Source: Singulisphaera sp. GP187 (GTDB lineage Bacteria; Planctomycetota; Phycisphaerae; Phycisphaerales; SM1A02). Taken from it: 40,955 nt of DNA. Below, in pieces: positions 1 to 40,955 of the stretch. Numbering within the stretch: position 1 is the stretch's first letter; each line of letters begins with the position of its first letter. The position numbers and the translations under genes were made by a program. Below the pieces are notes generated by a model. The model did not search any database. It was not told the DNA's origin and worked only from the letters and a program-made list of their open reading frames with translations. The stretch covers positions 1-40,955 of the forward strand of contig CAMDAQ010000007.1 in NCBI GenBank assembly GCA_945888705.1, in the 5' to 3' direction.

Positions 1-597
1 ACGGGCATCGCGCTCGCGGTCGCAGGTCTGGCTGCCGCCTGGCTCTCGATCGAGGTGAGCATCGGCTATGCCTTCCTGGGCCTGATCAGTGGGATGCTGG
101 CACTTGCGTACACCGGCGGACCGTTGCCGCTCGCCTATGTCGGTCTGGGCGACCTCTTCGTGCTTGCGTTCTTTGGCGTCGTGGCCGTGGTGGCCACGGG
201 GCTGGCGCTCGGCGCTGATCTTGGTGCGCCGCTCGTCGTTGCGGGTGTCGGGTGCGGCCTGCTCTCGACGGCGATCCTGGCGGTGAACAACCTTCGTGAC
301 CGCGAGGGCGATGCACGAGCGCGCAAGCTCACGCTGGCGGTGCGCTTGGGGGAGCGCTTCGCCCGGCTTGAGTTCGCTGCTTGCGTGGCGGGTGCGCTGG
401 CGTGCTTCGCATGGCTCGCCGCAGGCCAGGATCCGATGGCTTATCTGCCATGTGTGCCGTCCGCGCTGCTGGTGGTGCAGGTCGTGCGAGTGCTGCGCGG
501 GCTCGACGGTCGACCGTTGAATGGCGTGCTAGCCTCCACGGGATCGGCCCTGCTGGCGACGGCAGTGCTGTTCGCCCTCGTCATGACCCGGTCCTGA
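1..597 (+). CDS. menA: 1,4-dihydroxy-2-naphthoate polyprenyltransferase (MenA), 5' end missing
   Basis: UbiA-family membrane prenyltransferase that attaches the polyprenyl tail to 1,4-dihydroxy-2-naphthoate, giving demethylmenaquinone. The frame is open from base 1, so the N-terminal part with the first Asp-rich motif lies outside the window; the GTG at 55 is internal. Seen here: hydrophobic helices, a YTGGPLPL segment typical of MenA, and the second Asp-rich motif NNLRDREGD followed by KLTLAVRLG, which separates MenA from UbiA and other prenyltransferases. The stop TGA overlaps the ATG of menC by one base (TGATG), so the two are translationally coupled. The following menC and menE genes confirm the pathway. 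Confidence 0.9.
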   Translation, partial: TGIALAVAGLAAAWLSIEVSIGYAFLGLISGMLALAYTGGPLPLAYVGLGDLFVLAFFGVVAVVATGLALGADLGAPLVVAGVGCGLLSTAILAVNNLRDREGDARARKLTLAVRLGERFARLEFAACVAGALACFAWLAAGQDPMAYLPCVPSALLVVQVVRVLRGLDGRPLNGVLASTGSALLATAVLFALVMTRS

Positions 598-1613
598 TGC
601 AGTCCTTCAGCGTTGCTTGGTACGAACTCCCGTTGCGCACGCCGTTCCCGGCGGGCGGGGAGATGGTCCGCGTGCGACGCGGGGCGATCCTGCGTGTCGA
701 GGAGGATGGCCGATGTGGATACGGCGAGATGGCTCCGCTGGCGGGGCTTCACCGCGAGTCGCTGCAGGATGCGCTCGAGGGCGTTCAGGAGGCCACCTGC
801 AGCGGATCCATGCCCATGGCGCCGAGCGCCTCGTTTGCGCTCTCCTGTGCGCAGGCCACGCTGGTGGACGAGCGTCGCTTCGGCTTCGGCCGCAGCGAGC
901 AGAGCGGGGTCGGCGTGAACGCGGTCTTCTCGGGCGATGCTGCCGCCGCACGCGCGGCGATCGAGCGCGGTGACTTCTCCGGCTACCGCACCGTGAAGGT
1001 GAAGGTCGGCCTGGGCAAGGTCGCCGATGATGCAGCGCTGATCGCCGCGATGCTTGATGGGCTCGATTCCGCGGTCCGCCTGCGACTGGACGGCAACCGC
1101 CGGCTCACGTTGACTTCGGCCGTGCGCATGATGAAGCGGCTCGACGTGGCCCGCATCGAATACATGGAGGAGCCGCTGCGCAACCCGCTCGAGCTGCCCG
1201 AGCTCAGCCGTCGTACAGGCATCACGATGGCCATCGACGAATCGCTGCACGAGCCCGAGCATCGCGAGGCGCTCGTCGGTGCGCCCGGCGTCGAGGTGCA
1301 GGTCCTGAAGCCGAGCCTGCTCGGTGCACTCGAGGAAGTCGAGCACGCGGTGACGCGCGGCCGGATCCATGGCATGGACACGGTGCTCTCGAGCTGCCTC
1401 GAGTCGTCCTACACGCTGGCCTTGCTCGCGCGGCTGGCAGCGGTCACCGCCACCGGCGGTCGCGACCACGGCCTTGCGTCAGCGGGACTCTTCGAATTCG
1501 ATGTCGTGGAGCAGGCTGCCGTGCGGGAAGGCCGCATGGAGATCGCGCCGGCGCTCCCGATTCCCAGGCTCGAGTACGTGCCGCTCAAGGAGGCAGTCGT
1601 TCCATGGACGTGA
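597..1613 (+). CDS. menC: o-succinylbenzoate synthase (MenC)
   Basis: Enolase-superfamily enzyme of 338 residues that dehydrates SHCHC to o-succinylbenzoate in menaquinone synthesis. The catalytic set is visible: Lys134-x-Lys136 in VKVKVG, metal ligands Asp165 (LRLDGN), Glu191 (YMEEPL) and Asp214 (AIDESL), and Lys238 (VLKPS). The frame stays open upstream to 381, but the ATG at 597 sits on the menA stop, gives the normal family length and begins with the expected capping-domain strand, so it is taken as the start. The 3' end overlaps menE by 10 bases. Dipeptide epimerases and N-acylamino acid racemases share this fold; the menA and menE neighbours decide for MenC. Confidence 0.92.
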   Translation: MQSFSVAWYELPLRTPFPAGGEMVRVRRGAILRVEEDGRCGYGEMAPLAGLHRESLQDALEGVQEATCSGSMPMAPSASFALSCAQATLVDERRFGFGRSEQSGVGVNAVFSGDAAAARAAIERGDFSGYRTVKVKVGLGKVADDAALIAAMLDGLDSAVRLRLDGNRRLTLTSAVRMMKRLDVARIEYMEEPLRNPLELPELSRRTGITMAIDESLHEPEHREALVGAPGVEVQVLKPSLLGALEEVEHAVTRGRIHGMDTVLSSCLESSYTLALLARLAAVTATGGRDHGLASAGLFEFDVVEQAAVREGRMEIAPALPIPRLEYVPLKEAVVPWT

Positions 1614-2998
1614 TCACTTTCCAGATGGGCCCCGGGGGCATCGTCGATCCGCAGTGGCAGGGCGTTCGCGCCGCCTACGAGCACTCGCTCTGGGCAGAGG
1701 GGATCGGCGCAGGGGTGCGCGTCGGCGTGAGCGCTTCGCTCGATGCGGAGGCGATCAGTGCGCTCTTCGCGGTCGTGCGCCGTGGTGCGTGCGCCGTGCT
1801 GCTGAATCCGCGCGATCCCGAGGCCCGTCGAACCGCCGTCTGTGCGCAGGCCGGTGCCGCCAGCCTGCCTGCACCGAGTGCGCCGAGCTGCACGGTGCCC
1901 GGTGCGGATCCTGATCCATCGCGCCCCACGGTGATCGTGCCCACGAGCGGTTCGAGCGGCGAACCCCGGTTGATCGTGCATTCCGCCGCCACGCTCGTCG
2001 AGGCCGCCGTGCGCGCATCCAAGGCCTGTTCGTTCGCCGCCGATGACTGCTGGGCGCTCACGATTCCATGGCATCATGTCGGTGGGCTCGGCATCCTCAT
2101 GCGAGCCGCACTCGTGGGTGCGCGCGTGGCGATCGTGCGCAGCGAGTCCTCGGTGCCGCTCCATACGTTCCTGCTCGCCGCGCCGTCCGTCACGCACGCC
2201 TCGATCGTGCCGACCCAGCTCGCCGGGCTTCTGCACGCCGCGCGCCGGGACTCGAGCCTGCACGAGCGCATCCGCGCGATGAAGGCGCTCGTGATCGGCG
2301 GTGCGCCGTGCCCGATCGACTGGCGCAACCAGGCGCTCGCCAACGGCTGGCCGCTCGTCATGACCTACGGCATGACCGAGACCGGCGCGATGGTCGCTGC
2401 CGGTCGTCCCGCGCCTGACTCGCCCGACGGTTGGTCGGGCCGATGGCTCGATGGTGTCGTGGCCAAGCGGCTCGGCGCGGATCTCTTCGTGCGCTCGCCC
2501 ACGATGGCGCTCGGTGCGTGGCGTGATTGCGCGATCGAGCCGATCGTCGAGGCGGGTGGCTGGCTGCGCACGAACGACCAGGGCCGCTTCGAGCAGGGCG
2601 CGGTGATCGTGTCCGGGCGCAGCGACCGCGTGTTCATCTCCGGCGGCGAGAACATCGATCCTGTCGAGGTCGAGACGCAGCTGCTGCACCATGCGGCCCT
2701 GCTCGGCGCGCGAGTGATCGGCGCGCCGGACGACCGGTGGGGCATGCGCCCGGCAGCCTTCGTGCGCACGGATGGAAGCGCGGTCGACTGGGACGCGCTC
2801 GTCGCATCGCTCGCCGAGCGTCTGCCGCGCCATGCGCTGCCGGACACGATCGTCGAGTGGCCGGCGGAACTGCCGCACAAGGCGTCGTTGGCGCAGTGCC
2901 ATGCCGCGCTGCCCTCGTCGCGTGTGCTGTGGAGCAGGCCCGCTCCAGAGCGATCAGCGGTCGGCGAGCCGGCGGATGGCGTCGGGCACGGCCACTGA
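1604..2998 (+). CDS. menE: o-succinylbenzoate-CoA ligase (MenE)
   Basis: ANL-superfamily acyl-CoA synthetase (464 residues) that activates o-succinylbenzoate with ATP and CoA. Visible motifs are the phosphate loop TSGSSGEPR (residues 114-122), the adenylate-binding MTYGMTETGAM near residue 250, the hinge region FISGGENIDPVEVE, and a C-terminal PHKAS lysine matching the catalytic lysine of the family. It begins inside the end of menC, which indicates coupled translation, and its last 45 bases overlap the end of the converging thioesterase gene. Relatively short for an ANL enzyme, as usual for MenE. Genes for the other steps (menF, menD, menB) are not in the window and may lie upstream. Confidence 0.9.
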   Translation: MDVITFQMGPGGIVDPQWQGVRAAYEHSLWAEGIGAGVRVGVSASLDAEAISALFAVVRRGACAVLLNPRDPEARRTAVCAQAGAASLPAPSAPSCTVPGADPDPSRPTVIVPTSGSSGEPRLIVHSAATLVEAAVRASKACSFAADDCWALTIPWHHVGGLGILMRAALVGARVAIVRSESSVPLHTFLLAAPSVTHASIVPTQLAGLLHAARRDSSLHERIRAMKALVIGGAPCPIDWRNQALANGWPLVMTYGMTETGAMVAAGRPAPDSPDGWSGRWLDGVVAKRLGADLFVRSPTMALGAWRDCAIEPIVEAGGWLRTNDQGRFEQGAVIVSGRSDRVFISGGENIDPVEVETQLLHHAALLGARVIGAPDDRWGMRPAAFVRTDGSAVDWDALVASLAERLPRHALPDTIVEWPAELPHKASLAQCHAALPSSRVLWSRPAPERSAVGEPADGVGHGH

Positions 2999-3346
2999 CG
3001 CTCCGTCACGCCCCACGCATGCGTGCACGAGCGTGATGCGCGCGGCGCACCGTGAGCCGAGCATGAGCTCGTGGAGCATCGTCACCGAGCGCTCGCCGCA
3101 GGCGGTCATCGACGAGTGCACCTCGACGGCATCGCCCACGCGCAGCGGCGCGTGAAGGTCCGCCTCGATCCGAACGATCGGCATCGCGGGCAGACGTCCG
3201 GCGAGCATGTCGGCGATCGGGGCGCCGTGCGCAGCGAGCCAGTGCTCGAAGCCGCGGTGCGCGATCTCGATGGTGCGCGCCGTGAAGACCACGCCAGCCG
3301 CATCGGTGTCGGCGAGCGAGACGATGTGTCGGAGCGCGTGCTGCAC
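2954..3346 (-). CDS. hotdog-fold acyl-CoA thioesterase, probable DHNA-CoA thioesterase
   Basis: 130-residue 4HBT/YbgC-type hotdog protein. The N-terminal motif DTDAAGVVF (residues 13-21) carries the catalytic Asp of this family, followed by the long hotdog helix and strands ending in RITLVHACV. Its place against menA-menC-menE suggests that it hydrolyses 1,4-dihydroxy-2-naphthoyl-CoA, the step just before MenA; this is inference from context, since the fold alone does not fix the substrate. Translation starts at GTG 3346: an in-frame TAG lies four codons upstream and the nearby ATG (3354) is in another frame. A TAGGAT hexamer six bases before the GTG suggests a leaderless transcript. Convergent, overlapping the menE end by 45 bases. 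Confidence 0.8.
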   Translation of the reverse strand: MQHALRHIVSLADTDAAGVVFTARTIEIAHRGFEHWLAAHGAPIADMLAGRLPAMPIVRIEADLHAPLRVGDAVEVHSSMTACGERSVTMLHELMLGSRCAARITLVHACVGRDGASVAVPDAIRRLADR

Positions 3347-3352
3347 GCACGC

Positions 3353-3358
3353 ATCCTA
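3353..3358 (-). promoter_or_regulatory. Candidate -10 box, TAGGAT, of the thioesterase gene
   Basis: TAGGAT read on the - strand, with exactly six bases (gcgtgc) to the GTG start. This spacing would put the transcription start on or next to the start codon. No convincing -35 hexamer is seen at 16-18 bases. Confidence 0.45.
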
Positions 3359-3363
3359 GGGGT

Positions 3364-4416
3364 TCAGCAGGAGCCCCATGCGCTGAGCATCACGCCCAGG
3401 TCGGATCCGTCGACCGCGCCGCTGCCATCGATGTCGGCGGGACCGGACGCGCCCCAACCGCTGAGCAGCAGGCCAAGATCGCCGCCATCCACGAGGCCAT
3501 TGCCATCCAGGTCGGCCGGGCATGCCGGTGGCAGCGTGAAGGGCGTGAGGAACCGGAAGCTCGAGACAGGTGGATTGCCCGCACCGCCCGGGTTGTTCAC
3601 GATCTCGACCTCGGCGCCGCCGATGGGGTCGAGCATCTGCACGCGGGTGCCGCCTGTGTAGAGCAGCTTCCCGTTGCCGAGCGTCCACACGCCGCGTGGG
3701 CTCGTGAACGTTGGATAGAAGTTGCCCAGCTGCCCGGTCGCGGACAGGTTCCAGAGCCCGCGCGGATCGCTGAAGCCGGCCACCCAGAAGCCGCCACCGG
3801 CGGCAGGCGCGATCTGCTGTGGGAAGTCGAAGTAGCTCAGGCCATCGGAGTCGAAGAAGGGCGGCGACTGCACGACACCCGCGTCGCTGACGAACTCAAG
3901 ATCCTCGCCGCCGAGGGCCGCTTCGCCCGAATCCGCCACCATGAACCCACCGGGCACCGCGATGATGCCGCGCGGGTTGCGCATGAGCGGACTCTGCAGG
4001 AAGAGCTCGAAGCCCGAGCCGTCAAGGTTCATGCGCCAGATGCGACCGGGCTCGGAAAGCGTCGTGACGAATGGCTCGGTCACGTAGATCTTGTCGTTCT
4101 TCACGCAGCAGCCGTAGGCGCGGGTCAACCCCTGCGCGGGGCCGCAGAGTTCGCGGATGAACACGCCCTGCGCGCTGAACTCGCGCACGGTGGCGTCGAC
4201 CTCGTCGGTCACGATCATCGTGCCCGTGGGGCTCGACACCACCTGGATCGGCTGATCCAGGAATGCGGTGTCCACGATCACGTTCTGGCTCACGATCGCA
4301 CCGGTCGTGGCATCGAAGGCCCAGACCGTCTGCCGGAGCGAATCCGGGCAGAGCAGGACAGGGGTGCCGCCGCCGGGAAGGGCGAGCGCGAAGGTGGCAA
4401 GGGTCGTGGCGATCAT
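3364..4416 (-). CDS. Secreted NHL/SMP-30-like propeller protein with dockerin-like C-terminus
   Basis: About 350 residues. The start is a hydrophobic signal-like stretch (MIATTLATFALALPG) followed by blade-like repeats resembling NHL or SMP-30 propellers, with phrases such as GTMIVTDEVDATVREF and NPRGIIAVPGGFMVADSG. The C-terminus has two calcium-loop repeats, DLDGNGLVDGGDLGLLLSGWG and DIDGSGAVDGSDLGVMLSAWG, ending in Ser-Cys, with a Cys (PACPAD) just before the first loop. This is the paired-loop ending also found in the genes at 28363 and 37501. Probably an exported, surface-associated protein; ligand unknown. ATG 4416 is preferred to the TTG at 4422 because a good promoter (4426-4453) lies just upstream. 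Confidence 0.75.
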   Translation of the reverse strand: MIATTLATFALALPGGGTPVLLCPDSLRQTVWAFDATTGAIVSQNVIVDTAFLDQPIQVVSSPTGTMIVTDEVDATVREFSAQGVFIRELCGPAQGLTRAYGCCVKNDKIYVTEPFVTTLSEPGRIWRMNLDGSGFELFLQSPLMRNPRGIIAVPGGFMVADSGEAALGGEDLEFVSDAGVVQSPPFFDSDGLSYFDFPQQIAPAAGGGFWVAGFSDPRGLWNLSATGQLGNFYPTFTSPRGVWTLGNGKLLYTGGTRVQMLDPIGGAEVEIVNNPGGAGNPPVSSFRFLTPFTLPPACPADLDGNGLVDGGDLGLLLSGWGASGPADIDGSGAVDGSDLGVMLSAWGSC

Positions 4417-4425
4417 GGGCAATCG

Positions 4426-4453
4426 AGTGTAGGACCAGACCGGCTCAGGTCAA
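4426..4453 (-). promoter_or_regulatory. Sigma70-type promoter of the propeller/dockerin gene
   Basis: On the - strand TTGACC, 16 bases, then TACACT, with nine bases to ATG 4416. This is the best match to a housekeeping promoter in the window and implies a leader of only a few bases. Confidence 0.6.
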
Positions 4454-4508
4454 AGCAGGAGCACGGATTCCGCACGCCGCGACCGGGAACCTGCGCCTGC
4501 ACGCGGCA

Positions 4509-5606
4509 TCACCAGCGTTCGGTCGCATCCTTGGGCGCCAAGTGCCACGGCGACGGTTCGACGCCGTTGATCCTCGTGTTGCCCGGGATCGTGGTGGTGC
4601 GCACCGGGTGCAGGAAGTCACAGGGAAAAGGCAGGTTCGGCTTGGACAGTGTGTCGAGACGGGCCGTGTCCTCCGACGACAGCGTGATCGTGCACGCGCC
4701 GAGGTTGTCGTCGAGCTGCGCCATCGTGCGCGCACCGAGGATCGTGCTTGTCACTCCGCTGCGGTCCATGACCCAGCGCAGGGCGACTTGTGCCGGCGTT
4801 GCCCGGTGCACGGCGCCGATCTCGCGCAGGGCATCGACGATCGCGAAGGTGGTCTCGTTGAGATACGTGCTGTCGCTGCGTACGCGCGTGGAGCCGTCGT
4901 CCTTGGGTCGGTGCGTGCGATCGAACTTGCCCGAGAGCACGCCGCCGCGCAGGGGCCCCCATGGCGTCACGCCCAGGCCGAGCGCACGCGCCATCGGCAT
5001 GAGCTCGCCCTCGACGGTGCGCTGCAGCAGCGAGTACTCGATCTGCAGCGCCACGAACGGGACCCAGCCCTTCAGGATCGCCTCGTACTGCATCTGCGTG
5101 CACACCCAGGCCGGGTGATCGCTCAGCCCGAGGTAGCGCACCTTCCCGGAGCGCACGAGCATGTCGAGCGTATGCACGGTCTCGTCGACCGGCGTGTGCG
5201 GATCGAGGAAGTGCACCCAGAGCAGGTCGATGTGGTCGGTGCGCAGGCGACGCAGCGAGTCCTCGACCTGGTGCATGATGGCTTTGCGACCCGAGCCGCC
5301 GCCGTTGGGATCGCCCACGTGCATGCCGCCGCCAAACTTGGTGGCCAGCACCATGCGGTCGCGCAGCCCCTTGCCGCCGCCGGTGGTGAACCACTCGCCC
5401 AGGATCGCCTCGCTGTGTCCCTTGGTGTAGATGTTCGCGGTGTCGATGAAGTTGCCGCCGCGTGCGACGTAGCGCTCCAGCTGGGCGATCGATTCGTCGG
5501 GGCCGGTGCCGAATCCCCATTCGGTGCCGAAGGTCATCGCGCCCAGGCAGAGGGGACTGACGCGAAGGCCAGAGCGGCCGAGGGTGACGTAGTGGTCGAG
5601 TGCCAT
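4509..5606 (-). CDS. Aldo/keto reductase
   Basis: 365-residue NADPH-dependent TIM-barrel oxidoreductase of the AKR superfamily. The catalytic tetrad is complete: Asp55 and Tyr60 (FIDTANIY), Lys90 (LATKFGG) and His132 (LLWVHF). The beginning (LGRSGLRVSPLCLGAMTFG) and the late ILGARTMAQLDDNLGA cofactor-binding segment are typical of the branch with YghZ/YajO-like proteins, acting on small aldehydes or ketones; the substrate cannot be told from sequence. It stands alone, divergent from the potassium channel gene with only 49 bases between the two start codons. No ribosome-binding site is seen; a TAGAGT six bases before the ATG suggests a leaderless message. Confidence 0.9.
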   Translation of the reverse strand: MALDHYVTLGRSGLRVSPLCLGAMTFGTEWGFGTGPDESIAQLERYVARGGNFIDTANIYTKGHSEAILGEWFTTGGGKGLRDRMVLATKFGGGMHVGDPNGGGSGRKAIMHQVEDSLRRLRTDHIDLLWVHFLDPHTPVDETVHTLDMLVRSGKVRYLGLSDHPAWVCTQMQYEAILKGWVPFVALQIEYSLLQRTVEGELMPMARALGLGVTPWGPLRGGVLSGKFDRTHRPKDDGSTRVRSDSTYLNETTFAIVDALREIGAVHRATPAQVALRWVMDRSGVTSTILGARTMAQLDDNLGACTITLSSEDTARLDTLSKPNLPFPCDFLHPVRTTTIPGNTRINGVEPSPWHLAPKDATERW

Positions 5607-5612
5607 GGAGGC

Positions 5613-5618
5613 ACTCTA
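5613..5618 (-). promoter_or_regulatory. Candidate -10 box, TAGAGT, of the aldo/keto reductase gene
   Basis: TAGAGT on the - strand lies exactly six bases (gcctcc) before ATG 5606. Its expected -35 position (about 5635-5641) falls almost on the -10 box of the divergent channel gene. Confidence 0.45.
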
Positions 5619-5643
5619 GGTGCACGTGGGTGGCGCGGGTCGC

Positions 5644-5649
5644 TACCTT
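5644..5649 (+). promoter_or_regulatory. Candidate -10 box, TACCTT, of the potassium channel gene
   Basis: TACCTT followed by six bases (gtccgc) and ATG 5656. Only 25 bases separate it from the -10 box of the divergent aldo/keto reductase gene. No clear -35 hexamer. Confidence 0.45.
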
Positions 5650-5655
5650 GTCCGC

Positions 5656-6393
5656 ATGCCCAGCATCAGCCCACCGCGACGGCCGCGACGGACCGCGCGT
5701 GCCATCGAGCCCGTGCCGATGCCGACCGCGAAGACGCCCGGCGCCGAGGCGCGGGCGGAGCACCGGGATTCGGTCTACCACATCTACATGGCGGCACTCG
5801 CGATGCTGGCGATCCTCGTGTCGGTGGGGCTCTTCCTGTCGCCGAGCGAGCCCGACATCATCGGGGTGCTCACCGTCGTCGACTTCGTGCTCTGCCTCTT
5901 CTTCTTCTATGACTTCCTGCGCCACCTGTGGAGAGCACCGTCAAAGCTGAAGTACCTGTTCGGCTGGGGCATCGTGGATCTGCTGAGCAGCATCCCGTTC
6001 GTGTTCCAGACGCGCTGGCTGCGCCTGGCCCGGCTGCTGCGGTTCCTGATGCTGCTGCGCGCCGCACGCATCCTCTGGGAATCGGCCAAGGTCGAGCGTC
6101 GCAGCATCGTGATGGCGGGAGCGACGTTCTTCATCCAGATGCTCTTCATCCTGATCTGCATCGTCGTGCTGCATGTCGAGCATGATGCACCCGACGGCAA
6201 GATCCGCTCGGCGAGCGATGTGCTCTGGTGGGCCATGACCACCGTCACCACGGTGGGGTACGGGGACATGTATCCGGTGACCACGCCCGGGCGGATCGCC
6301 GGTGCGATCCTGATGGTGTCGGGCATCGGCTACCTGGCCACGGTGCTGGGCGTCTTCGCGCAGTCATTCGTGCCCCAGCGCAACCATCACTGA
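5656..6393 (+). CDS. Voltage-gated-type potassium channel (six-helix, Kv-like)
   Basis: 245-residue inner-membrane channel subunit, expected to work as a tetramer. Residues 1-38 are a basic, Pro-rich cytoplasmic tail. A voltage-sensor domain follows, with an S4 helix carrying Arg at 120, 123, 126, 129, 135 and 138 at mostly three-residue spacing. S5, the pore helix and the selectivity filter TTVGYGD (about 198-204) come next, and S6 runs to residue 235. There is no RCK or cyclic-nucleotide domain at the C-terminus, so gating by voltage alone is the simplest reading. ATG 5656 is chosen over the in-frame GTG 5620 because a TACCTT box ends six bases before it. Converges on the metallophosphoesterase gene with a gap of 23 bases. 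Confidence 0.9.
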   Translation: MPSISPPRRPRRTARAIEPVPMPTAKTPGAEARAEHRDSVYHIYMAALAMLAILVSVGLFLSPSEPDIIGVLTVVDFVLCLFFFYDFLRHLWRAPSKLKYLFGWGIVDLLSSIPFVFQTRWLRLARLLRFLMLLRAARILWESAKVERRSIVMAGATFFIQMLFILICIVVLHVEHDAPDGKIRSASDVLWWAMTTVTTVGYGDMYPVTTPGRIAGAILMVSGIGYLATVLGVFAQSFVPQRNHH

Positions 6394-6416
6394 GCCCGGT
6401 ACCCGCCGGCGGCCGG

Positions 6417-7382
6417 TCACTCCTTCGCGGTCCAGCCGTAGGTCTCGTACCGATGGTCGAACGACCCGTCGGGCCGCAGGTCGAGCACACCGAAACCCTC
6501 GGGCACGCCCTCGAGCGTACCCTTCCACCACGAGCCGCTGACGGCGCCATCGTTGATGTAGGTGATGCCGTCGGTCTCGCAGCGGTCGCGCAGGTGGATG
6601 TGTCCGCTCAGGCAGAGCCGCACCTTGCCGCTCGCGCGCATGAGTTCATGCAGCTCGGCGCAGTCGGTGTGCATCTCGCCGCCAGAAAGGATCGTGTCGT
6701 TGCCGCGCGATGGCGGCTTGCCGTAGGTGATCGTGGTGATCGCGATGATCGGGATGTGGCTCACCACGCACACCGGCGTGCCGTCGGGCGTGGCCTTGAG
6801 CTCGGCCTCGAACCACGCGCGCTGCTCGGGATCGAGGAATCCCTTGTAGCCGTTGCCATCGGGCTGCACGCTGTCGAGCACGATGAAGCGCCAGCCGCCC
6901 CGATCGCTCGAGAACCAGTTGCGCGGCTGCGCGAACGTCTCGCACGCCCACTTCTTGCCCCAGTCGGCGGCATCGAGCGGCACGTCGGTGCGTGAGCGGT
7001 TCCAGCCCAGGATGTCATGGTTGCCGGTCGTATGCAGCACGGGCACCGACACGTCCTTCATCATGCTCTCGAAGCACCCGCGCATGACCTTGGCCCGGTC
7101 GCGCTTGGCGTCGAAGACATCCATGACGGTGTCGCCGCCGGTGATCACCAGATCTGGCTTGAGCTCCTGCGCACGCGCCCAGGCCTGCGCGGCCCCGCGC
7201 TCGGCCTGGCGCTCGGGCTGCACGTGGATGTCGGTCATGTGGATCAGGCGGAAGGGCTTCGATGCGACTGCATCCTGGATCGGTGCGGCCACGGCATGCG
7301 CGCGAGAACGGCCAAGGAACGGTGCCAGCGCGAGTCCGGCGGCGGCGGCGAGGGCGTCACGACGGTCGATCGAAGAGCTCAT
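6417..7382 (-). CDS. Tat-exported calcineurin-like metallophosphoesterase
   Basis: 321-residue binuclear metallophosphoesterase. All signature blocks are present: TDIH, GGDT, GNHD, SHIP and GHIH. The N-terminus (SIDRRDALAAAAGLALAPFLG) has a twin Arg followed by a hydrophobic stretch, so it is probably exported by Tat. The substrate (nucleotide, phospholipid or phosphoprotein) is not evident. It is the last gene of the long operon that begins with the chemoreceptor: its ATG overlaps the stop of the DUF72 gene by four bases (ATGA). Whether it acts with the signalling proteins upstream or is only co-transcribed is open. Confidence 0.85.
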   Translation of the reverse strand: MSSSIDRRDALAAAAGLALAPFLGRSRAHAVAAPIQDAVASKPFRLIHMTDIHVQPERQAERGAAQAWARAQELKPDLVITGGDTVMDVFDAKRDRAKVMRGCFESMMKDVSVPVLHTTGNHDILGWNRSRTDVPLDAADWGKKWACETFAQPRNWFSSDRGGWRFIVLDSVQPDGNGYKGFLDPEQRAWFEAELKATPDGTPVCVVSHIPIIAITTITYGKPPSRGNDTILSGGEMHTDCAELHELMRASGKVRLCLSGHIHLRDRCETDGITYINDGAVSGSWWKGTLEGVPEGFGVLDLRPDGSFDHRYETYGWTAKE

Positions 7383-8392
7383 GCGCGCGTCATACCATCA
7401 TCATGCAAGGCTTGTGCAAGCCGCTCGACGGACCTGGGTGAGCTGCCTTCGGCCTTGTTGTTCACGATGACGAAGCCTGCGATGCCCGCCGTCACGGCGT
7501 GTCGGTTCAGGCGCACCCACGAGGCCAGTCCGGTGGGATCGGGATCGACGATGCGGTCGAACGGCGCGTAGCGCTCCTTGGCTTCCTCGTACGAGAGCCC
7601 GCTGTGGAGCATCCACCTGCAGCAGAGCACGCGGTTGGCCTCGACGGGGACATGCTCCGCCTGCGCCATCGGCCCCGGCATCGATGGGTGCACCGAGTAG
7701 CAGTGGCTCGCACCGGTCGATCGCAGCATGCTCAGGTACGACGGACGCAGCATGCGGCGATCACGCCACTCGATGGCGTAGAGCGGTCCCGGCGGCAGGC
7801 GAGCCAGGAACCCACCGACCTCATCGATGATGCGCTCGGCTTCGCTGTCGTTGCGGACGCCCAGATGCGAGAACTGGAACAGGATCGGCCCGCATCGCTC
7901 GGCGAGCCCGCCTACGCATGGCGCCACGATCTCGTCGGCTGCAAAGGCGGCATCGAGCCATCGCGACGGCCGATGCGGCGCGCCGGGCGCAGGTCGCCAG
8001 CCATCGAGCGGCTGCGTCGGCTGCATGATCGACTCGTGCGCCTTCACCAGGAAGCGGAAGTCGCGCGGGACCTGCTCGGCCAGCCGCATGAACTCCTCCA
8101 GCGGCGCAGGCCGGTAGTAGGTCTTGTCCACGCCGACCGTGCGCAGGAGCGGGTGCTGCGAATAGGCACGCAGTCCATCGCGCGCGAGCGCCGACTCGCT
8201 GTGCCGACCGGCGTAGACCAGGCCTTTCCATCCGGGGAAGCTCCACGAGCTCGTGCCGAGCCTGATCGTTGCAGGCAGCGATGCGCCGAGTGCGGCGAGC
8301 GCGGGATCCGGGGCGGCCGGCGCCACCGCGCCATCGATGGCCGGCTCGTCACCCGATCCGCCGAAGAGCGACCATTGCTCCCCGGTCGACAT
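7379..8392 (-). CDS. DUF72 (YecE-family) protein
   Basis: 337 residues with the TIM-barrel-like DUF72 pattern: IRLGTSSWSFPGWKGLVY near residue 40, VDKTYYRP, FLVKAHES, and a C-terminal IAGFVIVNNKAEGSSP. The family is widespread, and I know of no firmly established activity; endonuclease-like and sugar-related roles have been suggested. The first 35 residues are an acidic, low-complexity extension. The gene starts three bases after the stop of the REC-phosphatase gene and ends overlapping the metallophosphoesterase start, so it is firmly inside the operon. The function here is unknown. Confidence 0.85.
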   Translation of the reverse strand: MSTGEQWSLFGGSGDEPAIDGAVAPAAPDPALAALGASLPATIRLGTSSWSFPGWKGLVYAGRHSESALARDGLRAYSQHPLLRTVGVDKTYYRPAPLEEFMRLAEQVPRDFRFLVKAHESIMQPTQPLDGWRPAPGAPHRPSRWLDAAFAADEIVAPCVGGLAERCGPILFQFSHLGVRNDSEAERIIDEVGGFLARLPPGPLYAIEWRDRRMLRPSYLSMLRSTGASHCYSVHPSMPGPMAQAEHVPVEANRVLCCRWMLHSGLSYEEAKERYAPFDRIVDPDPTGLASWVRLNRHAVTAGIAGFVIVNNKAEGSSPRSVERLAQALHDDGMTRA

Positions 8393-8395
8393 CGC

Positions 8396-9550
8396 TCAGC
8401 GCACCTCGATCTCGATGGCGCTCACGTCATCGGCGTAGTGCGGCGAACCTTGCAGCTGCGTGGTGTGCTCGAGCATGCGCGCGAGCGGCCGGGCCGTCTG
8501 CAGCGCATCGCGGGTCAGGAACTCGCGGAACTGCGAGTGGCTCCAGACCGAGCCGTCGTCGAGCTGGATCTCGACGAGCCCGTCGCTGTAGATGTACAGC
8601 CGGTCGCCGTGGTCCAGATGCACCTGCGTCTCCTCGTACGGCAGGCCGTCGATCATGCCCACGATCGGGTTCTGCGACTCGAACTCGCGGACGCCCGAAG
8701 GGCCGACCGCCATGACCGGGGGGTGGCCGCCACCTGACCACCGCAGCGAGCGCGTGCGCAGGTCGAGCACGCCGTACCAGCCGGTGAAGTACAGGTTGTT
8801 GTGCTTCGACATCTGGAACGATGCGTTGAGCGCCGCCATCACCAGCCCGGGCTCGCCCAGGTCGAGCGAACCGGTCAGGCCCTGCAGCATGTTGCGCACG
8901 CTCACCGAGAGGAGCGACGGCCCGACGCCGTGGCCGCAGACGTCGATCAGCCAGAAGGCGAACCGGTCCCCGTCGAGCATGCGGTAGCCGAAGCAGTCGC
9001 CGCCGAGCGAAGCCGAGGGCGTGAACTCCCAGCTCGTTCGCAGGCGGGGCTCATCGATGGGTTCGGGCAGGAGGCTGCGCACGTACTCGGCGGCCTGATG
9101 CAGCTCCGAGCGCAGCGCCTCGTACGCGGCGTTGCGCTCGAGCGCGGCGATGTAGCCCTTCGAGTGGTAGCGGATGCGCGCGATGATCTCGAGCGGATCC
9201 GGCAGCTTCACCATGTAGTCGTTCGCCCCGCGAGCGAAGGCCTCGGCCTTGGTCGTGCCTTCCTCCTTGGAACTCAGCACGACCAGAGGGATCTCGGCGG
9301 TGCCGGGTTCCTTGCGGAAGTCCCGCACGAGGTCCAGCCCGTCCACGCCGGGCATCACCAGGTCCTGCAGGATCACCGTGGGCTGCACGCGAATGGCTTC
9401 CTCGATCGCCTTCGTCGGATCGCTCACGAAGTGGTACGCGATGTCGGGCTGCGTGGCGCAGATCCGGCGCATCGCCTCGCCGATGATCGCCTGGTCATCG
9501 ATGAGCAGGACGCTGATGCGAGGGGTGTTCGTTCCGGCAAGTTCGCTCAT
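8396..9550 (-). CDS. WspR-type receiver fused to PP2C/SpoIIE phosphatase
   Basis: 384-residue response regulator in the position that wspR holds in Wsp operons. Residues 11-135 are a receiver domain: acidic pair in LLIDDQ, phospho-acceptor Asp63 in VILQDLVMPGVDG, and the conserved Lys in YMVKLPDP. A helix follows (IRYHSKGYIAAL to about 170), which in WspR leads into the GGDEF cyclase. Here residues 180-384 are instead a PP2C-like SpoIIE/RsbU phosphatase with metal-binding motifs GGDCFGY, LIDVCGHGVG and a late DDVSAIEI. The expected activity is Ser/Thr dephosphorylation of an anti-sigma-factor antagonist or similar protein, controlled by CheA. No STAS or anti-sigma kinase gene is in the window. 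ATG 9550 overlaps the cheB stop by four bases. Confidence 0.9.
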   Translation of the reverse strand: MSELAGTNTPRISVLLIDDQAIIGEAMRRICATQPDIAYHFVSDPTKAIEEAIRVQPTVILQDLVMPGVDGLDLVRDFRKEPGTAEIPLVVLSSKEEGTTKAEAFARGANDYMVKLPDPLEIIARIRYHSKGYIAALERNAAYEALRSELHQAAEYVRSLLPEPIDEPRLRTSWEFTPSASLGGDCFGYRMLDGDRFAFWLIDVCGHGVGPSLLSVSVRNMLQGLTGSLDLGEPGLVMAALNASFQMSKHNNLYFTGWYGVLDLRTRSLRWSGGGHPPVMAVGPSGVREFESQNPIVGMIDGLPYEETQVHLDHGDRLYIYSDGLVEIQLDDGSVWSHSQFREFLTRDALQTARPLARMLEHTTQLQGSPHYADDVSAIEIEVR

Positions 9551-10551
9551 CGTGCGCTCCTGGGTGCGGCACAGGCGATGTCGATGGCCTGCGCGATGCG
9601 TTGGATGGGAAGGACCTCGACGGCAGCGCCGAGGGCGACCGCGGCGCCGGGCATGCCCCAGACCACGCTGGTCGCCTGGTCCTGGGCAATGGTGTGCCAG
9701 CCCGCACGTCGCAGCGCACGCAGGCCTTCGGCGCCGTCGCGGCCCATGCCCGTGAGCAGCACCGCGACGCCGCACGGCGTTCCCACGAGGCTCTCGAAGA
9801 AGACATCGACGGATGGGCGATGCGCCAGCGTGCGCGGCTCGGCACGGTGCATGAAGAGGCCGTTCACCAGCACCAGGTGATCGTCGCTGCACGCCACGTG
9901 GATCGTTCCGACGGTGGGAGCGTGACCCTCTTGCGCGAGCACCACGGTCTGTCCGGTCTCCCTCGCGAGCCACTCGGCCAAGCCGGGCGCGAACGCACGG
10001 TCGATGTGCTGCACGATGACCACGGGCGCGGGCAGAGCCGTGCCACGCGGCAGCACGGCAGCCAGGGCTTGAGGTCCGCCGGTGCTCGCGCCGATGGCGA
10101 TGATGCCGCGTCCGTCAGGTGTGGCGCGTGCAGGCTCGATCGCGCGCACGGCGTGACCGCGGTCCAGTTGGCGCACGTGATCGATCTTGCGCGCGAGCGA
10201 TTCGAGGCCCTCGATCGCGCCACCCGGGCCGAAGGTCGGCGTGGTCGTGACGTCGAGTGCACCGGCACCGAGCGCGTCATACACGCGGTCGAGGTTCGCC
10301 TGGATCGATGCCGTGACCACGATGATCGGGCACGGCGTGCGGCGCATGATCTCCCGCGTCGCCACGGCACCGTCCATGACCGGCATCTGCATGTCCATCA
10401 GCACGAGATCGGGCCGGTCGTGCGCGCAGTGCTCGATCGCCTGGCGACCGTCCTCGGCGATCCATGCGACCTCGGCGCCCGGGATCCGCAGCACCGACTG
10501 GCGCAGCACTTCCACGGCAAGCTTCAGGTCATTGACGATCGCAACGCGCAC
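9547..10551 (-). CDS. cheB: CheB-type chemoreceptor methylesterase (WspF position)
   Basis: 334 residues. The receiver domain (1-125) has Asp53 in LVLMDMQMPVMDG, and a short linker leads to the methylesterase domain with its triad Ser156 (GASTGG), His182 (VQHID) and Asp272 (LLTGMGRDGAEG). It should remove receptor methyl or amide groups when phosphorylated by the operon's CheA, giving adaptation. Translation starts at GTG 10551, 21 bases after the cheA stop; no ATG fits the receiver start. The gene ends with an ATGA overlap on the output regulator gene. It corresponds in position and content to wspF. Confidence 0.93.
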   Translation of the reverse strand: MRVAIVNDLKLAVEVLRQSVLRIPGAEVAWIAEDGRQAIEHCAHDRPDLVLMDMQMPVMDGAVATREIMRRTPCPIIVVTASIQANLDRVYDALGAGALDVTTTPTFGPGGAIEGLESLARKIDHVRQLDRGHAVRAIEPARATPDGRGIIAIGASTGGPQALAAVLPRGTALPAPVVIVQHIDRAFAPGLAEWLARETGQTVVLAQEGHAPTVGTIHVACSDDHLVLVNGLFMHRAEPRTLAHRPSVDVFFESLVGTPCGVAVLLTGMGRDGAEGLRALRRAGWHTIAQDQATSVVWGMPGAAVALGAAVEVLPIQRIAQAIDIACAAPRSAR

Positions 10552-10572
10552 GCGAGGACTGTACCCGTGGCC

Positions 10573-12945
10573 TCATCCAGCCGACGCGGCGATCAGGTCG
10601 GCGACGGTGTCGAGGAGCGTCCGGTCATGAAACGCACCCTTGGTCAGGTACGCGGTCGCGCCGGCCTCGAGGCCAGCAAGGCGGTCTTCCTCACGGTCCT
10701 TGTACGAGACCATGACCACCGGCACCGAGGCGAGCTTCCGGTCGGCCCGGATGCGCCGCACGAGCTCGAGGCCATTGATGCGCGGCATGTCCACGTCGCT
10801 GAGCACGAGGTCGTATCGATCGCGCTGCAGCGCGTTCCAGCCATCGAGCCCGTCGACCGCCACGTCCACCATGTAGCCCGCACGCGTGAGCATCTGCCGC
10901 TCGACCTCGCGCACGGTCAGTGAGTCCTCGACCACCAGCACGCGGTACCTGCGCGACCTGGCATCCTCGCTGCCCGCGGCCGCACCACGCAGCGTTCCTT
11001 CGTCGAGCCGCCGGGTGGCGTCGATCGCCATCGCATCGGCATCGAGGATCAGCACCAGCTCGCCGCTCTGGCGCACGCTCGCACTGGAGACGTGGGGCAC
11101 GGTGCCGAGCCGCTCGTCGAGCGGCTGCACCACCACGTCCTCCTCGCCGAGGAATCCATCCACGATCACGCCGAGCGTGCGCTGGCGGGTGAGAAGGCTC
11201 ACCACCGCCAGGGCGCCGCTTTCGGCATCGCCCGGGATGCCGAGCAGCTCATCGCCGCGCACGAGCCCGATGACCTCGTCGTTCACGCGCGCGGCCAAGC
11301 GGCCTTCGACATGCTCGAGCGCGTCATGGTCGAGCCGGTCGATGCGCTCCATGCGTGCAAGCGGCATCGCGTAGGGCTCGCCACCGATCGACACGATCGC
11401 CGCTCGCAGCACGCTGAGCGTGACCGGCAGGCGCATGCGGAACGTGGTGCCGCGGCCGAGCTCGGTCTGCACCTCGACGCTGCCACCGACTTCATGCACC
11501 GTGGTCTGCACGACGTCGAGCCCGACGCCTCGGCCGGACAGGTCCGTGACCGCCTTCGCGGTGCTGAAGCCGGGCAGGAACAGGAAGTCCGTCAGCTCGC
11601 GGTCGCTCATGCGTGCCACGAGCTCCGGCGTGCTCAGGTTTCGTTCGATGATCTTCGCGCGCAGCCTGCCAAGGTCGATGCCGCGGCCATCGTCGGCGAT
11701 CTCCACCACCAGCATGCCCGCCTGGTGCGAGGCTGAGACCCGAAGCGTGGCCTGAGCCCGCTTGCCGGAGCCCGCACGCTCGGCTCGCGATTCGATGCCG
11801 TGATCCAGCGCATTGCGCACAAGATGCGTGAGCGGCGCTTCGAGCTTGCGCAGGATGTCACGGTCTACGCTCACCGACTGTCCCTCAAGCCGTGCGGAGG
11901 CATCCTTGTCGAGCGATCGGGCCAGATCGCGCACGGTCCGTGGGATCGTCAGGCACGTATCGCCGAAGGGTCGCATGCGGCAGTCGATGGCCTCGTGGTG
12001 CAGGGTGGTGCTGAGCTCCTCCGTGCGGCGCAGGTGCGCCTGCAGGTCAGCCTCGAGGAGCGCGACCTCGTTGCGGATCGCCGCGTGCGCCTGCTCAAGA
12101 TCGAGATCGCTCACGTCCTGGCGCTGGCGCCGACGGTCGAAGAGATCCTCGAGCGAGCGTTCGCGCGTGCGGATGGCGCGCAGCCGTGCCTGCATCGCCT
12201 CGAGCCGCCGTGCCTCGACCATGCCCTCGCCCGAAAGACGCATGAGTCGATCAAGGTTGCGCGATCGCACCATCACGCTGCTCTCGCCGGCCACGGGCTT
12301 GGTGGTCGTGGAGGCAGCAGTCGGCGGTGGTGCGGCGTGCGTGGACACCGCCGATGGCAGCGGGGCTGCCGCAGCCGGCGCCGCAGGGGCGGGCCCCGAT
12401 GTTGGCAGCGCGGGCCGTTCCTGCAGAATGTCGGCTGCCGATCGTGGCCCATTGGATGTGGTTGACGGCGATGCCGAGGAGGATGCCGTTGGTGGGGTCT
12501 CTGGCTGCACCTGCGGCAGCGCGGGTACCTGGGGCATCGTCGTGGTCGGCGCGGCAGCCGGTTGCTGCAACTGCGATGCAAGGTCGGCTATCGCCGCGGC
12601 ATGCGCGGTGTTCCATGCCGGCACGTCGGCCTCGGCCACCTGCGCGCTCTGCACCAGGAGATCCGTTCCCTTGAGGAGTTGGTCGACCCGCGCGGGCACG
12701 ATCGGCTCCTGAGCGCGCTGCAGGCGCACCAGGCAATCCTCCATCGCGTGCGCCAACGTGACGACTTGCTCGAAGCCGACGATGCGAGCCGCACCCTTGA
12801 TGCTGTGCGCCGCGCGCATGAGCGGTTCGACGAGCGATGGATCCGTGGCGTTCTCGAGGGCCACCAGGCCATCGCTCAGCGCACGGCCATGCTGCTCGGC
12901 CTCGGCCTTGTACAGGTCGAACATGCTGAAGCCGCCGAGGTTCAT
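10573..12945 (-). CDS. cheA: Hybrid histidine kinase CheA with C-terminal receiver (WspE type)
   Basis: 790-residue soluble hybrid kinase. Order of domains: Hpt (1-110) with phospho-accepting His47 in AAHSIKGAARIVG; a long Pro/Ala/Ser/Thr linker (about 110-230) in place of a recognisable P2; a dimerisation helix pair; the ATPase with N-box NALDHGIE, G1 box DDGRGID and GFSTAKAVTDLSGRGVGLDVV; a CheW-like P5 domain (about 520-650); and a receiver (about 665-790) with Asp in LVLSDVDMPRINGLE. The CheA-REC arrangement is that of WspE and other hybrid CheAs of alternative-function systems. ATG 12945 lies in an ATGA overlap with the cheW stop; the upstream GTG 12966 is less likely. Confidence 0.93.
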   Translation of the reverse strand: MNLGGFSMFDLYKAEAEQHGRALSDGLVALENATDPSLVEPLMRAAHSIKGAARIVGFEQVVTLAHAMEDCLVRLQRAQEPIVPARVDQLLKGTDLLVQSAQVAEADVPAWNTAHAAAIADLASQLQQPAAAPTTTMPQVPALPQVQPETPPTASSSASPSTTSNGPRSAADILQERPALPTSGPAPAAPAAAAPLPSAVSTHAAPPPTAASTTTKPVAGESSVMVRSRNLDRLMRLSGEGMVEARRLEAMQARLRAIRTRERSLEDLFDRRRQRQDVSDLDLEQAHAAIRNEVALLEADLQAHLRRTEELSTTLHHEAIDCRMRPFGDTCLTIPRTVRDLARSLDKDASARLEGQSVSVDRDILRKLEAPLTHLVRNALDHGIESRAERAGSGKRAQATLRVSASHQAGMLVVEIADDGRGIDLGRLRAKIIERNLSTPELVARMSDRELTDFLFLPGFSTAKAVTDLSGRGVGLDVVQTTVHEVGGSVEVQTELGRGTTFRMRLPVTLSVLRAAIVSIGGEPYAMPLARMERIDRLDHDALEHVEGRLAARVNDEVIGLVRGDELLGIPGDAESGALAVVSLLTRQRTLGVIVDGFLGEEDVVVQPLDERLGTVPHVSSASVRQSGELVLILDADAMAIDATRRLDEGTLRGAAAGSEDARSRRYRVLVVEDSLTVREVERQMLTRAGYMVDVAVDGLDGWNALQRDRYDLVLSDVDMPRINGLELVRRIRADRKLASVPVVMVSYKDREEDRLAGLEAGATAYLTKGAFHDRTLLDTVADLIAASAG

Positions 12946-13472
12946 GCTCGCACCGCCTCGGCGCACGCCGCGAGAAGGGCATCCACATCAAGAATCCCTG
13001 CATGACCGGTCGCGCACGGCATCAGGTGCGTGGTGAAGCCGGCGCCCGACGCCGCCACCGTGAGCGGGGCGGCAAGCAGGTCCTGCGAGTTGCCGGCGAC
13101 CGTACCCGGGACCTCGTCGGCTTCGAAGGCCCACGCGGCGCCGCGTTCGCCCAGCACGATCATGCGCGCGGCATCGTCGCCGGTCGGTGACCAGCTGAAG
13201 CCGCAGAGCGAGGCCAAATCCATCACGATGGCGACCTCGCCCTCGATGTTGGCCAGGCCACGCAGCGCGCGATGCGATCGGTGCGGGATGCGGTGCGGCT
13301 TGACCGCGCGGGTCACGCGCAGGACGCGCGCCGCCGGCACGGCGATCCACGACGACCCCACGCGTGCGAGCACGGCATGCACGTCAGTCGCGCGCTCACG
13401 CTCGATGACGCGAGCGAAGGCCTCGGCGTTGGCGTCGAGTTCCGCGGCGGTGAGTGGGCGGTGGTCGGTCAT
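12942..13472 (-). CDS. cheW: CheW-like coupling protein, second copy (WspD position)
   Basis: 176-residue scaffold protein that links receptor tips to the kinase. Residues 1-40 are a charged helical extension; the rest is a CheW SH3-like double barrel, recognisable from VPAARVLRVTRAVKPHRIPHRSHRALRG, LANIEGEVAIVMDL and the late GILDVDALLA. It lies between cheR and cheA as wspD does. Both ends are ATGA overlaps: its ATG on the cheR stop, its TGA on the cheA start. The in-frame ATG at 13520 would extend it into cheR and is rejected. CheW proteins diverge quickly, so the match rests on fold pattern plus position. Confidence 0.85.
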   Translation of the reverse strand: MTDHRPLTAAELDANAEAFARVIERERATDVHAVLARVGSSWIAVPAARVLRVTRAVKPHRIPHRSHRALRGLANIEGEVAIVMDLASLCGFSWSPTGDDAARMIVLGERGAAWAFEADEVPGTVAGNSQDLLAAPLTVAASGAGFTTHLMPCATGHAGILDVDALLAACAEAVRA

Positions 13473-14683
13473 GTTGCGCTCCGTCCGCGCGTGGCCGCCC
13501 GTTGCGCCCGGGTCCGCCATCGCTGTGCTTCGCCCAGCCGACCGAGCCGCTCAGCCACCGAGGCCAACGCCAGCATCGCCAGGTCATGCTGCGGCGCCAG
13601 ATACACGACCTGCTCCAGCAGGCTGCGGGCACGCTCGTGTTCGTTGGCCGCCATCGCCGACTCGGCTTGCGCAATGAGCGAATCGACGTGCTGCGGCAGG
13701 GGCATTCCCTCGCTCGACGCGGCGATGGCCGGGCTTTCTTCGTTTCCGTGCGCCGTTGGCTGAAGACGCGGCAGGGGCATCGTGCGCGGGTCGTCCTCGC
13801 TCATCGATCGCGGCGCCTTCGGGTTGGTCGCTTCCAGCACGCGCGCATGCCGTTCGTTCGAACGATCCGACACCATCGGACTGCGCTGCGGCGCCACCAG
13901 CGGCGGCAGTTCGCCGCGGTGCCACGTAAAGCTCTCATTGCGATCGTCGCGGCGCCAGGATGGCCCCAGCTCGACCCGCTCCGCATGCCCGAGCATCAGC
14001 AGTCCGCCCACGGGCACGGCGCGCACCATGGCCGCCACCAGCGCATCGCGCGTGGGTGCGTCCAGGTAGATGAGCAGGTTCCGGCACATCACCACATCGA
14101 ACGATCGGCCGTCGAGCACCTCGATCATGTGCGCGCTCGAACGAACGTGGGCGCACGACACAGCCGCCTTGGCGTTCGGATGGATCCATGCGCCCTGCGG
14201 CTCGATCCTGATCCATGGCTGCGCCCACGACGGCACGCTGCCGCGCAGCGCGAGCGATCCCGACCACTGCGCACGACGCGCAACCTCGATCGCCACCGGA
14301 TTGCGATCGAATGCTTCCACGCTCACGCTGCCGCCGGGCCCCAGCGCCGCCAATGCCGTGGCGGCTGCGGCGTACGCCTCCTGGCCCGTCGCGCAGCCGA
14401 TGCTGGTGATGCGCACGGGCCGGCCGCGACCCGACAGGTGCGCATGCAATGCTTCGAAGCTCATCGGGTAGCGGAAGAACCATGTCTCGGGTACGGCGAC
14501 CTGGGCCACGAAAGCATGCAGCGCCGCTTCGTCATCGCGGAGGTGCCGGGCGAGTTCAACGTCATCTCGTGCCCCCACGCGCCGTCGCTCGGCAGCGCAC
14601 AGCGCTTCGAAGGCCGCCCCTTCGCAGTGCGCCGCATCGATGCCGCCGTTCTCGGTGAGCAGTGCGCGCACGGGATGGCTCAT
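13469..14683 (-). CDS. cheR: CheR-type methyltransferase with C-terminal TPR (WspC type)
   Basis: 404 residues. The CheR domain covers about 25-265: ETWFFR (66-71), the SAM-binding loop TSIGCATGQEAY (93-104), an acidic SAM-ribose contact in VEAFDRN, and FDVVMCRNLLIYL (about 199-211). A disordered segment rich in Pro, Ser and Asn follows, then a helical TPR-like region (about 335-395: SLIAQAESAMAANEHERARS onward). CheR plus TPR is the architecture of WspC. It should methylate glutamates of the operon's receptor. ATG 14683 overlaps the preceding cheW stop by four bases; an in-frame start at 14794 would lie inside that gene and is rejected. Confidence 0.9.
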   Translation of the reverse strand: MSHPVRALLTENGGIDAAHCEGAAFEALCAAERRRVGARDDVELARHLRDDEAALHAFVAQVAVPETWFFRYPMSFEALHAHLSGRGRPVRITSIGCATGQEAYAAAATALAALGPGGSVSVEAFDRNPVAIEVARRAQWSGSLALRGSVPSWAQPWIRIEPQGAWIHPNAKAAVSCAHVRSSAHMIEVLDGRSFDVVMCRNLLIYLDAPTRDALVAAMVRAVPVGGLLMLGHAERVELGPSWRRDDRNESFTWHRGELPPLVAPQRSPMVSDRSNERHARVLEATNPKAPRSMSEDDPRTMPLPRLQPTAHGNEESPAIAASSEGMPLPQHVDSLIAQAESAMAANEHERARSLLEQVVYLAPQHDLAMLALASVAERLGRLGEAQRWRTRAQRAATRGRSAT

Positions 14684-15126
14684 GCGGGGAATGCCCCGTC
14701 GCGCACGATGGCCAGCGCCGGATGCCGCGCCAAGGTGCCGGCGTCGATCGCCTGCACGCTGCGCCCACCATGCGTGCACATCGGTCCGAGCCACGCAAGC
14801 GCCTCGATCGAGAGTCCGGGGTGGCTTCCGGTCAGGTCGAGTTCCGCGAGCTCAAGCACCTCATCGACTTCAAGCAGCAGCGCGGGTGCACCATCGGGCC
14901 GCATGAGCAGCGTGCGGCTCGCTGTGGTGGCGGCGGTGGCGGGCAGGCCCAGGAGCGCCGCTGCATGCACGAGCGGCAACCAGGCACCGCGTGCACACGC
15001 GAAGCCCCGGCACCAGACCGGCGCGCCAGGCACATGGCGAGCCGCGATCGCCGGTGCGACTTCGTGCACATCCTTCGCCGCCAGCGCGAACCGTTCGCCG
15101 CCGATCATCACGCACAGGTGCCGCAT
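14680..15126 (-). CDS. cheW: CheW-like coupling protein, first copy (WspB position)
   Basis: 148-residue CheW domain: LCVMIGGERFALAAKDVHEVAPAI at the start, then WLPLVHAAALLGLP and LLLEVDEVLELAEL. It should couple the receptor to CheA-REC, in the position that wspB has directly after the receptor gene. Three bases separate it from the receptor stop, and its own stop overlaps the cheR start (ATGA). It is shorter than the second CheW of the operon and lacks its N-terminal extension. Two non-identical CheWs are a known feature of Wsp systems. Confidence 0.85.
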   Translation of the reverse strand: MRHLCVMIGGERFALAAKDVHEVAPAIAARHVPGAPVWCRGFACARGAWLPLVHAAALLGLPATAATTASRTLLMRPDGAPALLLEVDEVLELAELDLTGSHPGLSIEALAWLGPMCTHGGRSVQAIDAGTLARHPALAIVRDGAFPA

Positions 15127-15129
15127 CGA

Positions 15130-17265
15130 TCAGGCCCGGCGGATCTTGAAGGCCTCGACGGCGGTCTTGAGTTCAGCCATGGCCGCGAGCAATCGGTCTG
15201 CGGCACGCGATGACTCCTCGGCGGCGAGCATCGTCTCGCGCGTGGTCGTGGTGAGCTGGCCCATCGCATCGCTGATCTGGCGCGCACCCTCGCTCTGGCT
15301 CTTCATGCCGCGGTTGACGTCGGCGAACTGCGCGCTGCCTTCGTCGACCTGCTCGATGATCTGGCCGAGCTGACCGCCGATCGTCCCGACGTCGCGCACG
15401 CCGCGGCGCACCTGCTCGGCGAAGCGGTCCATCTCCATCACGCCGGTACTCACCGCGGTCTGCATCTGCCGCACGGTCTGCTCGATGTCGAGCGTGGCTG
15501 CCGCCGTCTGGTCCGCGAGTCGACGGATCTCGCGCGCGACCACCAGGAATCCCACGCCATGCTCCCCGGCCTTCTCGGCCTCGATGGCCGCATTGACCGA
15601 GAGGAGGTTCGTTTGATCGGCGACCTTCGTGATCGTGGTCACGACACCATTGATCGTTGCAGCCTTCTCGCTGATCGCCGACAGTCGCGCGGCGATGCCG
15701 GAGGTGGCGTCCTCGAGCCCGCGGATCGTCTCGCCCATGCCGTCGAGGCCGCTGCGACCGCTGCGGGCGAGCTCCGCTGCGCGTGCAGCGGTGAGCGCCA
15801 CGCGTTCCATCGTGTCGCCGAGCTCGCTGCTGGTCGCGGCGATCTGCTTGGCTGCGGCGGCCACTTGCGTGGTGCTGGCGCTGAGCCCATGCGAGTTGCG
15901 CTCCTGCTGCCGTGCCGTCGCGGTCAGTTCCGTGGCGGTGGAGTTGATGTTGATGGTGGCTTCCTTCACCTTGGTGATGAGTGACTCCATACCCTGGTGC
16001 ATGGCACCGAGGGCGTTGACCAGGTTGGCTGCTTCGTCCCGGCCATCGGAACTGGGTGCCGTGCCGCTGAGGTCGCCACCGGCCATGACCGTGGCACTCG
16101 TCGACGCGACTGCGAGACGCTTGCCCACGAGGATCGCCGGAGCAAGCAGGAGCACGGCGAGCAACGTCACGCCGCCACCTGCGGTCAGCACCTGCGTGAT
16201 CAGCCCTGCTTCGGCGCCCGCGAGTGCATCTCGCTCGCTCTCGCGCACGATCACATCCCACCGATTGCCGTCGGGCAGCGGCAGCACCTGGTGCGCCCAT
16301 ATGCAGGGCTCGCCGCTCACGGGATCGTTGGCGGCCTGCAACTTGGCCATGCTCATCGTCCCGCTGACGCCCATGGACTCGCCGAGCATCGGCTCGAAGA
16401 TGGCGGCGTACGGTGATGCCTCCACGGCCTTGGTGCGCAGCATGCCCTCGACGGCGTCCTCGGCCGCGTCCTTGCGATCGGTGGTTGCGGTGATGAACGC
16501 TCGGGGCTTGGTGAAGCCGGGAACGGCGCTGCCGGAGCTGATCACGAACGCATCGACACCGTGCAGTTCGCACTCCTCGCGCACCAGCGCGGCAAGGTCG
16601 CGCAGCGCACGATCCGCACCGGCGATGCCCTTGAACGCGCCATCCACCGCGATCGGTGCAACAGTCTCGATCATCGCCTGGCCGTCGTACACGTATGGCT
16701 CGGTGATGCGCGCCTTGACCTGCTGCGTCGAGCGCCAGAGATCTCGTACGCCTGCGTAGTACAGGCTGGTCTCCATGTCGATGTTGGCCTTGAAGGCGAG
16801 CGCATTGCCGTTGCGCCAGTCGAGGAAGGCGTACGGCACGAACTGACCGCTGCCGGCGTGCTGCACGCCCGGGATCGGGTTGGCGAGGTAGTGCGCATCC
16901 TGGCCGTCGGCATTGGGCTCGAAGGCGAAGTACGTGCCGATCGCCCAGGGATTGGCTTTCAGCAATTCGCCCATCAGCGTGAGCGTGCGTTCGCGGTCAC
17001 CGCTGCTGCCATCCCACCGGGTTGCGCGCTGAAGCGCCATCGTCTGCACGAGTTCGCAGGCCACGCGGTTCTGTGCATCGAGTCGAGCGGCCACCTGCGC
17101 GGCCACGCGCTGCAAGCGGACCTCGGTTTCCTCAACGGCCTGCTCGTAATCACCGCTGATCTTGATGGCGGTGAAGATGCCCAATAACAGCACGGCAGGA
17201 ATCACGCCAAGCAGGGTGAGGCGGCCTGCGATGCGCTGGTGGAACGGCAAGTGGTTGGTGGCCAT
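15130..17265 (-). CDS. Methyl-accepting chemotaxis-type receptor with periplasmic dCache-like sensor (WspA position)
   Basis: 711-residue membrane receptor, first gene of the operon. TM1 is about 14-36 and TM2 about 385-408. Between them is a large periplasmic domain with double-Cache features (IGTYFAFEPNADGQD, ITEPYVYDGQAMIETVAPI, then FKGIAGADRALRDL), a fold that usually binds small metabolites. After TM2 come a short HAMP-like stretch and the long signalling coiled coil with the hairpin tip IEAEKAGEHGVGFLVVAREIRRLADQ, which contacts CheA and CheW. No C-terminal CheR-binding pentapeptide is seen. ATG 17265 is chosen over an in-frame GTG at 17334; GACAAT five bases upstream is a weak -10 candidate. 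Confidence 0.9.
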   Translation of the reverse strand: MATNHLPFHQRIAGRLTLLGVIPAVLLLGIFTAIKISGDYEQAVEETEVRLQRVAAQVAARLDAQNRVACELVQTMALQRATRWDGSSGDRERTLTLMGELLKANPWAIGTYFAFEPNADGQDAHYLANPIPGVQHAGSGQFVPYAFLDWRNGNALAFKANIDMETSLYYAGVRDLWRSTQQVKARITEPYVYDGQAMIETVAPIAVDGAFKGIAGADRALRDLAALVREECELHGVDAFVISSGSAVPGFTKPRAFITATTDRKDAAEDAVEGMLRTKAVEASPYAAIFEPMLGESMGVSGTMSMAKLQAANDPVSGEPCIWAHQVLPLPDGNRWDVIVRESERDALAGAEAGLITQVLTAGGGVTLLAVLLLAPAILVGKRLAVASTSATVMAGGDLSGTAPSSDGRDEAANLVNALGAMHQGMESLITKVKEATININSTATELTATARQQERNSHGLSASTTQVAAAAKQIAATSSELGDTMERVALTAARAAELARSGRSGLDGMGETIRGLEDATSGIAARLSAISEKAATINGVVTTITKVADQTNLLSVNAAIEAEKAGEHGVGFLVVAREIRRLADQTAAATLDIEQTVRQMQTAVSTGVMEMDRFAEQVRRGVRDVGTIGGQLGQIIEQVDEGSAQFADVNRGMKSQSEGARQISDAMGQLTTTTRETMLAAEESSRAADRLLAAMAELKTAVEAFKIRRA

Positions 17266-17284
17266 GTGGAATTGTCTGCAGTGC

Positions 17285-17313
17285 TTGGTGGGAATGAGCC
17301 GATCCGCTACACT
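17285..17313 (+). promoter_or_regulatory. Sigma70-type promoter of the RRM protein gene
   Basis: TTGGTG, 17 bases, TACACT. The implied transcript has a leader of about 120 bases before GTG 17439, long for this window and reminiscent of cold-shock mRNAs that fold in the leader (inference). Confidence 0.55.
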
Positions 17314-17438
17314 CGTCGACGCTGGGAACGGCACGTTGCCGTCACCTCAGCACGCCTCGTCCGAGTTTCGAGCCAGCTTTCGTCAATGTGGGATCTCGAA
17401 TCATCGGCCTTGTTGTCCCGCATTGAAAGGAATGCCTC

Positions 17439-17894
17439 GTGAAGCTCTATATCGGCAATCTGCCGTTCGGTACTACTGAAGACGACATGCGCTCTTTCTT
17501 CGAGCAGTTCGGTACTGTCGTCGACGTGTTCATCGCCAAGGATCGCGACACCGGTCGCAGCCGCGGTTTCGGTTTCGTCACCATGGGCGACGCTGCCCAG
17601 GGCAACGAAGCCATCGAGAAGACCAACGGCACCCAGTTTGACGGTCGCACCCTGACCGTGAACGAAGCTCGTCCGCCCGCGCAGGGTGGCGGCGGTGGTG
17701 GCGGCGGCGGCCGCGGTGGCTACGGTGGCGGCGGCGGCGGCGGTGGCCGCGGCGGCTACGGTGGTGGCGGCGGCGGCGGCCGCGGTGGCTACGGTGGCGG
17801 CGGCGGCGGTGGCCGCGGCGGCTACGGTGGCGGCGGCGGTGGTGGTCGTGGTGGCTACGGCGGCGGTGGCGGCCGTGGTGGCTACGACGGCTGA
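17439..17894 (+). CDS. Glycine-rich RRM RNA-binding protein with RGG-Tyr tail
   Basis: 151 residues. Residues 1-80 are one RNA-recognition motif with RNP2 LYIGNL (3-8) and RNP1 RSRGFGFV (41-48). The rest is almost only Gly, with six evenly spaced Arg-Gly-Gly-Tyr units, an arrangement like cyanobacterial Rbp and plant glycine-rich RNA-binding proteins that act as cold-induced RNA chaperones. It should bind single-stranded RNA; the tail could support low-affinity binding or condensation (inference). Start GTG 17439 has a good ribosome-binding site, GAAAGGA, seven bases upstream. A strong terminator follows at 17922. The tail is built of a GGTGGC-type DNA repeat and is probably prone to length change. 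Confidence 0.92.
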   Translation: MKLYIGNLPFGTTEDDMRSFFEQFGTVVDVFIAKDRDTGRSRGFGFVTMGDAAQGNEAIEKTNGTQFDGRTLTVNEARPPAQGGGGGGGGGRGGYGGGGGGGGRGGYGGGGGGGRGGYGGGGGGGRGGYGGGGGGGRGGYGGGGGRGGYDG

Positions 17895-17921
17895 TTCAGC
17901 CCAACCAACCCAACACACTCC

Positions 17922-17959
17922 AGCGAGCCAGCCTTCGGGCTGGCTCGCTGTGTTTCATG
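17922..17959 (+). terminator. Rho-independent-type terminator after the RRM gene
   Basis: Perfect 12-base-pair stem (17922-17933 with 17938-17949), TTCG tetraloop, then TGTGTTTC. The last 14 bases, CGCTGTGTTTCATG, are identical to those ending the terminator at 37453. Confidence 0.8.
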
Positions 17960-18104
17960 AGTCGATTTGGCCGGCTTGGTTGCTTGTTGTAGTTCTTAGA
18001 CAAAACATCAAACAAGGACCGGTTCGGCACGGCATCGAAGCACCAGATCGCGCCGGCCAGTGGGCGGGCGTCCGGCCCACGGGCAACCGCCCGAGCAGCG
18101 AGGT

Positions 18105-19994
18105 TCAGTTGCCTCGGCTGCCCTTGGGGCGCTGGCCGCCAGAGCGACTCTTGCCACCGCCTGTGGGGCGATCCGATGGGATCGAGATGTCGCGACCGGC
18201 AAAGCCCTCGCCCTTGGCGGGCGCGCCGCGGCCACCGCGGCGATCAAGCGGCGACCATGTCTGCTCGCGATAGAACTTGGCCTTGGCTGGCTCGACCAGG
18301 AGCAGCGCCGGGGCGGTGTCCTCAAGCGCCTGCCAGTCCTGCTGCAGGAGCTTGGTGCGCAGGTATGCACGACGCCCGATCGCCCGGCCGTCACCCTCGG
18401 CCGAAGCCAAGTGGTACCAGCGGTACGCCTCGCGCTCGTCGGCAGGCAGGCCGTTGCCGAATTCGTACATCAGCCCCAGGCGGAACTGCGCTTCGGTGAT
18501 GCCGCGCTCGGCGGCAAAGCGGTACTGCGCAGCGGCCAGCGTGTTGTCGGGCGGGGCGTCCAAGCCAAGCTGGTAGAGCGCGCCGAGTTGGAGCGCGCCC
18601 ATCGGCACGTCGAGCTCGACGGCCCTGTTGAAGGCCTCGGCCGCATCCTTGATGTTGCCGATCACGCCTTGGCCGCCGTCGGAGAGCAGCACGCCGCGGC
18701 GGTACAGCGCCTCGGGGAAGTTCGCGTCGACGGCGGCATCGAGCGACTCGATCGCGGCAATGCGGTTGGCCGGCTGGTTGGCACTGCCCTTGAGCAAGAA
18801 CCAGTACTGGTCGTAGAGGGCACCCGGAACCGCGGCTTTGGCTGCCTTGGCCGAGAGTTCGGCGGCATCCTCGCCGCCGCGGCCAGTCTCGACCAGGACG
18901 CGCGACAGTCGCCACTGCGCGGTCGAATCACCAGCATCCGCCGCCGCTCGCAGGTGCTTCTCGGCTTCGGCCGGATTGGGCTCGAAGCCCGGCCGGCCTT
19001 CCTGGCAGAGCACGCCCATGCGGAGGTGGGCACCGAACAGCCCGGATTGCGCGGCACGCGCGTAGTGCGCCATGGCGGTGTGCACATCGACTGGACCGCC
19101 GATCCCAAGTTCGCACATCTGTGCATAGGCAAAGCATGCGCGGGGGTCCTCGCCCGCCGCGACTTGCTGCAGCGCACGGGCCTTGGCCAGATCCTGCGGC
19201 ACGAGCACGCCCACTTCGAGCAGGCTGGCCAGTTCGAAGCACGACTTGGCGTGGCCCGACGCGATCGCGCGCTCGAACATCACCACCGCGGCCTTCACGT
19301 CGGGCTCGACGCCGTGGTTGCCCAGAAGCCGCATGCCCGCGTGGTACGCGCACTCGGCATCGCCAGCTCCACCGGCACGAATGAGCCGCTGCAGGCACTC
19401 GGCCTGCTGGGCAGGATCCTCAAGCAGCATGAGCGCCAGCCGCGAGTTGCCGCGCGCTTCGCCGGCGTCATCGGCCTTGCGGTACCACTCACGTGCGCCC
19501 GGCAGATCCTGCTTGACGGTGCCGCGGCCCTGCGCGAGCAGATCGCCCAGGACCAGCATGCAGTAGGGGCTTCCGGCCTTGGCGCCAGCGCGCGCCACGC
19601 GCTCGGTCTGCTCAGGCATGGGCACCTGGCCCAGCAGGTCGACCAACAGCACCTCGGCCGAATCTCGGTGGCCACACTCGGCAGCCCGCAGGCGCCAGCG
19701 CTGCGCACTTGCCTGGCTGCTTGCGTCGCTGCTCAGGTCCTCGAAGTGGCTGACCAGTTCGAGCGATGCCTCGCGCGCGTTGGCCGGGTCGTCGGACAGC
19801 GCAGTCTTCTCGAGCAAGGCCAGTCCCTTGGTCGTGTTCCGATCGACGCCGTCGCCAGTCAGGTAGGCCTGGCCATCGGCCAGCATCTGCGCCGGCGTCT
19901 GGCGGCCACTGACAGCAATGAAGGTCACCGTGGCCGCCGTGGCGACGGCGACACCGGTGGCGACAGCCACGATCGTGCGGCGAGGAAGAGGCAT
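18105..19994 (-). CDS. Exported Sel1-repeat protein
   Basis: 629 residues: a basic N-terminus and hydrophobic signal or anchor (about 7-28), then a chain of Sel1-like helical repeats of about 36 residues, seen as A-x-x-x-L-G-x-x-Y/L with G and A at fixed places (for example AQFRLGLMYEFGNGLPADEREAYRWYHLAS near residue 510). The C-terminal 60 residues are basic and Gly/Lys/Arg-rich. Sel1 proteins are scaffolds that join partners in envelope or signalling complexes; no partner is evident here. A TTGATC-N16-TAGACT promoter lies six bases before ATG 19994. It converges on the RRM gene. Confidence 0.8.
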   Translation of the reverse strand: MPLPRRTIVAVATGVAVATAATVTFIAVSGRQTPAQMLADGQAYLTGDGVDRNTTKGLALLEKTALSDDPANAREASLELVSHFEDLSSDASSQASAQRWRLRAAECGHRDSAEVLLVDLLGQVPMPEQTERVARAGAKAGSPYCMLVLGDLLAQGRGTVKQDLPGAREWYRKADDAGEARGNSRLALMLLEDPAQQAECLQRLIRAGGAGDAECAYHAGMRLLGNHGVEPDVKAAVVMFERAIASGHAKSCFELASLLEVGVLVPQDLAKARALQQVAAGEDPRACFAYAQMCELGIGGPVDVHTAMAHYARAAQSGLFGAHLRMGVLCQEGRPGFEPNPAEAEKHLRAAADAGDSTAQWRLSRVLVETGRGGEDAAELSAKAAKAAVPGALYDQYWFLLKGSANQPANRIAAIESLDAAVDANFPEALYRRGVLLSDGGQGVIGNIKDAAEAFNRAVELDVPMGALQLGALYQLGLDAPPDNTLAAAQYRFAAERGITEAQFRLGLMYEFGNGLPADEREAYRWYHLASAEGDGRAIGRRAYLRTKLLQQDWQALEDTAPALLLVEPAKAKFYREQTWSPLDRRGGRGAPAKGEGFAGRDISIPSDRPTGGGKSRSGGQRPKGSRGN

Positions 19995-20000
19995 TTCCGG

Positions 20001-20028
20001 AGTCTAGCGAGACGCGGCGCCGGATCAA
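20001..20028 (-). promoter_or_regulatory. Promoter of the Sel1-repeat gene, leaderless spacing
   Basis: On the - strand TTGATC, 16 bases, TAGACT, then six bases (ccggaa) to ATG 19994. The -35 box overlaps the terC stop codon. Confidence 0.55.
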
Positions 20029-21038
20029 TCCCGCGTCGGTTCGTTCTTTGATTCCGCGCCTGCTCCCTCGGCTGCACGTCCGGGAAAGAGCAGGCTCAGG
20101 CCGATCGAGCCGCCGAGGATCGCTGCGATGACCGACAGGGTGACGAGCGGCGGGGCGTGGTAGCCCATCGGCTGCAGGATCAGCTTCACGCCGATCACCG
20201 CGATCAGGATCGCCAGGCCCGTCTTGAGGAACCGGAATGCGCCGAGCAGGCTCGCCACGGCGAAGTACAGCGCGCGCAGGCCGATGATCGCCATGATGTT
20301 CGAACTGAACACCAGGAATGGATCCTGCGTGATGCCGAACACCGCGGGAATCGAGTCGACCGCGAAGACGAGGTCGCTGACCTCGACGATGAGCAGGACG
20401 GCCAGGAGCGGCGTAGCCATGAGCCGGCCGGCCTGCCGCGTGAAGAAGCGCTCCCCGTCATACGACTCGCTGATGGGAATGATGCGGCGCATGAGCCGCA
20501 GCGCACGGCTGCGCGATGGATCCACATCCGGCTCGTCGTCGCCGCTGCGGAGCATCTTCACGCTGGTGAGCAGGAGGATCGCGCCGAAGACATACATCGT
20601 CCAGGTGAAGAGCTTGAGCAGTGTGAGTCCACCGGCGATGCACGCGCCGCGCATGAGGACCGCGCCGAGGATGCCCCAGAAGAGCACGCGGGGCTGGCTC
20701 TCGCGCGAGACCTTGAAGCGGTCGAAGATCAGTGCGAAGACGAACACGTTGTCGATCGACAGCGACTGCTCGACGAGGTAACCCGCCAGGTACTGCGCGC
20801 CGGCATCGGCGCCGAGCGTGGCCCAGATGCCGGCGCCAACCAGCATGCCCAGTGCCACCCAGAACGCCACCATGCGCAGGGCCTCGCGCATGGCGATCTC
20901 GTGCGCGGTGCGGTGCACCAGCTTGAGGTCGGCGATGATCGCGAGCGTCACGCCCACGATGAATGCGCCCCAGACCCAAAGCGGAACCTGCAGCGGAGCG
21001 GCGGCTGCCTGTGTGGTGACGTCGTCGGGGGCGATCAT
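20025..21038 (-). CDS. TerC/Alx-family membrane protein
   Basis: 337 residues with eight or nine hydrophobic helices. The family marks are the two acidic membrane motifs: EQSLSIDNVFVFALIF (about 88-103) and EVSDLVFAVDSIPAVFGIT (about 218-236), each with an Asp likely to bind metal. The closest characterised relatives are TerC and Alx, linked to tellurite resistance, manganese export and metal loading of exported proteins. Substrate not determinable; Mn2+ is most likely. It follows kup by 22 bases on the same strand, but a TACACT box with short spacing to ATG 21038 could give it its own message. No room for a yybP-ykoY riboswitch upstream. Confidence 0.9.
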   Translation of the reverse strand: MIAPDDVTTQAAAAPLQVPLWVWGAFIVGVTLAIIADLKLVHRTAHEIAMREALRMVAFWVALGMLVGAGIWATLGADAGAQYLAGYLVEQSLSIDNVFVFALIFDRFKVSRESQPRVLFWGILGAVLMRGACIAGGLTLLKLFTWTMYVFGAILLLTSVKMLRSGDDEPDVDPSRSRALRLMRRIIPISESYDGERFFTRQAGRLMATPLLAVLLIVEVSDLVFAVDSIPAVFGITQDPFLVFSSNIMAIIGLRALYFAVASLLGAFRFLKTGLAILIAVIGVKLILQPMGYHAPPLVTLSVIAAILGGSIGLSLLFPGRAAEGAGAESKNEPTRD

Positions 21039-21047
21039 GGGCGGCGC

Positions 21048-21053
21048 AGTGTA
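21048..21053 (-). promoter_or_regulatory. Candidate -10 box, TACACT, of the terC-like gene
   Basis: TACACT on the - strand, nine bases before ATG 21038. The stretch from box to start (TACACT-N6-cccATGATCGCC) matches that of the propeller/dockerin gene at 4416. No good -35 box. Confidence 0.4.
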
Positions 21054-21060
21054 GGTGCGC

Positions 21061-22965
21061 TCAGAGATCGATCTGGATGCCGAGCTCGACCATGCGCCCC
21101 GGCGGGATCGAGAAGTGCAGCGGGTTGTTCGCGCCCGCCTGCGACATGGTGCAGAAGAGCCGCTTCTGCCAGCCGGCGAGCTCGCTGTGGCCGCGCGGCG
21201 TGAGGATCGTGCGGCCGAGGTAGTAGGTCGTGGAACCTTCGCGCGATTCGAGGCCGTACTGCGCCGCCAACTTCGTCAGCCGTGGCACGTCGACCGACTG
21301 GTTGAAGCCGTGCTGGCAACGCACGCGGAAGAAACCATCGCGCAGCTCCTCGACCTGCACCTGTTCCTCCTCGGGCACGCGAGGTACCGGTGCGGTGCGG
21401 ATGCTCATGATCGCCACGTGCTGGTGCAGGATCTTGTTGTGCTTGAGGTGATGCAGCAGGGTGGGCGGCACACCCTCGTCGCTGGGCGTGAGGAAGATCG
21501 CCGTGCCCTGCACGCGCGGCACCGGGTGGGTGTCGAGCGAGTTCAGCAGCGCTTCGAACGAGAGCACCTGCTTGTTGAACTTGGCGCTCAGCACCTGCCG
21601 CCCGCGGTGCCAGGTCCACATGAGCACGAGCAGCGTGACGGCCATGGCCAAGGTGATCCAGCCGCCGCTCGGGATCTTCAGCACGTTGGCCAGGAAGAAC
21701 GCCAAATCCACCAGCCCGATCGGGATCGCGAAGAGCAGGCAGGTTGCGACGCTCCATCCCGTGCGACGCTTGTAGGCGGTGTACAGGACGGTCGTGATGA
21801 ACATCAACGCTGCCACGCTCAGGCCGTAGGCATCGGCCAGCGCCATGCTCTTCTCGAAGATCATGACCAGCAGCACGCAGGCCAGCATCATGATCGTGTT
21901 GACCAGCGGTACGTAGATCTGGCCGCCATGGTCACTGGTGTAGATCACGCGCAGGCGCGGCAGGAGTCCGAGCTGGATTGCCTGGTGCGTCAGGCTGAAG
22001 AGGCCCGTGAGGATCGCCTGGCTCGCGATGCAGGTTGCGGCTGTTGCAAGGATCACCAACGGCAGCTGCGCCCAGCTGGGTGCCATGGTGAAGAACGGCT
22101 GCTCCACCGACATGTCCTGCAAGTACATCGCACCCTGTCCGAAGTAGTTCAGGAGCAGACCGGGCATCACGATCGAGTACCAGGCGGCACGGATCGGGAA
22201 GCGGCCGAAGTGGCCAAGGTCGGCGTAGAGCGCTTCGCCACCGGTCACGCACAAGATGACGCTGCCCAGCGCCGTGAAGCAGTTCCACGGATGGGATCGT
22301 GCCAGTTCGATCGCGTAGGTGGGGCTGCAGGCCTTCAGCACTTCCGGATGCAGCATGATGCCGCGTACACCGAGCAGTCCGATCACCGCGAACCACACCA
22401 CCATGAGTGGACCGAGCCAGGAGCCGATCGCGGCGGTGCCGAATCGCTGCACCCCAAACAGCACCACGAGGATGACGCAGGTGATCGGCACGGCAAAGCG
22501 GCTCCAGCCCGGCGAGACCACGTCCAGACCTTCGATGGCGCTCAGCACGGACAGGCTCGGCGTCAAGACACCGTCCGCGTAGAGCAGGGCAGCGCCCATC
22601 AGCCCCATCACGAAGAAGGGCAGCGACAGCGTCCGGATCGACTGTCCCGGCGCGGGGAGCAGCGACATGAGCGAAAAGATGCCGCCTTCGCCGCGGTTGT
22701 CGGCCTTGAGGATCAGCCATGCGTACTTGACGCTGATGATGATCGTGAGCGACCAGAAGAAAAGGCTCAGCACGCCAAGGACCGTGGATGGATCCCTCGG
22801 CATGCCGTGATGGGCCGAAAGTGACTCCTTGATGGCGTAGAGCGGGCTGGTGCCGATGTCGCCAAAGACCACCCCCAGCGCCACGAGGGTGATGGCCAAC
22901 TTCGCCGCGGTCCCTGAGGGACCGTGGGTGTGGTGGTCGGCTGGCGTCGAGTCGGTTCCGGCCAT
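21061..22965 (-). CDS. kup: Kup-family potassium uptake transporter
   Basis: 634 residues, the normal Kup length. The N-terminal LGVVFGDIGTSPLYAIKES is the family signature; about 12 membrane helices follow to residue 440, then a soluble cytoplasmic C-terminal domain ending in the family-typical PPGRMVELGIQIDL. It should be a K+/H+ symporter of the inner membrane. The frame stays open upstream to 24228, but that extension is antisense to the dehydrogenase gene and the signature fits ATG 22965. TACCAT 21 bases upstream (22987-22992) with TTGCCT 15 bases further is a weak promoter candidate. Divergent from the Gfo/Idh gene. Confidence 0.93.
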   Translation of the reverse strand: MAGTDSTPADHHTHGPSGTAAKLAITLVALGVVFGDIGTSPLYAIKESLSAHHGMPRDPSTVLGVLSLFFWSLTIIISVKYAWLILKADNRGEGGIFSLMSLLPAPGQSIRTLSLPFFVMGLMGAALLYADGVLTPSLSVLSAIEGLDVVSPGWSRFAVPITCVILVVLFGVQRFGTAAIGSWLGPLMVVWFAVIGLLGVRGIMLHPEVLKACSPTYAIELARSHPWNCFTALGSVILCVTGGEALYADLGHFGRFPIRAAWYSIVMPGLLLNYFGQGAMYLQDMSVEQPFFTMAPSWAQLPLVILATAATCIASQAILTGLFSLTHQAIQLGLLPRLRVIYTSDHGGQIYVPLVNTIMMLACVLLVMIFEKSMALADAYGLSVAALMFITTVLYTAYKRRTGWSVATCLLFAIPIGLVDLAFFLANVLKIPSGGWITLAMAVTLLVLMWTWHRGRQVLSAKFNKQVLSFEALLNSLDTHPVPRVQGTAIFLTPSDEGVPPTLLHHLKHNKILHQHVAIMSIRTAPVPRVPEEEQVQVEELRDGFFRVRCQHGFNQSVDVPRLTKLAAQYGLESREGSTTYYLGRTILTPRGHSELAGWQKRLFCTMSQAGANNPLHFSIPPGRMVELGIQIDL

Positions 22966-23070
22966 GGTGGGCGACGAAACTTCAGGATGGTACCGAGTTG
23001 CATCCTGAGGCAAGGGCCGCGACACTCCACCGCCCGCGCGTGCGGGTCCTCGCCCCCGAAGGAGCTTTCC

Positions 23071-24447
23071 ATGCGCATCGACCCATCGTCGTTTTCCACC
23101 GGCCGCCGTCAGTTCATCCTCACTGCTGCCGCTGCAGGGGCAGCGACGCAGTTGCCGTGGTGGGTGCGCCGTGCCGCTGCGCAGGGTGCTGCGAGCAAGC
23201 TCCGTGTGGCGTGCGTCGGCTGTGGCGGCATGGGGGCATCCGACCTCGCGCAGGTCGCGAGCCACCCCGGCGTCTCGATCGCCGCGCTCTGCGACGTGAA
23301 CCGTGACACCCTCGCCAAGCAGGGCGAGACGTACGCGGTCCCGACGGAGCGCCGCTTCACCGACTACCGCGAATTCCTCGCCAAGGCCGGCGACGCGATC
23401 GATGCCTTCATCGTGAGCACGCCTGACCATGCCCACGCGCCCGTGGCCGTGCAGGCCATGCGCATGGGCAAGCATGCGTACGTCCAGAAGCCCCTGACGC
23501 ACTCGCTGCATGAAGCGCGCGTGATCGCGCAGACGGCGACCGCGAAGAAGGTCATCACGCAGATGGGCATCCAGAACACCGCCAATCCCGGCCGTCGCAA
23601 GGCCATGGAGCTGCTCAAGGCCGGCGTGCTTGGACAGGTCAAGGCCGTGCACATCTGGACCAACCGGTCCACCGGCTGGTGGCCGCAAGGCGGTGATCGT
23701 CCGGCCGGCAGCGATCCCGTGCCGGCGAACCTCGACTGGAACTCGTGGCTCTGCGTCGCTCCTGAGCGCCCGTACAAGAACGATGCCTACGCGCCGTTCA
23801 AGTGGCGCGGGGTGCGTGACTTCGGCACCGGTGCGCTCGGCGACATGGCCTGCCACTTCTTCGACGTGCCGTACAAGGCGCTCGGACTTGGCTACCCCAC
23901 GCTGATTCGCGGCGAGAGCGAGAGCCTGACCGCCGAGCAGTATCCGTCGAGCGAAGTGGTCGAGCTCACCTTCGAGGGGGTTGCGGCTGCAGGCGGCAAG
24001 GCGCTCACGCTGACGTGGTACGACGGTGGCCGCATGCCGTCGACGTCGATCCTGCCCGGCGTGCCGGCTGACTTCAACATGGCCAAGCGTTCGCGAGATG
24101 GCGCCACGATCGTGGTGGGCGAGCGCGGCACGATGATCGTCTGCCACCCGGGCGACGTGCACCTCTTCCCGGGCACGCTCGCCGACGGCACCAAGCTGCC
24201 CGAGCTGCCCGAGTACAACCACTGGCACCAGTGGGTCGATGCCTGCATGGGCAAGGGTGCCACGAGCGCGCCGCTTGAGTTCGCGGGCCCGCTGACCGAG
24301 GGTGTGCTCTGCGGCGTGATCGGCGGCGTGGTCGCCGGCAAGACGCTGCGCTACGACTCGGCCAAGCAGACCTTTGACGATGCCGCCGCCACGGCAATGG
24401 TGCGCCGCAGCTACCGCGACGGCTGGAAGGTCGAGGGGCTTGGATGA
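23071..24447 (+). CDS. Tat-exported Gfo/Idh/MocA-family dehydrogenase
   Basis: 458 residues. A twin-Arg signal (STGRRQFILTAAAAGAA, 9-25) leads to a Rossmann domain starting LRVACVGCGGMGASDL, with DVN at the NAD ribose position and the family motif EKP present as VQKPL. The C-terminal domain carries GALGDMACHFFDVP. Tat export suggests folding with bound NAD(P) before transport; planctomycetes have many such paralogues, thought to act on sugars, cyclitols or their breakdown products. Substrate unknown. Start ATG 23071 has a strong GAAGGAG site seven bases upstream. Its stop overlaps the MFS gene start (ATGA), so the two probably serve one substrate. Confidence 0.92.
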   Translation: MRIDPSSFSTGRRQFILTAAAAGAATQLPWWVRRAAAQGAASKLRVACVGCGGMGASDLAQVASHPGVSIAALCDVNRDTLAKQGETYAVPTERRFTDYREFLAKAGDAIDAFIVSTPDHAHAPVAVQAMRMGKHAYVQKPLTHSLHEARVIAQTATAKKVITQMGIQNTANPGRRKAMELLKAGVLGQVKAVHIWTNRSTGWWPQGGDRPAGSDPVPANLDWNSWLCVAPERPYKNDAYAPFKWRGVRDFGTGALGDMACHFFDVPYKALGLGYPTLIRGESESLTAEQYPSSEVVELTFEGVAAAGGKALTLTWYDGGRMPSTSILPGVPADFNMAKRSRDGATIVVGERGTMIVCHPGDVHLFPGTLADGTKLPELPEYNHWHQWVDACMGKGATSAPLEFAGPLTEGVLCGVIGGVVAGKTLRYDSAKQTFDDAAATAMVRRSYRDGWKVEGLG

Positions 24448-25691
24448 AGCCCGCCACCAGCGCGGTCGTCGCGCTGACGGCGCTCAACCTGCTGAATTAC
24501 CTCGACCGCTTCGTGGTCGCGGGTATGGTCGAGCCGCTGAAGAAGGCCTTCGGTGCCGATGATGCCGACATCGGGCTGCTGACCAGCGTCTTCCTGGTGT
24601 CGTACATGTTCGCGAGCCCGCTCTTCGGGGCGATGGCGCGTTCACTGCGCCGCACGGCGATCCTCGGTGCAGGCGTCATCGTGTGGAGTGCGGCCACCGT
24701 GGCCGCGGGCTTCGCCGGTGGGTTCGGCGCGCTCCTCACGAGCCGCGCCATCATCGGCGTGGGCGAAGCCGCGTATGCGACGGTGGGCCCGTCGATCCTG
24801 GGTGATTGGTTCCCGGCGCAGCGGCGCAGCACGGTGCTGGCGATCTTCTACGCGGCCATTCCCGTCGGCAGCGCGCTCGGGTTCCTCGTCGGTGGCCTCG
24901 TGAGCGAATCGATCGGCTGGCGCGCCGCGTTCTGGATCGCCGGTGGCCCCGGGCTCGTGCTCGGGCTCCTGTGCTTTCGGCTGACCGAGCCCGTGCGCGG
25001 CGCGATGGATGAGCCTGCGGCGTCAAGCGGTGCAGCCATCCAGTCCGCGCCCACGATGGCGACCGCGCGCAGCGGCCGCCGCGAGGCGCTCTGGACGCTC
25101 GCCACCAACGCGCAGTGGATGTGGTCGGTTGCGGGCTACACCGCCTACACGTTTTCGCTCGGCGCACTCGCCGTCTGGATGCCGGCGTTCATGCAACGCG
25201 AGCGGGGGTGGTCACCGGAATCAGCGGCGATCACCTTCAGCGGCATTGTGGTCGTGACGGGTTTCCTCGGCACGATCGCAGGCGGAGCCATCGATGCGCG
25301 GCTCGCGCGCGGCCGCGCGGCACCGAGCCTGATGCTCTGCGCGATCACCGCACTGGTCGCGGCGCCGCTGCTCATGCTGGCCATCGCGACGCAGGATCAC
25401 ACGATCTGCATCGTGGCCACGGGAGTCGGTTGCTTCATGGCGTTCGTGTCGCAGGCCCCGATCAATGCCGCGATCCTCAACAGCGTGGGATCCGATGCGC
25501 GCGCCTTCGCCGTCGGCATGAGCACGCTCATGATCCACGTGCTGGGCGATGTGCCGAGCCCATGGCTCGTGGGCAAGGTGAGCGATGCAACCGGCTCGCT
25601 GGCCAAGGGTCTGGGGCTGGTGCCGATCGGCTTTGCGGCCGCAGCGATCATCTGGGGCGTGGGAGCGATTGCCCTGCGCCGTCGCCCGTAG
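24444..25691 (+). CDS. MFS transporter (Spinster/YnfM-like branch)
   Basis: 415 residues with about 12 hydrophobic helices. The beginning ALNLLNYLDRFVVAGM and the loop 2-3 region LFGAMARSLRRTAILG match the Spinster-like MFS branch, as do the GVGEAAYATVGPSILGDWFP segment of helices 4-5 and the RSTVLAIFYAAIPVG segment. A polar loop around residues 185-215 separates the halves. Probable importer or exporter of a small organic substrate; its ATGA coupling to the Gfo/Idh gene suggests a sugar or sugar-derived compound (inference). No own ribosome-binding site is needed. Confidence 0.88.
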   Translation: MKPATSAVVALTALNLLNYLDRFVVAGMVEPLKKAFGADDADIGLLTSVFLVSYMFASPLFGAMARSLRRTAILGAGVIVWSAATVAAGFAGGFGALLTSRAIIGVGEAAYATVGPSILGDWFPAQRRSTVLAIFYAAIPVGSALGFLVGGLVSESIGWRAAFWIAGGPGLVLGLLCFRLTEPVRGAMDEPAASSGAAIQSAPTMATARSGRREALWTLATNAQWMWSVAGYTAYTFSLGALAVWMPAFMQRERGWSPESAAITFSGIVVVTGFLGTIAGGAIDARLARGRAAPSLMLCAITALVAAPLLMLAIATQDHTICIVATGVGCFMAFVSQAPINAAILNSVGSDARAFAVGMSTLMIHVLGDVPSPWLVGKVSDATGSLAKGLGLVPIGFAAAAIIWGVGAIALRRRP

Positions 25692-25694
25692 GAT
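25689..25694 (+). promoter_or_regulatory. Candidate -10 box, TAGGAT, of the Popeye-like gene
   Basis: TAGGAT overlaps the MFS stop codon and ends eight bases before GTG 25703, so this gene may have its own near-leaderless message as well as readthrough. Confidence 0.35.
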
Positions 25695-25702
25695 CCCGCG
25701 CC

Positions 25703-26359
25703 GTGCTGATCCACGTGGCGAATCTCTTGCTCCTGGGGTGCTACCTCGTGCGCGACATCCTGCTGCTGCGCGTGGCGGCGGTCGTGGCGAGCGGGTGCTT
25801 CATCGCCTATTTCATGATGCTTGACGTTCCGAACTGGGAAGCCGCGGGGTGGAACGTCGTCTATGTCCTGGTCAACGCCCTGCAGATCGCGTTGCTCGTG
25901 CGCGAGCGCATGCGTGGCCAGCTCACGCCGGCAGAAGCCGCGCTGCGAGAGCGGATCTTCCCGTGGATGCCCGCGCACAAGTTCGCGACCTTGGTGCGTC
26001 TCGCGTCACCCGCGCGCGTGGGGCCCGGGGATCCTGCGCTCGTCGAGCGTGGTCATCCCGTGGCGGCGCTCTGGCTCGTCGAGGGCGGCGAACTCGAGGT
26101 CGTGGTGGATGGCCGGCGGGTGGCGACGTGCATTCCCGGCGATTTCGTGGGCGAAATGGCGTTCATCGATCGCGCCGCGGCGTCGGCCACGGTGCGCGCC
26201 TGTGCACCGAGCACGCTGCTGGTCTGGGATGCAGAGCGCCTGCACACGATGCTGGCCGACGAGCCCGAGATCCAGCGCGGCTTCCACGCGGCGCTGGGGA
26301 CCAATATGTCGCAGAAGCTCCGCCGCAAGGCAATGCAGGCGGTCAGCGGTTCGGTCTGA
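25703..26359 (+). CDS. Popeye-like three-helix membrane protein with cyclic-nucleotide-binding-type domain
   Basis: 218 residues. Three hydrophobic helices (about 3-22, 24-41, 50-66) with the pattern LVRDILLLR, a Trp-Asn before helix 3 (AGWNVVYVLVNALQIALL) and FPWMPAHKFATLV after it resemble the Popeye (POPDC) family. Residues 95-205 are a cNMP-binding-type barrel with LWLVEGGELEVVVDGRRVATCIPGD and VGEMAFIDRAAASATV. In the phosphate-binding cassette Gly-Glu is kept, but the Arg of the usual P-R-A-A-T-V is Ala (A-A-S-A-T-V), so cAMP may bind weakly or not at all. Start GTG 25703, eleven bases after the MFS stop. Role unknown; a plain Crp-like membrane protein is the alternative. Confidence 0.7.
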   Translation: MLIHVANLLLLGCYLVRDILLLRVAAVVASGCFIAYFMMLDVPNWEAAGWNVVYVLVNALQIALLVRERMRGQLTPAEAALRERIFPWMPAHKFATLVRLASPARVGPGDPALVERGHPVAALWLVEGGELEVVVDGRRVATCIPGDFVGEMAFIDRAAASATVRACAPSTLLVWDAERLHTMLADEPEIQRGFHAALGTNMSQKLRRKAMQAVSGSV

Positions 26360-26366
26360 CCGGCGC

Positions 26367-27257
26367 TCAGCGCTCGGGCATGTTCTCGTCATCGGGTTCG
26401 CGCGGCGGATCGCGGGGTTCGGGCACCGGCGCGGGTTCGCGCGCAGCGCGGCGAGCGGCTTCCGCTTCCTCCTCCTTGATCTTCAAGTCTTTCTCGCTGG
26501 TGACCATCAGTACGAAGCCGCGTTCGACGACGAGGTAGTCGTTCTTGCCCACGGTCGCGTGGCCACGCACGATGCCAGCACCCAGTGCGCGGTCGCCCGA
26601 CTTGGCGCTGTGGAATTGTGCTTCGTCGATCGCGATCAAGGCACCGCTGGGCAGCTCCATGACCATACTCACGGCACCGAGTCCCAGGTCAACGGACGGC
26701 TTCAGCACGCCGATGGCCACCAGCGGCGTGCCGGGTTCGTCACCGAAGCCGCCTGCAAGCCGTTGCGCTGCCTTGTCGATCGCTTCGGCGTTGCGTGTGC
26801 GCGCGAACTCCGTGATCGAATCGAACACCTCGGTCAGGATCTTGGTCGCTGGGGCGTTCTTTGCGAGTTCATCGGGGCAGCCAGCCATGGCAAGTACGAG
26901 CGCATCGAAGCGCTGCATGATGAGCTCAGGCTTCGCCGAGCCCGTGCCCTTGCAGGTCGAGCAGGCATCCTGCTCGTGATAGATCTGCCCCTTGGTGAAC
27001 AGCTTCTCGGCCTTGCGCGTGCGTTGGCGCACGACCGCGCCGTCGCCGCCGCAGGCTTCGCACGCCATGCTGCGACGCAGCGATCGCGCAGCCTGCGCGA
27101 CTTGGCTTGGGGTGGTCTTCTTGACCGCAGACGGTGCGGGAAGCGCCGGCGAGGCGGCACTGCTCTCGGCAGCCACAGGCGCAGCATCCTGCGCCGCCGC
27201 CGGCACGGCCAGCGCGCAGCACGCCACAGCAAGCATCGTTCTCAGGATCGTGTTCAT
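26367..27257 (-). CDS. Exported protein with two DnaJ-type CxxCxGxG zinc motifs
   Basis: 296 residues. Signal peptide 1-22 (MNTILRTMLAVACCALAVPAAAQ), Ala/Pro-rich stretch, then CEACGGDG (about 66-73) and CSTCKGTG (about 99-106), the two half-motifs of a DnaJ-like zinc centre, 33 residues apart. The remainder has a small barrel-like region (PSGALIAIDEAQFHSAKSGD, VVERGFVLMVTSEKDLKI) and a charged Glu/Arg/Pro tail. A zinc-ribbon chaperone motif outside the cytoplasm is unusual; the protein is not otherwise recognised. ATG overlaps the stop of the binding-protein gene (ATGA), so they are coupled. It converges on the Popeye-like gene with a gap of seven bases. Confidence 0.7.
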   Translation of the reverse strand: MNTILRTMLAVACCALAVPAAAQDAAPVAAESSAASPALPAPSAVKKTTPSQVAQAARSLRRSMACEACGGDGAVVRQRTRKAEKLFTKGQIYHEQDACSTCKGTGSAKPELIMQRFDALVLAMAGCPDELAKNAPATKILTEVFDSITEFARTRNAEAIDKAAQRLAGGFGDEPGTPLVAIGVLKPSVDLGLGAVSMVMELPSGALIAIDEAQFHSAKSGDRALGAGIVRGHATVGKNDYLVVERGFVLMVTSEKDLKIKEEEAEAARRAAREPAPVPEPRDPPREPDDENMPER

Positions 27258-28333
27258 GGAGCCACCTCCTCGTTCGGCTGCGCAGCGGGGGCTTCTTCAG
27301 CTGGAACCATGATTTCCTCGGTGATCTCCTCGATGACCACCGCGCCATCGGGAGCGGGCTCAGGGGTCCACTCAACCCATGAACCGCTGGCATCGAAGTC
27401 GGGCCGCAGGATGCCCGACTCGACCATCTGGTCGGTGAGCGATTGCCATCGGCGCGCCTCCATGCGACCGAGCTGCGCCGGGGTCATGCCCTCGGGCATA
27501 ATCAGCGGTCGCTGCGCCTTGGAGCAGAGCTCCATCGCCTGCTCGTCCATGGCGCGGTTGAGCTTCATCATGCGTGCGTGGTAGGGGGTCGGATTCGCCA
27601 GGTACGCGGCCCACCCTTCCCGCACGCAGTCGACAAACGCTTTTACGCCGTCCGGGTCGGCGTCGACGCGCTTGGACGTGGTGATCAGCACCGTGGAATA
27701 GGGATCGAAGCCGCAATCGCTGACCATCAGGCACTTGGTCTGGATGCCGTTGCGCAGGAGCGTGATCGGTTCGCTGCTGCACCAGCAGACCACGCCGAGC
27801 TTCAGGTCGCGCTCGAACGTGGCCACGCCGGGCGAGCGGCTGACGAGCGTCACGCCTTGGTCGCCGAGCATGTCGTTCATGTGGCGCACGAACGGCAGCC
27901 CCGGCTCGATCTCGATCGTCAGCCCCGTGGTCCATGCCTGCGCCAGCGTCTGCGCAGGGTTGGAGTCATGCAGCATGATGGCGGTCGGCGCGTGCTGGAA
28001 CGTGGCGAACAGCCCGACCACGTCTTGGCCGCTCGCGCGCGCGAGCAGGATCTGGTCCGCCTGCGCGACGGCATAGTCGCAGGTGCCCGCGGCGACGAGC
28101 GTGCAGGTCGGCGTGCCACCAGTGCCTTGCAGCAGGATGACCTTGTAGCCCGCGCGATCGAAGATGCCGTCCTCGACCGCAGCGAAGAGGCCGCCGAACT
28201 CAGGCTCGGCGACCCAGTTGAGCTGGAGCGTGATGGGAGTGAGCGAGGGCGGCTCGACCGGTGCCTGAGCGGCAGGCTGGTCGGCGGCCTGGGCGAAGAG
28301 CGAACATGCCAGCAGGATCGTCGTGATGGCCAT
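27254..28333 (-). CDS. NMT1/ThiY-like ABC-type substrate-binding protein
   Basis: 359 residues. Signal peptide 1-16, then a periplasmic binding fold of the NMT1/THI5/SsuA group: ITLQLNWVAEPEFGGLFAAVEDGIFDRAG near 34-62, TCDYAVAQADQILLAR, and a late GVKAFVDCVREGWAAY. Relatives bind pyrimidine precursors of thiamine, taurine or nitrate. No permease or ATPase gene is adjacent, so it is an orphan or pairs with a transporter elsewhere. The acidic, Pro/Glu-rich C-terminal 50 residues are not part of the fold. Seven Cys are unusually many for this family. Preceded by TAGGCT six bases before ATG 28333; coupled to the zinc-motif gene downstream. Confidence 0.85.
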   Translation of the reverse strand: MAITTILLACSLFAQAADQPAAQAPVEPPSLTPITLQLNWVAEPEFGGLFAAVEDGIFDRAGYKVILLQGTGGTPTCTLVAAGTCDYAVAQADQILLARASGQDVVGLFATFQHAPTAIMLHDSNPAQTLAQAWTTGLTIEIEPGLPFVRHMNDMLGDQGVTLVSRSPGVATFERDLKLGVVCWCSSEPITLLRNGIQTKCLMVSDCGFDPYSTVLITTSKRVDADPDGVKAFVDCVREGWAAYLANPTPYHARMMKLNRAMDEQAMELCSKAQRPLIMPEGMTPAQLGRMEARRWQSLTDQMVESGILRPDFDASGSWVEWTPEPAPDGAVVIEEITEEIMVPAEEAPAAQPNEEVAP

Positions 28334-28339
28334 GCGATG

Positions 28340-28345
28340 AGCCTA
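28340..28345 (-). promoter_or_regulatory. Candidate -10 box, TAGGCT, of the binding-protein gene
   Basis: TAGGCT on the - strand with six bases (catcgc) to ATG 28333. No convincing -35 hexamer; its position would fall at the end of the preceding gene. Confidence 0.4.
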
Positions 28346-28362
28346 CCGCGATCCCCCGACGA

Positions 28363-29406
28363 TCACTGCGGGCACTGACCCCACGAGACGAGCATGATGC
28401 CTAGGTCGGCGCCGCCGACGAAGCCATCGTCATCCAAGTCCGATGCCGCGTCTGCGGTACCCCATGCGGTCAGCAGGATGCCGAGATCGGCGCCGCCGAC
28501 GAAGCCATCACCGTCCAGATCCGGCGCACACGCCGGAACCGACTCGCCCAATTCCGCGACACCGATCTGCTGCCCGTTGCCATCGGCGTCCTGATCGTTC
28601 CAACGGCCATTCGACCCAAGAAGTTCCGTGAAGTCCTCGATGCCACCGCTGTTGTTCGGTTCGCCCGGGTTCCAGTTCGTGTAGGTGGCCGGCGTGCCAT
28701 CGGTCCAGGCGAACTGTCCTTCGACTTGGACATCGTTGAAGCCGATCCAGAGTCGACGGTCCACACCACCGTAGTTCGCCACGTTCGCACGCACCCACTC
28801 GTTCTCCTCGGCATCCTCGATCGAGACGAGGTGGCCGCCGAGCTGCACGGCCGTGGCTTCGGCCGCTGCCCACGTGGCTGCTGCGTACGCCACGTACCGC
28901 GTGCCGGTCTCGGGGCGCGTGACCTCGAAGAGTGCACCATCGGCGATCGTCAGCGTGCCGGCACCGCTGGCAGCGCCGGTCTCGCTCGAGCCATAGCCGC
29001 CGATGCGCACCAAGTACTGCTGGCCGGCGGTCACCGCGATGGTCACGCGCGACTGCGCACCGCACGTGTCGTCGCTGCAGCCGAGGATCGACGTGGCGGT
29101 CGCGCCGCAGTCGCAGCCGGCGTAGACGGCGAGCTTGGTGTCCCACGTTGCGCCGCCACAGGTCGCGATGGTGACCAGGCCGGATGCCGACGGCGTCCAG
29201 CAGAACCAGATGTCCTTCCACACCTGGGACTGGCTGAAGAAGTTGCACTCGGGATTGATCGGTCCGTCGGTCGTGGCCTCCACGCTCGTGAAGGCGAACG
29301 AGCCCAGGCCGGCGATCGCCTCGGCGCTCACGCACGCATCGTTGACGGGGGGAGCAGCCATGGTCGAGGCTGCGAGTGCGTGGACGATGAGGGCGGCGGT
29401 GGTCAT
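28363..29406 (-). CDS. Secreted C-type-lectin-domain protein with dockerin-like C-terminus
   Basis: 347 residues. Short signal peptide (about 1-18), then a jelly-roll-like domain beginning PPVNDACVSAEAI, of the kind often placed before sorting domains. A C-type lectin domain (about 160-285) follows with WAAAEATAVQLGGHLVSI, LWIGFNDVQVEGQFAW, the carbohydrate-type EPN triplet in NPGEPNNSGG, and GRWNDQDA. The end has two calcium loops, DLDGDGFVGGADLGILLTAWG and DLDDDGFVGGADLGIMLVSWG, then QCPQ, with a Cys (PACAPD) before the first. Probably binds glycans outside the cell. ATG 29406 has the ribosome-binding site CAGGAG six bases upstream. Confidence 0.85.
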   Translation of the reverse strand: MTTAALIVHALAASTMAAPPVNDACVSAEAIAGLGSFAFTSVEATTDGPINPECNFFSQSQVWKDIWFCWTPSASGLVTIATCGGATWDTKLAVYAGCDCGATATSILGCSDDTCGAQSRVTIAVTAGQQYLVRIGGYGSSETGAASGAGTLTIADGALFEVTRPETGTRYVAYAAATWAAAEATAVQLGGHLVSIEDAEENEWVRANVANYGGVDRRLWIGFNDVQVEGQFAWTDGTPATYTNWNPGEPNNSGGIEDFTELLGSNGRWNDQDADGNGQQIGVAELGESVPACAPDLDGDGFVGGADLGILLTAWGTADAASDLDDDGFVGGADLGIMLVSWGQCPQ

Positions 29407-29524
29407 GGTGGCTCCTGGATCGTCGGATTGTGCCGCCAAGGTGGCGCGGGTCCAAGGGCGAAGGGCTCGAATCCTGGCGCACCCGGCCAACGGATCGTGC
29501 GTAGCGCGATCGCCCGTCGTTGGT

Positions 29525-29530
29525 TACGGT
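29525..29530 (+). promoter_or_regulatory. Candidate -10 box, TACGGT, of the lipoprotein gene
   Basis: TACGGT followed by six bases (gcaccg) and ATG 29537. No good -35 hexamer upstream. Confidence 0.4.
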
Positions 29531-29536
29531 GCACCG

Positions 29537-30505
29537 ATGCACTCGATCCTTTTCGCGATCCTGCTCGGTGCAGCCGCCGGCTGCCAAGCACCCGCCACCG
29601 CGCCGACGCAGGCGGCGGTTCCGGCCGCATCGCCCGCGCCTCAGCAACCTGCCCGCGACGCGGTGCCTCAGGTGGCTCCGCCTGCGGATGCGGCTCGCGA
29701 AGCCGTCAAGGAGCCTGCGAAGGAAGCCCTTCGCGAACCCGCAAAGCCCAAGCAGTCCGAGTGCAAGTTCCTCTGCCCGGAGTCGGTCGATCTCACGGCA
29801 CTCGTCGAGGCGCCGCCCAAGCCAGCGTCCGCAGAGCAGGCCAAGGATGAAGCCATCCTGCTCTGGCTCCAGGACCGGCGCACCCGCGAGGACGAGTCGC
29901 GCGCTTGGCGCAGCCTCAGCTTCGACCTGACGTGGTTCGATGAAGCGCTCGATGCGCGTCTCGACACCACGTGGTACCCCGTGCTGTTCAAGACCTTCAA
30001 TGAGGTCCGTAACGACGTGAGCCTGCTGATGCTGGATCTGCCCGAGTCCTTTAAGCGCGAGCGCCCCCACACGAACCCCGCGATCTTGCCGTGCTTGCCG
30101 CGCGAGGATGCGATCACCGTCGGCGGCAAGGTCACGCTGGCCAATGGCTACCCTTGCGGGCCAGCCCTCCGTGCCACCGTCTTCGCGGCGCTCCTCTCCA
30201 ACCTCTTCGAGGATCGCAAGGATGCGCTGCTGGAGCGGGCACGCGAGGTTGGCTTTGCGCGCACGCTTGGCGGCGTGAACTATCCATCCGATGTCCGCGC
30301 GGCGGAGCAGCTCGGCACGGCGCTCGCGCGGCAGATCATCGCCGGCGATGCGTGGGCCAAGCGCAAGGTCGAGCTGCAGGATGAGCTCGCGGCGATCGCG
30401 CAGTTGCGGGAACGCCGGCCAAAGCCGGTCGAGCCGGAGCCCGCGACGGACGCGAGCAAGACCACGACCACGAAGCCCCAGACCGGCAATGGGAGCCCGA
30501 AGTGA
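29537..30505 (+). CDS. Lipoprotein resembling class A acid phosphatase (PAP2) but lacking catalytic histidines
   Basis: 322 residues. Lipoprotein signal with lipobox AAGC (Cys16), then an Ala/Pro-rich linker to about residue 75. The C-terminal half follows the PAP2 class A acid phosphatase plan: KRERPH (173-178) for the K...RP motif, YPCGPALRAT (205-214) where enzymes have YPSGHTT, and ARTLGGVNYPSD (241-252) where enzymes have SRxxxGxHWxSD. Both catalytic His are replaced (Pro209, Asn248), while Arg176, Arg242 and Asp252 remain. It is probably an inactive relative that binds phosphorylated ligands or has a structural role (inference). The frame runs on from upstream, but the signal peptide and TACGGT box fix the start. 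Confidence 0.65.
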   Translation: MHSILFAILLGAAAGCQAPATAPTQAAVPAASPAPQQPARDAVPQVAPPADAAREAVKEPAKEALREPAKPKQSECKFLCPESVDLTALVEAPPKPASAEQAKDEAILLWLQDRRTREDESRAWRSLSFDLTWFDEALDARLDTTWYPVLFKTFNEVRNDVSLLMLDLPESFKRERPHTNPAILPCLPREDAITVGGKVTLANGYPCGPALRATVFAALLSNLFEDRKDALLERAREVGFARTLGGVNYPSDVRAAEQLGTALARQIIAGDAWAKRKVELQDELAAIAQLRERRPKPVEPEPATDASKTTTTKPQTGNGSPK

Positions 30506-30546
30506 CCCACGGGGGTGCGTCGATGGGCCGCCAACAGGAGTCTGGC

Positions 30547-31512
30547 ATGCCCTCTGGTCTTGCGTCGATCGGCATCAGCGTCGTCACGCCGATGCACGAT
30601 GAAGAGGCCTGCGTGCAGGAATTCCTGCGGCGCACCGACGCCGTGCTCGCCGCAATCCCAGGCGACCACGAGATCGTGATCGTCGATGACGGCTCGACGG
30701 ATCGGATGCCGGCACTCGTTGACGAGGCGCTCACGCACATGAAGCGGCTGCGTGTGGTCACGCTCGCCCGCAACGTCGGCCAGTGCAGCGCGCTCATGGC
30801 TGGGCTGCAGGCCAGCCGCGGCTCGACGGTGGTCGTGATGGACGGCGACCTACAGAACGCGCCGGAGGACATCCCGGCGCTCGCGGCCGAGCTCGCTCGT
30901 GGCCACGATCTCGTCAGCGGATTCCGAGGCGGCCGCGTCGAGGGCCCGATCCGCCGGATCCCGAGCCGGCTGGCGAACTGGCTCCTTCGACGCGTGAGCG
31001 GCTGCGATGTGCGCGACATGGGCGGCTACAAGGTGCTGCGCGGCGAGGTCGCGCGCAGCCTTCGGCTGCGGCCCGGGCAGCATCGCCTGCTGCCGGCGAT
31101 CGTGCACATGCGTGGCGGCTCGACCAGCGAGATCACGGTGCAGCACCACGCACGCTTCGCGGGGCGCAGCCACTACGGCCTTTCGCGCACGCTCGATGTC
31201 CTCATCGACGTCGTGCTGCTCTGGATGCAGGGCTCCTTCAAGAGCCGGCCGATGTATCTGTTCGGGCGCGTGGGGATCGCGCTCATCGCGATCGACTGCA
31301 TCATCATGCCGTGGCTGCTCTACGAGAAGTTCGCGATGGACAAGGACATGGGCACGCGTCCGCCATTCCTCGTCGCGATCATGCTCTTCCTGAGCGCGCT
31401 GTTCATCTTCGCCGCGGGATTCATGCTCGAACTCCTGAGCGAGGCGAACAACACCGTCGGCGGCGTGCAGCCATACTTGGTGCGCAGCGTGCGGCAGGGG
31501 CAGGCGGGCTAG
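30547..31512 (+). CDS. Family 2 glycosyltransferase, polyprenyl-phosphate type (GtrB/ArnC/DPM1-like)
   Basis: 321 residues. GT-A domain with VTPMHDEEACV, EIVIVDDGSTD (nucleotide binding), LARNVGQCSALMAGL and the metal-binding VVVMDGDLQNAPED; then two C-terminal membrane helices (about 240-262 and 275-300). This is the layout of enzymes that move a sugar from a nucleotide donor to undecaprenyl phosphate on the cytoplasmic face. Start: ATG 30547 has CAGGAG seven bases upstream; the in-frame GTG 30502 overlaps the lipoprotein stop and ATG 30523 has no such site. The Wzz-like gene follows, in line with a role in surface polysaccharide. Confidence 0.88.
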   Translation: MPSGLASIGISVVTPMHDEEACVQEFLRRTDAVLAAIPGDHEIVIVDDGSTDRMPALVDEALTHMKRLRVVTLARNVGQCSALMAGLQASRGSTVVVMDGDLQNAPEDIPALAAELARGHDLVSGFRGGRVEGPIRRIPSRLANWLLRRVSGCDVRDMGGYKVLRGEVARSLRLRPGQHRLLPAIVHMRGGSTSEITVQHHARFAGRSHYGLSRTLDVLIDVVLLWMQGSFKSRPMYLFGRVGIALIAIDCIIMPWLLYEKFAMDKDMGTRPPFLVAIMLFLSALFIFAAGFMLELLSEANNTVGGVQPYLVRSVRQGQAG

Positions 31513-31566
31513 CGCGGCGCGATGGCAAGGGCCCAGGGTGTGCGTGCATCATCATGGGTTCCTTTA

Positions 31567-31572
31567 TAGATT
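31567..31572 (+). promoter_or_regulatory. Candidate -10 box, TAGATT (overlapping TATAGA), of the Wzz-like gene
   Basis: In the A/T-richer stretch ccTTTATAGATTctcgctATG, TAGATT ends six bases before ATG 31579; TATAGA at 31565 is an alternative. Confidence 0.4.
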
Positions 31573-31578
31573 CTCGCT

Positions 31579-32421
31579 ATGGACAAAGTCCCAAGCGAAG
31601 CAGAGCGTCCGCTCGTCATCATTGCTGAACGGGAAGAGCTGCGCGGAGACGACGTTTCGTTCGTCTCGCTGCTCGTGCCCTTATACCGGCGGCGATGGGA
31701 CTTGGTGGCGCTGTGGCTGGCACTTGCGGCTGCAAGCGTCTGGGTTTTTCCAATGCCGTCAGACTCAACGAGATGGTCCTTCTCGGCGTCCTTCGAGCCC
31801 TCGCCGGAGATCAGGGGCCAAGGCCAAGGCCAAGGCCAAGGCCAAGGCCAAGGCCAAGGCCAAGGCCAAGGCCAAGGCCTTGATAGTCTCGCAAGCCTTC
31901 TCGCCGGGATGATGTCGACGTTTGACCCTAATACGGCGACGCAAGAAAAGATCGCCATCGACTGGTCACGGCTCGGATCGGGCTCGAAGACGGAGTTGCT
32001 GCGAGGGCAATTGAACATCTCGGCGCAGACTGGCGGTGAGGATGTGCCCATGTCCGTAGCCGCACTTCATGCAGCGGCAACGAAGTGGACAACGGAACAG
32101 GCGGCCGCTTGGAGTGGTTTCCGCGCCGCTACCGAAGCGGCGCTCCTTGACCGTGCGAATGCCCTCGTTGGTGACGCTACGACGACCATGGACGTGCGAC
32201 AGGCAGCTGAAATGGCTCTGGCAACTGTGCGTGCGGCGGCCGCCACGCCGCCGCGGTGGTTCGTGTCAGCCATCGCTTCGACAGATCTTTCGGCAGCAGG
32301 GATCGGCAAGACGTGGGGCTTACGAATCGTCGCGTCGCTTGCCGCCGCTGTGGCGGTCATGGGTTTCGCCATTGGATGGTCGCGTGTTGCTTCGGCAGCC
32401 AGGGTGCAGTTAGGCGACTGA
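31579..32421 (+). CDS. Wzz-like two-helix membrane protein with (Gly-Gln)10 repeat
   Basis: 280 residues. A cytoplasmic start leads to VSFVSLLVPLYRRRWDLVALWLALAAASVWVF (TM1 about 38-56), then a long extracytoplasmic part, then TM2 (about 248-268, VASLAAAVAVMGFAIGW) and a short tail. This two-helix topology with a conserved-looking LYRRRW before TM1 resembles Wzz polysaccharide co-polymerases, but the Pro-rich Wzz motif is not evident, so the assignment is tentative. Residues 80-99 are a perfect Gly-Gln run encoded by a hexanucleotide tandem repeat. The gene looks less GC-rich than its neighbours. It follows the glycosyltransferase gene by 66 bases. Confidence 0.55.
   Translation: MDKVPSEAERPLVIIAEREELRGDDVSFVSLLVPLYRRRWDLVALWLALAAASVWVFPMPSDSTRWSFSASFEPSPEIRGQGQGQGQGQGQGQGQGQGQGLDSLASLLAGMMSTFDPNTATQEKIAIDWSRLGSGSKTELLRGQLNISAQTGGEDVPMSVAALHAAATKWTTEQAAAWSGFRAATEAALLDRANALVGDATTTMDVRQAAEMALATVRAAAATPPRWFVSAIASTDLSAAGIGKTWGLRIVASLAAAVAVMGFAIGWSRVASAARVQLGD
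31816..31875 (+). repeat. Ten perfect tandem copies of GGCCAA
   Basis: Sixty bases of uninterrupted GGCCAA lying in frame and reading Gly-Gln ten times. Copy-number change would alter protein length in two-residue steps without shifting the frame. Confidence 0.95.
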
Positions 32422-32432
32422 TCCCCCCGCCC

Positions 32433-32461
32433 TTGAGCCGGACGTGGACGTGCGCTAGCGT
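32433..32461 (+). promoter_or_regulatory. Promoter of the Old Yellow Enzyme gene
   Basis: TTGAGC, 17 bases, TAGCGT, then ten bases to ATG 32472. A good housekeeping-type match with near-leaderless spacing. Confidence 0.5.
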
Positions 32462-32471
32462 CCGCGCCCCC

Positions 32472-33566
32472 ATGCCGTCGCTCCTTGATCCACTGACCGT
32501 CGGGCGCCTCACGCTTCCCAACCGCGTCGTCATGGCCCCGCTCACGCGCTGCCGTGCCGCGCAGCCGGGCGACCTGGCCACGCCGCTCATGGCCGAGTAC
32601 TACGCCCAGCGCGCGAGCGCGGGTCTCATCATCAGTGAAGCCACGTGGATCGAGCCGCAGGCCAAGGGTTACCTGTGGACGCCGGGCATCCACTCCGCGG
32701 CGCAGCGCGATGCATGGCGGCAGGTGACCGATGCCGTGCATGCTGCCGGGGGCCGGACCGTCTGCCAGCTCTGGCATGTCGGACGTATTTCGCACGCGAG
32801 CGTGCTGCCTTCAGGCATGGTGCCCGTGAGCAGCATGGCCACCGAGCACGACGCGCACACCTTTGCGCTCGATGCCGAGGGCAAGCCCGGCCGAGTGCGC
32901 TGCACCCCGTGCCGCGCGCTGGCGTTCGAGGAAGTCCTCACGCTGCCACGCACCTACGGACTGGCCGCCGCCCATGCGATCGATGCGGGCTTCGATGGTG
33001 TGGAGATCCACGCCGCCAACGGCTACCTGCTCGAGCAGTTCATGAACGGCGTGCTCAACACTCGCGAGGATGCCTACGGCGGCTCGATCGAGAACCGCTG
33101 CCGGCTGGTGCTGCAGGTGGTCGAGGAAGTGGTGAGGATGATCGGCGGCGAGCGAACCGGCATCCGGCTCTCGCCGCACGGGCAGGGGATCGGCCCGCGT
33201 CCTGATCCGGAGTGGGAACCCCTCGCCATGCGGCTCATGCGCAACCTCGCGGCCCGTCGCGTGGCCTTCGTGCACATCAACGATCACACGTCGAAGACCG
33301 TCGAGAGCCCGCATCGTGAACTCTGGCGCGCTATGCGCAAGGAGTTCGGCGGACCGTTCATGGTCTGTGGCGGCTACACCCGCGAGACTGCCGAGCGTGA
33401 ACTTGCGGATGGCGTCGCCGACGCGGTCGTCTTCGGCAAGCCGTTCATCTCGAATCCCGATCTCGTGGAGCGGCTGCAGCGCGGCGCGGAGCTGGCTCCG
33501 TGGGACCAGGCCACCTTCTACGGTGGCGATCACCACGGTTACACCGACTATCCGCGGGCGAGCTGA
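32472..33566 (+). CDS. NADH:flavin oxidoreductase of the Old Yellow Enzyme family (NemA-like)
   Basis: 364 residues, FMN-dependent TIM barrel. Family blocks: LPNRVVMAPLTRCRA (FMN contact), AGLIISEATWI, CQLWHVGR, the substrate-binding His/Asn pair in EIHAANGYLLEQF, the NTREDAYGGSIENR block, and the end FYGGDHHGYTDYP. It should reduce activated C=C bonds or nitro compounds with NAD(P)H. ATG 32472 is preceded by a TTGAGC-N17-TAGCGT promoter; the open frame upstream (from 32256) is antisense-like and overlaps the Wzz-like gene. Stands alone between two unrelated genes. Confidence 0.93.
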   Translation: MPSLLDPLTVGRLTLPNRVVMAPLTRCRAAQPGDLATPLMAEYYAQRASAGLIISEATWIEPQAKGYLWTPGIHSAAQRDAWRQVTDAVHAAGGRTVCQLWHVGRISHASVLPSGMVPVSSMATEHDAHTFALDAEGKPGRVRCTPCRALAFEEVLTLPRTYGLAAAHAIDAGFDGVEIHAANGYLLEQFMNGVLNTREDAYGGSIENRCRLVLQVVEEVVRMIGGERTGIRLSPHGQGIGPRPDPEWEPLAMRLMRNLAARRVAFVHINDHTSKTVESPHRELWRAMRKEFGGPFMVCGGYTRETAERELADGVADAVVFGKPFISNPDLVERLQRGAELAPWDQATFYGGDHHGYTDYPRAS

Positions 33567-33687
33567 GAGCGATCGGCGGACGGTTCGCTAACGCGACGGT
33601 CGGCGTAGCAGCGCAGGAACCAAGGATGCAGCGTGCTGCGGCGCGGGGCCGAATGCGATCACCATCGTGAAGGCTGGCCCGCGCGGC

Positions 33688-33693
33688 TACGCT
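33688..33693 (+). promoter_or_regulatory. Candidate -10 box, TACGCT, of the transglutaminase-esterase gene
   Basis: TACGCT followed by six bases (gcaggc) and ATG 33700. At the -35 position only TCGTGA, a weak match. Confidence 0.45.
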
Positions 33694-33699
33694 GCAGGC

Positions 33700-36066
33700 A
33701 TGCACTCGATCGCCCGCTGCGTGATCCTCGCTCTCTCCCTCGTCGCGATGCCAACTTCGGTCCGCGCCGAGTCGTCTGCGCCCGGCTTCGCCAAGGCGCT
33801 CGAGCTGGCCGGTCCCAACCGCGCCGAGCTTGAGTCCGCCCTCGCGCAGGCCAGCCCGGCGCTGCGCCCGCATCTGGAGTGGCTCATCGCGCACATGCCT
33901 GAGGCCGACCTGCGCTCGGTGAAGGGCGGGTTCCTCGCACTCGATGCACAGCAGGCCCTCGATGCGTGGCAGTCGGCGCCGTGGCGCGCGCAGGTGAGCG
34001 AGGACCTCTTCCGCGACGCGATCCTCCCGTACGCGAGCGTCGATGAGTCACGCGAGGCATGGCGCGAGCGGCTTCGCGCCATCGCTCAACCGCTCGTCGC
34101 CGATCGCACCTCGCTCGCCGCCGCGGCCACCGCGGTGAATCGCGGGCTCTGGCCGATCATCAAGGTGCAGTACTCGACCAAGCGCCGCAAGGCGAACCAG
34201 AGCCCATCCGAATCGATGGAGACCGGCCTCGCCTCGTGCACGGGGCTCAGCATCCTGCTCGTCGATGCCTGCCGCAGCGTCGGGATTCCCGCGCGCTTCG
34301 TTGGCGTGCCGATGTGGATGGACGGCTCGGGCAATCACTCCTGGGTCGAGATCTGGGATGGCAGCGCGTGGCGCTTCACGGGCGCGGCCGAGGCGACCGG
34401 CGAGTCGCTCGACCAAGGCTGGTTCACCGCGCGCGCTGCCGAACAGCGCAGCGACGACCTCAAGCACGGCATCTACGCGGTGACCTGGCAGGATTCGCCG
34501 CTCGCCTTCCCGATGGTGTGGAATGCCGCAGGGCCGGTCTCACGCGCACGCGATGTCACGGATCGCTACCGCTCGCTCGGCACGGCCGTCCCGGCCGGGC
34601 AGGTGCGCGTGTACGTGAGCGTGGTCCGTGGCGACCTGCGCACGGCTGAGCCAGTCGTCGTGAGCGATGCGCAGGGGCGTGAGCTCGGGCGCGGCACGAC
34701 CAAAGATGAGCGCTTCGATGCCAACGATCACTTCTCGGTGCTCGTGCCCGAAGGCACCGCAGTGATGGTCTCGGTGAACGGCGCCGAGGCCACGATGTCG
34801 ACGACCGCGGCCAAGGATCCGACCATGGCGCGTTTCGTGCTCAAGCCCGCAAGCTTTCCATCGCCCGGTGCCATCGGCGACGAACCCAAGCGCTCCGCCA
34901 AGGGGCCCGCGGGCAAGGCCGTGACCAAGGCAGCAGCCGAAAAGCTCGAGGGTTCGCTGTGGAAGTCTTACGCCGCCAAGCACACCAAGGCCGCAAAGGC
35001 CGAGCTCGAATCAGGCGCGATCACGGCCGATGGCGTCACGATGCCGATCTGGTTCGCGATCCATGGCGAGAATCCCGAGGGCGGCCGCAGCCTGTGGATC
35101 AGCATGCACGGTGGCGGGGGCGCTCCCAAGCAGGTCAACGATCAGCAGTGGGAGAACCAGAAGCGTCTCTACGACTTCCCGGACAAGGGCTTCGCCGCGG
35201 GCGAGGGTGTGTACGTGGCGCCGCGCGCACCGACCGACACCTGGAACCTGTGGCACCAGGGCCACATCGATGCGCTCTTCGCCCAACTCATCCGCGACAT
35301 GATCCTGGTGCACGACGTCGATCCTGATCGTGTCTACATCACCGGCTACAGCGCCGGGGGTGATGGCACGTACCAGCTCGCCCCGCGCATGGCCGACTGG
35401 TTCGCCGGCGCGGGCATGATGGCCGGCCATCCCAACGAGACCCAGCCCGATGGCCTGCGCAACCTCGCGTTCACGCTGCACATGGGCGGCAACGACGGCA
35501 ACTTCAATCGCAACGGGATCGCGCGCGAATGGTCGACGCGGCTCGATGAGCTGGCCGCGAAGGATCCCGGCGGCTACCCGCACTTCGTGAAGGTGCACGA
35601 GGGCAAGGGCCACTGGATGGAGCGGGCTGATGCCGAGGGCATCGTCTGGATGGCCAAGCACACGCGCGTCGATCGCCCGACGAAGATCGTCTGGCTGCAG
35701 GACGATGTCACGCACGACCGCTTCTACTGGCTGAAGGTCAAGGCGCCGAAGGCAGGCAGCCGCGTCGTCGCGAGCCGTGCCGGCAACACGATCACGATCG
35801 ACTCGTGGCGCGACCTTGGCGAACTCACGATCCGGCTCGATGACCGCATGGTCGACCTCGACCAGCCCGTCATCGTGCGCACGCCCACGGCTGTCCTGCA
35901 CGATGGCCCGGTCACGCGCAACCGCAAGGTGATGGAAGCCACGCTCGCGGAGCGAGGCGATCCCACGGGCATCTACACGGCCGAGGTCACCGTCACGCTG
36001 CCCGCGACCACGTCGGAGCCCGCGCCGGCTCCCGCCGGCGGCGCCACGCCCGACAACGCGCCCTGA
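33700..36066 (+). CDS. Exported fusion of transglutaminase-like domain and serine esterase/peptidase
   Basis: 788 residues. Signal peptide 1-23 (cut after VRA). A transglutaminase-core domain follows with Cys180 in GLASCTGLSILLVDACRSVGIPAR and His213 in NHSWVEIWD; the third catalytic Asp is not obvious. A beta-sandwich region (about 300-390) leads to an alpha/beta hydrolase domain: oxyanion-type SMHGGGG, nucleophile Ser551 in GYSAGG, likely Asp599 in GGNDGNF and His638 in GKGHWME. A short beta domain and an Ala/Pro tail end the protein. Possibly cleaves peptide or ester links in external polymers (inference). ATG 33700 is chosen over the in-frame GTG 33667 because of the signal peptide and the TACGCT box. 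Confidence 0.85.
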   Translation: MHSIARCVILALSLVAMPTSVRAESSAPGFAKALELAGPNRAELESALAQASPALRPHLEWLIAHMPEADLRSVKGGFLALDAQQALDAWQSAPWRAQVSEDLFRDAILPYASVDESREAWRERLRAIAQPLVADRTSLAAAATAVNRGLWPIIKVQYSTKRRKANQSPSESMETGLASCTGLSILLVDACRSVGIPARFVGVPMWMDGSGNHSWVEIWDGSAWRFTGAAEATGESLDQGWFTARAAEQRSDDLKHGIYAVTWQDSPLAFPMVWNAAGPVSRARDVTDRYRSLGTAVPAGQVRVYVSVVRGDLRTAEPVVVSDAQGRELGRGTTKDERFDANDHFSVLVPEGTAVMVSVNGAEATMSTTAAKDPTMARFVLKPASFPSPGAIGDEPKRSAKGPAGKAVTKAAAEKLEGSLWKSYAAKHTKAAKAELESGAITADGVTMPIWFAIHGENPEGGRSLWISMHGGGGAPKQVNDQQWENQKRLYDFPDKGFAAGEGVYVAPRAPTDTWNLWHQGHIDALFAQLIRDMILVHDVDPDRVYITGYSAGGDGTYQLAPRMADWFAGAGMMAGHPNETQPDGLRNLAFTLHMGGNDGNFNRNGIAREWSTRLDELAAKDPGGYPHFVKVHEGKGHWMERADAEGIVWMAKHTRVDRPTKIVWLQDDVTHDRFYWLKVKAPKAGSRVVASRAGNTITIDSWRDLGELTIRLDDRMVDLDQPVIVRTPTAVLHDGPVTRNRKVMEATLAERGDPTGIYTAEVTVTLPATTSEPAPAPAGGATPDNAP

Positions 36067-36148
36067 GCCGGCGCCGCGGGCATCGTTTATCGACAGTCCC
36101 GGATTCCTTCACGGCGGTTTCCCCGTCGGCGCGCGCCCGGTGCTGGCC

Positions 36149-36154
36149 TACACT
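36149..36154 (+). promoter_or_regulatory. Candidate -10 box, TACACT, of the acyl-CoA dehydrogenase gene
   Basis: TACACT 26 bases before GTG 36181, leaving room for the ribosome-binding site AAGGAG (about 36167-36172). No strong -35 hexamer. Confidence 0.4.
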
Positions 36155-36180
36155 TGCTTGTCCTCCAAGGAGACCAGCTC

Positions 36181-37413
36181 GTGAACCCAGCCATCATGAC
36201 CGAAGCCGCTGCCGCGACCACCAACGCCACCTTCACCGCCGCCGAGAAGGCGAAGCTCGAGGCCGACGTCGAGGCCTACTGCCAGGAGATCCGCCCGATC
36301 GAGGAGATCGCGTACCTCGAGCGGCGGTTCAACCCGGCCATCGGCGACTTGGCGAAGAAGCACAACCTGCTCGGCATGAGCATGCCCAAGCAATACGGCG
36401 GCCGCGGCGCCGACAGCCTGACCTACACGCGCGCGCTCGTGCGCATCAACAAGGAAGGCACCGGCGTGCGCACGTTCTTCAGCGGCCACTGCTCGATCGG
36501 CCAGTTCCCGATCCTGAAGTACGGCACCGAGGAGCAGAAGCAGCGCTACCTGCCCAAGTCCTGCCGCGGCGAGTGCACGCTGGCGTTCGGCCTGACCGAG
36601 CCCGAGGCCGGCTCGAACCCGCTCGAGGGCACCTGCACCTACCGCCGCGAGGGCGACAAGATCATCATGAACGGGGTCAAGTACCTGATCTCGAACGGCT
36701 CGGTCGCCGACGCGGTCATCGTCTTCGCGTTCCCCGAGGGCGCGACCGGCGCCGATCGCCGCATGAGCGCGATCATCGTCGACACGGCGGGCGACACCTT
36801 CGAGAAGGAGCAGCTGCACTCGAAGCCCGGCATGTACACCAGCGACACCGCGATGTTCCAGATGAACGACCACCCGGTCGACGGCCGGAACGTGCTCGGC
36901 AAGGAGGGCGAGGGCTTCCGCATCGCCATGCACACGCTCGTCTCGGGCCGCCTGAGCGTGGCCGCGGGCTGCCTGGGCACGATCGAGGACCTGCTCGATG
37001 AGTGCGTGCGCTACTGCAAGGAGCGCCACCAGCACGGCAAGGAGATTGGCAAGCACCAGCTCGTGCAGGATCACCTGGCCCGCATCGAGATCATGCGCGC
37101 CACGTCGGACGCGGTCATCGAGCGCGCTGCGATCGCCAAGCAGGTCAGCGACGAGAATCCTGGCAACAAGGAGCTGCTCGGCAAGGCCGACTACCTTGTG
37201 GCGCAGGCGAAGTACTGGGCGAGCAACGCCGCCTGGGAAGCCGCCGACCGCGCCGTGCAGATCTTCGGCGGCCGCGGCTGGAGCGAGCTCTACCGTCCGT
37301 TCCGCCACCTGCAGGACGTGCGCGTGTGCCGCATCTACGAAGGCACCGACGAAGTCATGAAGCTCAAGTTCGGCTCCGCGCTGCTCGGCAAGGACTTCGA
37401 AGCATTCAAGTGA
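36181..37413 (+). CDS. Acyl-CoA dehydrogenase
   Basis: 410-residue flavoprotein for the first step of fatty acid beta-oxidation or a related acyl-CoA. Visible are the FAD/substrate block LAFGLTEPEAGSNPLEG, the middle beta domain (GVKYLISNGSVADAVIVF), the helical C-terminal domain with GRLSVAAGCLG and QIFGGRGWSE, and the catalytic base Glu387 in RIYEGTDEVM. Chain-length preference cannot be read. Start GTG 36181 has AAGGAG eight bases upstream; ATG 36196 is a possible later start. A strong terminator follows. The gene looks highly expressed from its uniform, G/C-ending codons. Confidence 0.92.
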   Translation: MNPAIMTEAAAATTNATFTAAEKAKLEADVEAYCQEIRPIEEIAYLERRFNPAIGDLAKKHNLLGMSMPKQYGGRGADSLTYTRALVRINKEGTGVRTFFSGHCSIGQFPILKYGTEEQKQRYLPKSCRGECTLAFGLTEPEAGSNPLEGTCTYRREGDKIIMNGVKYLISNGSVADAVIVFAFPEGATGADRRMSAIIVDTAGDTFEKEQLHSKPGMYTSDTAMFQMNDHPVDGRNVLGKEGEGFRIAMHTLVSGRLSVAAGCLGTIEDLLDECVRYCKERHQHGKEIGKHQLVQDHLARIEIMRATSDAVIERAAIAKQVSDENPGNKELLGKADYLVAQAKYWASNAAWEAADRAVQIFGGRGWSELYRPFRHLQDVRVCRIYEGTDEVMKLKFGSALLGKDFEAFK

Positions 37414-37452
37414 TCAGGTCTCGGCAATCCGCCGACCATCAAGCCACTCCAC

Positions 37453-37488
37453 GCGGGCCCCGGATTCCGGGGCCCGCTGTGTTTCATG
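37453..37488 (+). terminator. Rho-independent-type terminator after the acyl-CoA dehydrogenase gene
   Basis: Perfect 11-base-pair stem (37453-37463 with 37467-37477), loop ATT, then TGTGTTTCATG. The final 14 bases equal those of the terminator at 17922. It sits between convergent genes. Confidence 0.8.
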
Positions 37489-37500
37489 CTCGCGTTCGAA

Positions 37501-39939
37501 TCACGGCTCGCAGGCACCAAAGGCCGTGAGCATCAGGCCAAGATCGGCGCCATCCGTGATGCCGTCGCCATTGAGGTCGCCCAGCGGCGTGAGCTCCCAC
37601 GCACCGATCAACAAGCCCAGGTCCGCGCCATTGACCTGACCATCGCCGGTCAGGTCGGCAGCACAGGTCGGTGCAGGCACCGTGCCCATGATCGATGCGC
37701 CGTCGCTGTGTGCGACGACCGTGATCCCACCGTTGATCGCCACGCCCGCCGGCGCACGCGAGAGCGCGGGCGAGGGGCCCATGCGCCACGCGTTGCCCTC
37801 GCGCACGAAGGTCTGCAGCCGGGCCGACGTTGGCAGCGCGATCATGCCCGAGCCCGCGGCGATCCAGCTGCCGGTCGCGGGGCCGGTCAGTGCCTCGCGC
37901 CAGAGTCCATCGGCGGTGGCGCTCCAGGCAGCGAGCGATGTCCCTGGGAACGCCACCACATCACCGTGCATGGCGAAGCTGTTGATCGTCGTCGGCGCGG
38001 GCAGCGCCGTGGTCTCGGTCCACACCGATCCCGTGCGCTCGAAGATCGTGGACCACGCCGAACCGCTGCCGACCGCGAGTCGGTCACCGGAGAGCTGCAC
38101 CATGCGGCCGATCCGGCCGTTGGTGACCGCGGGGTCCTGCACCAGCGTGGCTTCGCTCGTCCACGAGCCGTTGACCAGCCGCAGCACATCAACCCGGCCG
38201 GCATTCAGCACCGTGCCGGTCGAACCGCCCGCCGCGTTCGGCTCGCCGATCGCCAGCGTGTCCCCATCAAGCGCGAGCGTGCTGCGCCGCAACTGCGTGC
38301 CGGGCGCCGGAACGAGATCGATGACCTGCTCGGCGCTCCACACGCCACCCGATCGCACGAACGTGACCACGTCCTCGCCATCGACTGTTCGCGCTGCGAT
38401 GCGCTGACCATCGGCAGCCACGGCAAGTCCGACCTGCCGGCCATCGGGGGAAACAAGCGTGGTCTCCAGGTACCAGACGCCATTGATCGAGCGATACACA
38501 TCAACGCCACCACCGGTGCCCGGGCAGCCGACGGCGTAGAAGCCATCGCCCACGGCCACGCCACCATTCGAGAATCCACGCGAGCTGCCGCTGATCGCAT
38601 CAGGAATGAACGTCGCCATGGGTGCATCGCCACAGATCGACGGCGCGCCCGCACCGATCGGCGCCGTGGCCAGCAGCAAGTCGCCGCCACATGTCACCAG
38701 GTGAAACTCGCGCCCCGCGCCCGGTGACCCGACGACCGTGCACGCCGGCAGGGTGCCGCCCCATGTTCTCGCGATGCGCCAGACGGCATCGGGTGACGGT
38801 GTACCAACGACCTGCAGGGCGACCGTGGTCGATTCAGGGGTGATCGTCATCGCTGGGGCGCTGAAGACGAATGAACTGCCCGGTACCGCACCGAGCTCAA
38901 CGGTGATCACGTCGTCGGCGCCTTGGCGGGTGATCGAGGCGGTCGATTCGATCGAGCCGCCTGAACGGATGATCGTGGTGCCCACTCCATCGCGACCAAG
39001 CGTGATCGCGCCGCCAGCGCGGACGGAACCACCAGTCACCTCCAGCGTGCCGCGGGACAGGGGCAGCGTTGGGCTGCCGACCTCAGGGCCACGCTCTGCC
39101 ACGGTCACTGGGCCGCTGGTCGACATGGTTCCGGTGAGCGTGAGCGCACCCTGACCTTGCATGCCGATCACGGCTTGGCCGAGGACATCAAGGTTGGCGG
39201 CGTTGAGCGTGCCGTTCGCGGTGGGGTTCTGCCCGAGCGCGAGCATGCCGCAGCGGGCCGTCGTGCCCGTTCGTGCCACGCCGCTGCCGAACTTGCCGAT
39301 CGTGAACGCACCACTGATCGCCACTGGCCCCGCAGGGGGGAACGATGAGCTCGACGAGATCAACCCCGTCAGCGACCCGACGCCAGTGCCGAGCGTGCCC
39401 AGCTCGAGCGAGCCCGCGGTGAGCGTGGCCGAGCCCGTGTGCTGCAGGCTGCCGGTGCCAGCAACGCCGATCCGCAATGCACCATCGATCGTGAAGGTCG
39501 AGAACCCGTTCATGCGCGCCTCGCCCTGCGCGTTGTTGACCGTGGCAAGGTCGAACGACGCGGCGCGGATCGACGTGCCGTTGAGCGTCAGCTTGCCGAG
39601 GATCCCGCTGGTGTCGCCGATCACGAGGGCCGGCGAGAACGCACTGGACCAGCCCAGGTCGAGCGGGCCACCAGTGCCAAAAGTGATGCTGCCGCGTCGA
39701 ACGATGAGCCGAAGCGCGCTGCTGCCGGACAAGGGCATCGAGACCGTCGGTGTGCCGAGGTTTGAGAAGATCGCCGTCGAGGTCGCATCCGGCGCACCTG
39801 CCGACCATCGTGCGGGATCGCTCCACGCGCCATTGGTGGTCGAGGTCCAGGTGGTGTCGGCTGCGCTGGCCATGCTGCACACGGCGAGCGCGGCGAGCCA
39901 TGGGGCGGTCTGTGAGCGAGTGTTGGTTGATCGTGCCAT
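37501..39939 (-). CDS. Large secreted beta-repeat protein with dockerin-like C-terminus
   Basis: 812 residues. Signal peptide 1-26. Residues 27-370 are Gly/Ser/Thr-rich beta repeats of the type G-x-L-x-x-x-G-x-x-x-I-G, like autotransporter-associated passenger repeats. Residues 400-740 look like FG-GAP or propeller repeats (VAVGDGFYAVGCPG, LALDGDTLAIGEPN, VQLSGDRLAVGSGS). The end has two calcium loops, DLTGDGQVNGADLGLLIGAWE and DLNGDGITDGADLGLMLTAFG, then ACEP, with a Cys (PTCAAD) before the first. Probably surface-displayed or released. ATG 39939 has GAGGAG seven bases upstream and lies 11 bases after the stop of the pilin-like gene, so both may be one transcript. Confidence 0.8.
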   Translation of the reverse strand: MARSTNTRSQTAPWLAALAVCSMASAADTTWTSTTNGAWSDPARWSAGAPDATSTAIFSNLGTPTVSMPLSGSSALRLIVRRGSITFGTGGPLDLGWSSAFSPALVIGDTSGILGKLTLNGTSIRAASFDLATVNNAQGEARMNGFSTFTIDGALRIGVAGTGSLQHTGSATLTAGSLELGTLGTGVGSLTGLISSSSSFPPAGPVAISGAFTIGKFGSGVARTGTTARCGMLALGQNPTANGTLNAANLDVLGQAVIGMQGQGALTLTGTMSTSGPVTVAERGPEVGSPTLPLSRGTLEVTGGSVRAGGAITLGRDGVGTTIIRSGGSIESTASITRQGADDVITVELGAVPGSSFVFSAPAMTITPESTTVALQVVGTPSPDAVWRIARTWGGTLPACTVVGSPGAGREFHLVTCGGDLLLATAPIGAGAPSICGDAPMATFIPDAISGSSRGFSNGGVAVGDGFYAVGCPGTGGGVDVYRSINGVWYLETTLVSPDGRQVGLAVAADGQRIAARTVDGEDVVTFVRSGGVWSAEQVIDLVPAPGTQLRRSTLALDGDTLAIGEPNAAGGSTGTVLNAGRVDVLRLVNGSWTSEATLVQDPAVTNGRIGRMVQLSGDRLAVGSGSAWSTIFERTGSVWTETTALPAPTTINSFAMHGDVVAFPGTSLAAWSATADGLWREALTGPATGSWIAAGSGMIALPTSARLQTFVREGNAWRMGPSPALSRAPAGVAINGGITVVAHSDGASIMGTVPAPTCAADLTGDGQVNGADLGLLIGAWELTPLGDLNGDGITDGADLGLMLTAFGACEP

Positions 39940-39950
39940 GGTTGGTCTCC

Positions 39951-40955
39951 TCACTTGGCCGAGAGCAGGTCGCGACCGAGGATGCCCTTGGTCGTGAGCA
40001 CGGAGTGCGAGGTGCGGGAACCGTCGATCGACAGGGCTCCGAAGTAGCCATCCGCGCCCAGCGGCGTGTCGCGGCTCCAGAGTCCATCGAGGCCACGCTT
40101 GATGAGTGACGCGTCGTCGGCGATCGCGTCGGCATTGGGCAGCAGCCAGACGTGGCCGTCGTAGAAGAGCGTGGCGGGCGTCGATGCGGCGCTCGCGTTG
40201 TAGTTGCGGGTGGTGGTCGTGCCAAAGCTGGTCGCCGGGCCCGATCCGCCCTGGCACCAGTTGTGCTCGAAGGTGAGCGACTTGAGTTCGGGATACGCCG
40301 CACCAAAGAGCGACTGGCGCTGCCAAGCGTTGGGGTAACTCGTGGGCGTGCGGAAACCGCCCTCTGACGCAGCGCGGAACACACCCGGATCCCACATGGC
40401 GCTTGACGCCATGGCGTAGCTGCTGCCGATCGGGCTCGTCGAGGTGGAGGTGTACTCAGACGGGGAGTCGAACAACCCTCGCACCTGCCGGTACAGGTTG
40501 CGGTCGTTGGGCGCGAAGTACGCCGGGTCGAAGTAGCGCCCGTTCAGGTACTGGTGGAAGGAGCGCACGGCCAGCAGTCGCCACGAGCCGGAGTAGCCCG
40601 TGGTGCCACCGAAGTCCATGGGTTGGTAGATCGCCCAGTTGCCGCAGTTGCCGGGGAACGTGGGCGGGCAAACACCGCCGCTGAGCCAATACCCCCACAG
40701 GCCACCGCTCAGGTCCTGCCCCAGGATGAGTTGCGGCGGGCAGTCGAGCTGCAGGTACTGGCTGCAGTTCCCGTTGGTCAGCCCGAACTCGCTGCGGTGG
40801 TTGCACCACTGCAGCCCATTGTTGTCGCCGGCGTAGAGCGCGTGCGCCGTGCCGAGCTGCATCAGGTTCGAGAGCGAGACCGCCGTACCGCTGCCTGAGC
40901 GCATGCTGGCCGCAGCAGCGCCGAGCACGGCCACGAGCAGCGTGGAACTCGCCAC
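39951..40955 (-). CDS. Pilin-like / H-x-DG-type secreted protein, 5' end missing
   Basis: At least 334 residues; the frame is open to the window edge, so the true start is probably outside. The first visible residues, STLLVAVLGAAAASMRSG, look like the end of a pilin-type N-terminal helix. They are followed by VSLSNLMQLGTAHALYAGDNNG, which resembles the segment after the helix in planctomycete type II secretion pseudopilin-like proteins (the DUF1559-type group). The late TPATLFYDGHVWLLP matches the DGHV element of that group. The middle part is rich in Tyr, Asn, Gly and Ser. It precedes the 812-residue dockerin protein by 11 bases. Function unknown; likely a surface structure or secretion component. 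Confidence 0.65.
   Translation of the reverse strand: MASSTLLVAVLGAAAASMRSGSGTAVSLSNLMQLGTAHALYAGDNNGLQWCNHRSEFGLTNGNCSQYLQLDCPPQLILGQDLSGGLWGYWLSGGVCPPTFPGNCGNWAIYQPMDFGGTTGYSGSWRLLAVRSFHQYLNGRYFDPAYFAPNDRNLYRQVRGLFDSPSEYTSTSTSPIGSSYAMASSAMWDPGVFRAASEGGFRTPTSYPNAWQRQSLFGAAYPELKSLTFEHNWCQGGSGPATSFGTTTTRNYNASAASTPATLFYDGHVWLLPNADAIADDASLIKRGLDGLWSRDTPLGADGYFGALSIDGSRTSHSVLTTKGILGRDLLSAK

Follow-up and report, generated by a model that had tools for sequence, protein, structure and literature searches.

A bacterial Popeye-type protein with a cyclic-nucleotide cassette that lacks the classical arginine

The POPDC genes are human heart and muscle disease genes, and a 2021 review describes the exact biochemical activity of their products as poorly understood (PMC8706714). 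A 2019 review gives an IC50 near 118 nM for the reported binding of cAMP by animal POPDC proteins and states that no experimental structure of the Popeye domain had been reported (PMC6952887); cAMP binding is reported elsewhere as well (PMC4080823). Two conserved motifs of the animal proteins, FL/IDSPEW/F and FQVT/SL/I, hold no Arg (PMC6562197). Animal POPDC1 forms complexes with adenylyl cyclase 9 and TREK-1, and beta-adrenergic stimulation reduces the association with TREK-1 (PMC9724675). In the trypanosomatid PKA regulatory subunit (PKAR), the cassette has lost its Arg, and a nucleoside is held through its ribose by a Glu at cassette position 4 (PMC10959531). Apyc1-like enzymes of hosts cleave cyclic mononucleotides broadly, and a role in host signalling has been suggested (PMC9117128). 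No description of bacterial Popeye proteins was found among the matches listed from open-licence PMC literature, as judged by titles and the starts of abstracts.

The window, the whole stretch of 40,955 nucleotides of planctomycete DNA analysed here, contains an ORF with exact limits, a GTG at 25703 and a stop codon ending at 26359, that encodes 218 residues (Table 1). Comparison with seven orthologues of the genus gave 48–83 changes at third codon positions versus 2–14 at second ones, and each pair shows more synonymous than non-synonymous codon changes. This third-position-biased divergence indicates that the ORF is translated in the plus frame; it is a real, conserved gene. An antisense gene in the same interval was rejected because divergence tracks the codons of the plus frame. 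Contamination or a stray contig was likewise rejected, as the gene is present in eight of nine genus genomes and stands in the same gene order in the six others fetched (G001 and G004 were left out of that comparison).

Table 1. Features of the Popeye locus in the window (residue numbers are those of the Popeye-type protein)
Feature	Coordinates	Strand	Basis
Gfo/Idh/MocA-type oxidoreductase, 4-base overlap with MFS start	22924..24447	+	PF01408 62.3 bits
MFS transporter, partner gene, 11 bases upstream of Popeye	24444..25691	+	PF07690 160.5 bits
Popeye-type protein, 218 aa, GTG start	25703..26359	+	PF04831 and PF00027 above cut-offs; AlphaFold mean pLDDT 92.3
Predicted membrane part, helices at residues 2-13, 19-39, 45-71	25703..25915	+	AlphaFold, hydropathy, POPDC1-3 33.5 bits (1-95)
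Two linker helices, residues 76-85 and 91-100	25928..26002	+	AlphaFold
cNMP-type beta barrel, residues 102-176	26006..26230	+	PF00027; VIA Z 15-17 to CRP-, HCN- and PycTIR-type domains
Phosphate-binding-cassette equivalent GEMAFIDRAAASATV, residues 150-164	26150..26194	+	alignment; site roles from PMC10959531
C-helix, residues 188-216, conserved Lys205 (63/69)	26264..26350	+	AlphaFold, alignment

An earlier note, made from the sequence of this stretch, had proposed a Popeye-like protein and suggested profile searches against the Popeye and cNMP_binding families. Both searches are positive. The full-length protein scores 42.3 bits with PF04831 (POPDC1-3; cut-off 28.1) and 47.9 bits with PF00027 (cNMP_binding, residues 113–185; cut-off 27.5). 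Residues 1–95 alone reach 33.5 bits with POPDC1-3, again above the cut-off. As counterevidence the note had named a Crp- or kinase-type domain joined to an unrelated membrane part, and this is not what is found. Residues 90–218 alone score 49.4 bits with cNMP_binding and give no POPDC match in Pfam. What marks the protein as a Popeye is therefore its membrane half together with the linker. The isolated barrel is an ordinary cNMP_binding domain, with PKG, PKA and SthK domains as its closest PDB sequences.

The PF04831 match is, as judged by the profile, better than chance: none of 14 control genomes matches this model, and PF00027 is matched in 10 of the 14. In the alignment of relatives, 67 of 69 rows match PF04831 at E ≤ 0.001, some of them below the cut-off (for example L059, 26.2 bits). 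In NCBIfam, all matches of the Popeye protein stayed below threshold. Pfam gave no match to a C-terminal helix-turn-helix of Crp/Fnr type, and the protein ends with the C-helix at residue 216. Both animal motifs, DSPE and FQVT, are missing from the window protein, where the cassette reads FVGEMAFIDRAAASATV. Because it fails these signature motifs, the protein is not an animal-type POPDC, in a comparison made with the Pfam model and the motifs printed in papers rather than with animal sequences directly. The profile evidence identifies it as a genuine bacterial Popeye-type protein of a wide PF04831 family, and the existing Pfam model already reaches bacterial Popeyes.

The predicted structure and Pfam agree on three helices followed by a cNMP barrel, as the earlier note had it. 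The AlphaFold model, built from 69 sequences (mean pLDDT 92.3, pTM 0.71), replaced an earlier one built from seven, which had a pLDDT of 77 and a poor cassette. Hydropathy and the POPDC match suggest that the three N-terminal helices, the first of them short, sit in the membrane. The cassette carries a short helix at residues 151–156. Alignment of residues 73–218 with VIA gave Z 17.2 for both 3gyd and 3mdp, 16.4 for MtbCRP and 15.7 for cUMP-bound PycTIR; the top VIA hits are single cNMP domains and CRP types, and HCN, CRP and SthK chains are among the top ranks in Foldseek. The best PDB sequence matches are PKG, PKA and SthK domains, and structures of trypanosomatid PKAR are among the better ones (6flo, 1e-05; 6ftf, 7e-05). 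No POPDC chain appears in the best 60 PDB sequence rows or the 50 fold-search rows; this excludes nothing, and the membrane part is barely covered there.

Within the barrel, Gly129, Gly146, Gly150 and Glu151 are invariant in the 69-row alignment and Ala162 is kept in 67 rows. Within the membrane part, Arg23 is invariant, Asn58 is kept in 68 rows and Trp50 in 67. The conservation of these three residues suggests a role of the membrane part beyond anchoring. In one relative, L018 (G680:C1:3159794-3160063), no cNMP cassette is evident by eye in the C-terminal stretch after the Popeye-type membrane part; the Popeye membrane module may exist without a barrel.

We numbered the cassette from the Gly of Gly-Glu as position 1, which places the Arg of PKA-type cassettes at position 11 and, in the window protein, Ala160. 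From Gly150 the cassette runs Glu, Met, Ala, Phe, Ile, Asp, Arg, Ala and Ala to Ala160, then Ser, Ala, Thr and Val. The earlier observation that Gly-Glu is kept and that the Arg is Ala is borne out by G150-E151 and A160-S161-A162, and all nine aligned genus sequences (from eight genomes, the window's included) have the same Gly-Glu and Ala. Ala160 as local decay of one gene was rejected, as Ala is found in 9/9 genus sequences and Arg in no relative read. Among 77 readable relatives, position 11 is Ala in 62, Thr in 10, Pro in 3, Asn in 1, Gly in 1 and Arg in none; the 69-row alignment gives 56 Ala, 8 Thr, 3 Pro, 1 Asn and 1 Gly. In other genera of the window's taxonomic family, ordinary cNMP domains have Arg in 14 and His in 2 of 16 readable cassettes. 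These 16 come from a control set of 20 PF00027 stretches, the best of those found, of which four were unreadable; the 16 derive from fewer genera and are not independent. The Arg-less pocket is a family trait, normal for the bacterial relatives read.

The relatives were collected by a barrel-pattern scan of genome contigs, and 80 of 109 confirmed relatives were used. The scan pattern, from Gly146 to Phe154, demanded Gly-Glu, so the conservation of these two residues is partly built in; it did not demand the Arg site at position 11. Three of the 80 (L069, L073 and L086) lack the seed pattern and were dropped from the count of 77; the 69-row alignment shows Ala for L073 and L086, and L069 was unread. 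The 77 include four relatives of the window's genus (L078, L092, L094 and L095), all with Ala. Twelve of the 80 loci, truncated or with a doubtful start, were left out of the 69-row alignment. At least eight loci represent the same contigs reached through two collections (L011=L023, L013=L024, L015=L047, L017=L055, L002=L094, L003=L095, L005=L078 and L006=L092). Two relatives stand out by their cassettes. L024:5983-6669, on the same contig as L013, combines Glu at position 4 with Asn at position 11 (GEIEYTLDRPNCATV), a combination that matches one site of the trypanosomatid nucleoside-binding PKA subunit, and L014:1489-2148 has Glu at position 4.

The earlier note had gone on to suggest that the altered pocket might have a different ligand. 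The Arg is indeed absent, but the absence is family-wide and makes no case for another ligand by itself, because the relatives and the printed animal motifs are also Arg-free and animal POPDC proteins are reported to bind cAMP. The nucleoside model of trypanosomatid PKAR is not directly transferable either, since the window protein has Ala153 at position 4, where PKAR carries Glu, and the residue there is Ser or Ala in 76 of the 77 relatives (Glu in one).

The Popeye gene is thinly spread. PF04831 is matched above the cut-off in eight of the nine genus genomes. The family sample gives 8 of 151 genomes and 1 of 45 genera, the window's genus only; the order sample gives 7 of 301 genomes in 2 of 147 genera, and the phylum sample 9 of 392 at E ≤ 0.001, eight of them above the cut-off. 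By their record titles, the relatives span Pseudomonadota, Planctomycetota, Bdellovibrionota, Ignavibacteriota, Bacteroidota, Myxococcota and others, and in a quick tree the window's genus forms a long, well supported separate branch, remote from all other rows. This sparse spread is consistent with gain by transfer or with repeated loss. The window protein matched no phage record at E ≤ 0.01, and a plasmid search with the relative L058 gave three partial matches, each confined to the barrel and a portion of the linker. At 11 planctomycete loci (L033, L034, L038, L041, L042, L044, L047, L053, L055, L061 and L062), the gene before Popeye comes from one cluster, co-directional in 9 of 11; its representative at L044 resembles a multihaem cytochrome by weak Pfam matches.

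Among the same 80 relatives, part of the bacterial Popeye family is tied to genes for cyclic-nucleotide enzymes, a finding that is new. An Apyc1-type phosphodiesterase of the MBL fold (PF23023; cut-off 50 bits; for example L082, 106.2 bits, and L090, 99 bits) adjoins Popeye at 13 of the 80 loci. It lies co-directionally 27–49 bases downstream in seven and convergently in five, and is split over two frames at L069. In all 13 genomes this neighbour is the sole PF23023 match at E ≤ 0.001, at L069 in two pieces that score below the cut-off. Ten of the Apyc1-linked genomes were counted for cyclases and hold 4–32 matches, none among the ORFs neighbouring Popeye.

A class III cyclase gene lies within 5 kb of Popeye at 6 of the 80 loci (two in Billgrantia, three alphaproteobacterial, of which two in Hyphomicrobiales, and one in Bacteriovoracaceae). 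The chance that a cyclase falls within 5 kb of a random point is 0.2–0.6% per genome, and the linked cyclase is the sole PF00211 match in four of the six genomes and one of two in the others. Five of the six are CHASE2 sensor cyclases with FecR nearby, although FecR at L049 scores 23.4 bits, below the cut-off of 24. The fullest arrangement is in Billgrantia endophytica (L073:5989-12610), where about 7 kb hold tandem Popeyes, a PDEase_II-like gene, FecR and the genome's sole class III cyclase match. Its class II cAMP phosphodiesterase-like gene scores 43.7 bits with PF02112 over 69 of 340 profile positions, and 70.7 with the general MBL model. An MBL-fold gene after Popeye at L064 reaches 22.5 with PDEase_II (cut-off 23.7) and was not counted. 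At 61 of the 80 loci both kinds of gene, class III cyclase and Apyc1-type, are missing from the stretch covered, some stretches being short. Because the linked loci come from few lineages and were noticed after looking, no overall p-value is given. These three arrangements, in unrelated groups, point to a link with cyclic nucleotides.

At the window's own locus, no cyclase or phosphodiesterase gene was found beside Popeye. The gene does lie directly after a transporter gene, as had been noted, with the MFS gene at 24444–25691 ending 11 bases upstream. The order oxidoreductase–MFS–Popeye is common to the window and all six other genus genomes fetched; the gap between MFS and Popeye is 11 bases in six of these seven and 52 in one. 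The oxidoreductase has a Tat-like signal of 16.2 bits, below the cut-off of 22.7, and the listed start is probably too early. Three further features of the region are on the minus strand. An apparent KUP-type potassium transporter is seen by eye at 21061–23000, inside a long ORF (21061–24228). A secreted-looking protein at 26367–27257 has a DnaJ zinc-finger-like CxxC cluster (19.9 bits, below the cut-off) and is overlapped over four bases by an NMT1/THI5-like gene at 27254–28333, and a protein at 28363–29490 has, by eye, a lectin-like part and a C-terminal repeat like a dockerin-type calcium motif (GADLGILLTAWG).

The window genome has two class III cyclase matches (PF00211), one with HAMP and one with CHASE2, on two contigs other than that of Popeye, C13 and C20. 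Reading by eye, D, K, D, T, N and R are present in both, which we take to be the catalytic residues. The CHASE2 cyclase is preceded by a FecR gene, and about 5 kb away lies an Apyc1-like gene, which scores 48.3 bits, below the cut-off of 50 that is exceeded in six of nine genus genomes. All nine genus genomes have PF00211 matches versus 67 of 142 in the family (Fisher p 0.003, a value that ignores relatedness). Popeye is the sole cNMP_binding match of this draft genome at E ≤ 0.001, and all PF00027 matches of the genus at this level are Popeyes (eight of nine draft genomes; G004, 81% complete, has none). Popeye is the candidate receptor if the genome's own cyclases signal through any classical cNMP domain.

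We put at roughly 0.6 the probability that the bacterial Popeye is a membrane-tethered receptor with an Arg-less cassette and a likely cAMP-type ligand, with the MFS transporter as its likely partner in this genus. As some relatives adjoin genes for cyclic-nucleotide enzymes, the window protein is probably a second-messenger receptor, a little-studied one of bacteria, and probably works like animal POPDC. The three-helix membrane anchor would carry a cytoplasmic receptor domain of cyclic-nucleotide type, and the ligand would most likely be a 3',5'-cyclic mononucleotide, with cAMP as the first candidate, that the class III cyclases of the same cell produce. The ribose would be held by Gly-Glu, and contact with the phosphate might come from the main chain, from Ser/Thr at 161–163 or from a C-helix residue such as Lys205. 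Entry of the ligand into the barrel would move the C-helix, and this movement would lead the membrane part, probably a dimer, to alter its hold on a partner protein. The likeliest partner in the window's genus is the MFS transporter encoded directly upstream, given that oxidoreductase–MFS–Popeye is kept in the window and six other genomes; the genes may be co-transcribed and Popeye may regulate the transporter. Shared gene order is, however, no proof that the transporter is the target.

What speaks against a receptor is that the residue gripping the cyclic phosphate in classical domains is present in none of the 77 relatives. The window's own locus, with no cyclase or phosphodiesterase gene adjoining Popeye, and the 61 loci without such genes in the stretch covered also count against it. 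One way to read the absence of the Arg is that the pocket has switched to an uncharged nucleoside or another metabolite and signals purine or carbon status to the transporter. Loss of the Arg accompanies nucleoside binding in trypanosomatid PKAR (PMC10959531), the PKAR structures 6flo and 6ftf are among the better PDB sequence matches, and L024 has the Glu and Asn of the trypanosomatid type and L014 the Glu. We regard a ligand switch as unlikely nonetheless, because nucleoside binding by PKAR needs the position-4 Glu, which is Ala in the window protein and Ser or Ala in nearly all relatives, and the recurrent neighbours readable as partners are cyclic-nucleotide enzymes. The empty phosphate site would also suit a domain that binds no ligand and serves as a structural module scaffolding a membrane partner, with the conserved Arg23, Trp50 and Asn58 suggesting that the membrane part is the working end. 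Some channels have ligand-free cNMP-type domains. Such a module is quite improbable here: the barrel residues Gly129, Gly146, Gly150, Glu151 and Ala162 are (almost) invariant, evidence that is partly non-independent as the scan pattern spanned Gly146–Phe154, and an adjoining phosphodiesterase or cyclase gene would be hard to explain.

The combination of membrane helices and a cNMP domain, together with class III cyclases and with Apyc1-type enzymes near relatives, also recalls Pycsar defence, in which the protein would be a membrane effector fired by cCMP or cUMP. Its barrel matches the PycTIR and Pycsar effector models of PADLOC and aligns with the cUMP-bound PycTIR structure. These PADLOC matches are confined to the cNMP domain, and no membrane-effector model is matched in a library that may lack PycTM models. 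Popeye is a stable gene of the genus in a metabolic neighbourhood, the window protein has no phage-record match at the threshold given above, and most of the neighbouring cyclases in relatives are CHASE2 sensor cyclases. We consider a defence role of this kind very unlikely.

Taken as Arg-less, membrane-tethered receptors, bacterial Popeyes would offer a simple system for studying cyclic-nucleotide binding without the Arg and the role of the Popeye membrane part. The named Billgrantia strain brings two Popeyes, a sole cyclase and a phosphodiesterase-like gene together in one stretch. The animal family, treated as metazoan in the literature passages drawn on here, is suggested to have bacterial kin with a similar job. 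A bolder and rather doubtful proposal is that Popeye is an old bacterial receptor that bound its ligand without Arg in gene modules that also held a cyclase and a class II phosphodiesterase, and that animals inherited both the pocket and the assembly with a cyclase and a transport protein.

The known systems each share part of this design. Like the classical cNMP domains of CRP, PKA/PKG, SthK and HCN, the window protein has the barrel, the Gly-Glu and the C-helix; unlike them, it lacks the phosphate Arg and has a Popeye-type membrane part, and no DNA-binding, kinase or channel part was seen in it. With the trypanosomatid PKA regulatory subunit it shares a replaced cassette Arg, whereas the ribose-holding Glu at position 4 is Ala. 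The Pycsar effectors PycTIR and PycTM also join a cNMP domain to another part, that of PycTIR aligning at Z 15.7, and work with class III cyclases, which the window genome also has; the window protein differs in having no TIR match and no adjoining cyclase, its neighbours being metabolic genes. Compared with animal POPDC1-3, it lacks DSPE and FQVT, keeps Gly-Glu, has a barrel that is an ordinary cNMP domain in isolation, and is smaller (218 residues versus 290–360; PMC4973886). It shares with them three N-terminal membrane helices, a cytoplasmic cNMP-type barrel and cassette motifs without the classical Arg. The Popeyes of Billgrantia L073 stand in tandem, as do animal POPDC1 and POPDC3 (PMC4080823). 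The partners of animal POPDC1 include a cyclase and a membrane transport protein (PMC9724675), and some of the bacterial genes adjoin cyclase, phosphodiesterase or transporter genes.
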